A program made the position numbers and the translations under genes. 37,905 nucleotides of DNA from an uncultured Eubacteriales bacterium. Its GTDB lineage: Bacteria > Bacillota > Clostridia > Oscillospirales > Acutalibacteraceae. Numbering within the stretch: position 1 is the stretch's first letter; every line of letters starts with the position of its first letter. The stretch lies in contig CASFEZ010000022.1 in assembly GCA_949293815.1 (NCBI GenBank), positions 1 through 37,905 on the forward strand, written 5' to 3'. Below, one piece after another: positions 1 through 37,905 of the stretch. The notes under the pieces are model-generated. The model was not told where the DNA came from, searched no databases, and was given only the letters and a program-made list of their open reading frames with translations.

Positions 1-135
1 GGGGGAAGCGGCGATGCGCCGCGCTTTTGCCAAAGGCAAAAGGATTGCATGATACAATGTTCTCAATCGGGCGTGAAACGCCGACCACGCGAAGCGGGGG
101 CAAATCCGCTGCTAAGCGGATTTGTGATTGAGGTT
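1..135. repeat. palindrome-rich intergenic element at window edge
   Basis: Non-coding and dense in inverted repeats. CTCAATC (62-68) pairs with GATTGAG (126-132). This outer stem encloses the hairpins GGCGT/ACGCC (70-82), CGC/GCG (88-96) and CAAATCCGCT/AGCGGATTTG (101-124). Another palindrome, CTTTTGCC/GGCAAAAG, lies near 24-42. The cloverleaf-like layout could be a dispersed REP-type repeat or the 5' end of a leftward transcript, because a minus-strand promoter sits just to its right. No known RNA family was recognised. Confidence 0.45.
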
Positions 136-164
136 ATTATACCACCAATTTGAAAAAAGGACAA
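136..164 (-). promoter_or_regulatory. predicted leftward sigma-A promoter
   Basis: On the minus strand TTGTCC (164-159) is followed after 17 bases by a perfect TATAAT (141-136). Transcription would start near 129, at the first base of the 62-132 structured element, and run out of the window. No downstream gene is visible. Confidence 0.45.
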
Positions 165-181
165 GTTCTTTCACTTTTTAT

Positions 182-210
182 TTGATTATTTTTAACACCT
201 ATGGTAAAAT
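182..210 (+). promoter_or_regulatory. thyX promoter
   Basis: TTGATT (182-187), a 17-base spacer and TAAAAT (205-210), with a TGG extended -10 element. The predicted start of transcription is near 217. This excludes translation from the in-frame ATG-like codon at 128 and supports the ATG at 248. Confidence 0.7.
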
Positions 211-247
211 AGAGCACATAGCAACACAGACGAAAGGAAGAGGTCGC

Positions 248-1615
248 ATGCGTATGGAAGCTACCGGCGGCAAAGCGGTCATTTTGGGAATCAGCGAAAC
301 AGGCGAAAAAATTCCGGCGGCAGCCGGACGTATTTCCACCCAACCGGGCACTGCCACGGAGATATTTGAAAAATCTCAGGATGGGGAAAAGAACAGCAAT
401 TTAATTGTCAAGGTAACCCAATCCGGGCATAACTCAACCATAGAACATACAGTATATCATCTGGCCTTTGAGAATGTGTCGGTTTTTGCCGAACAGTTTT
501 TAATTGAATTTCGGCTGGCTTCGTTTACAGTAAAATCCAGACGCTATGTAGATTTCAGCCACAGTGGCTATTATATACCAGATTCCCTGCCGCCGGAAGC
601 ATGTGGGTACTTCACCGAAACCATGGAATCTTTGTTTCAAACCTACACCGCGCTGACCGAATTGGGCATGGCAAAAGAGGACGCGCGTTTTGTGCTGCCT
701 TACTGTTTGTACAGCAATTTTTTCTGTACTGCCAACGCCCGTGAATTTTTGCATATACTGCGCGCTATGCTTTACGGCCGCGGCGCGGCATTTCCTGAGC
801 TGAAAGAACTCGGTTTACAGCTGCTGCAGCAGGCACGAGAGCTGACGCCGGGGATATTGAGCGAATTTGAGAGTCGGTGCGAAGGACGCGAAGATCCCGC
901 CTTCCCGCTTTTCCCGAAATCCGAATCCGGCGCGCCGGACGATGCCATTGCCCTTTTGGGCGCCACACCGAATGCCGCCGGGCTGATTGCCTGCACGGCG
1001 CTGTTAGAAGAGGGATATTCTGATACCGATGCTTTCACCCTTGCGCAGAACAGCGCATACCGCAAGGATATTTTGCACTACCTGTTCACTTCTCCCCGTC
1101 CCCGAGCGTTGGAAGCAGCCTGTTTTACCTATCGGGTAAGCGGCATTTCCCTGTCCTGTTTGACCCATTTTGCCCGCCACCGGATGCAGTCGATTCAAAT
1201 CCCCTGTCTGACATACGCAAACCGTTCGCGTCATGTAACACCGGTATTTCCATCCGACAAAGCCGAGATGCTTTATGAAAACGCTTTCCGGCAGGCAAAT
1301 GAGCTATATCAGGCATTAAAAGAAACGGGAGCAACGGAAAATACGCTGGTCTATACCCTGCTGAGTGGGAATACCATCGATATTGTTACCACCATGAACG
1401 CCCGGGAGCTGGCGCTGTTCTTTCGGTTGCGCTGCTGCAATCGGGCACAGTGGGAAATCCGCGCCCATGCTGATGAAATGCTTCGCCTGGGTCGCCAGAA
1501 CCAGCCGGAACTTTTCCGCTTTTTTGGTCCCAGCTGCTTTATGAGCAGCTGTCCTGAGGGGCGCATGAGCTGCGGCAGGCAGACGGAAATGCGTGAAAAA
1601 TACAGCAAACTTTAA
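248..1615 (+). CDS. thyX: FAD-dependent thymidylate synthase, double-domain
   Basis: 455 aa. ThyX makes dTMP from dUMP using methylenetetrahydrofolate and FAD. The protein is about twice the usual ThyX length and appears to hold two ThyX modules. The C-terminal half carries the RHRxxS motif (R310-S315) and a NARE...WEIR signature (384-405). The N-terminal half has the related but degenerate FRLASFTVKSRRY (88-100) and a second NARE (164-167). The start was chosen at 248 because GGAAGAGG lies just upstream and a promoter lies at 182-210; the frame is open back to 128. The next gene begins 17 bases after the stop, so the two are probably co-transcribed. Inference: one half may be catalytic and the other structural. 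Double-length ThyX proteins occur in Clostridia. Confidence 0.88.
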   Translation: MRMEATGGKAVILGISETGEKIPAAAGRISTQPGTATEIFEKSQDGEKNSNLIVKVTQSGHNSTIEHTVYHLAFENVSVFAEQFLIEFRLASFTVKSRRYVDFSHSGYYIPDSLPPEACGYFTETMESLFQTYTALTELGMAKEDARFVLPYCLYSNFFCTANAREFLHILRAMLYGRGAAFPELKELGLQLLQQARELTPGILSEFESRCEGREDPAFPLFPKSESGAPDDAIALLGATPNAAGLIACTALLEEGYSDTDAFTLAQNSAYRKDILHYLFTSPRPRALEAACFTYRVSGISLSCLTHFARHRMQSIQIPCLTYANRSRHVTPVFPSDKAEMLYENAFRQANELYQALKETGATENTLVYTLLSGNTIDIVTTMNARELALFFRLRCCNRAQWEIRAHADEMLRLGRQNQPELFRFFGPSCFMSSCPEGRMSCGRQTEMREKYSKL

Positions 1616-1632
1616 TGACAGGAGGAATGGTC

Positions 1633-2454
1633 ATGACCATTGCGGATGTGGTGCTGCGCCACTCGCAGCGCGGCATGAACTTATTGAAAGAGTTGCTCAG
1701 TGACAATATGTATGAAGAAGCGGCAGAAAAACTTCTGCAACGAAAAAAAGGAACAATTTTGCTGGCAACCGGTTTCTATGTAGCCGGCTTTGCCGAAACC
1801 GACGGACCGCCCGGCACATTTTTTCTGGCAAAGGCGCTGAAACAGCTCGGCTTCTCGCCGGTGATTATTACCGATTCATATTGTAAAAACTTTTTTCCGA
1901 GAGAGGAAATTCCCGTCTGCATTTTAGAAAAGGGCTTCTCTCCTGCCGATGTGCTGGAGCAGTATCAGCCTGTGTCGCTCATATCCATTGAACGCTGCGG
2001 CAGGAACATACAGGGCGATTACGCCAACTGCCGGGGGGTCAGTATTGCCGACCATACCGTGGAAATCGACCGCATTTTCGATTTGGCAAAAGAACGGGGG
2101 CTGTACACCGTCGGCATTGGCGACGGCGGCAATGAAATCGGCATGGGTAATCTGAAAGACGCCATTTCTGAGCGGCTGTCGCTGGTTCCCTGCAAAACAG
2201 AGGTCAGCGACCTGCTGATTGCTACGGTCTCGAACTGGGGCGCTTACGGCTTGTGCGCGGCGCTGTCGATTTTGAGCAAAACCAATCTGCTGGCGGACTA
2301 TGCGGAAATCAACGCCTACATTGCATATATCGTTTCCCAAGGCAGCGTTGACGGCATTCAAAAAGCCCATGTTCCGACCGTGGACGGCTTTGCGCAAGAA
2401 GTGGAGCAAGAAATGGTCCAAGCGCTCCATATGTATATATCTACAAAGAGATGA
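1633..2454 (+). CDS. D-glutamate cyclase-like (DUF4392) protein
   Basis: 273 aa, soluble. It resembles the stand-alone form of the C-terminal domain of D-glutamate cyclase (DUF4392/PF14336), which converts D-glutamate to 5-oxo-D-proline. Family-like signatures are LLATGFYVAGFAETDGPPG near residues 41-59 and VGIGDGGNEIGMGN near 162-175, a glycine-rich acidic site. GGAGG at 1621-1625 is 7 bases before the ATG at 1633; the upstream ATG at 1627 is too close to it. It follows thyX in one operon and ends before a 20-bp hairpin. Activity and the reason for the thyX link are inferred, not shown. A possible role is D-amino acid or peptidoglycan-fragment turnover. Confidence 0.75.
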   Translation: MTIADVVLRHSQRGMNLLKELLSDNMYEEAAEKLLQRKKGTILLATGFYVAGFAETDGPPGTFFLAKALKQLGFSPVIITDSYCKNFFPREEIPVCILEKGFSPADVLEQYQPVSLISIERCGRNIQGDYANCRGVSIADHTVEIDRIFDLAKERGLYTVGIGDGGNEIGMGNLKDAISERLSLVPCKTEVSDLLIATVSNWGAYGLCAALSILSKTNLLADYAEINAYIAYIVSQGSVDGIQKAHVPTVDGFAQEVEQEMVQALHMYISTKR

Positions 2455-2551
2455 AATAATCGCTTACAGATGCTATGAGGCGATTTTTGGTATAATTTTT
2501 ATCACTGTTGAACTGACTGAGAATAAAAACTGCCGCACCAAATATGGCAAC

Positions 2552-2602
2552 AAAAAGACCTTATGTGTCGATGTTTTTCGACACATAAGGTCTTTTTTAT
2601 CA
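2552..2602. terminator. bidirectional intrinsic terminator
   Basis: Perfect 20-bp stem (2552-2571 with 2578-2597), 6-base loop, and T tracts on both strands. It closes the thyX operon (+) and clpX (-), which converge here. Confidence 0.9.
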
Positions 2603-2697
2603 AGACAAATTATATCGGCGCAGAATGCACACTAGAATTGCCATATGACAACAAGCAGCGGTGCACAAAGGGCTTTACAATGCAGGGAAATGACTAT

Positions 2698-4002
2698 TCA
2701 GATTGCTTTTTTGGGTTCACTGATTGGCTGCGGCTCTTCGCTATCCGACTTCAGCAAAAGCTGAGGGGGTTCTTCGCCTTTGGCGCAGGCAGGAGTGATG
2801 ATGATTTTTTCCACGCCCTGCTCGGACGGCGCGTCGTACATAATGGGAATCAAAATATTTTCGGTAATCGCCCGCAAGCCACGGGCGCCGGTCTTTTTTT
2901 CAATTGCCAAATCGGCAATGGCCTCCAGCGCGCCATCCGCAAATTCCAACCCAATATGATCCATATCAAACAAGCTCTGATATTGTTTCACGAGCGCGTT
3001 TTTCGGCTGTGACAGAATTTGCACCAGAGCGTCCCTGTCCAGACCATGCAGCGGCGCAAGTACGGGAATACGCCCGACAATTTCCGGAATTAAACCGTAT
3101 TTTACCAAATCCTGCGGAATGACCTGTGCCATAACATCCTCGGCGGCGATTTCGGTTTTGGATTTTACATCCGCGCCAAAGCCCATGGAGGATACATTTT
3201 TCCGTTTTTCAACAATTTTTTCAATACCGTCGAACGCACCGCCGCAGATAAACAGGATATTCGAGGTATCCACCTGCAAAAATTCCTGCTGCGGATGCTT
3301 TCTGCCTCCGGTGGGCGGCACATTGGCAACCGTGCCTTCCAAAATCTTCAGCAGTGCCTGCTGTACGCCTTCGCCGCTGACATCGCGGGTAATCGAGGGG
3401 TTTTCGCTTTTACGGGCGATTTTATCAATCTCGTCCACATAGATAATGCCCTTTTCCGCCCGTTCGATATCAAAATCGGCAGCCTGCACCAATCGAAGCA
3501 GAATGTTCTCCACATCTTCGCCCACATAGCCCGCCTCCGTCAGCGTGGTGGCATCGGCAATGGCGAAGGGCACATCCAAAATTTTGGCGAGGGTCTGCGC
3601 CAGCATGGTTTTGCCCACGCCGGTGGGACCCAGGAGCAAGACATTACTCTTTTGGATCTCCACATCGGATTTGCCGCCGTAATAAATGCGCTTGTAGTGG
3701 TTATAGACGGAGACTGCCAAAACGCGCTTCGCCTCGTCCTGCCCAATGACATATTCATCAAGCATTTCCTTGATTTCCCGCGGCTTCGGCAACTCGCGCC
3801 TGCCGGGTGCCGTATTCGCAGCATTCGTGTGGCGCCGTTCGCTGTAGTCAAGCTGGTCGTCAATAATGGAACAGCAAAGGTCAATGCACTCATCGCAGAT
3901 ATACACATTCGGTCCTGCGACCATGCGCATAACCTGGTCCTGTGTTTTTCCGCAAAATGAGCAGCGAATGGTCTTTTCTCTGCTGTCGTCCTGTTTTGCC
4001 AA
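2698..4002 (-). CDS. clpX: ATP-dependent Clp protease ATP-binding subunit ClpX
   Basis: 434 aa, usual length. ClpX is the hexameric AAA+ unfoldase that feeds substrates to ClpP. It has the N-terminal C4 zinc finger (C14, C17, C36, C39), Walker A GPTGVGKT (125-132), Walker [10 protein letters not shown], the [19 protein letters not shown] block and the ClpP-docking loop as MGF (family IGF). The start codon is TTG (4002-4000), with GGAGG 10 bases upstream. It is the last gene of tig-clpP-clpX, 37 bases after clpP, and shares the hairpin at 2552-2597. Its C-terminus is Glu/Pro rich and probably disordered. Confidence 0.97.
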
Positions 4003-4039
4003 AAGGGGTCAACCTCCCTCAAAGGTTTTATTTATCCGC

Positions 4040-4612
4040 TTACAGCACCTTATCAATCAGACCGTATTCCAGTGCTTCCTGCGCGGACATGTAATTGTCG
4101 CGGTCAGTATCAATCGCAATCTGCTCAATGGGCTTGCCGGTGTTTTCGGCAAGAATGCGATTGAGCTTATCTTTGATTTTCAAAATATGGTCGGCGACGA
4201 TTTTCATATCGGACGCCTGCCCCTGGGAACCGCCGGAGGGCTGGTGAATCATAATTTCACTGTTGGGCAGGGCGTAGCGCTTGCCCTTGGCACCGGCTGA
4301 AAGAAGGAACGCGCCCATGGACGCAGCCATACCCATGCAGATGGTGGAAACATCGCATTTGATATAGTTCATGGTATCATAAATCGCGAAGCCTGCCGAT
4401 ACGCTGCCGCCCGGACTGTTGATATACAGGCTGATGTCTTTTTCCGGATCCTGCCCTTCCAAAAACAGCAGCTGCGCCACCACCAGGCTGGCGGAGGTAT
4501 CGTTCACTTCCTCCGACAATACAACGATTCTGTCGTTGAGCAGACGGGAAAAAATATCATACGCTCTCTCGCCGCGGTTGGTCTGCTCGATAACGGTAGG
4601 TACTAAAGACAT
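4040..4612 (-). CDS. clpP: ATP-dependent Clp protease proteolytic subunit ClpP
   Basis: 190 aa, full length. ClpP is the serine peptidase that forms the tetradecameric chamber. The catalytic triad S98 (in GMAASMGA), H123 (in MIHQP) and D172 is present, as is the oligomerisation/oxyanion strand around INSPGGSV (64-71). The ATG follows AGGAAGGATGGAG. It lies between tig and clpX, the standard bacterial order. A hairpin separates it from tig, and a TATAAT lies in the gap, so it may have its own promoter. No CtsR-type heptad repeat was seen in this gap. Confidence 0.97.
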
Positions 4613-4632
4613 ATTTGCTCCATCCTTCCTGT

Positions 4633-4638
4633 ATTATA
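4633..4638 (-). promoter_or_regulatory. possible clpP -10 element
   Basis: Perfect TATAAT on the minus strand in the tig-clpP gap, just past the tig terminator. The hexamer 17 bases upstream (CGGGTA) is a poor -35, and the leader would be very short, so this is tentative. Confidence 0.3.
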
Positions 4639-4649
4639 CCTGTTTTTTG

Positions 4650-4686
4650 TAAAAATACCCGCCGTTTCTTTCGGCGGCGGGTATTT
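4650..4686 (-). terminator. intrinsic terminator after tig
   Basis: 12-bp stem (4653-4664 with 4675-4686), GC-rich, with a T run on the minus strand. It lies 48 bases past the tig stop and before clpP. It may be a partial terminator that sets the tig:clpPX ratio. Confidence 0.75.
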
Positions 4687-4733
4687 CCGACCGGCACCGT
4701 ATTTCATTATACGGTCAGTTTGCCGGATTCTAT

Positions 4734-6185
4734 TCATTCAGCGTCAGATTGTTCTTCTGTTTTTTCCTCAGCATCTTCTGCATCCGCTTTTTTCGCTGTC
4801 TTTTTGGCAGATGCCTTTCTGGCTCTCTTCGGTTTTTCCGCCGGCTCCTCTGCCTTGGTCTCTTCTCCATCGGTTTCCGGGGCGGCTTCTTCGGCGGGCT
4901 TCGGCGCAACGGGCTTCGCGGCGTTTTTCACAAACTCCGCAGTTTTGCGCATCAGCAGTTCTTCTTTCAATGCATCTTCACCCACGGCCTTTTTCACTTC
5001 ATCGACATCCATGTGGTATGCATCGGCGAGCTTCTTGTACTCTTCTTCCAAATCCTCTGCTGAAACTTCGATATTTTCATCTGCGGAAATTTTCTCCAGC
5101 GCCAAGTCAATACGGACATCTTTTTCGGAACGCTCACGGTACTGCTCGCGCAAAGAGGACACATCGCCGCCGAAATACTTGGCATAATTTTGCAAATCGA
5201 AGCCCTGCATTTGCAGGCGATATTCCAGCTCGCGCATATTCTTGTCGATGGCATTTTCAATCATGGCATCGGGAATTTCCGCCTCAACCAAATCCGCCAG
5301 CTTCAAAAGCACATTGTTTTCAAACCCACGATCTGCCTGCGCTTCACGGTCAGCAGCCATTTTTGCGCGGATATCTGCTTTCAGTTCATCCATGGTTTCA
5401 AATTCGCTGACATCCTTGGCAAAATCATCATCTGCTTCGGGGAGCTCTTTCACTTTCAGCCCATGCAGCTTGACTTTGAACACCGCATCTTTGCCCGCAA
5501 GCTCTTCGGTATACTGCTCGGGGAAGGTCACATTCACATCAAAGCTGTCGCCGATGGCGTGACCGATAATCTGGTCTTCAAAACCGGGGATAAAGGTTCC
5601 GCTGCCCAAGGTCAGGTCATGCCCTTCATCTTTGCCGCCGGCAAAGGCAACGCCGTCCACAAAGCCTTCGTAATCGATGGTGGCAATATCGCCGTTTTCC
5701 GCGTTTCTGCCGTCCACATCGATCATGCGGGCGTTTTCTTCCTGCATATGGGAAATTTCGTGGTCAACATCCTCGTCCGTCACTTCGGCAACCACATCTT
5801 TTTCCGCTTCGATGCCTTTATAGTCACCGAGCTTGATTTCGGGCTTGGAGGAAACCTTTACGGTAAATTCTACGCCGTCCTTGCCGATGGTAACCACATC
5901 AAAATCAAAGGGCGAGGAAACCGCGTCCACACCGGATTCCTTGAGCGCGTCGCCGTACACCTCGGGAAAGAGGTTGTCCAGCGCGTCCTCATAAAATACA
6001 CCGGTTCCGTACATTTTTTCTATGTACGCTCTGGGGGCTTTTCCTTTACGGAAGCCGGGAACATTGATCGAATTTTTTTGCTTGTGATAAACCTTGTTGA
6101 CAGCGTTTTCAAAGGAATCGCCGTCGATGGTGATGGTAAGGGTATACTCATTCACGCCGGTTTTTTCTGATGCTTTCAGAGCCAT
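4734..6185 (-). CDS. tig: trigger factor (ribosome-associated chaperone/PPIase)
   Basis: 483 aa. Trigger factor binds the ribosome exit tunnel, folds nascent chains and has FKBP-type prolyl isomerase activity. The ribosome-binding signature GFRKGKAP is at residues 44-51. The FKBP-like domain is at about 150-235 and the helical SurA-like C-domain follows to about 420. The last ~55 residues form an extra Lys/Ala/Glu-rich tail not found in the E. coli protein. The start was chosen at 6185 because GGAGG is 8 bases upstream; the ATG at 6191 is only 2 bases from it. First gene of tig-clpP-clpX, followed by a hairpin. Confidence 0.95.
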   Translation of the reverse strand: MALKASEKTGVNEYTLTITIDGDSFENAVNKVYHKQKNSINVPGFRKGKAPRAYIEKMYGTGVFYEDALDNLFPEVYGDALKESGVDAVSSPFDFDVVTIGKDGVEFTVKVSSKPEIKLGDYKGIEAEKDVVAEVTDEDVDHEISHMQEENARMIDVDGRNAENGDIATIDYEGFVDGVAFAGGKDEGHDLTLGSGTFIPGFEDQIIGHAIGDSFDVNVTFPEQYTEELAGKDAVFKVKLHGLKVKELPEADDDFAKDVSEFETMDELKADIRAKMAADREAQADRGFENNVLLKLADLVEAEIPDAMIENAIDKNMRELEYRLQMQGFDLQNYAKYFGGDVSSLREQYRERSEKDVRIDLALEKISADENIEVSAEDLEEEYKKLADAYHMDVDEVKKAVGEDALKEELLMRKTAEFVKNAAKPVAPKPAEEAAPETDGEETKAEEPAEKPKRARKASAKKTAKKADAEDAEEKTEEQSDAE

Positions 6186-6272
6186 TTGCATAACCTCCGG
6201 ATTACACTTTTGTATTTCAACCGTGATATTATAACAGATTCGGTTGTAAATATCTACTATTTTTTTAAGATT

Positions 6273-6980
6273 TTAAAGTTTTGTGATACTTTCTTCTATC
6301 TGTTTCGGGCAAAAGTCCAGAAAATCGGCGGAAACAAGGGAAAAAACAATGCCATCGCGGGTAAAAGAGCGGTACTTGCCGCTGCGCTCCTGGTGCAGGT
6401 GCCCGAAATAGCACCTGCGAATGCCATATTCCAAAAGTACGGAATAGATCTCCTCGCACACCAAATCCCCGTCATTATAAAACGGCGGGTAGTGCAGAAA
6501 CACCACCGGCGGAAGACCGGTAGCTACTGCCGCCTCAATGGACAGGCGCAGCCGTCCGGCTTCCCGGCGAATCACCTTGCCGCCGTCCGCCTTTTCCTCG
6601 GCGCCCCAGCCACGGGTGCCGCAGACGGCGATATTCTCCACCGTGACGGCATTGTTAAAAAGAAAGGTCAGGCTGTTCAGCGAATAGGCCGCCTTTGCTT
6701 CCTCCAATTTTTTCATGGTGACCCACCAGTAATCGTGGTTGCCCTTGAGCAGTATTTTTTTACCGGGCAGCCGGTCTAAAAACTGCAAATCCGGCAAAGC
6801 TTCGGACAAATCCATGCCCCAGGAGATATCACCGGGAATCACGACGGTATCCGCTGCGCCGACCAGTCGCTTCCAGTTTTCCTCAAGGCGCGCCACATAA
6901 TTCTGCCAGCCGGGGAATACATCCATCGCTTTATTGGCTGCCAACGACAAATGCGGGTCGCCGATTGTAAAAATTGCCAT
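6273..6980 (-). CDS. metallophosphoesterase
   Basis: 235 aa, calcineurin-like dinuclear metal phosphoesterase. All family motifs are present: D8-x-H10, GD (50-51), GNHD (80-83), a later H in FLHYPP, and GHLH. No signal peptide or membrane segment, so it is probably cytoplasmic. The frame is open upstream to 7163, but GGGAGG 7 bases before the ATG at 6980 fixes the start. It is 87 bases upstream of tig on the same strand and diverges from the DUF1540 gene. The substrate cannot be told from sequence; relatives act on nucleotides, nucleic acids or phosphoproteins. Confidence 0.9.
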   Translation of the reverse strand: MAIFTIGDPHLSLAANKAMDVFPGWQNYVARLEENWKRLVGAADTVVIPGDISWGMDLSEALPDLQFLDRLPGKKILLKGNHDYWWVTMKKLEEAKAAYSLNSLTFLFNNAVTVENIAVCGTRGWGAEEKADGGKVIRREAGRLRLSIEAAVATGLPPVVFLHYPPFYNDGDLVCEEIYSVLLEYGIRRCYFGHLHQERSGKYRSFTRDGIVFSLVSADFLDFCPKQIEESITKL

Positions 6981-7061
6981 AAATATCCTCCCGCCCGCCG
7001 CGCATAGCGCACAAAATGCGGCGCAAACTAACCGTACCAACCTGAAAAGGAGTGACAACCG

Positions 7062-7241
7062 GTGGAACAAAAAGCCAAAGAGATAAAAAACATTACCTGC
7101 AACGCCCGCAACTGCGCCTATAACGATAAAAAAAGCTGCAAATGTATGGCGGGCTCCATACAAGTCGGCACACGCGATGCCTGCACTTGCAGCGAAACCA
7201 TTTGCGCAACCTTTCAGCTGGACGACAATATTACCGTATGA
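7062..7241 (+). CDS. DUF1540 domain protein, small cysteine-rich
   Basis: 59 aa from a GTG start; AAGGAG at 7046-7051 lies 10 bases upstream. It matches the DUF1540 pattern: ITCNARNC...KCMAG...ACTCSETICATF, with seven cysteines in spaced pairs, suggesting a small metal- or cluster-binding fold. DUF1540 proteins are common in Clostridia and Bacilli and have no assigned function. It is a single-gene unit, divergent from the metallophosphoesterase and closed by a hairpin at 7290-7314. Confidence 0.85.
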   Translation: MEQKAKEIKNITCNARNCAYNDKKSCKCMAGSIQVGTRDACTCSETICATFQLDDNITV

Positions 7242-7282
7242 ATGTGTCCTTCAAACAGGATACGCCATATGATTTCAAAAGC

Positions 7283-7321
7283 CAAAAAACGCCGGGTGGT
7301 TTACCTGCCCGGCGATTTTTT
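7283..7321. terminator. bidirectional intrinsic terminator
   Basis: Stem CGCCGGG (7290-7296) with CCCGGCG (7308-7314), inner GG/CC extension, and six-base A and T tracts on either side. It closes the DUF1540 gene (+) and thrC (-). Confidence 0.85.
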
Positions 7322-7348
7322 GCAACCATACGCAGCCGAAAGGTCTGC

Positions 7349-8848
7349 TTATTGAATGCCCAGCATGGCGTATACCTGTTTGCACATATCCTCTTTCTTG
7401 CAAACATCGGTAAAGCGCGGGGTTTTGCCCTTGAGGGAGCGCAGCTGTTCGGGCGCGGGCACGCCGGTTTTTTCTTCCAGCTCATGCACCATGGAAAATT
7501 CGTCCGCCGAATGAATCTCGCCGCCGCTGACCGCATCGAGCACGCTGGCGGAAAATTTATAGGGGCTGGCGGTGGAAGCAATCACGGCGGGGGTGGTATC
7601 ACCGGTTTTCGCAAGGTACGATTCATAAACCGTAACCGCCACGGCGGTATGGGTATCGCAGAGATAACCGTCCTGTGCAAATATTCTGCCGATGGTCGCC
7701 CTGGTGGCGGCGTCATCACAATATCCTGCGGCAAAATCCGCTTTTACGGCCTTTGCAATCGCATCGCTAACCCGATAGGTGCCGGTTTCGGCAAGCTGAC
7801 GGTACAGAGAACGGATTTCCTCATCATTGCCGCCGGAGAGCATAAACAGCAGCCGTTCCAGGTTGCTGGAAATTAAAATATCCATCGAGGGAGAAATGGT
7901 GGTATAGAACTTGCGGTTACGGTCATACACGCCGGTTTCGATAAAATCGGTCAACACATTGTTGGCGTTGGAGGCACAGATGAGCTTATTCACCGGCAAT
8001 CCCATCCGCTTGGCGTAATAGGCGGCAAGAATATTGCCGAAATTGCCGGTGGGCACCACCACATTCATTTTTTCGCCGAAAGCGAGCTTGCCCTGATTGA
8101 CCATATCGGCATAAGCGGAAAAATAGTAAACAATCTGCGGCACCAGTCTGCCCCAGTTAATGGAGTTGGCGGAGGAAAAGGCATAGCCGTTTTCCGCAAG
8201 ACGGGCTTTTACAGCGGGGGCGGTGAAAATCGCCTTTACGCCGTTCTGCGCGTCGTCGAAATTGCCGTTGATGGCGCAAACGCCGACATTATCGCCCTTT
8301 TGGGTAGTCATTTGCAGCTTTTGCATGGGGCTGACGCCATCTACAGGATAGAAAACCAGAATGCCGGTTCCCGCAACATCGCAAAAGCCTTCCAGCGCCG
8401 CTTTGCCGGTATCGCCGGAGGTGGCGACCAGAATGATGATTTTTTTATCATTATGAATCTTTTTCGCGCTGCCGGTCAACAGATACGGCAGAATTTGCAG
8501 CGCCATATCCTTAAATGCGCAGGTCGGACCGTGCCACAGCTCCAATATATTCAGCCGGTCATTCGCAGCAACCACCGGCGCGGGAGATGAACCGCTGAAT
8601 TTGCCGCCGCCGTAAGCGCCGCGGGCATATGCGCGCAACTCGTCTTCCGAAAAATCCTTTAAGAACAGACCCAGCACCGCCACGGCGCGTTCGATATAAT
8701 CTTTCTCTTGCAGCGAAGCGATAAAGGCAGCGTCTACCTGCGGGATTTCCATGGGGACAAACAGACCGCCGTCCTCGGAAATGCCTTTGGTAATCGCTTC
8801 CGCCGCGCTGATTTGCACATTTTTATTCCTTGTGGATGTGTACAGCAT
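7349..8848 (-). CDS. thrC: threonine synthase
   Basis: 499 aa, the usual length for the long ThrC form. PLP enzyme converting O-phospho-L-homoserine to L-threonine. The N-terminal block YTSTRNKNVQISAAEAITKG is typical, PLP lysine K113 lies in GPTCAFKDMALQ, and VATSGDTGKAALEGF and VPTGNFGNILAAYYAK are cofactor-phosphate and substrate regions. The ATG at 8848 has AGAGG 8 bases upstream. It is monocistronic, with a good promoter at 8887-8915 and a terminator at 7290-7314. The short leader (about 30 bases) leaves no room for a T-box. It supplies threonine, the substrate of the ilvA product encoded at 13577. Confidence 0.97.
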   Translation of the reverse strand: MLYTSTRNKNVQISAAEAITKGISEDGGLFVPMEIPQVDAAFIASLQEKDYIERAVAVLGLFLKDFSEDELRAYARGAYGGGKFSGSSPAPVVAANDRLNILELWHGPTCAFKDMALQILPYLLTGSAKKIHNDKKIIILVATSGDTGKAALEGFCDVAGTGILVFYPVDGVSPMQKLQMTTQKGDNVGVCAINGNFDDAQNGVKAIFTAPAVKARLAENGYAFSSANSINWGRLVPQIVYYFSAYADMVNQGKLAFGEKMNVVVPTGNFGNILAAYYAKRMGLPVNKLICASNANNVLTDFIETGVYDRNRKFYTTISPSMDILISSNLERLLFMLSGGNDEEIRSLYRQLAETGTYRVSDAIAKAVKADFAAGYCDDAATRATIGRIFAQDGYLCDTHTAVAVTVYESYLAKTGDTTPAVIASTASPYKFSASVLDAVSGGEIHSADEFSMVHELEEKTGVPAPEQLRSLKGKTPRFTDVCKKEDMCKQVYAMLGIQ

Positions 8849-8886
8849 ACCATCGTCCTCTCCAACACATCAATTGATTCAGGGAC

Positions 8887-8915
8887 AGTATAACAATAAC
8901 TGCCGCAAATGTAAA
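8887..8915 (-). promoter_or_regulatory. thrC promoter
   Basis: Minus strand TTTACA (8915-8910), 17-base spacer, TATACT (8892-8887). Confidence 0.75.
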
Positions 8916-8967
8916 TAGGCAATACACAGGTTTCCGATTTTTCCGGAAAACCGGTCGCACCCGAAAA

Positions 8968-9017
8968 CAGCAAAAAGGTATTCCGCCGCCCACAAAAAGC
9001 CGCGCGGGATACCTTTT
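8968..9017 (-). terminator. intrinsic terminator after SCP2-domain gene
   Basis: AAAAGGTAT...CCGC pairs with GCGG...ATACCTTTT across one mismatch, followed by five T on the minus strand. It lies 18 bases past the stop at 9035. Confidence 0.75.
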
Positions 9018-9034
9018 CTGTTATCGCACTTATT

Positions 9035-9601
9035 TTATTTCGTCTTTTTGGCGGGCGCTTTTTTAACCGGTGCTTTCTTTTCGGCAGGCGCTTCCGCTTT
9101 CTTTTCGGCAACAGCGGCAGCCTTTTCCGATTCCTTTATCACCGGTTTTTCGTCCGCTATGTCAGCGGGCTTTTCAGCGGCAGGTTCAACCGTCTTTTCA
9201 GCGGTTTTTTCCGCTTTTTTTACCGTTTTTTTGGCGGCGGGCTTTGCGGCTTTCTTTTTGGCAGGCTTTTTCTCCTCTTTTGCCATCAAATCAACCAGCA
9301 TCAGCGCATGGTCAACGCTGCCCTCCACCTGCAAAGAGCCGGAAAGGAACAGCTGAACCGGGTCCGCTTTCTTTGCAAGAACCGCCTCCAGATCCGCAAC
9401 GGGCACGGTAATCATAGAGGTATGATCCCGATAGTCATAGGGTTCAACAGAAAAAACGCCGCCGACAAAGGCAACATAAAAGGTGCCTGCGCTTTCATCT
9501 TCCGTCATGTTGATCTGAATCGCAAAGGGCTCGGTCAGCTTGGATTCATCCACCGCACCGTATTTTGCTTTCAGTTCGTCAAATTTTTCACGGAAAGTCA
9601 T
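9035..9601 (-). CDS. SCP2 sterol-binding-domain protein with Lys/Ala-rich tail
   Basis: 188 aa. Residues 1-108 form an SCP2-like lipid-binding domain; MTFREKFDELKAKYG, a central beta sheet and FLSGSLQVEGSVDHALMLVDLM fit the family, which binds a lipid in a hydrophobic tunnel. Residues from about 109 to the end are almost only Lys, Ala, Glu, Pro and Val, with PAKK/APAKK repeats like histone H1 tails, giving a strongly basic, disordered tail. No signal peptide, so cytoplasmic. Monocistronic, with AAGGAAA before the ATG, an extended -10 promoter and a terminator. The ligand is unknown. The tail suggests binding to nucleic acid or acidic lipid (inference). Confidence 0.8.
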   Translation of the reverse strand: MTFREKFDELKAKYGAVDESKLTEPFAIQINMTEDESAGTFYVAFVGGVFSVEPYDYRDHTSMITVPVADLEAVLAKKADPVQLFLSGSLQVEGSVDHALMLVDLMAKEEKKPAKKKAAKPAAKKTVKKAEKTAEKTVEPAAEKPADIADEKPVIKESEKAAAVAEKKAEAPAEKKAPVKKAPAKKTK

Positions 9602-9641
9602 GGGTCATTTCCTTTCTTTATCGTGGTATTGTTTTAATAAT

Positions 9642-9650
9642 AGTATACCA
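9642..9650 (-). promoter_or_regulatory. extended -10 promoter of SCP2-domain gene
   Basis: Minus strand TGG TATACT (9650-9642). The -35 region is weak, as is usual for extended -10 promoters. Confidence 0.5.
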
Positions 9651-9801
9651 CTTTTTGCAAAATGATTCCAGTCCCGAAGCCGTTTTTTTTGCAAAATTTA
9701 GGTTATTAGAAGTAAAAAATAAGGGGCATCAGAAAAAAATTTCTGTGCAAAAATGGCAAAAATCGGAAATCGCGCTGTCGAATCACATCAAAAAACGGCG
9801 C

Positions 9802-11064
9802 TCAGGCATTTTTCGGTTTTCCGCAGTTGGTGCAGAAATTGCCGGTATTCTCCGTGCCGCAGGAACAGACCCAGCTGTCAGACATGGGGCGGGGTTTTCC
9901 GCAGCTTCCGCAGAATTTACCGCTGTTTTTCGCGCCGCAGCTGCAAGTCCATTCGGCAGATGCCGGACGGGGCTTGCCGCAATTGGTGCAGAATTTGCCG
10001 TCGTTTTCCGCGCCGCAGCTGCAAGTCCACCGGTCGGCGGGTTCCGGCTGTTTTTCCGCAGCCATGCGGTACAGCTCTGAGGTATTGGGGCTGCCGGTCA
10101 TCATATTGGGCATACCCATACCAATAAAGCCGTGCATGGCGCCGGCTTCGTTGGCGGCCGCCGTTTTCATGGCCTCTGCCTGGGCGCCGGTTAAAACCGC
10201 CGCCGCCATGGCGGGGTCACGCATAATGGCGCTTCTTTGCATATCGGCAATCATTTTTTCGTTTTCGGCGGAGGTATTGATGCTGTTCATGCCAATGGAC
10301 GCCACACGCAGCCCGCGCAGCTCTCCCCATTTTTCGGAAAGCGCCTCGTTCAACGCATCGGACAGCTCCACAGTGTGGGCGGGGATTTCGCTATAGCGCA
10401 CGCCCATGGCGGAAATTTTGGCAAAAGCGGGCTGCAGCGCGGTCAGCAGCTCGGTTTTGAGCATACTGTCAATGCGTTCCCGGTCATATACATCCTCCAC
10501 ATTGCCGCAAACATTGGTATAAAACAGAATCGGGTCAACGATTTTATAAGAAAATTCGCCGTTGCAGCGCACGGTAATATCCAAATCCAGCCCGATATTG
10601 CGGTCAATCACCCGGAAGGGCACCGGATTGGCCGTGCCGTATTTGTTGCCGGTAATTTCCTTTAGATTAAAATAATAAATCCGCTGGTCATGGGCGGTAT
10701 CGCCGCCGAAGGTAAAACGCTTACCCAGAACAGCAAAGGATTTTTTGATGCCCTCTCCCAGATTGCCGCAGAATAAAGTCGGCTCGGTGCCGCTGTCATA
10801 GGTATATTCGCCGGGTTCGGAACAGATATCCGCGATTTTCCCTTGATCCACAATCACGGCGCACTGCCCGTCATTGACCGCCAAAAGGGAGCCGTCGGTA
10901 ATGATGTTCTCCGACCCTTTCCGGTTGGAAGAACGGGAAGAAGAGCGCTTCTCCCCTTTTGCCACCAAAATATTTTCATCCAGCGATTCACAGTAAAAAA
11001 ACTCTTTCCACTGATCGCCCAAAACGCTGCCGGTCGCGGTAGCAGCTGCTCTTAAAATACCCAT
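9802..11064 (-). CDS. SPFH-domain protein with three C-terminal zinc ribbons (YdjI-like)
   Basis: 420 aa. The N-terminal two thirds match the SPFH/virion-core family typified by B. subtilis YdjI: a short N-terminal stretch, a beta-rich SPFH core (about 30-240), then a helical region to about 330. The C-terminus (about 344-420) has three tandem repeats of WxCSCGxxNxGxFCxxCGKP, each a CxC...CxxC zinc ribbon, visible at DNA level as ~78-base near-repeats. No signal peptide. The ATG has AAGGAG 7 bases upstream. It lies downstream of TPM- and YdjG-like genes, the order of B. subtilis ydjG-ydjH-ydjI, but a palindromic element separates it from them. Likely a scaffold at membrane domains or a membrane-stress factor. 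Confidence 0.87.
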   Translation of the reverse strand: MGILRAAATATGSVLGDQWKEFFYCESLDENILVAKGEKRSSSRSSNRKGSENIITDGSLLAVNDGQCAVIVDQGKIADICSEPGEYTYDSGTEPTLFCGNLGEGIKKSFAVLGKRFTFGGDTAHDQRIYYFNLKEITGNKYGTANPVPFRVIDRNIGLDLDITVRCNGEFSYKIVDPILFYTNVCGNVEDVYDRERIDSMLKTELLTALQPAFAKISAMGVRYSEIPAHTVELSDALNEALSEKWGELRGLRVASIGMNSINTSAENEKMIADMQRSAIMRDPAMAAAVLTGAQAEAMKTAAANEAGAMHGFIGMGMPNMMTGSPNTSELYRMAAEKQPEPADRWTCSCGAENDGKFCTNCGKPRPASAEWTCSCGAKNSGKFCGSCGKPRPMSDSWVCSCGTENTGNFCTNCGKPKNA

Positions 11065-11093
11065 AATTTTCTCCTTTTTGAATTGAATGATAT

Positions 11094-11312
11094 TCGTAGG
11101 GGCGGGTCTTGTGCCCGCCCGGGGAAGGAGCAGAAAATTCTCGCTTCCCGCCTACCAATGAAGACGCTCAGACCGATTGATTTCGGTGGCATCGAATCGC
11201 ATAAAATAATTACCGGCAAATACAAAATCAAGATTTCATCAACGCCCAATTGGCACCGATATGGTATATTTTCATCGACGCCCTCGGGCGGGCACAAGAC
11301 CCGCCCCTACGA
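11094..11312. repeat. MITE/REP-like element with 28-bp inverted ends
   Basis: A 28-bp sequence at 11094-11121 recurs as a perfect inverted copy at 11285-11312. Each end is itself a hairpin (GGGCGGG/CCCGCCC). The ~163 bases between are unlike the flanking genes and encode nothing convincing. The form is that of a non-autonomous palindromic element of BIME/MITE type. It occupies nearly all of the 314-base gap between the TPM and SPFH genes, where it could also terminate or stabilise the transcript. Confidence 0.75.
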
Positions 11313-11378
11313 TGTGCGTGAAATTGCCATAAGCGAAATGCGTGAGAATGTCAAGATGCCGTGTGTCATATGCGGCGC

Positions 11379-12296
11379 TTAAAACTTCCCTCCCCCGCCG
11401 CTGTGGGAGCGGCCGCTGCTGCCGGTGTGGAAAGACGCGCCGCCGCCTCCGCCGCCGGAATGTTGGTTTTCCTGGGGGCGGGGACGCTTTGTCACATTGC
11501 TATATAGGAAGATATCCCGGCTGTCAGTCAAATGCAGCCCCTGATTCACCGCGTACATATCCGAATCGCGCTTGAGGGAGACATTTTTCATCCGGGAATG
11601 GATGAATAACACAATGAGAAGCGACAAGAGCGCGCCGATTCCCAAGCAAATCAGAAACCGCTGACCGGTCGAAAAACGCGCACCGCCCGACGGGGTATAG
11701 CCGGAATCCCCATAGCCGGGGACATCATGCCATATGCCGCCTGCATTCCCATCGTTATAGCCATTGCTCGAAGAGGTGGAGCGCGCTTCTTCGTACAGAA
11801 TGGAGGCCTCGGCCAAAAAAGACCAGGCGGCTTCCTCATATTCGCTTTCCCGCAAAAGCGGGAGCACCGCGCTTTCAATCCGGTCAAACCCGCCGTCATA
11901 CACGGGGTCTGCACAGATACCGGTGGCGGTCACATACCATTCCCGGTCGCTGCCGTTTACGTAGATTAACAGAATCAGCCCGCTGCTCTCTTCGTCCACG
12001 CCGTAACCGCCGTAGTCATAGTAATCCTCGGAATATGCCTGGGCGCTTTGCCCTTCCAGATCGTCGATGGTTAAAATGACCGTATCGCAGCCGTATTCCT
12101 CCGCCAGGGAAACACAGGTGGATTCCAATTGAATCGCGCCCACCTCGGAAAACAATTGGGCGTTGTCAATCACACGGGGCAAATCGGTAACCGCATAGGT
12201 TTCATCACCATCCCCAGTCATGGTGACGGCTGCAACGGGAATATGAAGTATCAATAACAATAGACAGGCCACGAGGCCTGCGGCCATTCGTTTCAT
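11379..12296 (-). CDS. TPM-domain membrane protein (YdjH-like)
   Basis: 305 aa. Signal peptide at about 1-25, then an extracytoplasmic TPM domain (about 35-170; YAVTDLPRVIDNAQLFSE, GCDTVILTIDDLEGQ, YGVDEESSGLILLIYV), a Ser/Gly/Tyr-rich linker, one transmembrane helix near 213-233, and a cytoplasmic tail ending in glycine runs. TPM domains occur in thylakoid repair factors and in B. subtilis YdjH. The ATG at 12296 is 7 bases after GGAGG; a TTG at 12314 overlapping the previous stop is less likely. It lies 14 bases after the zinc-ribbon gene. Predicted to anchor the module in the membrane. Confidence 0.85.
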   Translation of the reverse strand: MKRMAAGLVACLLLLILHIPVAAVTMTGDGDETYAVTDLPRVIDNAQLFSEVGAIQLESTCVSLAEEYGCDTVILTIDDLEGQSAQAYSEDYYDYGGYGVDEESSGLILLIYVNGSDREWYVTATGICADPVYDGGFDRIESAVLPLLRESEYEEAAWSFLAEASILYEEARSTSSSNGYNDGNAGGIWHDVPGYGDSGYTPSGGARFSTGQRFLICLGIGALLSLLIVLFIHSRMKNVSLKRDSDMYAVNQGLHLTDSRDIFLYSNVTKRPRPQENQHSGGGGGGASFHTGSSGRSHSGGGGKF

Positions 12297-12310
12297 GCTT
12301 TGCCCTCCCC

Positions 12311-13375
12311 TCAAAACAGCAGCAGCTGCAACAGATACAACACGGCGGTGATTGTGGCGGTCAGACCAAAGAACAGCCCTGCGCCCTTGGCTGCCGAGGA
12401 CGGCAGCTCACCGACAAAACGGCCGGTCTGCCCGTTCATGGCAAAGGTATAGATTTTGCCGTTGAATTTTGTATTCAGCAGCCATACCGGCAACAGCGCA
12501 TAGGAGGCTTTGGTATTGCTCAGCTGCACACCGGACTGCTCGGGCACCAGCGTTGCGTAGCCGTGTACGGTTTCCCGCGCCGCGTCCAGCGCGCTTTGGC
12601 GAATGCGCTCGTTGGCGCGCTGCTGGGCGGTTTGGGCGTTTTCATCATATTTATCTGCCAAAAAGCCCGTTAAATACCCCATTTGAAAGGGCACGGCCTT
12701 GGCGCAGTCAAAGGGTTCAATGGATTCGGTATAGGCATTGTCCAGTTTTTTCGAGCCGTCTACCGGCACGGCGCGAAACTGCATATCCCCCCGGCGGAAA
12801 ATATGGTAATGGTCGGTTTTGGTATAATCGAACCGCCGGTCGCTCCAATGGGTTACCCGGGTCGCTCGGTATTCCGCCGTTACATTGCTGTCGCAATCAA
12901 ACAGCCAAAAGGGCACATAAATGCCCGTAATGCTTTCGATCCGTGCCTGTTTGGTAAACAGACTGGGCAGCAGCGGCTTTTTGCGGCAAAAATCCCGGTA
13001 CGCCTGCTGCGCCTGTTCTTTTGTAACGGAGAACGGGATAATCATATCCGGCTCAAACACCCCGGACACCCGGGAGGTCATCACCGCCGGGGTATCGCAA
13101 TAGGGACAGCGGGTGGCCGCCTGTACATCGTCGGTGATAATCTCGCCCCCGCAGGCGGGACAGGTGTAAATGGTGGATTCCCGCGCCGTATGGGATTCAT
13201 CGGGCTGGACCCAATCCATTTTATCCTGGACTTTCTCTTCCAAAACCGCCGCATACTGCTCCAAATCCGCCGCCGAAAACTCACTTTCGCAGTATTCGCA
13301 GGTCACTTTTCCGTCTTCCGGCGAAAAGTGCATAATGCCGCCGCAATGCGGGCACTTAAACTCACGAACGCTCAA
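12311..13375 (-). CDS. zinc-ribbon membrane protein (YdjG-like)
   Basis: 354 aa. Two zinc ribbons: CPHCGG...CEYC in the first 35 residues, and CPACGG...CPYC near 75-100. A long soluble domain follows (PFSVTKEQAQQAYRDF, GIYVPFWLFDCD, LLPVWLLNTKFNGKIYTFAMNGQTG) and then one hydrophobic C-terminal segment. This matches the YdjG type, often misnamed replication or TFIIB-like protein. The likely start is TTG at 13375, 8 bases after AAAGGAG; the ATG at 13393 has no site in front of it. First gene of the three-gene module, with a promoter at 13415-13443. No pspA-like gene is next to it. Confidence 0.82.
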   Translation of the reverse strand: MSVREFKCPHCGGIMHFSPEDGKVTCEYCESEFSAADLEQYAAVLEEKVQDKMDWVQPDESHTARESTIYTCPACGGEIITDDVQAATRCPYCDTPAVMTSRVSGVFEPDMIIPFSVTKEQAQQAYRDFCRKKPLLPSLFTKQARIESITGIYVPFWLFDCDSNVTAEYRATRVTHWSDRRFDYTKTDHYHIFRRGDMQFRAVPVDGSKKLDNAYTESIEPFDCAKAVPFQMGYLTGFLADKYDENAQTAQQRANERIRQSALDAARETVHGYATLVPEQSGVQLSNTKASYALLPVWLLNTKFNGKIYTFAMNGQTGRFVGELPSSAAKGAGLFFGLTATITAVLYLLQLLLF

Positions 13376-13414
13376 GCTGCTCTCTCCTTTCATCCAATCC
13401 CATAAACTTAGTTT

Positions 13415-13443
13415 ATCTTACAATTTTATTTATTTTTTATCAA
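13415..13443 (-). promoter_or_regulatory. promoter of YdjGHI-like module
   Basis: Minus strand TTGATA (13443-13438), 17-base spacer, TAAGAT (13420-13415). The ilvA promoter lies about 70 bases away on the other strand. Confidence 0.6.
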
Positions 13444-13513
13444 GACTTTTAGGGAAATATAAATTTCTCATATGTATGTTTTCTGCCCGAAACAACAGAT
13501 AGCGACAAGCATC

Positions 13514-13542
13514 TTGACAATTGCTGCCCGCAGTAATAAAAT
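13514..13542 (+). promoter_or_regulatory. ilvA-ridA promoter
   Basis: Perfect TTGACA (13514-13519), 17-base spacer, TAAAAT (13537-13542). Start of transcription is expected near 13549, leaving a leader of about 28 bases with no room for a T-box or attenuator. Confidence 0.82.
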
Positions 13543-13576
13543 AAACAGAAGAACCCGCAGGAAAGAGGCGCAAACG

Positions 13577-14770
13577 ATGCTTACACTGGACAAATTTTAC
13601 CACGCGGCATTTGTATTGAAAGATGTCATTCACCAAACGCCGATGGTACACGCCCCGGGGATCAATCCGGCAGCGGACATTTACTTAAAACCCGAAAACT
13701 TGCAGCTAACCGGTTCTTTCAAGCTGCGCGGCGCGGGATATATGATTTCCTGCCTGTCCGACGAGGAAAAGGCGCGGGGCGTGATTGCCTGTTCCGCCGG
13801 TAACCACGCGCAGGGCGTGGCGCTGGCAGCAACAAAATACCATATTAAATCCCTTATCTGCCTGCCGGACGGCGCGCCTATCTCCAAAGTGGAGGCAACC
13901 AAAGCCTACGGCGCGGAGGTCTGCATGGTCAAGGGTGTGTATGACGACGCATACCAAAAAGCCCTGCAGCTGCGTGACGAGATGGGCTATACCTTTGTGC
14001 ATCCCTTCGACGATGAAAATGTCATTGCCGGACAGGGCACCATCGGGCTTGAGATTTTGCAGGAAATGGACGATATCGACGCCATCATTGTGCCCATCGG
14101 CGGCGGCGGTCTTTGTTCGGGGATTGCTTTCGCGGCAAAATCCCTGAAGCCGAGCATTAAAATATACGGGGTACAGGCCGAGGGCGCGCCGAGTATGTAT
14201 CAATCGGTGCATGACGGTAAAATCGAAACCCTGGCTTCCGTTTCCACCATCGCCGACGGCATTGCCGTCAAGCAGCCCGGCGAAAACACCTTCCGGCTGT
14301 GCAGCCAATATGTGGACGACATTGTCACCGTTTCGGAGGACGAAATCTCCACCGCGATTTTAACGCTGATTGAGCAGCACAAAATGATTGCCGAGGGCGC
14401 GGGCGCGGTTTCCGTGGCGGCGGCGCTGTTCAACAAAGTGCCGATTGCAGGCAAAAAAGCGGTCTGTGTGGTTTCCGGCGGTAATATTGATGTAACCATT
14501 CTGTCCCGGGTGATTAAACGCGGGCTTTTGATGACCGGCCGGTCGTGCAGCCTTTGCATCGAACTGATTGACAAACCCGGTCAGCTGATGGATGTTTCCG
14601 CCATCATTGCGAACCTGGGGGCGAATGTGATTTCCGTTCACCACGAGCGGGCTGGCGAATCCAAGGACATCAACGGCTGCTATCTGCGCATTGTATTGGA
14701 AACAAGGAATTTTGAACATATTCAAAAAATTACCGATGCGCTGACAAGCGCCGGTTACCATTTGGTATAA
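13577..14770 (+). CDS. ilvA: threonine ammonia-lyase with one ACT domain
   Basis: 397 aa. PLP enzyme deaminating threonine to 2-oxobutanoate via an enamine/imine, the entry to isoleucine synthesis or threonine catabolism. PLP lysine K49 lies in GSFKLRGA, the cofactor-phosphate loop is IGGGGLCSG, and SAGNHAQGVA binds substrate. The C-terminal ~75 residues form a single ACT-like domain (ELIDKPGQLMDVSAIIANLGANV). The ~400-residue length fits the short, single-ACT class rather than the ~510-residue biosynthetic enzyme. The frame is open upstream to 13472, but AGGAAAGAGG and the promoter at 13514-13542 support the ATG at 13577. ridA follows 32 bases later. Confidence 0.95.
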   Translation: MLTLDKFYHAAFVLKDVIHQTPMVHAPGINPAADIYLKPENLQLTGSFKLRGAGYMISCLSDEEKARGVIACSAGNHAQGVALAATKYHIKSLICLPDGAPISKVEATKAYGAEVCMVKGVYDDAYQKALQLRDEMGYTFVHPFDDENVIAGQGTIGLEILQEMDDIDAIIVPIGGGGLCSGIAFAAKSLKPSIKIYGVQAEGAPSMYQSVHDGKIETLASVSTIADGIAVKQPGENTFRLCSQYVDDIVTVSEDEISTAILTLIEQHKMIAEGAGAVSVAAALFNKVPIAGKKAVCVVSGGNIDVTILSRVIKRGLLMTGRSCSLCIELIDKPGQLMDVSAIIANLGANVISVHHERAGESKDINGCYLRIVLETRNFEHIQKITDALTSAGYHLV

Positions 14771-14802
14771 GATAGAACTTTTGCGTGAAAGGATTGTTTT
14801 AT

Positions 14803-15177
14803 ATGCGTGAAAAAATTTACACCGACAAAGCCCCTGCCGCCATCGGACCCTATTCCCAGGCGGTGAAGATCGGCGAGCGTCTTCTTTCATCCGGTCAGAT
14901 TCCGATTAACCCCGCCACCGGCAATATCGAAGCAGCGGACATTCAGGCGCAGGCGGCACAGGTTTGCGAAAATCTGAAAGCCGTACTGGAAGCCGCCGGC
15001 TCTTCTTTGGACAAGGTGCTGAAAACCACCTGCTTCTTAAAAGATATCAACGATTTTGCTGCGTTTAACGAGGTATACGCCCGGTATTTTACCGAAAAAC
15101 CCGCCAGAAGCTGCGTAGGCGGTCTGCAATTGCCCAAAGGTGCTTTAGTGGAAATTGAGGTCATAGCTGAAGTATAA
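14803..15177 (+). CDS. ridA: RidA family 2-iminobutanoate/2-iminopropanoate deaminase
   Basis: 124 aa, typical length. RidA hydrolyses the reactive enamine/imine released by threonine and serine dehydratases, protecting PLP enzymes. The catalytic arginine R102 (in ARSCVGGLQLPKGALVEIE) and E118 are present, along with the IGPYSQAV and SSGQIPINPATG blocks. Active as a trimer in the family. The ATG at 14803 follows AAAGGA; a GTG at 14785 is possible but poorly placed. It is in one transcription unit with ilvA, whose product makes its substrate, and is closed by a strong terminator. Confidence 0.96.
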   Translation: MREKIYTDKAPAAIGPYSQAVKIGERLLSSGQIPINPATGNIEAADIQAQAAQVCENLKAVLEAAGSSLDKVLKTTCFLKDINDFAAFNEVYARYFTEKPARSCVGGLQLPKGALVEIEVIAEV

Positions 15178-15185
15178 TACAAAAC

Positions 15186-15243
15186 AAATGGTGCTGCTCT
15201 GCCGCAGATACATTTTTATGCGCAGCAGCAGCACCATTTTTAT
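15186..15243 (+). terminator. intrinsic terminator of ilvA-ridA
   Basis: 13-bp stem AAATGGTGCTGCT (15186-15198) with AGCAGCACCATTT (15227-15239), followed by a T tract. Confidence 0.88.
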
Positions 15244-15386
15244 GCCGAAAAACAGAAAAAATACGAACACCGAGTATTCGCTTTTTTAAGCCGTTTCCTT
15301 CCTATTGTATATTTTCCGGAATGAGGCAAAAAAAGGGAAACCGTTCTGGACACCTTGTGGACACCTGGGGCAAAATGCAGCAAAAA

Positions 15387-15455
15387 AGAAAAGCCTTATA
15401 TATCGTAAAACCGTTGATACATAAGGCTTTTTGATGGTCCGAGTGGCGAGACTTG
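15387..15455 (-). repeat. upstream copy of 69-bp direct repeat (tRNA-Pro 3' end plus terminator)
   Basis: Identical over 69 bases to 15558-15626, at an offset of 171. Read on the minus strand it holds the last 21 bases of tRNA-Pro through CCA (15455-15435) and the terminator hairpin with its T tract, but no 5' part of a tRNA. It resembles the duplicated 3' tRNA end left by tRNA-targeted integration or by tandem duplication. Confidence 0.85.
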
Positions 15456-15551
15456 CCCGGGTGCTTGCAGCACGCCGGCACGCACGCGAGCTAAAAAACC
15501 TTCCCCCGGAAGGTTTTTTCCGGCTTCGCCGTCGCTCTGTTCAAGTCTCGC
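15446..15551. other. 106-bp segment bounded by 10-bp inverted repeats
   Basis: GCGAGACTTG (15446-15455) and its inverse CAAGTCTCGC (15542-15551) bound a segment with a strong internal hairpin (AAAAACCTTCC/GGAAGGTTTTT, about 15493-15519) and a smaller one (GTGCT/GCAC). The inverted ends equal the T-arm sequence of the adjacent tRNA-Pro. No coding content. Confidence 0.6.
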
Positions 15552-15557
15552 AAAAAG

Positions 15558-15605
15558 AGAAAAGCCTTATATATCGTAAAACCGTTGATACATAAGGCTT
15601 TTTGA
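15558..15605 (-). terminator. tRNA-Pro terminator
   Basis: Just after the encoded CCA, AAAAGCCTTAT pairs with ATAAGGCTTTT, extended to 16 pairs including one G-U, and is followed by TCTTTTT on the minus strand. An identical second copy lies at 15387-15434. Confidence 0.85.
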
Positions 15606-15681
15606 TGGTCCGAGTGGCGAGACTTGAACTCACGGCCTCTTGACCCCCAGTCAAGCGCGCTCCCAACTGCGCCACACCCGG
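15606..15681 (-). tRNA. tRNA-Pro (anticodon GGG)
   Basis: 76 nt with encoded CCA (15608-15606). Acceptor stem CCGGGTG pairs with CACTCGG (one G-U). The D arm contains GCGCAGTTGGGAGCGC. The anticodon stem is CTTGA/TCAAG with loop CTGGGGG, giving anticodon GGG. The T arm is GAGTTCAAGTCTC-like. Discriminator base A. It is transcribed leftward from the promoter at 15706-15734. The next 3' sequence is a terminator that recurs 171 bases on. Confidence 0.93.
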
Positions 15682-15705
15682 ATATCGATATATGGAACGG
15701 TGTAT

Positions 15706-15734
15706 ACTATACCATATCCCAATGGAATTTGCAA
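15706..15734 (-). promoter_or_regulatory. tRNA-Pro promoter
   Basis: Minus strand TTGCAA (15734-15729), 17-base spacer, TATAGT (15711-15706) with TGG extended -10. The mature 5' end at 15681 is about 18 bases past the expected start site. Confidence 0.75.
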
Positions 15735-16053
15735 GTATTTTTTCAATTTTTTTTGATTTCTTTTTGTAGCGTTACAAAAGAAGTAAGACCAATAAAGAAT
15801 TGAAAAGCGATTGAGGCGAGATAGAATAAGAATTGTGACAAACTTACACTATCAAGAAAGGACGCAATCGCCATCTATTATAGCGCAGAACAAGCGTTTT
15901 GTACATACCAAAATGCAACAAGAGCGCATGCGGTATACATATTTAGATTTTATTTTTTTATTTTTCTTTCGCGGCAGCGGTGAACGCGGTTTTTGTTTTA
16001 CGGTTTCGGTTCTTCGTAAAAAACGCTGGTGAGTCGGGCGGCAGGTGTATGCG
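15735..16053. other. gene-free interval
   Basis: 319 bases, T-rich at the left end. A 73-codon open frame on the + strand (15811-16032) has no ribosome site and low-complexity Phe-rich content, so it is not called. No clear hairpin terminator was found for the gene ending at 16054. Confidence 0.5.
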
Positions 16054-16737
16054 CTATGGGTTGCAGATGCCGCAGGGAGAGTACCCCTGCGCGATGAGAT
16101 TTTCCCGGGTATCGGTGATCTCCTGCCGGTTGGACGCTTTCATATGTAAAATACCGGAGCAATCCGGATTGTGAAATTTTTTGGAATTGGTATTCAATAC
16201 ATAAGTCCGGACAGCAGATGTTTGGAAAGATGCGGTTTGCTCGGGCGCGGCGGCTGTAAGCTGCGCCCGGGCATCACTTTCCGGGAATGCCGTGGTATCG
16301 TCTTGCGAAAGGTCCGTCAAATTCTCCTGCACGGCGACGGTGCAGTCAGCGGAACGCACATCGCTGTTTTTTACCCGAATATATATACTGGTGCTGCCCG
16401 GACGCAGAGCGGTAATTTCAATTTGCAGGGGTGCACTCGCAGTGCTTTTCTGCAAAAAGGCGGCGTCGGCGACCCGCGTATCAGATAAAACAATTTCCAA
16501 TTTGTCTGCGTCCACATTTTCCGTATCTGTTTGGACGGTACGACAAATGGTTTCACCAACGGACATATGAATATTCTGCACGCCCGGCAGCGTCACTTCG
16601 CCGATCGCTGCCTGCAAGGAGAAAAGCTGTGCTGCCGCGAACCAGATAGCGGGCAGCAGCAGCGCCGCGGCAATTACCGCAATTCCTGCTTTTTGACTGC
16701 CGGAAAGCGTCGTCCTTTTGGCTGACTGCATGTGCAA
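16054..16737 (-). CDS. membrane-anchored protein with Ig-like region and Ada-like zinc module
   Basis: 227 aa. A short basic N-terminus is followed by one transmembrane segment (about 17-42), a beta-rich, Ig-like extracytoplasmic region (about 50-140; VSVGET-like start, ITALRPGSTSIYIRVKN), a Thr/Ala/Gln linker, and a C-terminal zinc module (178-227). The module has KKFHNPDC and GYSPCGICNP, with likely ligands H189, C193, C222 and C225. Similar Ada-type modules cap Firmicute nucleases and DNA-uptake proteins. The start may be TTG at 16737 (7 bases after AAGGGAG) or ATG at 16731. Function unknown; a role at surface DNA is only a suggestion. Confidence 0.75.
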   Translation of the reverse strand: MHMQSAKRTTLSGSQKAGIAVIAAALLLPAIWFAAAQLFSLQAAIGEVTLPGVQNIHMSVGETICRTVQTDTENVDADKLEIVLSDTRVADAAFLQKSTASAPLQIEITALRPGSTSIYIRVKNSDVRSADCTVAVQENLTDLSQDDTTAFPESDARAQLTAAAPEQTASFQTSAVRTYVLNTNSKKFHNPDCSGILHMKASNRQEITDTRENLIAQGYSPCGICNP

Positions 16738-16779
16738 AACACGTCTCCCTTCAACTGCTCGTCAGGAGCCCCAAATAGC

Positions 16780-16785
16780 ATTATA
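16780..16785 (-). promoter_or_regulatory. possible -10 of the 16054-16737 gene
   Basis: TATAAT on the minus strand, 43 bases before the start codon. The hexamer 17 bases upstream is CACCAG, a poor -35. Confidence 0.3.
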
Positions 16786-16827
16786 AATAGCGCGTTCCTG
16801 TTCTGGTGCACAGATTTATCAATTCAG

Positions 16828-16865
16828 GGAAAAAGGCAATGCCTTGATCGACACTGCCTTTTTCC
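16828..16865 (-). terminator. hairpin, possible terminator
   Basis: 11-bp stem GGAAAAAGGCA (16828-16838) with TGCCTTTTTCC (16855-16865). The T tract lies within the stem on either strand and there is no free U tail, so it may be a weak or second terminator for the RNA at 16888-17218. Confidence 0.4.
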
Positions 16866-16887
16866 AACGATGAAACATGAAGAACAT

Positions 16888-17218
16888 GTAGAAAACAAAG
16901 TGAGCGGCGTAAAATGGATGAGAGAGCCGCTCACTATTATGTTTAAAGAAACAGCTACATAAACCACAAAACAACCCTAATATGTGAGGAGTTTAGGGAA
17001 GGAGCCGATTGATCAAAGGAGAATGAAGTCGGATCACCAGTCTATCCGCTGTTTCTTCAAACCAAAGGAGCGAATCTGCGGACCAAGAATGATTGTTTGA
17101 AAACGCCGGTCTTTTTCTTACGCAGCACAGAAAATCGGATGCAGGAACACCATCCGGGCGACCGGCGCAGTCGCTTGCGCAAACAAAAGCGACTTCCGCT
17201 TTTTCGCATATCCTTTGA
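16888..17218 (-). ncRNA. candidate structured non-coding RNA, about 330 nt
   Basis: No coding frame fits, but nested stems fill the interval. In transcript order they are AGTCGCTT/AAGCGACT (17194-17169); CGCCGGTC/GACCGGCG (17167-17104) enclosing CGGATG/CATCCG (17156-17136); TCCGC/GCGGA (17082-17045); a 15-bp long-range stem joining 17062-17048 to 16955-16941; inside it TTAGGG/CCCTAA (16998-16975); and a terminator-like hairpin at 16935-16899 with a T-rich tail. One pair in the 15-bp stem is G-U on the minus strand but would be A-C on the plus strand, which sets the orientation. A promoter lies at 17226-17253. The family was not recognised. Confidence 0.5.
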
Positions 17219-17225
17219 TATTTTT

Positions 17226-17253
17226 ATTATACAGAAACTGATAGAAAAATCAA
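17226..17253 (-). promoter_or_regulatory. promoter of candidate RNA
   Basis: Minus strand TTGATT (17253-17248), 16-base spacer, perfect TATAAT (17231-17226). Confidence 0.5.
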
Positions 17254-17505
17254 TATATTTCCAAAAAATAAATAATTTTACAAAATGTTCAAGGTAAGAC
17301 ATATTTTGTTTTTCAGAAAGATAAGAACAAAATACACGCAGATTGTATATAAGTCATTGTCGAAACAAACAAAAAAATATCAATATTTATTAAAGTATTT
17401 AGTTTAATCTACAAATATATAAAAACATTGTAAGAATTAGAGATTTCTGTCATATATACATAGGGTGATTGCAGTAAGGGAAAGTATCCGGCTTTTTTAT
17501 GAATA
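17254..17505. other. AT-rich gene-free interval
   Basis: About 250 very AT-rich bases with no convincing frame, hairpin or promoter pair; nothing further is assigned. Confidence 0.5.
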
Positions 17506-17552
17506 AAAACCTGCAAAGAATCGGCATTTTCGGATTCTTTACAGGTTTTGTT
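17501..17552. terminator. intrinsic terminator after FliB-family gene
   Basis: 17-base arms (17506-17522 with 17533-17549) with one central mismatch. T tracts lie on both strands. It is 26 bases past the stop at 17576. Confidence 0.85.
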
Positions 17553-17575
17553 TTTATACCACTGCTTAACATTAA

Positions 17576-18574
17576 TTATGCATGCAAAAGCAGCTTTTCG
17601 GCTTTATCGGCAACAAAAGCCACATTTTCTGCGCTGTATTCTATTTGCTGTGAATATCTTTTAATGTTGTCCAAATAAGCAGTCCGGCGATCGCGAGCAG
17701 CGGCAGCCGCATACATATCCTCCGCAAGCACAAACAGCAGCGATACCAGGCAAAAGCAAACGCCCTGAAGCAGCCTGCCGTCCTGCGCAAACGGGATAAA
17801 ATGACGATAGAAAAGATATACCAGCAGCCGCTCATATGTATTTTGACGGGCGGCTATCGTTGTTTCCCAAAGGGTGGAAATATGCGGCATTTGCTGCGCC
17901 AGCTTTTGTATGTACGCAGTCCATGCACTGTTTATTGGTTCGGTTTCCTTCATCAGCAGAACAATCAGCCAAAGCAGATCTGCCGTCTTCCGACCAAAGA
18001 GAGGGCGCGGAGACAGAGAGATGGGATGGTCCCGGCAGGCGGCAGAAAGCAGCGCCTCCATGCGCGCCGTCAACGGCTTTTTGCGGTCACTGACCAGCGC
18101 ATAATACCCCTTGCGCAGCCGTATGAGCTCGTCCGTTTCCGCATCCGGCGGATCCTGCCCGTCGTCCTCCTCTAAAAAAGTTAACGGCGCTTCCCGCTGC
18201 AAAAGCAGTTCGCATACTTTTTCACAGCAAAGCCCCAGCCCCGCCTCGGTTCTGCCGTTTAGCCAGGTGTAAAACCGCGGGTGCTCCCGACAGATTTCAC
18301 AGAGCGCATCGCCCCCGAGGGTGCGATAGATCTCACAAAGCCCGTCCGGCTCTAAAAAGGGGCAAATATCCCCTTCTAATAGATGAAAAGAGGCGGTTTC
18401 GCCGGATATGTCGATATTTTTGCGAAGTTTTTCGCCGAAGGCCCCAGTAGTTCTGCGATAGCGGTCAAGGGTTTGCGGGTCGATATCAATCTCCCAACCG
18501 GCACAGCAGGTATCGCCGCAGGCATCCGCTTTGCAAAAAAACGCATCATAAAAATCGGGTTTTACAAAGACCAT
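17576..18574 (-). CDS. FliB-family (flagellin lysine-N-methylase-like) cysteine-rich protein
   Basis: 332 aa. FliB methylates flagellin lysines in Salmonella, and relatives are widespread in Clostridia. The N-terminus shows the family pattern: PDFYDAFFCKADACGDTCCAGWEIDID with C14, C19, C23 and C24, then GDICPFLEPDGLCEIY...CEICREHPRFY and CCEKVC, probable Fe-S or metal ligands. The C-terminal half is helical. The start at 18574 fits the family (M-x4-P-x-Y/F-Y); ATG at 18586 would add four residues. No strong ribosome site precedes either. No flagellar gene is present in this window, so the substrate may not be flagellin. Confidence 0.8.
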   Translation of the reverse strand: MVFVKPDFYDAFFCKADACGDTCCAGWEIDIDPQTLDRYRRTTGAFGEKLRKNIDISGETASFHLLEGDICPFLEPDGLCEIYRTLGGDALCEICREHPRFYTWLNGRTEAGLGLCCEKVCELLLQREAPLTFLEEDDGQDPPDAETDELIRLRKGYYALVSDRKKPLTARMEALLSAACRDHPISLSPRPLFGRKTADLLWLIVLLMKETEPINSAWTAYIQKLAQQMPHISTLWETTIAARQNTYERLLVYLFYRHFIPFAQDGRLLQGVCFCLVSLLFVLAEDMYAAAAARDRRTAYLDNIKRYSQQIEYSAENVAFVADKAEKLLLHA

Positions 18575-18603
18575 ATGTTTTTCCATCCATCCGTGACTGA
18601 CAG

Positions 18604-18639
18604 AAAAAAAGGAGCCGTCCTTTGCAAGACAGCTCCTTT
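18604..18639 (-). terminator. intrinsic terminator after small peptide gene
   Basis: AAAGGAGC and GTC pair with GAC and GCTCCTTT around one mismatch, followed by a seven-base T tract on the minus strand. It lies 15 bases past the stop at 18654. Confidence 0.85.
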
Positions 18640-18653
18640 CCGTTGTTGGTTGC

Positions 18654-18773
18654 TTACGCATTCTCGTCCAGATAGCCTTCCAGCTTGCTGAGGGGCTCAT
18701 CCAAAAAGCCGAATTTGAACAGAGAAATCATGACTTTAATGATAGCAACAAGAAGTTTAATAAAAGTTACCAT
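18654..18773 (-). CDS. 39-aa hydrophobic/amphipathic peptide
   Basis: 39 codons from ATG with a perfect AGGAGGA site 7 bases upstream (18787-18781), a consensus sigma-A promoter and its own terminator, so it should be strongly expressed. Residues 3-20 are hydrophobic with lysines at 6, 13 and 20 (FIKLLVAIIKVMISLFKFGF). Residues 24-39 are acidic and polar (LDEPLSKLEGYLDENA). The hydrophobic part resembles the N-termini of the two GH16 proteins encoded divergently at 18963 and 19879. Not recognised as a named family. Possibilities are a membrane-active peptide, a type I toxin-like peptide, a small membrane regulator or a signal peptide precursor. Confidence 0.8.
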   Translation of the reverse strand: MVTFIKLLVAIIKVMISLFKFGFLDEPLSKLEGYLDENA

Positions 18774-18805
18774 TGGAATCTCCTCCTGTATTTTGATGCA
18801 ATTCT

Positions 18806-18834
18806 ATTATACCCATCCTCGCGACATTTGTCAA
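18806..18834 (-). promoter_or_regulatory. perfect consensus promoter of 39-aa peptide gene
   Basis: Minus strand TTGACA (18834-18829), exactly 17 bases, TATAAT (18811-18806). Every consensus position matches. Confidence 0.92.
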
Positions 18835-18906
18835 TGTCTGTCTTCACATTTTTTCAAAAAATACGATACATATAGCTATAAAATTTACACATTTTTTCAT
18901 AAATAA

Positions 18907-18935
18907 TTGACAGGAAATTGTTTGTATGATACAAT
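18907..18935 (+). promoter_or_regulatory. GH16 pair promoter
   Basis: TTGACA (18907-18912), 17-base spacer, TACAAT (18930-18935). It diverges from the peptide gene promoter 72 bases away. Confidence 0.82.
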
Positions 18936-18962
18936 AAGAAAAAATAGAAGTGGTGTACAGTT

Positions 18963-19832
18963 ATGAGTGTCATCGTTAAAATTTTTTCCTTTTTCATTGC
19001 GCTGTTTTCCCTGTTTACTTCTCTGGTGAATGGGACATATCATCGGGAGGAAAGTACGATGGATGATTTTGAACTGGTTTGGTCGGATGAGTTTGACGGG
19101 GATACGCTGGATACAAGCAAATGGAGCACCCGGCAGGCAACCGAGATACGCCGCGGCGGATATTGGAACGGCGACTTACTGGAAGTGAAGGACGGCAATT
19201 TGGTCATTTACTCCAAATATCTCGAAAACGGCGTAGATGAAGGCGACCCCACCGGTTGGTATACAGCGCAGGTCAGCAGCCGAGGGCTTTATGAGCAGAC
19301 CTATGGCTATTTTGAAGTGCGCTGCATTTTGCCCGAGGGCTACGGCCAGTGGGCGGCGTTTTGGATGAACAGCCCCGCCATGGGGAATTCGACCTATATC
19401 GACAGCCGAAAAGGCGCGGAAATTGATATTTTTGAGTCAGCCTATTTCGGCACAGACAATCCGGATCGGGTAACCGGCGCTGTGCATTTCGGCGGCTATG
19501 GCAGCGCGCTGACTTCCATCTCCCCCATCTATACCGGTGGTGTACAGCCGGTGGATCCGTACCACAGCTTTAACACCTATGGGCTGGAGTGGAATGAAAG
19601 CGAATACATCTTCTATATCAACGGCGAGGTGGCAGCCAGAACCAACCGGTTCCAGGTTATGCCCTCCCAGACGCCGGAATATCTGATTCTTTCGGTGGAG
19701 ATGTCCGGCAGCGACGGTATTCCCTACAACAGCAGCGACAGCACCTGGGCGCCCGGCACCATGGAGGACAACGGCAGGGATTTTGTCAGCGAATTTGTCA
19801 TTGACTATGTGCGCTGCTACCAGTACAAATAA
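18963..19832 (+). CDS. GH16 family endo-beta-glucanase, copy 1
   Basis: 289 aa. GH16 retaining endo-glycosidase, probably acting on beta-1,3(-1,4)-glucan (laminarinase or lichenase type). The catalytic signature EIDIFE is at residues 153-158 (nucleophile E153, acid/base E158). ELVWSDEFDGDTLDTSKW, GYFEVRCILPEGYGQWAAFW and the closing FVIDYVRCYQYK are typical. Residues 4-24 form a hydrophobic N-terminal segment without a clear signal-peptidase site, so it may be anchored or atypically exported. No carbohydrate-binding or dockerin module. Its own promoter is at 18907-18935. A close paralogue follows 46 bases later. Exact substrate not determinable here. Confidence 0.92.
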   Translation: MSVIVKIFSFFIALFSLFTSLVNGTYHREESTMDDFELVWSDEFDGDTLDTSKWSTRQATEIRRGGYWNGDLLEVKDGNLVIYSKYLENGVDEGDPTGWYTAQVSSRGLYEQTYGYFEVRCILPEGYGQWAAFWMNSPAMGNSTYIDSRKGAEIDIFESAYFGTDNPDRVTGAVHFGGYGSALTSISPIYTGGVQPVDPYHSFNTYGLEWNESEYIFYINGEVAARTNRFQVMPSQTPEYLILSVEMSGSDGIPYNSSDSTWAPGTMEDNGRDFVSEFVIDYVRCYQYK

Positions 19833-19878
19833 AGTTACCGGTACAAATAAATAAATTTACAATAAGGAGGTCATGCGA

Positions 19879-20739
19879 ATGCAGGGGATTAACGGTATTC
19901 TTTCGTTTTTTATGGCGCTGATTTCTCTGTTCACCACCATCGTTAACGGTTCTCTGTTTAAACGGGAAATCGATTTGAACGACTTTGAGCTTGTCTGGGC
20001 GGATGAGTTTGACGGCGACAGCCTGGACAGAACAAAATGGAGCACCCAGGATACAACCGAGCTGCGGCGTGGCGGGTATTGGAACGGCGAAATGGTCGAG
20101 GTGCAGGACGGCAATTTGACCATTTATTCCAAGTATTTGGAAAACGGCATTGAAGGTGAGAATGTTCCCGGCTGGTATACCGCGCAGATCTCCACCCGCG
20201 ACCTGTACGAGCAGACCTACGGCTATTTTGAAGTGCGCTGCATTCTGCCGAAAGGGTATGGGCAATGGGCGGCGTTCTGGATGATTAACAGTTCCCTGCG
20301 GTATGAATATCCGGACGGCACCAAGGGCGCGGAAATTGATATCTTTGAATCCGCCTATTACGGCACCGACGACCCGAATCAGGTGACCAGCGCCGTACAT
20401 TGGGGCGGCTATGCGGATAAGCATGTCATTGCCTCGCCGATTTATACCGGGGTAAGACCTACTGACCCATACAACAGCTTTAACACCTATGGGCTTGAGT
20501 GGAACGAGCACGAGTATATCTTCTATATCAACGGTGAAGTTTACGCCAGAATGACCCGCTTCCAGGCGGCGCCTTCGCAAGAGCCGGAATATATGATTCT
20601 TTCCGTGGAGATGTCCGGCGCAAACGGTGTACCCGCCGATTTGGGCACCGGCTGGGCGCCCGGCAGTATAGAGGACAACGGCAGGGATTTTGTCAGCGAA
20701 TTTGTCATTGACTATGTGCGCTGCTATCAGTACAAATAA
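19879..20739 (+). CDS. GH16 family endo-beta-glucanase, copy 2
   Basis: 286 aa, closely similar along its whole length to the upstream GH16 protein and clearly a tandem duplicate. Catalytic EIDIFE at 152-157. Differences cluster in loops after the FWM strand (residues 137-150) and in the SPIYTG region, which may shift substrate range. The N-terminal hydrophobic segment (ILSFFMALISLFTTIVNG) has no basic residue in front of it, unusual for a signal peptide. The start at 19879 is 8 bases after AAGGAGG; the ATG at 19873 is too close to it. The ends of both genes share the same ~45-base sequence. It is closed by the terminator at 20754-20790. Confidence 0.92.
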   Translation: MQGINGILSFFMALISLFTTIVNGSLFKREIDLNDFELVWADEFDGDSLDRTKWSTQDTTELRRGGYWNGEMVEVQDGNLTIYSKYLENGIEGENVPGWYTAQISTRDLYEQTYGYFEVRCILPKGYGQWAAFWMINSSLRYEYPDGTKGAEIDIFESAYYGTDDPNQVTSAVHWGGYADKHVIASPIYTGVRPTDPYNSFNTYGLEWNEHEYIFYINGEVYARMTRFQAAPSQEPEYMILSVEMSGANGVPADLGTGWAPGSIEDNGRDFVSEFVIDYVRCYQYK

Positions 20740-20753
20740 GGCGATACGATAAT

Positions 20754-20790
20754 AAAAAAGCGAAGCGGTTGATTCCGGCTTCGCTTTTTT
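20754..20790. terminator. bidirectional intrinsic terminator
   Basis: 13-bp stem AAAAAAGCGAAGC (20754-20766) with GCTTCGCTTTTTT (20778-20790). It ends the GH16 pair (+) and the ECF operon (-). Confidence 0.9.
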
Positions 20791-20795
20791 GTTAT

Positions 20796-21524
20796 TCAAA
20801 TATCCGTTTTGTGCGCCGGTGAGGGAGGAGGCGGGGCGGCAATGTATTTGGTCTGCATACGGCGGATAATCCGGCACCAGGGACGGTATAGCAGGAGAAG
20901 AAACAGCACCGTTGAAAGCGCATGGATCAAAGAAAACGGCAGACCGGCGCCGTATGCCGCAAGAGCCGCCGCCGGTGTCAGCGGCGCAATAAAGCCCACC
21001 ACCGTCCAGCTGTCCATAATAAGCCCATACAGCAGGCTGAACAGTGCGCCCCAAACGGCGGCGGACAGCCTGCCCCGCAAAAGACCCCGCCGGGATAAAA
21101 CACCGCTGAGGTAGCCCACAAGCCCCCAGGCGAACATCTGCCAGGGCGTCCAGGCGCCCTGACCGAAAAACAGATTGGACGCCAGCGCCGCCAGCGCGCC
21201 GCAGAGAAAGCCCTGGTTTTTGCCTAAGGTCACCCCGGCAATGATCACAATGGCGGTTACCGGCTTAAAATTGGGAACGGCGGCGAACAAAACCCGACCG
21301 GCCGCCGCCGCTGCCGCCAGTATAATCAGCGGCATCAGCTGCGCCGCCGTAGGTCGTTCTGCCTCGAAGGTAAAAAAGAAGGGCACGCAGCTCAGCGAAA
21401 CACCCAGAAAGAGCAAAAGCGCCTTATATGGCGGATTCCTCCATGCGCACCACAATAACAGCAGCGGCAAAAACACCAGCGAAAGGGCGGCGAGCCCCTG
21501 CCAGAATCGATGGCTTTTACGCAA
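20796..21524 (-). CDS. ECF transporter S component, probably cobalamin-specific
   Basis: 242 aa, about six hydrophobic segments. This is the substrate-binding membrane subunit of an energy-coupling factor transporter. The block PNFKPVTAIVIIAG...GFLCGALAALASNLFFGQG followed by WTPWQMFAWGLVGYLSG is typical of ECF S components. The start is TTG at 21524, overlapping the EcfA stop by 8 bases, with GGAGG 9 bases upstream. It is the last gene of a five-gene operon under a cobalamin riboswitch, so vitamin B12 or a corrinoid precursor is the predicted ligand (CbrT-like role). The specificity comes from context, not from residues I can read. Confidence 0.85.
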   Translation of the reverse strand: MRKSHRFWQGLAALSLVFLPLLLLWCAWRNPPYKALLLFLGVSLSCVPFFFTFEAERPTAAQLMPLIILAAAAAAGRVLFAAVPNFKPVTAIVIIAGVTLGKNQGFLCGALAALASNLFFGQGAWTPWQMFAWGLVGYLSGVLSRRGLLRGRLSAAVWGALFSLLYGLIMDSWTVVGFIAPLTPAAALAAYGAGLPFSLIHALSTVLFLLLLYRPWCRIIRRMQTKYIAAPPPPSPAHKTDI

Positions 21525-23094
21525 GCGGCTCCACCTCCCTCGCCAAAACCGCAGGCTGCGGCAAAAGGCGGGTCATGCGGTATTCCGCTGTGGTAAAAAA
21601 GCGGTTCTCCAATAAAAACGCCCGGATATTCTGCTGGGGCAGCGTGTGACCGCCCGACAGCATGGTTACCGTATCCGCCGCCTCGGCGGCAAAGGTCAGG
21701 TCGTGGGTAATCAAGACAATGCCCTTTCCTGTTTCTGCCAATTGCCCCAGAAGACGCGCAAATTCGGCTTTGGCGCAGCTGTCCATACCGCCGGTCGGCT
21801 CATCCAGCAAAAGAAGATCCGGCGACGCCAAAAGCAGCTTGGCGATGGCAGCCTTCTGCAATTCGCCGCCGCTTAAATCGTAAGGGTGCCGCTGCTCATA
21901 CCCGGCAAGACCAAACTGCCCAAGCAGCGCCCGCGCATCCTGTTCGGTATAGCCGAAACGGTCGGACAGCTCCATCAGCTCCTCCAGCAAATGCGCGCCG
22001 CAAAACAACAGCCGGCAATCCTGCGGAAGAAGCGCGCTGCGCACGCCCTTTTCTTTTTTTACCTTTCCGTGTAAGGGACGCAGCACACCCGCCAGCAGCT
22101 GCAAAAGAGTGGACTTCCCCGCCCCGTTGCCGCCGACAATGGCGTGAATTTCCCCGGCGTAGATTGTCAAGCTTGCGTTTGCCACCGCCGGTTTTTCTGC
22201 GGAAGGATAGGCGAACCAGAGTTCCCTGCCCCGCATCAGCACGCGACCGGGGGTATGCACCGTACGCGGGCGCACAATCCATTTTTCCCCGGCAGTTTCC
22301 AAAAAACGCCTACCCTCGTTGACCGTCAGCGGATAGTCCCGCAAACCGGGCAATTTGGACGCAATTTGCGCCGCTGCGGGCAGTGAACCGCCGAGAGAGG
22401 GCTGGTGCTGAAAGATATGGCGGCAAAAATCCTGAGGCGCACCGTCGAAGGTCAGACGCCCTTCATCCAGACACAGTACCCGGTCGCAGTCGGGCAATAC
22501 CTGTTCGGTCAAATGCTCGCACAATAGAATCGTAATACCGGTTTCCCGATGAATGCGCCGCAGAACCGAAAGAAAATTTTCGGCGGCAATCGGGTCCAGA
22601 TGCGCCAAAGGCTCGTCCAGCAATAGCAGCTTCGGCGAAAGACAGAGCGCCGCGCAGAGATTACACAGCTGTTTCTGCCCGCCGGATAAATCCGTTGCCT
22701 TTTTTTCCAAAAGCGCTTCTATACCGAAATAACAGGCGGTTTCGGCGATACGGCGGTACAGGAACGCCGCGTCAAACCCGGCGTTTTCCAAGCCGAACGC
22801 CAGCTCCCGCTGGACAGTATCGGCAACCATCTGGTTTTCCGGCGACTGGGCGACATAGCCAATCGCGGAAAAATCATTGTCCGAAAGACCGTGAAAAACA
22901 ATCTCCCCCGTTCTGTCGCCCAAGGGGGCGATTTCCTTTTTCAGCAAGGACAGCAGCGTGGTCTTGCCGCTGCCGGACGCACCGAACAGCAGCACCAGTT
23001 CGCCCTCCTGTATGGCAAAATTCAAATCATGCAGTACCGCTTTCTCTGCGCCCGCATAGCAAAATGACAGGTGATTCACTTCGATAAACGCCAT
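21517..23094 (-). CDS. ECF transporter ATPase, fused EcfA-EcfA' (two ABC domains)
   Basis: 525 aa with two ABC ATPase domains in one chain. Domain 1: Walker A GASGSGKTT (38-46), signature LSGGQKQ, Walker B LLLLDEP. Domain 2 (about 285-500): GGNGAGKST, LSGGELQ, LLLLDEP and the switch histidine in ITHDL. The two usual separate subunits are fused. AGGAG lies 8 bases before the ATG at 23094, and the gene overlaps the end of the EcfT gene by 19 bases. It energises uptake by the S component encoded just downstream. Confidence 0.93.
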   Translation of the reverse strand: MAFIEVNHLSFCYAGAEKAVLHDLNFAIQEGELVLLFGASGSGKTTLLSLLKKEIAPLGDRTGEIVFHGLSDNDFSAIGYVAQSPENQMVADTVQRELAFGLENAGFDAAFLYRRIAETACYFGIEALLEKKATDLSGGQKQLCNLCAALCLSPKLLLLDEPLAHLDPIAAENFLSVLRRIHRETGITILLCEHLTEQVLPDCDRVLCLDEGRLTFDGAPQDFCRHIFQHQPSLGGSLPAAAQIASKLPGLRDYPLTVNEGRRFLETAGEKWIVRPRTVHTPGRVLMRGRELWFAYPSAEKPAVANASLTIYAGEIHAIVGGNGAGKSTLLQLLAGVLRPLHGKVKKEKGVRSALLPQDCRLLFCGAHLLEELMELSDRFGYTEQDARALLGQFGLAGYEQRHPYDLSGGELQKAAIAKLLLASPDLLLLDEPTGGMDSCAKAEFARLLGQLAETGKGIVLITHDLTFAAEAADTVTMLSGGHTLPQQNIRAFLLENRFFTTAEYRMTRLLPQPAVLAREVEPLA

Positions 23095-23936
23095 ACCAAG
23101 CGCTCCTTTCCCTCCGCCAGCACAGGCAGCAGCAGCAATAGCGCCATCCCCACTGCGGCAGGTACGCTCCATGGGGAGAGCCGCACATACGGGAAAAACA
23201 CAAAACTCCCCGCCGCGAAGAACAGCGCGGCTGTACAGGCAATCAAAACCGTTAAAAGCGCCGTTATCCCTTTGTCGGAAGCGGACATCGGCAGCTTTTT
23301 GTGGCGGCGCATGCCCCGTTTGTACCCGCGGGCATTCATGCTTTTGGCTGTTTGCGCGGAATCCTCCAGACTCTTTTCCAAAACGATGGTGGTGCTCCTG
23401 AGAGCACGGCGCAGGCTTTCCGATTTATTGCGTGTATCGCCGCAAAGGGCGGCACGCACCCGGTTCGCCTGCTCGCCGGTACGCAGCAGCGCGGGAATAT
23501 AACGCAAAATCAGCACCGCCGCCAGAGCGGTTGTCGGAAAAATGCCGGAGAATACCCCGAGAATTTTTTCACTGACCGCCATATCATTAAAATGCGCAAA
23601 CCAAACAAGCACCGCCGCCAAGGTCATGCCGGCGCTCAGACCGTACAGCGTCGCCTCGACCGTGACAGGTCGGTCGAAAACCGAAAACAATACCGTAAGT
23701 CCCCCGGTATTCACCAGCGGATTGACGATGGTCAAAAGCAAAATCACAGGCAAAGCAAGACCGACGGACGAGCGCAACGCCCGCCGGCCGGAGGATGCGG
23801 CGCGGCTCACAAGCGCACACAAAAGCCCAACAGCGGAAAAAATCGGACCGGTGGATGCCATGGAAAACAGCAGTACCGCCGCTGCGTATAACAAAACCGG
23901 CACATCGGCTCGCCGGTAAAAAAAGTTTTTAATCAC
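23076..23936 (-). CDS. ECF transporter transmembrane subunit EcfT
   Basis: 286 aa, several hydrophobic helices with an amphipathic coupling region between. It transmits ATP hydrolysis to the S component. SMNARGYKRG, near residue 208, carries the Ala-Arg-Gly coupling motif that docks in EcfA. The start is GTG at 23936, overlapping the DUF4430 stop codon as GTGA, with AAGGA upstream; this implies translational coupling. The frame is open to an ATG at 23975, which is less likely. Confidence 0.92.
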   Translation of the reverse strand: MIKNFFYRRADVPVLLYAAAVLLFSMASTGPIFSAVGLLCALVSRAASSGRRALRSSVGLALPVILLLTIVNPLVNTGGLTVLFSVFDRPVTVEATLYGLSAGMTLAAVLVWFAHFNDMAVSEKILGVFSGIFPTTALAAVLILRYIPALLRTGEQANRVRAALCGDTRNKSESLRRALRSTTIVLEKSLEDSAQTAKSMNARGYKRGMRRHKKLPMSASDKGITALLTVLIACTAALFFAAGSFVFFPYVRLSPWSVPAAVGMALLLLLPVLAEGKERLVWRLSK

Positions 23937-24640
23937 GAAGCAACATCCTTGCCGCCGTCGAGCGTATAAACCCATTCCACGCTGTCGCCGTCCTTTAGCT
24001 CACAAGTCGAGCAGGACGCCTGTACCTGCTCGCCGTTGACCAGATAAATCCATCCGCTCATACTCCCCACTGCGCGTTCCGCAAGGGACTGGATGCTGTA
24101 AACATAACTGCCGTAGCCGCTGCGGCGAACCCCTAAAACCAAATCGGTTCGCTCCAGCACATCCAATACGGTATCACCATCGGTAATTGTCATATCTGTC
24201 GGCGCAAGCATCCAGCCATCGGGCGCTACGGCAGCTGCCACCTCGCTGCCCGCATCGACGGCGGTTTGGCAGCGAACAGAAAGGGTTACCTGCATGGCAT
24301 TTGTCTGCAATGGCTGCGACGGCGCAGCCGTTTGCTGCGGCTGCGTAAGCGGCGCTTCGGTACGAGCAGCTGTATGGGTTGTTTCCGTCCGCGTTGTATT
24401 CACGGCTTGCGTTTCCGCAGATGAAGTGGTGTCCGTCTGTGTCTCGGCGGCAGTTTGCGTATTCTCCGCCGAAGATTCCACTCGCTCACCTGCCGCTGTT
24501 ATTGCCGCTTCGGTTGTCGTACCTGTTTCCGTTTTCTGCGTTGTGCCGTTTTCAGCAGTGGAACCCGGCATCTGACAGGCAGAAAAACAGATCAAGGCAA
24601 ATAAAATGCTCGCCATTAAAACGGGTAAAAATTTTTTCAT
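23933..24640 (-). CDS. DUF4430 lipoprotein (transcobalamin-like C-terminal domain)
   Basis: 235 aa. Lipoprotein signal with a probable lipidated C22 (LICFSAC). A Thr/Glu/Ala/Gln-rich linker (about 25-110) follows, suited to reach through the cell wall. Residues about 120-230 form the DUF4430 domain (TDGDTVLDVLERT, GSYVYSIQSLAERAVGSMSGWIYLVNGE, LKDGDSVEWVYT). DUF4430 is related to the C-terminal beta domain of vertebrate intrinsic factor/transcobalamin. It lies between a secreted propeller gene and ecfT, overlapping the latter by 4 bases. In a cobalamin-riboswitch operon it is a strong candidate for surface B12 capture or hand-off (inference). Confidence 0.87.
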   Translation of the reverse strand: MKKFLPVLMASILFALICFSACQMPGSTAENGTTQKTETGTTTEAAITAAGERVESSAENTQTAAETQTDTTSSAETQAVNTTRTETTHTAARTEAPLTQPQQTAAPSQPLQTNAMQVTLSVRCQTAVDAGSEVAAAVAPDGWMLAPTDMTITDGDTVLDVLERTDLVLGVRRSGYGSYVYSIQSLAERAVGSMSGWIYLVNGEQVQASCSTCELKDGDSVEWVYTLDGGKDVAS

Positions 24641-24668
24641 ATCGGTCTTCCTTTATGCTGACAATCCC

Positions 24669-26141
24669 TTAGCTTTCCAAGCCGACCGCGATACGCAATA
24701 CCGCGCGGGCATCGGATGTGGTAATTGTACCGCTGTTATCCATATCGCCGGCTGTCAGCGCCTGTTCGGTCAGCTCGTCCAGCCCGACTGCCATGCGCAG
24801 CAATAACCGCGCATCCGCCGTGGTGACCTTGCCGTCGCCGTTGATATCGCCTGCAAGCAGCACCTCTTCGGCATCGCTCAGAGCAAACAAGGTGCCGGAA
24901 TCGTTCCAATAATAAATCACGCCGTTATCATCGCAAATGGGCGATGTCAGACAGTAGTTTTGTGCGCTCGCCTGCGGGGTAAACGCGGTGACAATCTCCC
25001 CGTCCGTCAGGCAGTACAGCACCCCCGGATAAGCGTTGCAGGTAAAATAAGCATTTGTGCTGTTTTCCCCGCCGGAAAGCAGCGGAGAGGCTTTGACCTC
25101 GGCGGGGGTTTCCCATTTCTGCTCTACGGTCATTTTGTCCACATCAATCACAGCAAGAACGCCTTTGGCGGGATTTGACCAATCGACCGATTCTTCCCAA
25201 AGACCGCCCACATAGGCTTTGCCATCGTAGACAGCGGCAGTGGAAGTAGAGGAATAGGCAAAGTTAACCGAGCCGGTTACGGCAATTGTCCCATCATCGC
25301 CAACGGCAAATTGATGCAGCGTGCCATCGCTTGAAACGGCATAATAATAGCCATCCGCAAAACTGATCGCTGCATTGACCGAAGCAGAAAGGCTCTGCTC
25401 GGCAAGCAGGGCACCGGAAACCGCATCCAGCACGCGAACGCAGCCGTCGGAACCGGCGATCACGGCTTTTCCGTCGCGCACCACAGCGCCGCTCCAGTTA
25501 TAGCCGCCCGATGTGTTGTCATACTGCCAGCGGACGTCACCGGTGGCAACATCGATACAAAGCACCTCGCCGCGAACGGCAGCATAGGTAGAAACATCAA
25601 AGCACACCGTCGGCACATACAGCGCCTCGCCATCATAGGCTATGGCGCTCTGGATACTGTGGTACTGGGTATTGCCGCCCTCGTCGGTGGTCAGTACCGG
25701 CTGGGTCTGCCAAACCGTTTCACCGGTTGCGAGGTCAATGGTCTGTATGGAAGCGTCAGAAAGCGGCACAATCACAAAGTCCCCCGCAAGGCGGATGCGG
25801 CAATTGTACCCTATGGCGGACGATAGCGCCAGCCGGCGCACCTCCTGCCCCTCGGCGTCTAAAAATACCAGCGAATCCCCCACGGCTACGCAAATATTGC
25901 CCTGATATATCAGGGGTTCCGACAGATTGGTATTCCAGTCATCCGCCGCCTTCAGCTGGGCGGTATACACCGGCGACAAGGAAACCGGCAACGCCGTTTC
26001 CACGACCGCTACATTGGTTTCGCTGTTTCGGAAAGATTCCCAATTTCCGCCGGTTTCTGCCGCGCCGGAAACCGCCATGGAAAAGATAAGACATACGGTC
26101 AGCAAAGCGGCAAGCACCGTTTTCTTTTTTGTTCTGTACAT
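24669..26141 (-). CDS. secreted PQQ-type beta-propeller with C-terminal dockerin
   Basis: 490 aa. Signal peptide at about 1-30 (MYRTKKKTVLAALL...VSGAAE). About 400 residues of repeated beta-propeller blades of the PQQ/WD-like type follow (repeats of DGKAYVGG, DGEALYVPT and similar, with GxVxWQYD). The end (about 430-490) is a type I dockerin with two calcium loops, DINGDGKVTTAD and DMDNSGTITTSD. The start at 26141 is 8 bases after GGAGG; the longer frame to 26375 runs into the riboswitch. First gene of the ECF operon. Predicted extracellular and possibly held by a cohesin. A B12-binding role like that of the Bacteroides propeller BtuG is a hypothesis. Confidence 0.85.
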   Translation of the reverse strand: MYRTKKKTVLAALLTVCLIFSMAVSGAAETGGNWESFRNSETNVAVVETALPVSLSPVYTAQLKAADDWNTNLSEPLIYQGNICVAVGDSLVFLDAEGQEVRRLALSSAIGYNCRIRLAGDFVIVPLSDASIQTIDLATGETVWQTQPVLTTDEGGNTQYHSIQSAIAYDGEALYVPTVCFDVSTYAAVRGEVLCIDVATGDVRWQYDNTSGGYNWSGAVVRDGKAVIAGSDGCVRVLDAVSGALLAEQSLSASVNAAISFADGYYYAVSSDGTLHQFAVGDDGTIAVTGSVNFAYSSTSTAAVYDGKAYVGGLWEESVDWSNPAKGVLAVIDVDKMTVEQKWETPAEVKASPLLSGGENSTNAYFTCNAYPGVLYCLTDGEIVTAFTPQASAQNYCLTSPICDDNGVIYYWNDSGTLFALSDAEEVLLAGDINGDGKVTTADARLLLRMAVGLDELTEQALTAGDMDNSGTITTSDARAVLRIAVGLES

Positions 26142-26172
26142 AAGAACAACCTCCGTTTTTTGTATTTCAAAT

Positions 26173-26206
26173 AAAAAAACCGGCGCGGAGCAGTCCGTAG
26201 CCGATT
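26173..26206 (-). terminator. riboswitch expression-platform terminator
   Basis: Minus strand hairpin with stem AATCGGC/GCCGGTT and inner GGA/TCC, followed by a seven-base T run. It lies between the aptamer and the start codon at 26141, as expected for B12-controlled termination. A second palindrome, AACGGAA/TTCCGTT (26224-26239), with its own T run, lies just upstream and may be an alternative structure. Confidence 0.75.
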
Positions 26207-26299
26207 TTTTTTGCAACACAAAAAACGGAAGTTTCCGTTCCTTTTGTTCTATCAGCGGCGGCGGCGTTTCCATTTGCCCAAAACACCGTTCACTCGAAA

Positions 26300-26475
26300 A
26301 ATACGGCAGGTCTCCCGGCTTGCGCTCGCATGCTGCGGCATGCCGACTCGGACGCCTTCTCGGAAAAACTTCCAATGGCAGATTGTCCGTCTCTAAAAAC
26401 GCCTACGGTAATGGCTGTTGCTGCGGATTTCGACCGCATTCCCTTTTCACGAAAGCTTCCTTTCGCACCGTATTT
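26300..26475 (-). promoter_or_regulatory. cobalamin (AdoCbl/B12) riboswitch aptamer
   Basis: On the minus strand the closing stem AATACGG/CCGTATT joins the two ends. The order of conserved blocks matches the cobalamin class: GGTGCGAAAGG, GGGAATGCGGTC, AAATCCGCAGCAACAGCC, TACCGTAGGCG, CTGCCATTGG, GAGAAGGCG, CCGAGTCGGC, and the B12 box AAGCCGGGAGACCTGCCG. It precedes the propeller-DUF4430-ECF operon and should switch it off when B12 is abundant. Confidence 0.93.
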
Positions 26476-26493
26476 TCCCGATATTTCTATTTG

Positions 26494-26499
26494 ATTATA
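26494..26499 (-). promoter_or_regulatory. probable -10 of the B12 operon
   Basis: Perfect TATAAT on the minus strand, about 19 bases before the aptamer. The -35 hexamer is weak (TTATCT at 17 bases). Confidence 0.45.
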
Positions 26500-26520
26500 C
26501 ATAGTTTACCATGTGCAGAT

Positions 26521-26556
26521 AAAAAAAGCAAGAGCGAACCGACCGCTCTTGCTTTT
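26521..26556 (-). terminator. intrinsic terminator after yfhO-like gene
   Basis: 13-bp stem (26524-26536 with 26544-26556) and a seven-base T tract on the minus strand. It isolates the YfhO gene from the B12 riboswitch that follows. Confidence 0.9.
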
Positions 26557-26560
26557 CTGT

Positions 26561-29221
26561 TTATTCTTTTTCCGTTTCCTCCGCTTTAGCAGGCGCGGTC
26601 ACTTTCTTTTTCCGCCGCCAGGCAGCCAGCGCCAGAACGACCAGCACCGCCGCGCAGCCGACAGAAATACCGATGCCTGTTTGCAGCCCCTGGGTTTCAT
26701 AGCGGAATTCGACCGTATGCTCGCCGCCAGGCACATATACCGCCGCCAAATATTCATCTACCAGCAATATTTCCGTTTCCTCGCCGTCCACATAACAGGT
26801 CATGCCCTGGGCAGGAACCGAAGAGAACATCAAGCCGTTCTCTGTCTTTTGCACGGTGCAAACCAGCCCATCATTGCTCTGCTGCGCCTGACAGGCGGTT
26901 GCATTGGCAAGGGTTTGATAATAGGAATCAAACAGCGCGTCATCGAACCGGTACAGCGCCAGCGCGCTGGTGCCGACACTGACCCCCTCGGTTTTTACAG
27001 TGATAACGATTTCATCCCCCGCCTTGTATTCGCCGATATATTTCATCGGTTCGCGGTACAAAATCAGGGTTACATCCTCCCCGGCAGCCTTTATAGTCAT
27101 ATCGCCTTTTGTATAGTTATGGCAAAGATAGATCGCCCCGTCCTCCGGCACCACATACCGATAGGTCACGGTAACCGGCTCGGCAGCGCTGGTGCGAATA
27201 TAGGATTCCGATGTCCAGGCAACAGAGCCGGAGGAAAGCGTACAGTTTTCGTTTTCAACGGTGCGCTCTGTGAGCTCGTGGTAAATTTCCGCTTCTTCGC
27301 CGACCAGCGCGGAGAAAAAGCGATTCTGCTCTTCATAGAACGCAATATTGCCCTTTGGCGTCCATTCGAGAATATCCTCCGAAGCGCCGAACAGCACCGG
27401 CAGAGTCTTTTCGTTTTCTAAAATATCAATGTCGCCTACTGTTTCCACCTTCGTCATATAATCCGGCTCTTTCTGCATGGAAAGCGCCGCCAGATAGCGA
27501 ATATTGAATACTGTGTTCAGCATCGGGGAATACGGACAATACACCGTGCTGACATTTTTTGCATAAACCCGATAGCCCAGCCCTTTATAAAAGTTATAGG
27601 CTGCACCGTCCATGGTGGAGGAATAATAGGTCAGTCCTTTCAGACCGAACAGCTGGCAGTGGTCGAATGTCCAGTTATAGTACATCTCCGAGCGGTAAAA
27701 TTCATCCTCACTGTCCGCATAATTTTGCGTAAAATATGCCATTTCCTCGTCATAATTGGTATAGCGCTCCACATCGCCAACCTCTGTGCCCTCGGAAAGA
27801 ACAATCGTAGAATTGGTAAAGCCTTCCACCAATATACAGGCAGCCAGCAGCAGCGCCACTGTTTTTTGAAAGCGGTCACCTCGGTATTTATTGTGCATGA
27901 CCAAAATTATCAGATACAGCGCCAAGAACAGACCGCCCAAAATCATGGATGGGGTGGACAGCAGGTTTTCCTCGGGAACAGTCATAACCAGAAGAAACAC
28001 TGCGAACGCCAGTGCCCCTGCCGAAATAATACAACTCATGGGCAGGGCATTGAGGTTGCGTATGACCTCGTAACACATCACCAGCACAATGAATGAAAAG
28101 ATAAAGGTCCACCGACCGGGCAGCTGGTTCGGGAAATGAAAGCCGTGCCACAGATAATCCAGATAGTTCAGGTTCATGGAAAAATAGAAAAAGACCACCA
28201 GAACCGAATATAGAATTTTACGCAGAAGCGGGATTTTTTTATTCATCAAAAACAGCGGCAGCAAAATCAGCACAAAGCATCCGCTGTAGATATTCGGCAC
28301 ATCATATTGCAGCGATACCGGCGTTGCCGGGAAGAGGCTGGACAGGTACTCCCAAAGGGTGTTGTACAGCTCCGCCGTGGACGGGGCGGGGATATCCGAA
28401 GCAATCGTGCGCCCCAGCCCGAAATACACCGGCAGCAGCACAAACGCCGCAAGTCCCCCTGCCAAAAGCGAAAACAGCGAAAACCGCAGTCCGCCGGTTA
28501 TGATACCCTTAAAATGAAAGGTTTTTACATTTTCAATAGCGTAAATGAAAAAGTAGATAATCAAAAACAGGCAGATGGAAAAGCTGATATAAAAGCCGGA
28601 ATAAATGGTTATCGCCAGAATAATACAATAGAAAAACGGTTTTTTCTCCTTCATCAGCCGCTCGAAGCCCATTAAAATCAGCGGGAAAAACAACACGGCG
28701 TCAAACCACATCACCTGGCTGATAAACGCAAGACCATAGGAACAGAGCGCATACGCCGAAGCGCAGGCAACGGTATACAGGTCAACCTTCCCGAACCGAT
28801 AACGGCAGTATACGGCAAAGTTCAGCCCCGCCAAACCGAATTTAAATAAAATTAAATAGTCCAGCGCATCAATTAAATATTTCAACGGCGAAAGCAGCAA
28901 AAGAAAGTTAAACGGGCTGTTGCAGTAATAGGCGTTCTGCACAAAGGTATCAATGCCCATGGCGCCGTCCCAGGAGAACAGATCCACCGCCAAATCCCAG
29001 CGGCTTTCGTACTGGTGGCGCAGCATGGGGAAATACTGGCTCCACAAATCCATGCCCAAAAGCGAATTGCCGCCGAAAGGACGGATGCCCATTTTAATAA
29101 ACGAAATCAGCATCATCAGCACCGGCACCGCAAAGCACAGCAGCAAAAACGCCATTTCCCGTTTTTGCTTTTCATTCATTTTTGAATATATATTCCGAAT
29201 CGGATTTTTCAGATTCCCCAT
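26561..29221 (-). CDS. YfhO family multi-spanning membrane protein
   Basis: 886 aa. The N-terminal ~490 residues hold a dozen or so transmembrane helices with the family pattern GMDLWSQYFPMLRHQYE and FVQNAYYCNSPFNFLLLL. A large extracytoplasmic beta-rich domain follows, then one last helix near 850-870 and a Lys/Glu-rich cytoplasmic tail. This is the GT-C-like YfhO architecture, linked in Bacillus and Listeria to glycosylation of lipoteichoic acid or other wall polymers. Single-gene unit with its own consensus-like promoter (29288-29316) and terminator. The sugar and acceptor here are unknown. Confidence 0.9.
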   Translation of the reverse strand: MGNLKNPIRNIYSKMNEKQKREMAFLLLCFAVPVLMMLISFIKMGIRPFGGNSLLGMDLWSQYFPMLRHQYESRWDLAVDLFSWDGAMGIDTFVQNAYYCNSPFNFLLLLSPLKYLIDALDYLILFKFGLAGLNFAVYCRYRFGKVDLYTVACASAYALCSYGLAFISQVMWFDAVLFFPLILMGFERLMKEKKPFFYCIILAITIYSGFYISFSICLFLIIYFFIYAIENVKTFHFKGIITGGLRFSLFSLLAGGLAAFVLLPVYFGLGRTIASDIPAPSTAELYNTLWEYLSSLFPATPVSLQYDVPNIYSGCFVLILLPLFLMNKKIPLLRKILYSVLVVFFYFSMNLNYLDYLWHGFHFPNQLPGRWTFIFSFIVLVMCYEVIRNLNALPMSCIISAGALAFAVFLLVMTVPEENLLSTPSMILGGLFLALYLIILVMHNKYRGDRFQKTVALLLAACILVEGFTNSTIVLSEGTEVGDVERYTNYDEEMAYFTQNYADSEDEFYRSEMYYNWTFDHCQLFGLKGLTYYSSTMDGAAYNFYKGLGYRVYAKNVSTVYCPYSPMLNTVFNIRYLAALSMQKEPDYMTKVETVGDIDILENEKTLPVLFGASEDILEWTPKGNIAFYEEQNRFFSALVGEEAEIYHELTERTVENENCTLSSGSVAWTSESYIRTSAAEPVTVTYRYVVPEDGAIYLCHNYTKGDMTIKAAGEDVTLILYREPMKYIGEYKAGDEIVITVKTEGVSVGTSALALYRFDDALFDSYYQTLANATACQAQQSNDGLVCTVQKTENGLMFSSVPAQGMTCYVDGEETEILLVDEYLAAVYVPGGEHTVEFRYETQGLQTGIGISVGCAAVLVVLALAAWRRKKKVTAPAKAEETEKE

Positions 29222-29287
29222 GGCAGATCTCCGTTATTTTCTCTTCTTCTCTTATCAGGTTTCATACCAGCATACTTTCTGAAATCT

Positions 29288-29316
29288 ATCATATAAGATT
29301 CCCCAATAAATGTCAA
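29288..29316 (-). promoter_or_regulatory. promoter of yfhO-like gene
   Basis: Minus strand TTGACA (29316-29311), 17-base spacer, TATGAT (29293-29288). Confidence 0.82.
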
Positions 29317-29441
29317 GGAACAAACGGTTCGCATAGTGGCTAATCTTTCCCCTAAAGCGCCAATGGGCAAAAAGTTGGATAAAAAACAGAAAAAATTTTT
29401 TAGTAATTTTGTAAAATCAGTGGTAATTATCTGCGCTTATG

Positions 29442-29450
29442 TGGTATACT
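29442..29450 (+). promoter_or_regulatory. extended -10 promoter of sugar symporter operon
   Basis: TGG TATACT (29442-29450), 37 bases before the GTG start; the -35 is weak. Confidence 0.5.
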
Positions 29451-29487
29451 GAGGAAAATACATTCATTCGGAAAGAAGGGGCTCTCT

Positions 29488-30987
29488 GTGGCAAAGGAAC
29501 ATAAAGGATGGGTTATGCCCAAAAAAGAGCTGTATATGTTTGCCATCGGCGCTGGCGGTCAGGGCATGGTCTACGCCATGATGTCCAGCTATGTCAGCGA
29601 TTACTATGTCAATGTTTTACAGCTGCCGCTGGTATTTGTACTGCTTTTAATGCTTCTGGCGCGGGTGTGGGACGCGATTAACGACCCGCTGATGGGCATG
29701 ATTGCCGACCGGCACACCACCAAATGGGGCAAAATGAAGCCCTATATCCTGTTTGCCGCCGTACCGATTACCATTCTGACCATTTTAATGTATTACGCGC
29801 CCGAGGGATTGAACAAAACCGAGCTGATGGTCTATTCCGCGTTCGTTTATGTTTTTTGGGGCATGTTTTACACCATGGCGGATGTCCCCTTCTGGAGCAT
29901 GCCCAATGTGCTGACCCCCAATGCCGAGGAGCGCTCACAGGTCATCTCGCTGGGGCGCACGGTAAACGGCGTCGGTTCCGCGGTTCCTGAGGTACTGTTC
30001 TTTGTGGCAGGTCTTGTACTGCCGGGGCTTTTGGGCACCACCGGCATTGAGTTTTACAAGCAGCAATACCTGATTATCGCGCTGATTACCGTGCTTATCG
30101 GCATGGTTTTCTATGTCAATACCTATTTCCAGGTCAAAGAACGGGTGGTGCCGCCAATCCGCAAGCGCCAGCCCGGCGAGCCTTCCCAGCTCAAGCGCAT
30201 CTTCACCTGCAAGCCCTTGATGCTGGTTATGCTGATGGGCGTTCTGTCCAGCGGACGGTATATGGTGCAGGCGGCTGCGGTACATGTGGCGCGGTATGCG
30301 TTCTACATCGGTCCGGAGATTACGCCGGGTATGTCCGCAGCGCAAAAAACGGAATTGATAGCCGCCAGTGTTTCATCCATTAAAACCATTTTCCAGGTTT
30401 GCGCCATTGTGGGTATGTTCGGCGCGATGCTGTTTATGCCGGTCCTGATGAAAAAATTTGATTATAAAAAAATCGTCATCACCACCTGCCTTTTAGGCTT
30501 TGTAGCCAGCATTTTTACCACGCTGATTGGGTGGTTCACCGCGAATTTGTACGCTTGTATCCCCTTTGTGCTGATTTCCTGTATCCCCTTAGGCGTTTTG
30601 AATGTGATATCCTATGCGATGATTGGCGACTGTCTGGATTATATGGAGCTTACAACCGGCTTCCGGGACAATGGCCTCGGGTCGGCCTGCCAGGGCTTTG
30701 TAAACAAACTGGGCAACGCCTTTGCCACCTGCGGCATTATTTTAATGTATATGTTCATCGGTTTAGAGCCGGAGCAGATGCTGTCTTCGGATGTGATTAT
30801 GGCAGCTACGGAGCTGACCCGCACCCAGAATTTCGCCATGTTCTCGCTGGTTTCCATTGTGCCGGGCATCAGCCTGCTGCTGTGCGCCATTCCGATGTTC
30901 TTCTACCCCATTGCCGGTAAGGAGAAGACCCGTATTATAGACGCGCTGGCGGAAAAACGCCGCGCCGAAGGCATGGCTATCGAATAA
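29488..30987 (+). CDS. GPH family sugar:cation symporter (MFS)
   Basis: 499 aa, about 12 hydrophobic helices. It belongs to the glycoside-pentoside-hexuronide symporters (MelB/XylP/YicJ type): GAGGQGMVYAMMSSYVSDYYVNVL, ARVWDAINDPLMGMIADRHTTKWGKMKPYIL with the conserved N-D-P-x-x-G loop, and DVPFWSMPNVLTPNAEERSQVIS. It imports a glycoside with Na+ or H+. GTG start with AAGGGG upstream. Downstream are trmB and ylmH; the GH3 beta-glucosidase at 32514-35036 is convergent and could act on the imported sugar (inference). Confidence 0.92.
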   Translation: MAKEHKGWVMPKKELYMFAIGAGGQGMVYAMMSSYVSDYYVNVLQLPLVFVLLLMLLARVWDAINDPLMGMIADRHTTKWGKMKPYILFAAVPITILTILMYYAPEGLNKTELMVYSAFVYVFWGMFYTMADVPFWSMPNVLTPNAEERSQVISLGRTVNGVGSAVPEVLFFVAGLVLPGLLGTTGIEFYKQQYLIIALITVLIGMVFYVNTYFQVKERVVPPIRKRQPGEPSQLKRIFTCKPLMLVMLMGVLSSGRYMVQAAAVHVARYAFYIGPEITPGMSAAQKTELIAASVSSIKTIFQVCAIVGMFGAMLFMPVLMKKFDYKKIVITTCLLGFVASIFTTLIGWFTANLYACIPFVLISCIPLGVLNVISYAMIGDCLDYMELTTGFRDNGLGSACQGFVNKLGNAFATCGIILMYMFIGLEPEQMLSSDVIMAATELTRTQNFAMFSLVSIVPGISLLLCAIPMFFYPIAGKEKTRIIDALAEKRRAEGMAIE

Positions 30988-31007
30988 TACCATAAAAGGA
31001 ATTTAGC

Positions 31008-31697
31008 ATGAGAGATCGTAGAAAAAAACATTTGCCCGAACGGCTCGCTGCTTGTGAATCGGTTTTGTTTTCGCCGGTTTACGACGACCTGAACTTTGAA
31101 ACAGCCGTGAAAAAGCCGGAATTTATCGACACCGAAGCCTATTTCGGCAACGGCAACCCGCTGCATTTGGAAATCGGCTGCGGCAAGGGGAAGTTCATAT
31201 GCGAAGCGGCAAAGCGCAATCCCAATATCAACTTTATCGCCGTAGAGAAGGTCGGCAATGTGCTGGTGATGGCGTGCGAAATGGCTATCCGCGAGCAGAT
31301 TCCCAATATCCTGTTTATGCGCTGCGACGCGCATATGCTGCCGAAATATTTAAAAGCACACAGCATTGAACGGATTTATCTGAATTTCTCCTGCCCGTAT
31401 CCGAAAAATCGGGATACCAATAAGCGGCTGACCTATCCCGCCTTTTTGGAGATTTACAAACAGCTGCTGACCTCTGACGGGGAAATCCACCAAAAGACCG
31501 ACAATATGCACTTTTTTGAGTTCTCCCTCGCCCAGTTTTCACAAAACGGCTTTGCGCTGCAAAACATATCACTGGATTTACATAAGAGCGATTTTGCGGG
31601 CAATATTGTCACCGAATACGAAAAGCGGTTCTCCGATTTGGGGCAGCCGATTTACCGGCTGGAGGCCTATTGGGCGGAAAGGCGGAGCGGCGCTTGA
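31008..31697 (+). CDS. trmB: tRNA (guanine-N7)-methyltransferase
   Basis: 229 aa. Methylates G46 of tRNA using S-adenosylmethionine. SAM-binding HLEIGCGKGKF is at residues 53-63; FIAVEKVGNVL carries the acidic ribose-binding residue; RCDAHML follows. The usual NFSDPWPK is NFSCPYPK here, so the conserved Asp-Pro-Trp has become Cys-Pro-Tyr. C-terminal family blocks (EIHQKTDNMHFFEFSL, NIVTEYEKRFSDLGQPIYRLEA) are intact. AAAGGAA is 7 bases before the ATG, 20 bases after the symporter gene. It overlaps the next gene by 4 bases. Confidence 0.93.
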   Translation: MRDRRKKHLPERLAACESVLFSPVYDDLNFETAVKKPEFIDTEAYFGNGNPLHLEIGCGKGKFICEAAKRNPNINFIAVEKVGNVLVMACEMAIREQIPNILFMRCDAHMLPKYLKAHSIERIYLNFSCPYPKNRDTNKRLTYPAFLEIYKQLLTSDGEIHQKTDNMHFFEFSLAQFSQNGFALQNISLDLHKSDFAGNIVTEYEKRFSDLGQPIYRLEAYWAERRSGA

Positions 31698-32449
31698 GAG
31701 AGGAAGACCTGCTTTTGCAAAAACGGCTGACCGAGCTCTCCGACCGAAGTTTTGAAAAGGGCATATACACCCATTCGGATTTTTTGAATCCGGCACAGCA
31801 AAGTTTTGCCTTGGAACTGCTCCGGCACGGCGAGATTCGGGATATGCGCTTATACGGGCTGTTCGAGCCGGCGGAACGGCAGGTGGCGGTATTCGGCTCA
31901 GAAGAATCATTCGGCTATGAAGCATCGCCGGAAATTGACTGTATTGCCATCTCTCCCCTGTCGGAAAAATTCGGCGAGGAGCTCGGACACCGGGACATTT
32001 TAGGCGCTATTCTGTCCCTTGGCGTAAAGCGCGAAAAGATAGGCGATATTCTGCTTGACGGCAAACGGGCCTATGCGGCAGTCCTAAACAGCATCACCCC
32101 GTTTCTTTTGGAGAACCTTCGGCGCATCCGCCATACCGATGTGCGCGTCCGCCTTGCGGATAAGCCGCCGGCGCTTTTGCAAAAGGAACCGGAACCGGCG
32201 CTGTTCTTTATCTCCTCAGAGCGGCTGGACTGCGTGATTGCCGCAGTGTTCCACCTGTCCCGCACGGCGGCAAAAGAACTGTTTTTACAGGAAAAGGTCT
32301 TTGTCAACAGCCGCCTGCAAACCAATCCTGCCGTCGTTTTGCACCCGGCGGATACGGTATCGGTACGGGGGCTGGGACGCTTTCGGTACGAGGGCATCGA
32401 AAAACAGACCAAAAAAGGCCGGCTCGCCATAACGGCGGCGGTGTATTAA
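31694..32449 (+). CDS. YlmH-family S4-domain RNA-binding protein
   Basis: 251 aa. C-terminal S4 RNA-binding domain (about 178-235; RLDCVIAAVFHLSRTAAKELFLQEKVFVNSRL). The N-terminal domain matches YlmH (QRLTELSDRSFEKGIYTHSDFLNPAQQ-like start, then DILGAILSLGVKREKIGDIL). YlmH relatives are linked to ribosome quality control and division-region genes. The start is TTG at 31694, overlapping the trmB stop as TTGA, with GGAG 6 bases upstream; the frame is open to 31670. Unlike many Firmicutes it is not in a sepF-ylmG-divIVA cluster. Confidence 0.87.
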   Translation: MREEDLLLQKRLTELSDRSFEKGIYTHSDFLNPAQQSFALELLRHGEIRDMRLYGLFEPAERQVAVFGSEESFGYEASPEIDCIAISPLSEKFGEELGHRDILGAILSLGVKREKIGDILLDGKRAYAAVLNSITPFLLENLRRIRHTDVRVRLADKPPALLQKEPEPALFFISSERLDCVIAAVFHLSRTAAKELFLQEKVFVNSRLQTNPAVVLHPADTVSVRGLGRFRYEGIEKQTKKGRLAITAAVY

Positions 32450-32459
32450 AAAACCGACA

Positions 32460-32502
32460 AAAAAAGACAGAAGCAATCGAAAAAATTGCTTCTGTCTTTT
32501 TT
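32460..32502. terminator. bidirectional intrinsic terminator
   Basis: Perfect 18-bp stem (32460-32477 with 32485-32502), 7-base loop, A/T tracts on both strands. It separates the convergent ylmH-like and GH3 genes. Confidence 0.92.
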
Positions 32503-32513
32503 ATTGCTTACAC

Positions 32514-35036
32514 CTATTCTTTTTTTGCCGCTGCCCGCACGGGAGAAGCGGTGAACCAGGGCTCGCCTTTTTCATACGGGGCAATGTTGCCGCCGTTTTC
32601 CATACAGAACGGATAGGACTGCAAAACAAAACGGAGGGTGTGCATGGCGCACTGCTGAATCTCGCCCAGGGTAATGCCGCCTTTTTTACCGAGGCTTTCC
32701 AAAAGCGAACCGTCATAATGGGCATGGCGCGTGCCGGGAGCTGCGCCGGGCATGAGCACATCCACGCCTGCGCGTACCCGGTAGGCGTTGTCCCGCAGTT
32801 TCGGGAAATCCGGGTCGGTGGCAGCGCGCATCCACCAGTCGGTCATCACGCAGCCCGCATAGCCCCATTCGCCCCGGAGAATGCCATTGACCAGTTCATA
32901 ATGGTAGTGCGCCCAGGTGCCGTTAATCTTATTATAGGAAGTCATGATATTGCGGGGTCTGGCGGTTTTGACACAAATTTCAAAGCCCTTGAGGTAAATT
33001 TCCCGCAGCGCCCGCTCCGAAACACGGGAATCGGTGTGGGTGCGGTTGGTCTCCTGATTGTTGCAGGCGAAATGCTTCGGGCAGGCGGAAACGCCGTTTT
33101 TCTGTACCCCCGAAACCACGGCGGCACCCATGGTGCCTGTCAGCAGCGGGTCCTCGGAAAAATATTCAAAGTTTCTGCCGCAGAGCGGGTCGCGGTGGAT
33201 GTTCATGCCCGGCGCCAGCAGCACATGGGAACCTTTTTTCGCCATTTCCTGCCCGGTCAAATCGTAAACCTTTTCCACCAGCGCCGTGTTCCAGCTGCAT
33301 GCCAGCGCCGTGCCGATGGGCAGCAGCGAGGCAATCACCGCAAGCCGGATGCCGGAGGGACCGTCGGTAGCGGTCACCGGCGATACGCCGCGCTGACGCA
33401 GGGATGCCTCTACCCCGCCGTAAACCGCCGCGTTGCCCGGCGCGCCCAGGGAGCTGTTCATAATATAATCGCCGCGGGTCAGCGCCTCCAGCTCTTTCGG
33501 GGAAAGCTGGGCGGTAAATTTTTCTAAGGTGATGCGGCCGCTCGCCACATCAGAAAGCCGATAGCCCATATCTCCGGTATCTGGCAGAGCTTCCGGCAGA
33601 GCCGACAAAATCCGCTCTTTGCGGTTTATGCGCCGCAGCGGCACCGGCTCATAGGCGGGATGCGCCTTTTCCGGTCCCCAAACGGCGGTCAACCGGGAAA
33701 ACACGCCGCTCGCCTCGGGGGCACACTGCTCTGATAACACTTCGGTGACGGTCAGCTGCTGTACAGTATAGCGGTAAACCTCGGCGCAGTCCCGCACGCT
33801 ATTGCCCACATAAATGGGGTATTCCCCTGCTTCCAGCACATAGCAGGAACGGTTGCCGGTTTTGCCGCCGTCATCATACGACGCCATATGCGCCGCCGGG
33901 AAAGCAAGGCGCAGCGTTTGGCTTTGATTCGGCGCAAGTTCCTTTGTTTTGGCATACGCCGCCAGACATTTTGCGGGTTTGGCCAGCTGCCCCACCGGCG
34001 CACCGTAGTAGACCTGCACCACCTCTTTGCCCGCCGCGCTGCCGGTATTGGTAACCTGAACGGTCAGGGAGATCACGCCTTTGCGGACGCTTGCTTTTTG
34101 CGTGGTTATGGAAAAACTTGTATAAGACAGCCCGAACCCGAAGGGAAATTGTACCTTTTCGGGGGCGAAGGTTTCAAAATAGCGGTAGCCGACAAAGATG
34201 TCCTCGGCATAGTTATTGTATTCTTTGGCGCCGAAATTGGCGGAGGCAGGCAAATCCTCGTACTTCCATGCCACGGTATCCGCCAGCTTGCCGCTGGGAC
34301 TTACCTTGCCGGTCAGTACATCGGCAATGGCCCTGCCGCTTTCCATGCCGCCCTGCCACACATACAAAAGCGCCAAATCGGTTTCGGGCAGGTTTTGCAG
34401 CCAGGAGGTATCGATCACACTGCCGCCGTTAATCAGCACGACAACCTTTCGGAACGCAGCGCAAAGCTTTTCGAGCACATCCCGCTCGGTATCGGTCAGG
34501 TAATAACTGCCCTGTTCCAGCGCGTTTTCCCGATCCTCGCCGCTGGAACGACCTATGACATAAATCGCCGTGTCCGAACTTTCCGCAGCCGCCTCGGCCA
34601 GTTCGGCGGTAATGGGCATTTCCTCATGATAGCGCGGCCAATGCCCCCAAAAACCGTCATCCCGGGGATGCGCGGCAATCCATTCACGATAAATTTCGCA
34701 AATGGTTTCATTGATTTGTATGCTGCCATCTTCCACAAGCCCGTCAATCAGGTTATAAAGATACGGCTCGTTTACATCGCCGCCGCTGCCGTAGCCCACG
34801 GCAAAATAGTCGAACTGCACCCTGCCGAACACGGAAACCTTTGCGCCCTTTGCCAGCGGCAGCACGGCTCGGTCGTTGCGCAGCAGCACAATGCCCTCGG
34901 CGGCCGCGAGGCGTACCGTATCGCTCATGGCGGGCGGAATCCAGCTGTCCTGCTGCGACAGGCTCACCTTTGTCTGGGAAACGGAATCGGTCACCGTATT
35001 GACCACTTTGCCAATCACTTTTTCCATTTTTTTCAT
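32514..35036 (-). CDS. GH3 beta-glucosidase, circularly permuted domain order
   Basis: 840 aa, no signal peptide, so cytoplasmic. GH3 enzymes release glucose or similar residues from non-reducing ends. The order is inverted from the usual one. The C-type alpha/beta domain comes first (LAAAEGIVLLRND, VWQGGMESGRAIADVLTGKVSPSGKLADT), then a fibronectin III-like domain (about 330-420), and the catalytic TIM-barrel-type domain last. The latter has KHFACNNQETNR and the predicted nucleophile D733 in VMTDWW. This permuted form is known from Ruminococcus albus and Butyrivibrio beta-glucosidases. The ATG at 35036 has only a weak ribosome site. Promoter and palindromic operator at 35096-35138. Confidence 0.93.
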   Translation of the reverse strand: MKKMEKVIGKVVNTVTDSVSQTKVSLSQQDSWIPPAMSDTVRLAAAEGIVLLRNDRAVLPLAKGAKVSVFGRVQFDYFAVGYGSGGDVNEPYLYNLIDGLVEDGSIQINETICEIYREWIAAHPRDDGFWGHWPRYHEEMPITAELAEAAAESSDTAIYVIGRSSGEDRENALEQGSYYLTDTERDVLEKLCAAFRKVVVLINGGSVIDTSWLQNLPETDLALLYVWQGGMESGRAIADVLTGKVSPSGKLADTVAWKYEDLPASANFGAKEYNNYAEDIFVGYRYFETFAPEKVQFPFGFGLSYTSFSITTQKASVRKGVISLTVQVTNTGSAAGKEVVQVYYGAPVGQLAKPAKCLAAYAKTKELAPNQSQTLRLAFPAAHMASYDDGGKTGNRSCYVLEAGEYPIYVGNSVRDCAEVYRYTVQQLTVTEVLSEQCAPEASGVFSRLTAVWGPEKAHPAYEPVPLRRINRKERILSALPEALPDTGDMGYRLSDVASGRITLEKFTAQLSPKELEALTRGDYIMNSSLGAPGNAAVYGGVEASLRQRGVSPVTATDGPSGIRLAVIASLLPIGTALACSWNTALVEKVYDLTGQEMAKKGSHVLLAPGMNIHRDPLCGRNFEYFSEDPLLTGTMGAAVVSGVQKNGVSACPKHFACNNQETNRTHTDSRVSERALREIYLKGFEICVKTARPRNIMTSYNKINGTWAHYHYELVNGILRGEWGYAGCVMTDWWMRAATDPDFPKLRDNAYRVRAGVDVLMPGAAPGTRHAHYDGSLLESLGKKGGITLGEIQQCAMHTLRFVLQSYPFCMENGGNIAPYEKGEPWFTASPVRAAAKKE

Positions 35037-35095
35037 CTGTCAAAACCCTGACGGCAGCATTCGTAAAGCTGAAAAGCGCCGCCCATCCTTTCCCG

Positions 35096-35138
35096 AATAG
35101 TATGATACTATTATACCTGCCGCGCGCATCTGAATCAA
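35096..35138 (-). promoter_or_regulatory. GH3 promoter with 17-bp palindromic operator
   Basis: Minus strand TTGATT (35138-35133), 17-base spacer, perfect TATAAT (35115-35110). The perfect palindrome AATAGTATGATACTATT (35096-35112) overlaps the end of the -10 and the expected start site, an ideal place for a repressor. The AGTAT-n-ATACT form suits a small dimeric regulator such as a GntR-type, but no regulator gene lies nearby. Confidence 0.78.
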
Positions 35139-35156
35139 TAAAAATTTATCAAATTT

Positions 35157-35204
35157 ATGCAAAAAAACCGTTTCTCTGTTAAAAATGCGTCAGAGAAACG
35201 GTTC
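35157..35204 (-). terminator. intrinsic terminator of metG-tatD
   Basis: 13-bp stem AACCGTTTCTCTG (35165-35177) with CAGAGAAACGGTT (35190-35202), then a T tract on the minus strand. It lies 30 bases past the tatD stop. Confidence 0.9.
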
Positions 35205-35231
35205 TATATGGCGAATAACAGACAAGTACGC

Positions 35232-35996
35232 TCAGCCTATTTGGAACAGCCGCCGGGCGTTTTCGGCGGTCTGCGCCAAAAGTGCATCGGTATCCATATG
35301 GCGCACCTCGGCAATTTTCGCGGCGGCATAGGGTATCAGCGAGGAATCACACCGCTTGCCCCGAAACGGCTCGGGCGCCATATAGGGCGCGTCGGTTTCC
35401 AGCACCAGCCGCTCCAGCGGCACGGCAGAGGCTACCGCCAGCGGCTTTTTGGCGTTTTTGAAGGTCACAACCCCGCCCAAACCGATATACATGCCGAGCT
35501 TAACAATCTCTTCCATCATCTCCACGCTGCCGGAAAAACAGTGCAGCACCCCTGCCGGACGGTATTTTTGCAACAGGCGCAGGGTATCCGCGTGGGCTTC
35601 CCTGTCGTGCACAATGACCGGCAAATGCAGGTATTTCGCCATTTTCAGCTGTTTTTCAAAAACCGAAAGCTGCGTATCACGCGGCACATCGTCATAGTGA
35701 TACTCCAGACCAATCTCGCCGATGGCAACACAATTTTTATTTTTCAGCAGCTCCGACAGCCGGGCAAAATCCCCGGGCGAAACCTTGTCCGCCTCCTGCG
35801 GGTCGATGCCGCAGGCAGCTTTGATATACGGATAAGTTTCCGCCAGCGCTAACGCCTTTTCGGAAGTTTTAATATCAATACCGCAGGTAATCACGCCTTC
35901 CACGCCCCGCAGCGGCAGCCCTTTCAAAAGCGCATCGCGGTCAAAATCAAAGCGGCTGTCCTCATAATGGGCATGGGTGTCAAAGATCCGGCTCAT
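35232..35996 (-). CDS. TatD family metal-dependent hydrolase
   Basis: 254 aa, full length. TIM-barrel hydrolase of the TatD DNase family; members have 3'-5' exonuclease activity on DNA or D-aminoacyl-type repair roles. Metal ligands: H8 and H10 (DTHAH), the Glu in GEIGLEYH, His in VIVHDREAH, His in LHCFSG, and Asp in LETDAPY. Its ATG overlaps the metG stop as ATGA, so it is translationally coupled; metG-tatD is a common Firmicute pair. Followed by a terminator. Confidence 0.95.
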   Translation of the reverse strand: MSRIFDTHAHYEDSRFDFDRDALLKGLPLRGVEGVITCGIDIKTSEKALALAETYPYIKAACGIDPQEADKVSPGDFARLSELLKNKNCVAIGEIGLEYHYDDVPRDTQLSVFEKQLKMAKYLHLPVIVHDREAHADTLRLLQKYRPAGVLHCFSGSVEMMEEIVKLGMYIGLGGVVTFKNAKKPLAVASAVPLERLVLETDAPYMAPEPFRGKRCDSSLIPYAAAKIAEVRHMDTDALLAQTAENARRLFQIG

Positions 35997-37501
35997 CGTA
36001 ATTTTGCTCCGGGGGCCATGCCGTCCGCGAACAGCACCTGTACGCCGTCATCGGTATCCGCAGCCAGAATCATCCCCCGGCTCTCCACGCCGCAAAGCAC
36101 GGCAGGCTTGAGGTTGGCAACCACAATCACCGTATGCCCGATCAAATCATCGGGTTTGTAATATTGGGCAATGCCGGAAGCGACAATACGGGGCGTATCG
36201 CTGCCATCATCCAGCGTCAGCTTCAGCAGCTTTTTTGCGCGCTTGATGGGCTCGCACGCTACAACCTTCGCGGCGCGCAGCTCCACCTTGGCAAAATCCT
36301 CAATGCCAATCTGCGCAAGACTCTCAATGACGGTTTTTTCTTTCTTCTGCTGCGCTTCCTGCTTCTTTTGCAGCTCTTCCAGCAGTTTTTCCCCGTCAAT
36401 CCGGGCAAACAGGGGCTGCGCCTGCCCTACCTTGCTGCCCAAGGGCAGCGCACCGAAGGTTCTCAGGGAATCATAATCGCGTATATCTGTGCCAATCTGA
36501 CCGAAAATCGCGTCCGCTGTGGTGGGCATATAGGGCGAGAGCTCCACAGCCAGCATACGGATGCTCTCCAGCAGGTTATACAGCACCGTTGAGAGACGGT
36601 CGCGGTCGGCTTCGTTTTTCGCCAACGCCCAGGGCATGGTTTCATCGATATATTTATTGCTGCGCTTTGCCATATTCAGCACGGTTTCCACCGCGTCGCT
36701 CATGCGGAATTCATCGATATATTTTTCCACCTGGGGTACGGCGGAGAGAATTGTCGCCTGAAACTCCTCATCCGGCTCGGCAGAGGCGGTATTACAGGGC
36801 AGAACCCCACCGAAATACTTATTGACCATGGCGACGGTACGGTTCACCAGGTTGCCGATGGTGTTTGCCAAATCGGAATTATACCGCTCAATCATGGTTG
36901 AATAGGTAATCGAGCCGTCCGAGGCATGGGGCATTTCGGATAAAAGGTAATAGCGCACCGCGTCCACGCCGAAAATCGAGGTTAAATCGTCGGCATAGAT
37001 GACATTGCCTTTGGATTTGCTCATTTTATCCTCGCCGAACAGCAGCCACGGGTGCCCGTAGACCTTTTTGGGCAAAGGAAGCCCCAGCGCCATCAGCATA
37101 ATCGGCCAATAAATGGTGTGAAAGCGGATGATATCCTTGCCGATGATGTGAACATCCGCCGGCCAGTATTTTTTATACAGGTCGCCGCTGCCGTCCGGGT
37201 CATAGCCAAGGCCGGTGATATAGTTCGAGAGCGCGTCAATCCAAACATAAATCACATGCTTGTCGTCAAAATCGACAGGAATGCCCCATTTGAAGGACGT
37301 ACGGGATACGCACAAATCCTGCAAGCCGGGTTTGATAAAGTTGTTGAGCATCTCTTTTTTTCGGCTCTCCGGATAGATAAAATCCGGATTGTCCTCAATA
37401 TACTGCTCCAGCTGTTTCTGATATTTGGAAAGGCGCAGGAAATAGGCCTCCTCGCTGGCCAGCTTGACCTCGTAGCCTTCATTTTCAAAATACATTTTCA
37501 A
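35993..37501 (-). CDS. metG: methionyl-tRNA synthetase, N-terminus missing
   Basis: About 490 recognisable residues; the full enzyme is about 640-660. Present are the anticodon-side catalytic part (KPGLQDLCVSRTSFKWGIPV, HVIYVWIDALSNYITGLGY), the KMSKS loop (EDKMSKSKGNVIYADD), the helical anticodon-binding domain and the C-terminal EMAP/Trbp-like tRNA-binding domain (residues ~400-502). Missing is the Rossmann half with the HIGH motif. The MetG similarity stops near residue 14 of the open frame (about 37460). The residues before it belong to a response regulator in the same frame. It is therefore a truncation caused by the junction at the window end, and the true start is not in this window. 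tatD is coupled downstream. Confidence 0.88.
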   Translation of the reverse strand: MKMYFENEGYEVKLASEEAYFLRLSKYQKQLEQYIEDNPDFIYPESRKKEMLNNFIKPGLQDLCVSRTSFKWGIPVDFDDKHVIYVWIDALSNYITGLGYDPDGSGDLYKKYWPADVHIIGKDIIRFHTIYWPIMLMALGLPLPKKVYGHPWLLFGEDKMSKSKGNVIYADDLTSIFGVDAVRYYLLSEMPHASDGSITYSTMIERYNSDLANTIGNLVNRTVAMVNKYFGGVLPCNTASAEPDEEFQATILSAVPQVEKYIDEFRMSDAVETVLNMAKRSNKYIDETMPWALAKNEADRDRLSTVLYNLLESIRMLAVELSPYMPTTADAIFGQIGTDIRDYDSLRTFGALPLGSKVGQAQPLFARIDGEKLLEELQKKQEAQQKKEKTVIESLAQIGIEDFAKVELRAAKVVACEPIKRAKKLLKLTLDDGSDTPRIVASGIAQYYKPDDLIGHTVIVVANLKPAVLCGVESRGMILAADTDDGVQVLFADGMAPGAKLR

Positions 37502-37543
37502 CAGATCGCTGATGTTGGAATCATCGTCAACAACCAGAAAGAC
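37456..37543 (-). pseudogene. response-regulator receiver fragment fused in frame to metG
   Basis: Minus strand translation gives FLVVDDDSNISDLL followed by KMYFENEGYEVKLA, the classic N-terminal beta1-alpha1-beta2 of a receiver domain with the acidic DDD pocket. It runs without a stop into MetG at a shared VKLAS/EE stretch. There is no start codon and no phospho-acceptor region. It is best read as about 90 bases of a different locus caught between two joins. Confidence 0.7.
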
Positions 37544-37798
37544 GTTAACGACCTCACCCTACCGCTGCGCTACACGGTCGATTCAACAATTTTGGTGTTC
37601 CGATACAGTCGCTATACAACCGATACGCTTGTCATTCATCACACCAATACGCCCTATTTCTTGTCGATGGACTGCGGATACCAGATGCAGCAACGTATCA
37701 CATCCGTCACACATACAACCCACCGATTAGACTCTTTCTATATCACCAATAACGAAGCCGGCATCTATGGTCAGGAAAATATCCAGTTATTTTATTAG
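37541..37798 (+). CDS. 3' part of a Bacteroidales-type DUF6452-like protein
   Basis: About 85 C-terminal residues, 5' end lost at the junction. The text LTLPLRYTVDSTILVFRYSR, HTNTPYFLSMDCGYQMQQ and FYITNNEAGIYGQENI resembles the C-terminus of DUF6452-family proteins of Bacteroides/Prevotella, which I recall as paired with a DUF6048 gene. The left limit is approximate. It overlaps the next reading frame by 32 bases. Codon use and gene content differ from the Clostridia-type genes in the rest of the window. Confidence 0.6.
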   Translation, partial: DVNDLTLPLRYTVDSTILVFRYSRYTTDTLVIHHTNTPYFLSMDCGYQMQQRITSVTHTTHRLDSFYITNNEAGIYGQENIQLFY

Positions 37799-37905
37799 TC
37801 TGCTATGTAGTCTGTTGCTGCTTCTGGCTCTGCCGGCACAAGCACAATATGCTGGCTCATCCTCAACCAAAGACACCCGTCCCGTGGCCAAGAAGAAGGA
37901 GAAGA
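37767..37905 (+). CDS. 5' part of a secreted Bacteroidales-type protein (DUF6048-like context)
   Basis: 46 codons, running off the window end. It begins with a clear signal peptide (MVRKISSYFIS...LLALPAQA, then QYAG) followed by a Ser/Lys-rich stretch. No AGGAGG site precedes the ATG, as is usual in Bacteroidetes. Its position after a DUF6452-like gene suggests the DUF6048 partner; the family domain itself lies beyond the window. Confidence 0.55.
   Translation, partial: MVRKISSYFISLLCSLLLLLALPAQAQYAGSSSTKDTRPVAKKKEK

What the first reader, a model, noticed from the sequence alone, without database searches (positions are those of the whole stretch)
20796..26475. Cobalamin-riboswitch operon coding for an extracellular capture pair plus ECF importer
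A clear B12 riboswitch leads a tight five-gene operon: secreted PQQ-type propeller with dockerin, DUF4430 lipoprotein, EcfT, fused EcfA-EcfA', S component. DUF4430 is related to the beta domain of intrinsic factor/transcobalamin, and a beta-propeller (BtuG) captures B12 on Bacteroides cells. I infer a Gram-positive B12 scavenging system in which a cell-wall or scaffold-held propeller and a transcobalamin-like lipoprotein pass corrinoid to an ECF transporter. The genes and riboswitch are visible; the binding roles are not demonstrated.
Basis: partly seen in the sequence, partly recalled or inferred. Interest (0 to 1): 0.85.

Follow-up and report, generated by a model that had tools for sequence, protein, structure and literature searches.

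The report
Gram-positive vitamin B12 scavenging operon
A bacterium that appears unable to make vitamin B12 carries, under its only detected B12-sensing RNA switch, an operon for a B12-type importer plus two exported proteins, one of them related to the animal B12-carrier proteins, which probably catch the vitamin outside the cell; no binding has been measured.

Summary
A full-length cobalamin riboswitch (RF00174, 97.7 bits, the only hit in the genome) leads propeller-dockerin, DUF4430 lipoprotein, EcfT, fused EcfA-A' and S component. The S component's only credible solved relative is CbrT, a proven B12 transporter subunit; the DUF4430 profile reaches transcobalamin. CbiC, CobS, two adenosyltransferase families and MetE were found in 0 of 7 genomes of the genus, a MetH-like enzyme is present, so cobamide import looks obligatory. 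The association recurs: 50 of 74 riboswitch hits in 98 genomes have DUF4430 downstream; 73 of 80 propeller loci carry same-strand DUF4430, 37 in one polypeptide. The propeller stands where many sister operons have an alpha/alpha-toroid, transcobalamin's other half; 0 of 74 riboswitch operons hold both, but 9 of 80 propeller loci do. B12 scavenging by such SLBB/ECF operons was predicted in 2007 (PMC1796856). Added here: riboswitch and CbrT links, a free dockerin-bearing propeller, toroid/propeller exchange. The propeller is BamB-like; BtuG is absent from the 50 listed fold matches. Corrinoid binding by either exported protein is undemonstrated.

The parts
26288..26487 (-). Cobalamin riboswitch aptamer (RF00174)
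   Evidence: 97.7 bits, full length; only hit in the genome
26142..26287 (-). Leader between aptamer and first start codon; predicted hairpin that pairs the ribosome-binding sequence, with a terminator-like hairpin inside (read from the sequence)
   Evidence: RNA fold of 26290-26142: -59 kcal/mol, z -6.2 against 200 shuffles, 0 fold as well; reading it as the expression platform is inference
24669..26141 (-). Exported PQQ-type beta-propeller with C-terminal dockerin, 490 aa
   Evidence: PQQ_2 4e-16, Dockerin_1 1e-7; AlphaFold mean pLDDT 88, ten-residue blocks over residues 41-420 at 88 or more; BamB-type fold
24699..24854 (-). Type I dockerin domain (residues 430-481)
   Evidence: Pfam PF00404; cohesin PF00963, 3 matches in the own genome
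23933..24640 (-). Lipoprotein with low-complexity linker and C-terminal DUF4430 (transcobalamin-like beta-grasp) domain, 235 aa
   Evidence: PF14478 7e-13, residues 155-226; profile hits 3u7z 7e-15 and transcobalamin-1 6e-4; lipobox-like LICFSAC read from the translation
23076..23936 (-). EcfT membrane subunit (probable GTG start)
   Evidence: family profile hits solved EcfT, best 6e-12; CbiQ in 6 of 9 relatives
21517..23094 (-). Fused EcfA-EcfA' ATPase
   Evidence: two ABC_tran stretches; ECF ATPase models 1e-81 and 7e-79, both below their whole-protein cut-offs
20796..21524 (-). S component of CbrT type
   Evidence: phmmer to 6FNP chain A 8e-10, family profile 7e-31
20754..20790 (-). Probable operon terminator: inverted repeat followed by a T run
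   Evidence: read from the sequence; not in the list of the terminator scan, whose loop limit is 8

Best explanation
This is a cobamide-repressed scavenging operon of a B12-auxotrophic clostridium. When intracellular cobamide is low the riboswitch lets the operon be expressed. A secreted beta-propeller, held outside the cell through its dockerin, and a membrane-anchored DUF4430 lipoprotein with the fold of the beta half of transcobalamin capture cobamide together; the lipoprotein passes it to a CbrT-type S component, and the dedicated EcfT-EcfAA' motor imports it, chiefly for a MetH-like methionine synthase. Shown by computation: riboswitch, gene families, recurring association, synthesis genes not found. 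Inferred: repression by cobamide, corrinoid binding by the two exported proteins, hand-over to the transporter. In my estimate, import of B12 or a close cobamide has probability about 0.93, DUF4430 touching corrinoid about 0.75, the propeller touching corrinoid about 0.5.
For: Riboswitch. S component related to CbrT, whose complex was shown by others to import cobalamin and cobinamide (passages of PMC5997447). DUF4430 profile reaches transcobalamin-1 6e-4, transcobalamin-2 0.04, intrinsic factor 0.5. In 7 genomes of the genus, the own one included: CbiC 0 of 7, CobS 0 of 7, adenosyltransferase families PF01923 and PF02572 0 of 7 each, MetE domain PF01717 0 of 7, B12-binding domain 7 of 7 with one match in the own genome, there in a MetH-like frame (371 bits, below the metH cut-off of 1011, sequence cut at the locus edge). 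Of 74 RF00174 hits in 60 of 98 genomes (own plus 97 relatives), 50 (46 genomes) have DUF4430 on the same strand within 6.5 kb downstream, against about 0.002 expected per hit; 1 of 74 has one upstream or on the other strand. Of 80 propeller loci (best 80 of 157, found with a propeller-only query), 73 have same-strand DUF4430, 37 in one polypeptide, 39 have all five genes; 46 of 80 have a riboswitch-model hit at E up to 1e-3, all 46 on the propeller's strand. 18 of 74 riboswitch hits lead a short DUF4430 gene plus a CbrT-like S gene without motor genes, which ties DUF4430 to the S component. Within the genus, G000, G001 and G004 have the propeller form and G005 the toroid form.
Against: No binding or transport data for this operon. 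ECF-CbrT of Lactobacillus works without extracellular partners in proteoliposomes (PMC5997447), and one riboswitch-led ECF-CbrT operon here has no DUF4430, propeller or toroid (G012:C107, L114). Two genomes of the same genus (G006, G002) carry DUF4430-EcfT-EcfAA'-S with no propeller, toroid or riboswitch hit in the DNA held (L131, L132; L132 begins near the contig end), so neither switch nor capture partner is invariable even in the genus. 24 of 74 riboswitch hits have no Pfam-detected DUF4430 downstream, and 63 of 114 DUF4430 matches are not under a detected switch. 7 of 80 propeller loci show no DUF4430, some of them short. The propeller resembles BamB rather than BtuG. No adenosyltransferase was found, so what the riboswitch senses is unclear. 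Absences are in draft genomes (own 96 percent complete).
Confidence: 0.8

Rival explanations
1. The importer takes up B12, but the propeller does not touch the ligand: it is an anchor or adhesion module that positions the DUF4430 protein on the wall, on glycan or on a scaffoldin.
For: Burroughs et al. 2007 proposed tethering for the extra domains (passages). The propeller carries a dockerin here; tails in the 80 named loci, counted per propeller-positive reading frame (81): 5 dockerin, 12 sortase-like motif plus hydrophobic stretch, 30 hydrophobic stretch only, 32 neither, 2 cut (rules of my own). BamB, a structural propeller, is among its nearest folds.
Against: The propeller appears where sister operons have the toroid, which in transcobalamin contacts B12: 11 propeller, 7 toroid, 1 neither, 0 both among 19 distinct riboswitch-led DUF4430-ECF operons; 7 more such operons without an Rfam hit, picked by me, add 4 toroid, 3 neither, 0 propeller. 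Tails differ while the propeller core keeps 14 invariant positions across 28 sequences, so the core is not just an anchor.
Confidence: 0.35
2. The substrate is a B12 precursor or fragment (cobinamide, lower-ligand base) rather than complete cobamides.
For: CbrT also carries cobinamide (PMC5997447); the 2007 paper allowed for precursors.
Against: CobS, a late assembly step, was found in 0 of 7 genomes of the genus, so cobinamide could not be completed by the known route.
Confidence: 0.08
3. It is a cobalt, riboflavin or other metal/vitamin ECF importer that has a B12 switch by accident.
For: Pfam calls the S component DUF6580 or ECF-ribofla_trS; 3u7z is named a putative metal binding protein; a cobalt ECF importer is under a cobalamin riboswitch in C. 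difficile (PMC11477304 passages).
Against: The only credible solved relative of the S component is CbrT; CbrT-like S genes recur under cobalamin riboswitches; with no corrin-ring gene CbiC found a cobalt importer for B12 would have little use.
Confidence: 0.03

Closest known systems
Transcobalamin-like SLBB proteins encoded with CbiO/CbiQ genes (Burroughs et al. 2007, PMC1796856; passages seen)
   Same: Extracellular DUF4430/SLBB domain beside an ABC ATPase and a CbiQ-like membrane protein, in bacteria that usually lack B12 synthesis genes; toroid fusions and a beta-propeller fusion were reported; B12 scavenging was predicted.
   Different: The word riboswitch does not occur in the held text; no CbrT link (the CbrT paper is of 2018); the propeller there is a fusion, here a free dockerin-bearing protein.
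ECF-CbrT of Lactobacillus delbrueckii (PMC5997447, 6FNP; passages seen)
   Same: CbrT-type S component with EcfT and two ATPase domains.
   Different: Here the two ATPase domains are one polypeptide, motor and S gene sit in one operon, and two exported proteins are added.
BtuG/BtuB of Bacteroides (PMC10404256 passages; PMC6143338 search listing only)
   Same: A surface beta-propeller encoded with a B12 importer.
   Different: BtuG2 is a 7-bladed lid on an outer-membrane transporter; this propeller is BamB/PQQ-like, from a clostridium, and no BtuG is among the 50 fold matches listed.
Animal transcobalamin, haptocorrin and intrinsic factor
   Same: DUF4430 corresponds to their beta domain; many sister operons also carry a toroid.
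   Different: No toroid in this operon; a propeller stands in its place.

Membership tests
Cobalamin riboswitch (RF00174) | Covariance-model score above the curated threshold, full length | tested here: met
   97.7 bits, 1-189 of 189
Cobalamin riboswitch (RF00174) | Ligand-dependent control of the downstream genes | not testable with these tools
   leader fold suggests occlusion of the ribosome-binding sequence; no expression data
CbrT-type ECF transporter | S component homologous to CbrT | tested here: met
   8e-10 single sequence, 7e-31 profile
CbrT-type ECF transporter | EcfT and two ATPase domains | tested here: met
CbrT-type ECF transporter | Transport of cobalamin | not testable with these tools
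   needs an experiment
[quoted passage not shown]
   PF14478 above cut-off; transcobalamin-1 6e-4 with the family profile
Transcobalamin-like SLBB (DUF4430) | Binding of corrinoid | not testable with these tools
   contact residues were not mapped
Transcobalamin proper (toroid plus beta domain) | Alpha/alpha toroid in the same protein or operon | tested here: not met
   no toroid-profile hit in the window operon
BtuG | BtuG-like 7-bladed propeller as nearest structural relative | tested here: not met
   none in the 50 rows listed; later rows not shown
PQQ-dependent dehydrogenase | Match above the curated score of a PQQ enzyme model | tested here: not met
   27.5 bits against a cut-off of 480
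Cellulosome-type dockerin protein | Type I dockerin, and a cohesin in the genome | tested here: met
   Dockerin_1 32.4 bits; 3 cohesin matches in the own genome; pairing between them not tested

The most novel reading that the evidence does not exclude
The propeller and the DUF4430 domain close around one corrinoid as a two-part clamp, a non-homologous replacement of the toroid half of the transcobalamin sandwich by a beta-propeller, deployed at a distance on a cohesin scaffold and emptied into a dedicated ECF-CbrT motor.
Probability: 0.35. Interest if true: 0.78.

Novelty: new variant of a known kind. Interest (0 to 1): 0.6.

Why it matters
How Gram-positive gut bacteria catch B12 outside the membrane is poorly known; a 2020 review says that at least some use variations of the known machinery (PMC6977713, passages). 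The operon gives a concrete, testable parts list, found in Clostridia and, by the same profiles, in Coriobacteriia such as Collinsella, Eggerthella and Olsenella. It would also show that one B12-binding half, the one shared with animal B12 carriers, can work with two unrelated partner folds. It gives a likely function to bacterial DUF4430, a name found in 6 papers of the held library.

Tried and rejected
BtuG homology: rejected as fold-specific kinship (50 rows seen). Riboflavin substrate suggested by Pfam names: rejected by the CbrT match. Strict mutual exclusion of toroid and propeller: 0 of 74 riboswitch hits lead both, but 9 of 80 propeller loci also hold a toroid hit, so it is no rule. 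The chance figure for it (0.00016 on 19 distinct operons) treats operons as independent, which related genomes are not, and a further 7 operons without an Rfam hit include 3 with neither fold. "Slot" is loose: the toroid is fused to DUF4430 or precedes it in most, but follows it in G040:C72 and G055:C46, and in G009 and several named loci DUF4430 comes last behind propeller and motor genes. Toroid calls: of 10 proteins with a toroid-family Pfam hit at E up to 0.01, 3 reach the curated cut-off (L069, L071, L075) and 7 do not; the L074 and L084 proteins gave no Pfam toroid hit and are toroid by my own profile only.

Limits of the counts. The profiles for DUF4430, propeller, S, T, A and toroid were built from members of the sets they were then counted on; the Pfam and Rfam searches were not. 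The riboswitch model R1 was trained on sequences that include at least 3 of the 46 positive loci (L138, L139, L143). Rfam itself, run on 8 of the 80 loci, found a cobalamin-class riboswitch in 6 (5 RF00174, 1 AdoCbl-II) and none in L164 and L182. Four of the 74 riboswitch hits are below the gathering score, and the 98-genome scan used stricter filters that lose weak matches: on 9 DUF4430 regions where it saw none, R1 found a hit in 3. G092:C34 counts twice in the 74 because it has two riboswitch hits. Of the 63 DUF4430 matches not under a detected switch only those in these 9 regions were looked at. An EcfT query was cut in the wrong frame and found nothing; the later EcfT profile used the right frame. 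The coordinates of the model of a natural DUF4430-propeller fusion are not readable here, so docking of the two domains could not be judged; its fold search showed propeller proteins in the 50 rows listed. Searches for prior work.
Full report
The observation. On the minus strand the window holds a complete cobalamin riboswitch (26487-26288, 97.7 bits) followed by five tightly packed genes. Pfam gives a PQQ_2 propeller with Dockerin_1, a DUF4430 protein, a polypeptide with two ABC_tran stretches and an S component. The remaining membrane protein has no Pfam hit on its own, but a profile of nine operon relatives finds solved EcfT chains (best 6e-12), and 6 of the 9 hit CbiQ. A whole-genome search finds no other RF00174 hit. 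The leader between aptamer and first start codon folds unusually well (z -6.2), with the ribosome-binding sequence paired in the predicted hairpin; that this is the switching part is inference.

What is imported. The S component has one credible relative among solved chains, chain A of 6FNP (8e-10 alone, 7e-31 with a 15-member profile). 6FNP is ECF-CbrT, which imports cobalamin and cobinamide, and hemin did not compete (passages of PMC5997447). The genus, 7 genomes with the own one, shows no CbiC, CobS, PF01923 or PF02572 adenosyltransferase or MetE domain PF01717, each search ringing in some of 14 control genomes; a B12-binding domain is present in 7 of 7, in the own genome in a MetH-like frame (below the model's cut-off on a cut sequence). 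The likeliest reading is an organism that must import finished cobamides for methionine synthesis. Draft genomes limit the force of absences.

The DUF4430 protein. It looks like a lipoprotein with a long low-complexity linker. A 19-member profile reaches the bacterial DUF4430 structure 3u7z (7e-15), then transcobalamin-1 (6e-4), transcobalamin-2 (0.04) and intrinsic factor (0.5). Kinship to the beta half of the animal B12 carriers is supported by sequence; the window protein alone reaches 3u7z only at 0.13.

Recurrence under the switch. In 98 genomes (own plus 97 relatives), DUF4430 was found in 76 and RF00174 in 60 (58 over the cut-off). Of 74 riboswitch hits, 50 in 46 genomes have a DUF4430 match on the same strand within 6.5 kb downstream; about 0.002 per hit is expected by chance, and 1 of 74 has one upstream or on the other strand. 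Of the 114 DUF4430 matches, 51 lie under such a riboswitch and 63 do not. Sorting all 74 with profiles: 11 propeller-DUF4430-ECF-S; 8 toroid-DUF4430-ECF (one operon counted twice); 6 toroid-DUF4430 without ECF genes in the DNA held; 18 short DUF4430 plus CbrT-like S without motor genes; 1 DUF4430-ECF-S with neither fold; 7 DUF4430 alone; 23 without DUF4430 on that strand, among them 2 with a toroid, one ECF-CbrT operon with no exported partner (G012:C107), and one where the propeller is led by the switch while DUF4430 and ECF genes run the other way (G044). None of the 74 has both toroid and propeller. Nine regions around DUF4430 matches without an Rfam hit were also sorted: 7 have EcfT, EcfAA' and S, an eighth S alone; 5 have a toroid, none a propeller; the session's own riboswitch model finds a switch in 3. 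Two of the nine are from the genus itself (G006, G002) and show neither switch nor capture partner.

Second entry point, the propeller. A scan of named genomes with a propeller-only query gave 80 loci (best 80 of 157), in Clostridia and Coriobacteriia. 73 of 80 carry DUF4430 on the same strand, 37 of them in the same polypeptide: 31 with DUF4430 only before the propeller, 3 only after, 3 on both sides. 39 hold all five genes. A riboswitch model trained on 26 sequences hits 46 of 80 loci at E up to 1e-3, all on the propeller's strand. Rfam on 8 of these loci found a cobalamin-class switch in 6, one being AdoCbl-II. Toroid hits occur in 9 of 80 loci, so propeller and toroid are usual alternatives, not strict ones.

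How it probably works. Many sister operons place a toroid (transcobalamin's alpha half by fold family) with DUF4430; this branch places a propeller there, and both forms occur in the one genus (propeller in G000, G001, G004; toroid in G005). Because transcobalamin sandwiches B12 between toroid and beta domain (PMC1796856 passages), the simplest reading is that the propeller does the toroid's job. That step is inferred. Anchoring varies: dockerin in the window and 5 of the named loci, sortase-like or hydrophobic tails in others, none seen in many (rules of my own). Cohesin matches exist in the genome (3), so a scaffold-held capture protein is possible. The predicted propeller is confident over the blades and nearest to designed propellers, BamB and PQQ enzymes; BtuG is not among the 50 matches listed.

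What is known. Burroughs et al. 2007 (passages) already proposed that SLBB proteins of the transcobalamin clade, encoded with CbiO and CbiQ genes in bacteria that usually lack B12 synthesis, scavenge B12, and listed toroid and beta-propeller fusions. The term riboswitch does not occur in the held text. In the held library DUF4430 occurs in 6 papers (one seen as a passage, the rest as listings), and I saw no experimental work on a bacterial one as B12 binder in the listings; most subscription journals are not held. The finding is therefore a new variant of a predicted kind, with stronger evidence than the passages of the prediction that I saw.

Noticed in passing
G012:C107 (L114:2520-7768, minus strand): A cobalamin riboswitch leads EcfT, EcfAA' and a CbrT-like S gene with no DUF4430, propeller or toroid hit, so the transporter also occurs bare.
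   Followed up: partly
L079, L081, L082, L087 and 14 more of the 74 riboswitch loci: A short DUF4430 gene plus a CbrT-like S gene without motor genes; the solved protein 3u7z (RUMGNA_00854) resembles this short kind in the profile alignment.
   Followed up: partly
own genus, 7 genomes: Neither adenosyltransferase family tested (PF01923, PF02572) was found although the operon's switch is of the main cobalamin class; what it senses in such cells is unexplained.
   Followed up: no
L131 and L132 (G006, G002, same genus): DUF4430-EcfT-EcfAA'-S operons, S and ATPase in one long frame, with no riboswitch, propeller or toroid hit in the DNA held.
   Followed up: partly
L174:6528-6604: The propeller operon of Slackia piriformis is led by an AdoCbl-II riboswitch (RF01689, 37.4 bits, just over the cut-off) instead of RF00174.
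   Followed up: no
L182:14732-14986: raiA RNA (RF03072, 172 bits) lies downstream of the propeller operon in an Atopobium genome.
   Followed up: no
window 18963-19832 and 19873-20739, plus strand: Two adjacent similar glycoside hydrolase 16 like genes end beside the B12 operon (first one Pfam-tested; second by similarity of the translation).
   Followed up: no
L073:7741-10389 and L122:4567-8019, minus strand: Toroid-type proteins with a dockerin match (L122 over the cut-off, L073 below it, with a weak cohesin match), so dockerin tethering may go with both partner folds.
   Followed up: partly
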